A stretch of DNA of 6,527 nt from a bacterium. Its GTDB lineage: Bacteria > UBP6 > JAFGXH01. The position numbers and the translations under genes are program-made. Of the stretch, positions 1-6,527 are shown piece after piece. The stretch is from contig JAMOQH010000162.1 in the NCBI GenBank assembly GCA_027064085.1, positions 1 through 6,527 of the forward strand. Direction: 5' to 3'. Position 1 is the first letter of the stretch. Every line of letters begins with the position of its first letter. Below the pieces are notes generated by a model. It was not told where the DNA came from and made no database searches. It saw only the letters and a list, made by a program, of their open reading frames with translations.

Positions 1-1265
1 TAAAAAATACTAAAAATTATGAAATTATTTTAAAAAACGGCAATAAGTTAATAATAGAAGACCATTTTTTTAATAAATGTCCAAAAGATTTGGAATATTT
101 AAAAGAGGAAAATATTCCTCAAAAAGTAGAGTTTGGAAATAATGATTTTATAGTTGAAGAAAATATTCCTATAATTTATGGCACAAATAAACTAATCATC
201 AATCAGCAATCACCAATCACTATAACCTGTGGAATAGATATTTTTGCTTCAAGTTTTTTTATGCTTACTCGCTGGGAAGAGTATGTAAAAAAAGAAAGAG
301 ATAGTCATAACCGCTTTCCAGCATATGCAAGTTTGGCTTATAAAAATAACTTTTTAGATAGACCGGTGGTGAATGAATATGTTGAAATGCTTTGGAATAT
401 GTTAAAGTTTTTAGGCATTAAGCAAGAGAGAAAAAAGAAAGAGTTTGAGTTTGTTTTAACTCATGATGTGGATGAAGTACAATTTTGGAAAAATAGAAGG
501 CAATTATTAAAAATAATGGCTGGAGATGTGATTAAAAGAAAAGATTTGAAATTGGCACTTGATAGATTGGCAGAGTTTTATTTAATTAAAAGAGAGAAAA
601 TAAAAGACCCATACGATACGTTTGATTGGTTAATGGACAAAAGTGAAGCTGTTGGGGTAAAGAGCAGATTTTATTTTATGAGTGGGGGAGTTACAGAATA
701 TGACAATAGATATGATATAAAAGAGCAAAAAAAACTTATTGAATGTATAAAAAAAAGAGGACATATAATTGGAATTCATCCAAGTTATAATGCATATAAT
801 GATTTTGAGCAGCTAAAAAAAGAAAAAGAGCTATTAGAAGAAGTTTGTGAGTGTGAAATTAAAGAAGGAAGAGAACATTATTTAAGATTTGAAGTTCCAA
901 CGACTTGGCAGATATGGGAAGATAATAGATTAGAAATTGACAGTACCTGTGGATATGCTGATAAAGAAGGCTTTAGATGTGGCACTGGAGATGAGTTTAG
1001 TGTATATAATGTATTGACAAGAGAGAAATTAAAATTAAAAGAAAGGCCATTGATTTTTATGGATGCAACTCATTCATCTTTGTATAATAAATTAAATATA
1101 TTCAATTCATATAATTTAATAAAAAAGCTCATACATTATTGTAACAAACATAATTCAAATTATACTATCTTATTTCATAATTCGATTTTTGCAAGAAAAC
1201 TTAATATTGATTTTAGGAATTTATATGAGATTATTTTGATAAAAGAAAGGTCAAGGTTAGGATGA
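1..1265 (+). CDS. Polysaccharide deacetylase family protein (CE4-like), 5'-truncated by window edge
   Basis: Probably a metal-dependent deacetylase that removes acetyl groups from an N-acetylated sugar of the surface polysaccharide. The frame is open from the first full codon at base 3. A TTG at 90 could serve as a start, but the residues encoded before it continue the N-terminal domain, so the true start lies upstream. The N-terminal part (to about base 430) matches the accessory domain these proteins carry, with the conserved stretch DIFASSFFMLTRWEEY at about 237-284. The catalytic NodB-like domain follows: THDVD at 459-473 (in the place of TFDDG), GHIIGIHPSY at 759-788 (in the place of the HxxxH metal motif), RFEVPTTW at 885-908, DSTCGY at 939-956 and LFHNS with its late histidine at 1176-1178. 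I see no transmembrane segment in the visible part. A heptanucleotide repeat sits at 194-221. The TGA stop overlaps the next gene's ATG. The family is confident; the substrate is unknown. Confidence 0.85.
   Translation, partial: KNTKNYEIILKNGNKLIIEDHFFNKCPKDLEYLKEENIPQKVEFGNNDFIVEENIPIIYGTNKLIINQQSPITITCGIDIFASSFFMLTRWEEYVKKERDSHNRFPAYASLAYKNNFLDRPVVNEYVEMLWNMLKFLGIKQERKKKEFEFVLTHDVDEVQFWKNRRQLLKIMAGDVIKRKDLKLALDRLAEFYLIKREKIKDPYDTFDWLMDKSEAVGVKSRFYFMSGGVTEYDNRYDIKEQKKLIECIKKRGHIIGIHPSYNAYNDFEQLKKEKELLEEVCECEIKEGREHYLRFEVPTTWQIWEDNRLEIDSTCGYADKEGFRCGTGDEFSVYNVLTREKLKLKERPLIFMDATHSSLYNKLNIFNSYNLIKKLIHYCNKHNSNYTILFHNSIFARKLNIDFRNLYEIILIKERSRLG
194..221 (+). repeat. Heptanucleotide tandem repeat, four units, inside the deacetylase gene
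   Basis: Four consecutive 7-base units fit the consensus AATCANY. The third is the exact AATCACC; the others differ from it by one or two bases at positions 6 and 7. The array is read in frame as part of INQQSPIT, in a stretch between the conserved IPIIYG and CGIDIFAS segments. That stretch is expected to be a variable surface loop. The same unit recurs at 1941-1961 in the next gene. What is seen is the repeat and its frame; the idea of insertion or slippage is inference. Confidence 0.85.
1262..1265 (+). promoter_or_regulatory. ATGA stop/start overlap (translational coupling)
   Basis: The start ATG (1262-1264) of the first glycosyltransferase shares bases with the TGA stop (1263-1265) of the deacetylase. 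An AAGG at 1253-1256 can serve as ribosome-binding site. This geometry usually allows a terminating ribosome to restart, so a frameshift in the deacetylase could also lower expression of the transferase. Confidence 0.75.
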
Positions 1266-2422
1266 AAAAAATTGCAATGTTAGTTCTTAATAATTTTAAA
1301 AACGATAGCAGGGTTTTAAAAGAAGCAATTTCATTAAAAAAAGGAGGATATGATGTTAAGGTTGTTGCTTTATGGGAAGATGAACTTAAAGAATTTGATG
1401 AAGTAAATGGTGTTTCTGTTTATAGGATAAAATTAAAGACTAAAAACTGGTCAAAAAATAAGTTGGTTCAATTAATTAAATATTTTGAGTTCGTTTTTAA
1501 AGTAATAAAAAATTATAAAAATTATGATATATTTCATTGTAATGATTTGAATACATTGCCAATAGGGGTAATGATTAAAAAGTTCTTTAATAACAAAGCT
1601 AAAATTGTTTATGATGCTCATGAATATGAAATAAATGATACACCTTATGAGAGTAAATTAAATATAAAATTAAAATATTTTTTTGAAAAATTTTTAATAA
1701 AATATACTGATAAAGTAATAGCAGTAAGTGATGCAATAGCAAATGAATATATCCGGTTGTATGGTATAGAAAAACCAGCATTAGTTTTAAATACACCACC
1801 ATTTCAACAAATAGAGAAAAAAGATATATTTAGAGAAAAGTTTAATATACCAAAAGAAAATACTATATTTTTATATCAAGGTGGACTTAGCAGTGGAAGA
1901 GGTATAGAGATATTACTTGAAACTTTTAAACAACTTCACCAATCACTAATCACCAATCACCAAAAACCAGTTATAATTTTTATGGGATATGGAGAGTTAG
2001 AAAAAGAGATAAAAAAGGCAAGTGAAGAATATAATAATATATATTATCATCAGGCAGTGAGTCCAAATATATTACTTGATTATACAAGCAGTGCAGATTT
2101 TGGAATATCTACAATTGAAGATAGTTGTTTAAGTTATAGATATTGTTTACCAAATAAGATGTTTGAATATCTTATGGCCGAGATGCCAGTAATTGTATCA
2201 AATTTATATGAGATGAAAAGATTGGTAGAAAGGTATAAAATAGGAATAGTGGCAAAAGAGAATACCCCGCAGGGTTTAAAAGAGGCTATTCAAGAGGCAA
2301 TGAAATTGGACAAAAAAGAGTTGCAGAAGAATATACAAAAGGTGAAAGAAATATATAATTGGGAACAACAAGAAAAAGTTCTGTTAGAAGTTTATAAAGG
2401 TTTATTTAAATGTGCGGAATAA
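1262..2422 (+). CDS. Glycosyltransferase family 4 (GT-B fold), surface polysaccharide synthesis
   Basis: Likely transfers a sugar from a nucleotide-sugar donor to a lipid-linked oligosaccharide on the cytoplasmic side of the inner membrane. The 386 residues fit a standard two-domain GT4. The N-terminal acceptor domain opens with MKKIAMLVLNNFKNDSRV and has HCND at 92-95 and DAHE at 118-121. The linker carries VLNTPP at 175-180. The donor domain has the glycine-rich YQGGLSSGRG, then FMGYGELE, then LPNKMFEY. In the EX7E motif the second glutamate is E302 but the first position is Tyr294, an apparent departure I believe is common in this subgroup. The ATG overlaps the previous stop (ATGA), with AAGG at 1253-1256 five bases before it. 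The last 13 bases overlap the next gene. A heptanucleotide repeat codes for residues about 227-234, in the loop before the FMGYG strand. Sugar and linkage cannot be read from sequence. Confidence 0.88.
   Translation: MKKIAMLVLNNFKNDSRVLKEAISLKKGGYDVKVVALWEDELKEFDEVNGVSVYRIKLKTKNWSKNKLVQLIKYFEFVFKVIKNYKNYDIFHCNDLNTLPIGVMIKKFFNNKAKIVYDAHEYEINDTPYESKLNIKLKYFFEKFLIKYTDKVIAVSDAIANEYIRLYGIEKPALVLNTPPFQQIEKKDIFREKFNIPKENTIFLYQGGLSSGRGIEILLETFKQLHQSLITNHQKPVIIFMGYGELEKEIKKASEEYNNIYYHQAVSPNILLDYTSSADFGISTIEDSCLSYRYCLPNKMFEYLMAEMPVIVSNLYEMKRLVERYKIGIVAKENTPQGLKEAIQEAMKLDKKELQKNIQKVKEIYNWEQQEKVLLEVYKGLFKCAE
1941..1961 (+). repeat. Heptanucleotide tandem repeat, three units, inside the first GT4 gene
   Basis: Three consecutive units are seen: AATCACT followed by two exact AATCACC. 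They are flanked by a decayed unit on each side: CTTCACC at 1934-1940 and AAAAACC at 1962-1968. The translation is HQSLITNHQ, the same peptide cycle as the array in the deacetylase gene. It lies between a helix of the donor domain (LLETFKQL) and the strand leading to FMGYGELE, a site where related GT4 proteins usually have only a short loop. Confidence 0.85.
2396..2400 (+). promoter_or_regulatory. Ribosome-binding site of the AsnB-like gene
   Basis: AAAGG ends nine bases before the ATG at 2410, inside the 3' end of the preceding glycosyltransferase. It supports that ATG as the start. The start is in any case fixed by the family, because the cysteine after Met1 is the catalytic nucleophile. 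Confidence 0.7.
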
Positions 2423-4221
2423 GCGGAATAATAAATAAAAATGACTGTAAAGTGTCAAGAGGAGAGATAAAAAAAATAAATGATTTGATAATTCACAGAG
2501 GTCCTGATGATGAAGGGTATTATTTTGGGGAGAATTTTGCATTCGGGCATAGAAGACTGGCAATTTTGGATTTAAGTGATGCAGGGCATCAGCCTATGGA
2601 GTATAAAGGAAGATATGGTGAGTATGTAATTACATATAATGGAGAGATATATAATTATGTAGAATTAAGAAATGAACTTATAAAAGAAGGGTATAAATTT
2701 AAGTCGAATACAGATACGGAAGTAATTTTAGCTTGTTATGATAAATGGGGTGAGGATTGTGTAAATAGATTTAACGGAATGTGGGCGTTTGCAATATATG
2801 ATAAAAAAAGAGGGATAATATTTTGCAGTCGTGATAGATTTGGGATAAAACCTTTTTATTATACTGAGGTTGGGAAAAAGTTTGTATTTGGCTCGGAGAT
2901 TAAGCAGTTATTGGAATATTATCCTAAGAGATATGTAAACAAGAAAATATTAATGGATTATTTAGTGGTTGGTTTGGAAGAGCATACTGATGAAACGTTT
3001 TTTGAGAATATATATAAACTTGGTCAGTCTCATAATTTAATTTATAACCTTAAAACACATACGTATCAGATAAAAAAATATTATGATATAAATATAGATA
3101 AAGATATTAAAAAATTAAATTTACAAGAGTCAGTAGATTTATTTAAGAATAAATTTATAAATTCTATAAAATTAAGACTTCGCTCAGATGTAAAAGTTGG
3201 AACTTGTTTAAGCGGAGGATTGGATAGTTCGTCTATTGCGGCAATTGCTTCAAGGGAGTATCAAAAACAATCAAATAAAAAATTTACGGCAATTCATGCA
3301 AAATCAATCGAGAATGCAACGGATGAAAGCAGTTATGCAAAAAAAGTGGCTGAATATTGTGATATTGATTTAAAAATTGTAGAGCCATCAACGGAAGATT
3401 TTCTAAAATATTTGGACGAGGTTATATATACTCAAGAAGAACCATTTGGGGGGGCGTCAATATTTATGCAGTATTTTGTATTTAAAAAAGCAAAAGAAAC
3501 AGGATGTAAGGTGATGTTGGACGGACAAGGAGGAGATGAAACTTTATTAGGGTATGAAAGATATTATCCAGCTTATTTGATTAGTTTAGATATTATCAAT
3601 GCAATAAAAAGTTTCTTTTTTACAGTTAAAAATTCTAAACTCTCCGTAAAAGAATTAGCAGCTTATATTATATATTTTACCAATTCAAAAATTAGAATAA
3701 AGAGATTAAAATCAAAACACAGTTATATTAAAAAGGAATATTTTAATTTAATTAATAAAAAGATATTAGAAGAAATTAGTAAAAAATATTTACAGATTCG
3801 AGAATTACAATATTATGAAATTTATAAAACGCAGCTTCCCCATTTATTGAAATATGAGGATAAAAATTCAATGATACATTCAATTGAAACAAGATTACCT
3901 TTTATTGATTATCAAACAATGGAAACTGCTTTATCATTAAATAATAATTTTAAAATTAGTAAAGGCTGGACTAAATATATATTAAGAAAAGTAGTTAATA
4001 ATTATTTACCATATAATGTTGTTTGGAGAAAAAATAAATTTGGATTTGAATCTCCTGCTAAAAAATGGTTATCGAGATTAGATGATAATATAATAAAACA
4101 TTCTAAAATTATTAATGAAATTGTCGATATGATTGATTTAAATAATTTAGATATTTTAAGTAAGTGGAAGTTATTTAATATTGCAAGATGGGAAAAGATA
4201 TATAATGTTGAGATTAGTTAA
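2410..4221 (+). CDS. asnB: AsnB-like asparagine synthase (glutamine-hydrolysing) / sugar-modifying amidotransferase
   Basis: Class II glutamine amidotransferase fused to an ATP-dependent synthetase. Ammonia released from glutamine is passed to an adenylated carboxylate, classically aspartate. The 603 residues are full length. The glutaminase domain (about 1-210) has the nucleophile Cys2 in MCGISGI, HRGPDD at 29-34, HRRL at 47-50, NGE at 77-79 and TDTE at 101-104. The synthetase domain has the ATP-binding SGGLDSS at 268-274, EEPFGG at 343-348, DGQGGDE at 371-377 and the late SIETRLPFID at 491-500. All the motifs I know for both active sites are present, so it should be active. It begins 13 bases inside the upstream glycosyltransferase gene and ends 15 bases before the next. 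In polysaccharide loci such proteins often amidate uronic-acid-type sugars, and that is my preferred reading here by context; ordinary asparagine synthesis is the alternative. A run of seven G lies at 3448-3454, and G+C seems lower after about 3580. Confidence 0.9.
   Translation: MCGISGIINKNDCKVSRGEIKKINDLIIHRGPDDEGYYFGENFAFGHRRLAILDLSDAGHQPMEYKGRYGEYVITYNGEIYNYVELRNELIKEGYKFKSNTDTEVILACYDKWGEDCVNRFNGMWAFAIYDKKRGIIFCSRDRFGIKPFYYTEVGKKFVFGSEIKQLLEYYPKRYVNKKILMDYLVVGLEEHTDETFFENIYKLGQSHNLIYNLKTHTYQIKKYYDINIDKDIKKLNLQESVDLFKNKFINSIKLRLRSDVKVGTCLSGGLDSSSIAAIASREYQKQSNKKFTAIHAKSIENATDESSYAKKVAEYCDIDLKIVEPSTEDFLKYLDEVIYTQEEPFGGASIFMQYFVFKKAKETGCKVMLDGQGGDETLLGYERYYPAYLISLDIINAIKSFFFTVKNSKLSVKELAAYIIYFTNSKIRIKRLKSKHSYIKKEYFNLINKKILEEISKKYLQIRELQYYEIYKTQLPHLLKYEDKNSMIHSIETRLPFIDYQTMETALSLNNNFKISKGWTKYILRKVVNNYLPYNVVWRKNKFGFESPAKKWLSRLDDNIIKHSKIINEIVDMIDLNNLDILSKWKLFNIARWEKIYNVEIS
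3448..3454 (+). repeat. Seven-G homopolymer within the AsnB-like gene
   Basis: GGGGGGG encodes Gly347 and Gly348 plus the first base of Ala349, in the conserved EEPFGG segment. It is currently in frame. It is the longest G run I found in this AT-rich window. It may simply reflect two GGG glycine codons before a GCG alanine codon, though a slip of one base would destroy the synthetase domain. Confidence 0.7.
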
Positions 4222-4222
4222 A

Positions 4223-4227
4223 AAGGA
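4223..4227 (+). promoter_or_regulatory. Ribosome-binding site of the second GT4 gene
   Basis: AAGGA lies nine bases before the ATG at 4237, in the 15-base gap between the AsnB-like gene and this one. The gap is too short for a promoter plus terminator, so transcription most likely reads through from upstream. Confidence 0.7.
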
Positions 4228-4236
4228 AACTGGTTT

Positions 4237-5337
4237 ATGGAATATAAAATACTTCACCTAACCTCAGCTCACCCTCGATATGATACAAGGATTTTTGAAA
4301 AGATGTGTAAAAGTTTAAATAAAGAGTATGAAGTAAATTTAATAGTGGCGGATGGAAAAGATAATGAAATAAAAGATGGAATAAAAATTTATGATGTGGG
4401 GAAGGCTAAAGACAGAAAAGAGAGAATTTTAAAAATAACTAAACGTGTGTTTAAAAAAGCAATGGATTTAGATGCAAAAGTATATCATTTACACGACCCT
4501 GAACTTATTCCAATTGGTTTGAAACTTAAAAAATTAGGTAAAAAAGTTATTTTTGATTCACATGAAGATGTGCCAAAACAGATTTTGGCAAAGCATTATT
4601 TAAATAATTTTTTAAAAAAAATATTATCATTTGGATATTCAAGATATGAAATTTGGGCACTTAGAAAATTTGATTATGTAGTTGCGGCAACTCCGTTTAT
4701 TAGGGATAAGTTTTTAAGAGTAGGTATTAAAAGTATTGATGTGAATAATTTTCCAAAATTAGAAGATTTTGAAAATGTTAAGTCTAAATTTAAAGAAAAA
4801 AATGTTTGTTATGTAGGGACGCTTTATAAAACAAGAGGGATTAAAGAAATAGTAAAAGCTGTTGAAGATTTAGATGTGAGGTTAATTATTGCAGGAAAGT
4901 TTTATGATGAAGAGTATGAAAAAGAGGTTAAAAGTTTAAAAGGATGGAAAAAGGTTGATTTTAGAGGATTTGTAAATAAAAATGAAATTAAAAATATTTT
5001 AGAAAATTCAATAGCAGGGTTAGTTACTTTATATCCTACACCAAGTTATATAGAAGCATATCCTGTTAAAATGTTTGAATATATGGCGGTGGGTATTCCC
5101 GTAATTACTTCTAATGTTCCTTTGTGGAAAGAAATTATAGAAGGGAGTAGGTGTGGTATATGTGTTAACCCTTTGAATCCACAAGAGATAGCAAAAGCAA
5201 TTGACTATCTCTTAAAAAACGATAATGTAGCCAAAGAAATGGGAGAACACGGAAGAAAAGCGATTGAAGAAAAATACAATTGGGAAAATGAGAGAAAAAA
5301 GCTATTAAATATATACTCAAGGATAATAAATAGATGA
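4237..5337 (+). CDS. Glycosyltransferase family 4 with intact EX7E motif
   Basis: Retaining GT-B glycosyltransferase, probably adding one sugar of the repeat unit from a nucleotide-sugar donor at the inner face of the membrane. It has 366 residues, normal for GT4. The acceptor domain starts YKILHLTSAHPRYDTRIFEK, a signature of a GT4 group frequent in O-antigen and capsule loci, and continues with HLHDPE at 84-89 and DSHED at 107-111. The donor domain (from about 188) begins NVCYVGTLYKTRG, has the strand VRLIIAGKF, and the EX7E pair Glu273/Glu281 within EAYPVKMFEYMAVGIPVITS. The C-terminus ends in the usual crossing-back helix (NWENERKKLLNIY). The ATG at 4237 is supported by AAGGA nine bases upstream. 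The TGA stop overlaps the ATG of the next gene. I see no membrane segment or signal peptide. Donor sugar and acceptor are unknown. Confidence 0.9.
   Translation: MEYKILHLTSAHPRYDTRIFEKMCKSLNKEYEVNLIVADGKDNEIKDGIKIYDVGKAKDRKERILKITKRVFKKAMDLDAKVYHLHDPELIPIGLKLKKLGKKVIFDSHEDVPKQILAKHYLNNFLKKILSFGYSRYEIWALRKFDYVVAATPFIRDKFLRVGIKSIDVNNFPKLEDFENVKSKFKEKNVCYVGTLYKTRGIKEIVKAVEDLDVRLIIAGKFYDEEYEKEVKSLKGWKKVDFRGFVNKNEIKNILENSIAGLVTLYPTPSYIEAYPVKMFEYMAVGIPVITSNVPLWKEIIEGSRCGICVNPLNPQEIAKAIDYLLKNDNVAKEMGEHGRKAIEEKYNWENERKKLLNIYSRIINR
5334..5337 (+). promoter_or_regulatory. ATGA stop/start overlap (translational coupling)
   Basis: The ATG at 5334-5336 of the third glycosyltransferase overlaps the TGA at 5335-5337 of the second. 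AAGGA at 5319-5323 sits ten bases before the ATG. This is the second ATGA junction in the window and points to coupled translation of two transferases. Confidence 0.75.
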
Positions 5338-6527
5338 AAGTGGTTTGGATAATTAATCAATATGCATCTACTTCAGAAACGGGAATCGGGGGAAGACATT
5401 ATTATTTGGGTAAGCAATTGGCAAAAAAAGGTTGTAAAGTTTATATTATTACAGCATCATATAGTCATATATTACATAAACCAAAACAATTGAATGATTG
5501 GATTTTAGTTGAGAAAATAGATAAAAATTTTAATTATGTTTGGATTAAAACTTTAAAATATAAGAATGCACATAGCAAAAAAAGAGTTTTAAATTGGATT
5601 ATTTTTACATTTAAGGTTCTCAAATTGCTAAAGAAATTGGAGACACCCAACATTATTATTTCTTCGTCTCCACAACCCTTCGTATTTTTATCAGCTTATA
5701 AAATTGCCAAAAAAGTAAAATCAAAACTTTTTTTTGAGGTAAGGGATATTTGGCCTCTTAGTCTTATAGAGCTTGGGAATATCTCCAGCAAACATCCTTT
5801 TATTCGTTTAATGGGCTGGGTGGAAAAACGAGCATATCAAAAATCTAATTATATTATTTCGAATTTAATTAATTTTTATGAATATTTGCAACAATTTAAT
5901 ATACCAGAAAACAAATTTATATGGATATCTAATGGTGTTTGTCTGGAGGAGATGGATGTATCTGAGCCGTTGGATAAGAATATAATAAAAAGAATCCCTA
6001 AAGATAAATTTATTGTAGGATATGCAGGAAGTATTGGGTTGGCTAATGCGTTAGAATATCTTTTAGAAGCAGCTGAATTGTTAAAAGAAAATAAGAATAT
6101 ATTTTTTATTATTATCGGGGAAGGCAGCGAGAAATCTAAATTAATGAAAAAATATAGTGGTTTAGATAATATATTGTTTTTGCCGGCTATTCCAAAAAAA
6201 CAGATTCAATGTTTGTTGTATTATTTTGATGTATGTTATATAGGGTGGTTAAAAAAAAGAATGTATAATTATGGTGTAGCAGCAAACAAAATTTTTGATT
6301 ATATGTACAGTGAAAAACCCATTTTGCATTCTTATTCTGGAAAGCAAGATATTATTTTAAAAGCCGATTGTGGTTTAACAGTTGAGGCAGAGAATTCTAA
6401 AGCAATTGCTGAAGGAATTCTAAAGTTTTATGAAATGCCAAAAGAGAAATATTATGATTTAGGAAAAAACGGAAAGCAGTATATTTTAAGATATTTAACT
6501 TACAAAAAATTAGCCGAAAAGCTCGAA
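5334..6527 (+). CDS. WbuB-like glycosyltransferase family 4, 3' end beyond the window
   Basis: GT-B glycosyltransferase of the group that includes the fucosaminyltransferase WbuB of O-antigen loci. It likely acts on the lipid-linked repeat unit in the cytoplasm. The frame runs uninterrupted for 398 codons and has no stop before the last base, so the 3' end is missing; the family is usually around 400 residues, so probably little is lost. Visible motifs: MKVVWINQYAST, then the glycine-rich GIGGRHYYLGKQLAKKG near 17-33 in the acceptor domain; EVRDIWPLSLIELG from 135, a hallmark of the group; GYAGSIGLANAL from 229 opening the donor domain; IIIGEGSEK; and NKIFDYM with Asp322. The positions matching EX7E hold Gly314 and Asp322, which I think is normal for WbuB-like enzymes. 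The start is ATG in an ATGA overlap. I do not assign the gene symbol, because the sugar specificity cannot be seen. Confidence 0.88.
   Translation, partial: MKVVWIINQYASTSETGIGGRHYYLGKQLAKKGCKVYIITASYSHILHKPKQLNDWILVEKIDKNFNYVWIKTLKYKNAHSKKRVLNWIIFTFKVLKLLKKLETPNIIISSSPQPFVFLSAYKIAKKVKSKLFFEVRDIWPLSLIELGNISSKHPFIRLMGWVEKRAYQKSNYIISNLINFYEYLQQFNIPENKFIWISNGVCLEEMDVSEPLDKNIIKRIPKDKFIVGYAGSIGLANALEYLLEAAELLKENKNIFFIIIGEGSEKSKLMKKYSGLDNILFLPAIPKKQIQCLLYYFDVCYIGWLKKRMYNYGVAANKIFDYMYSEKPILHSYSGKQDIILKADCGLTVEAENSKAIAEGILKFYEMPKEKYYDLGKNGKQYILRYLTYKKLAEKLE

Follow-up and report, generated by a model that had tools for sequence, protein, structure and literature searches.

Direct repeats of seven-nucleotide units have been described in several bacterial groups. 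The TAACTGA repeats of Beggiatoaceae, Cyanobacteria, and Bacteroidetes carry stop codons in all frames in the forward direction and give an open LSVISYQ cycle in reverse, a codon asymmetry that probably governs their distribution, and most similar heptamers are translatable one way (PMC4679880). The GGGNATC and GGGGA(C/T)T heptamers of Xanthomonas and Nostoc are mostly intergenic and rare in genes; they are scarce between divergent genes, and those of Xanthomonas frequently form convergent inverted pairs (PMC4692102). The AATCACC unit discussed here, which forms two arrays in an analysed stretch of 6,527 nucleotides (the window), is another unit of this known kind of repeat, and the strand argument raised for it was already published for TAACTGA in 2015. 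Searching the literature for AATCACC itself or for its peptide returned a single paper, an unrelated one on plants.

AATCACC shares with TAACTGA the direct 7-nt arrangement, the mostly intergenic location, and the combination of one closed orientation with another that gives an open seven-residue cycle, but TAACTGA lies mostly just 5′ of start codons in one orientation (PMC4679880), a bias that AATCACC lacks. The unit itself also differs, and the window arrays lie inside open reading frames (ORFs) and are the only two in the genome. A period of seven is likewise common to GGGNATC and GGGGA(C/T)T, and the polarity of the Xanthomonas pairs is that of AATCACC pairs elsewhere (PMC4692102), whereas those heptamers contain quadruplex-forming G-tracts, GGTGATT has GG only, and the window contains no pairs. 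The tandem repeats of Borgs resemble the window arrays in lying within genes and yielding disordered amino acid repeats; however, their in-gene unit lengths are divisible by three, in contrast to the 7 nt of the window (PMC9879509).

Two arrays in a predicted surface-polysaccharide locus

The window is the entire contig C162; the draft genome to which it belongs measures 3.65 Mb and has a GC content near 27%. The gene set of the window is predicted to be that of a surface-polysaccharide locus. Both arrays lie on the coding strand, in the AATCACC sense, of intact ORFs, and the features are as follows:

3 to 1265, + strand: host gene 1, DUF7033 protein (ORF; Pfam PF23019, E = 1.3e-34), whose 5′ end lies beyond the contig and continues on contig C161
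194 to 221, + strand: array 1, four degenerate units (TRF span 194-220), in frame within the DUF7033 gene
1262 to 2422, + strand: host gene 2, GT4-type glycosyltransferase (ORF; Pfam PF00534, PF13439)
1936 to 1963, + strand: array 2, about four units (TRF), in frame within the glycosyltransferase gene
2410 to 4221, + strand: gene resembling asparagine synthase (glutamine-hydrolysing) (ORF; Pfam PF00733, E = 8e-68)
4237 to 5337 and 5334 to 6527, + strand: two further glycosyltransferase genes (Pfam PF00534), the second open at the contig end

Array 1 consists of AATCATC AATCAGC AATCACC AATCACT and is translated as LIINQQSPIT, and array 2 consists of CACC AATCACT AATCACC AATCACC AA, with partial ends, and is translated as HQSLITNHQ. 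The best period-7 score of the window was matched by none of 300 dinucleotide shuffles, and the weaker score level common to both arrays was attained in 3 of 300; a direct tandem 7-nt array above chance, which defines bacterial heptanucleotide repeats, was thus found by TRF together with the shuffles. Two usual, non-defining traits of such repeats do not hold here: many dispersed copies are not present in this genome, and the location is not mostly intergenic, as both window arrays are intragenic. A scan of the 3.65 Mb genome placed the unit only on C161 and C162, which overlap in one gene. Contamination of the window contig was considered and ruled out, since its GC content and tetranucleotides match the rest of the genome.

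Contig C161 overlaps the first 293 bases of C162 (1-293 on both contigs) within the DUF7033 gene, with 5 mismatches, which indicate two alleles or an assembly bubble retained as separate contigs. On C161, array 1 reads AATCACC AATCACC AATCACC AATCACT, that is, three perfect units followed by AATCACT; compared with this one second allele, the window differs by 2 substitutions in the array (two mutated units) and has an equal number of units. C161 (L048) bears more short tandem arrays, with periods of 8 and 10, at 3906-3979, 4347-4398, 5680-5716, 6013-6079, and 6441-6464, and two of the 10-mer arrays lie either side of a gene for a four-helix-bundle-like protein. This gene, read as TIGR02436/PF05635-like, was considered as a companion of AATCACC arrays and was dropped, having been found at only 1 of 80 loci.

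Tolerance in protein loops and the origin of the arrays

Relative to close homologues, array 1 stands in place of a β-hairpin turn with a net gain of 2 amino acids, and array 2 aligns as a loop with a net gain of 7 amino acids over the closest homologues, corresponding to three units; on these alignments, both window arrays sit in variable loops. Conserved genes of other genomes also host in-gene arrays, namely lepA, sufB, murF, uvrA (two arrays), and a histidyl-tRNA synthetase-like gene. In the lepA and sufB alignments the array falls within a length-variable segment; murF and uvrA, whose alignments are weaker at the array, were left out of this argument.

The window arrays are very probably ordinary bacterial heptanucleotide repeats in permissive loops of two adjoining surface-polysaccharide genes, kept there by tolerance, and they presumably have no specific function. 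Directly observed are the position and strand of the arrays, the intactness of the ORFs, the aligned loop location, the generic codon arithmetic, and the strand pattern across many phyla. The arrays would probably have been born by local gain of 7-nt units, through replication slippage or array-to-array copying, and would be retained where the host proteins tolerate a polar, disordered stretch; the strand rule is no more than purifying selection against stops, as three or more coding-strand GGTGATT units terminate a gene. In the homologues of array 1 the hairpin is swapped, with no clean insertion, and the birth of the array is not visible in the alignment.

No AATCACC arrays were found in 27 other genomes of the phylum, and independent slippage is an unlikely source of two same-unit arrays lying 1.7 kb apart with none elsewhere in the 3.65 Mb or in those genomes. 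Confinement of the unit to 1.7 kb suggests that the locus was imported or that copying took place locally. Both arrays may have arrived together with a polysaccharide locus that was acquired horizontally from a donor rich in repeats, a possibility that we take seriously while inclining somewhat against it. Besides the isolation of the unit, the other short tandem arrays of different periods on the overlapping contig C161 and the glycosyltransferase homologues, the best of which in the sample come from outside the phylum, speak for such a transfer, whereas the top-scoring DUF7033 homologues come from the same phylum and the base composition of C162 and C161 agrees with that of the genome (GC 27%).

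Surface-sugar loci are a usual home of phase-variable switches, and every gain or loss of 7 nt alters the frame, as would be expected if unit gain and loss turned the polysaccharide genes on and off. Such a switch is nevertheless quite improbable here, as the window and C161 alleles differ by point substitutions at the same unit number, the NHQSPIT cycle is stop-free, and the arrays are degenerate and hence less prone to slippage.

Stop codons and the orientation of arrays in genes

Translation of three AATCACC units gives a stop-free NHQSPIT cycle in all frames, as the initial annotation had stated. One seven-residue cycle in every frame is a trait of all 7-mer repeats, because 7 is not a multiple of 3, and is not specific to AATCACC. 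The reverse unit GGTGATT was said to place a TGA in each frame, and three translated units do read GDW*LVI, but this is true only from three TGAs onward (17 nt or more). An insertion was also expected always to add the same polar peptide, whereas the imperfect window copies encode LIINQQSPIT and HQSLITNHQ. With respect to flanking sequence, the claimed frame neutrality breaks down: 7n bases keep the frame only if n is a multiple of 3, and since any other gain shifts the downstream frame, the element is not frame-neutral to its host. Nor is an unusual safety of the element supported: of the 2340 primitive 7-mer necklaces, 13% are closed on both strands, whereas 50% can be read through on both and 37% on a single one, so that 87% have at least one open strand, and other open heptamers are also intragenic.

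Both window arrays follow the predicted sense orientation, lying on the coding strand of intact ORFs, and 2 of 2 sense copies have a probability of 1/4 without any constraint. The orientation prediction, presented as a sharp one for arrays of at least three units, follows of necessity from the arithmetic, and intact genes are incapable of refuting it: three TGAs at 7-nt spacing shut all frames, so that an intact gene with three or more coding-strand GGTGATT units is impossible. The arithmetic was thus correct, while its generality and novelty were overstated and the prediction was largely tautological.

A scan with one genome per species yielded at least 110 AATCACC stretches in many phyla, and among the matches listed, arrays of at least 21 nt occurred in Bacteroidota, Cyanobacteria, Xanthomonadales, Verrucomicrobiota, Chloroflexota, and others. 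When ORFs were called by a simple method, at least 120 arrays no shorter than 21 nt were tallied among the matches listed, 75 of them fully intergenic; of the same 120 listed arrays, 12 antisense and 1 sense crossed an ORF end, and 32 lay inside ORFs in sense with 0 inside in antisense, 13 of the 32 being near an ORF end, where the true start or stop may leave them outside the gene. The expectation that intragenic copies occur in the sense orientation only thus held for arrays of at least 21 nt among the matches listed, but shorter arrays include 2 antisense copies. The expectation that intergenic copies occur on both strands was borne out, with 24 on the same and 16 on the opposite strand between co-directional genes (p = 0.27; among the matches listed). 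In five genomes analysed with a codon-usage gene caller, all 14 in-gene arrays with at least three TGAs were sense, whereas the shorter ones, which leave room for antisense copies, split into 11 sense and 2 antisense. Because two TGAs leave one frame open, stops alone predict 1 antisense copy in 4 (25%), and the 11:2 split is compatible with this value. In-gene orientation is governed by stop codons. Deep in-gene AATCACC arrays were significantly shorter, but a frame rule, looked for as a 21-nt periodicity of array length in genes, was set aside, as it appeared only as a trend among deep arrays (p = 0.12 exact, 0.07 lenient).

Other heptamer units served as a control. The share of arrays deep in genes was 0/29 for units closed on both strands, 14/151 for units open on one strand, and 8/70 for units open on both; for AATCACC it was 31/161, a sample picked by that unit, which makes the comparison with other heptamers unfair. 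Inside genes, heptamers open on both strands faced either way (5 G-rich, 2 C-rich, and 1 neutral). The short arrays and these two-strand-open heptamers together show that stop codons explain the strand bias. Period 7 is prominent among the tandem repeats of several genomes; in 400 kb of Sphaerospermopsis kisseleviana (L232-L251), heptamer arrays of at least three units number 125, while the other periods between 4 and 12 have 0-4 each. A superfamily RGKNAYY covering all known heptamers was considered and rejected as not general, since it fits 33% of the other S. kisseleviana units, against 5% by chance, and 0 of 19 in a Bacteroidales genome.

Fixed polarity of inverted heptamer array pairs

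Opposite-strand AATCACC arrays less than 250 nt apart have GGTGATT first in 24 of 24 cases. When the pattern was counted across 14 whole genomes, this form turned up at 11 places in four of them, and the same count found no AATCACC pair in the reverse order. The rule extends to other units: among inverted pairs of identical heptamer arrays with arms of at least 13 nt, the G+T-rich arm comes first in 65/65, covering 25 units and many phyla in a sample skewed to genomes with AATCACC. The G-rich arm is first in all 63 pairs with unequal G and C, and slightly looser pair criteria gave 63 G-rich first and 3 neutral. Inverted pairs with periods of 8 and 9 show mixed order. Examples of inverted heptamer pairs and the multicopy form found in Thermomonas are as follows:

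L276, 15833-15907: inverted heptamer pair
L293, 10123-10174: inverted heptamer pair
L098, 3068-3149: inverted heptamer pair
L057, 5006-5105: Thermomonas element (core AAAGAGC...GCTCTT), with copies in L335-L348

The Thermomonas pair is a multicopy palindromic element composed of [GTGATTS]n, GAAAGAGC, a loop of variable length, GCTCTTGCG, and [AATCACC]n. At the orthologous site of a congener (G231), a shorter intergenic region is found without the element, and a core of related appearance, lacking the GGTGATT/AATCACC arms, is present in another congener (G226). In Luteimonas, sequence matches likewise break around an inverted pair. The multicopy state of this palindrome and its absence from the congener's orthologous site suit a mobile element of which the window arrays might be remnants, but such a derivation is highly implausible, as the window arrays are single and direct and show neither a facing GGTGATT arm nor a core, and the palindrome is absent from the window. 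They are lone arrays and not elements of the Thermomonas type.

The idea that the arms of a pair are copies of each other was dropped, since their outer flanks are mostly unrelated. Fixed polarity would follow if arrays extended facing 3′ ends or were inserted in that form, through either a single-strand transposase needing a GT-rich 5′ arm or a telomere-like process that adds G-rich heptamers to broken ends, although we regard this proposal as rather doubtful. Synthesis of tandem repeats by a bacterial reverse transcriptase is known from DRT10 (PMC12632851); no link to the present arrays was found.

The strand rule is of little import, as it restates the TAACTGA argument of 2015 for another unit. 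The G+T-first rule for paired arrays, in contrast, is unexpected. What may matter is the prominence of period 7 in several genomes together with a pair polarity that stays the same across numerous units and phyla, which offers a testable lead on the making or movement of heptamer repeats in bacteria.
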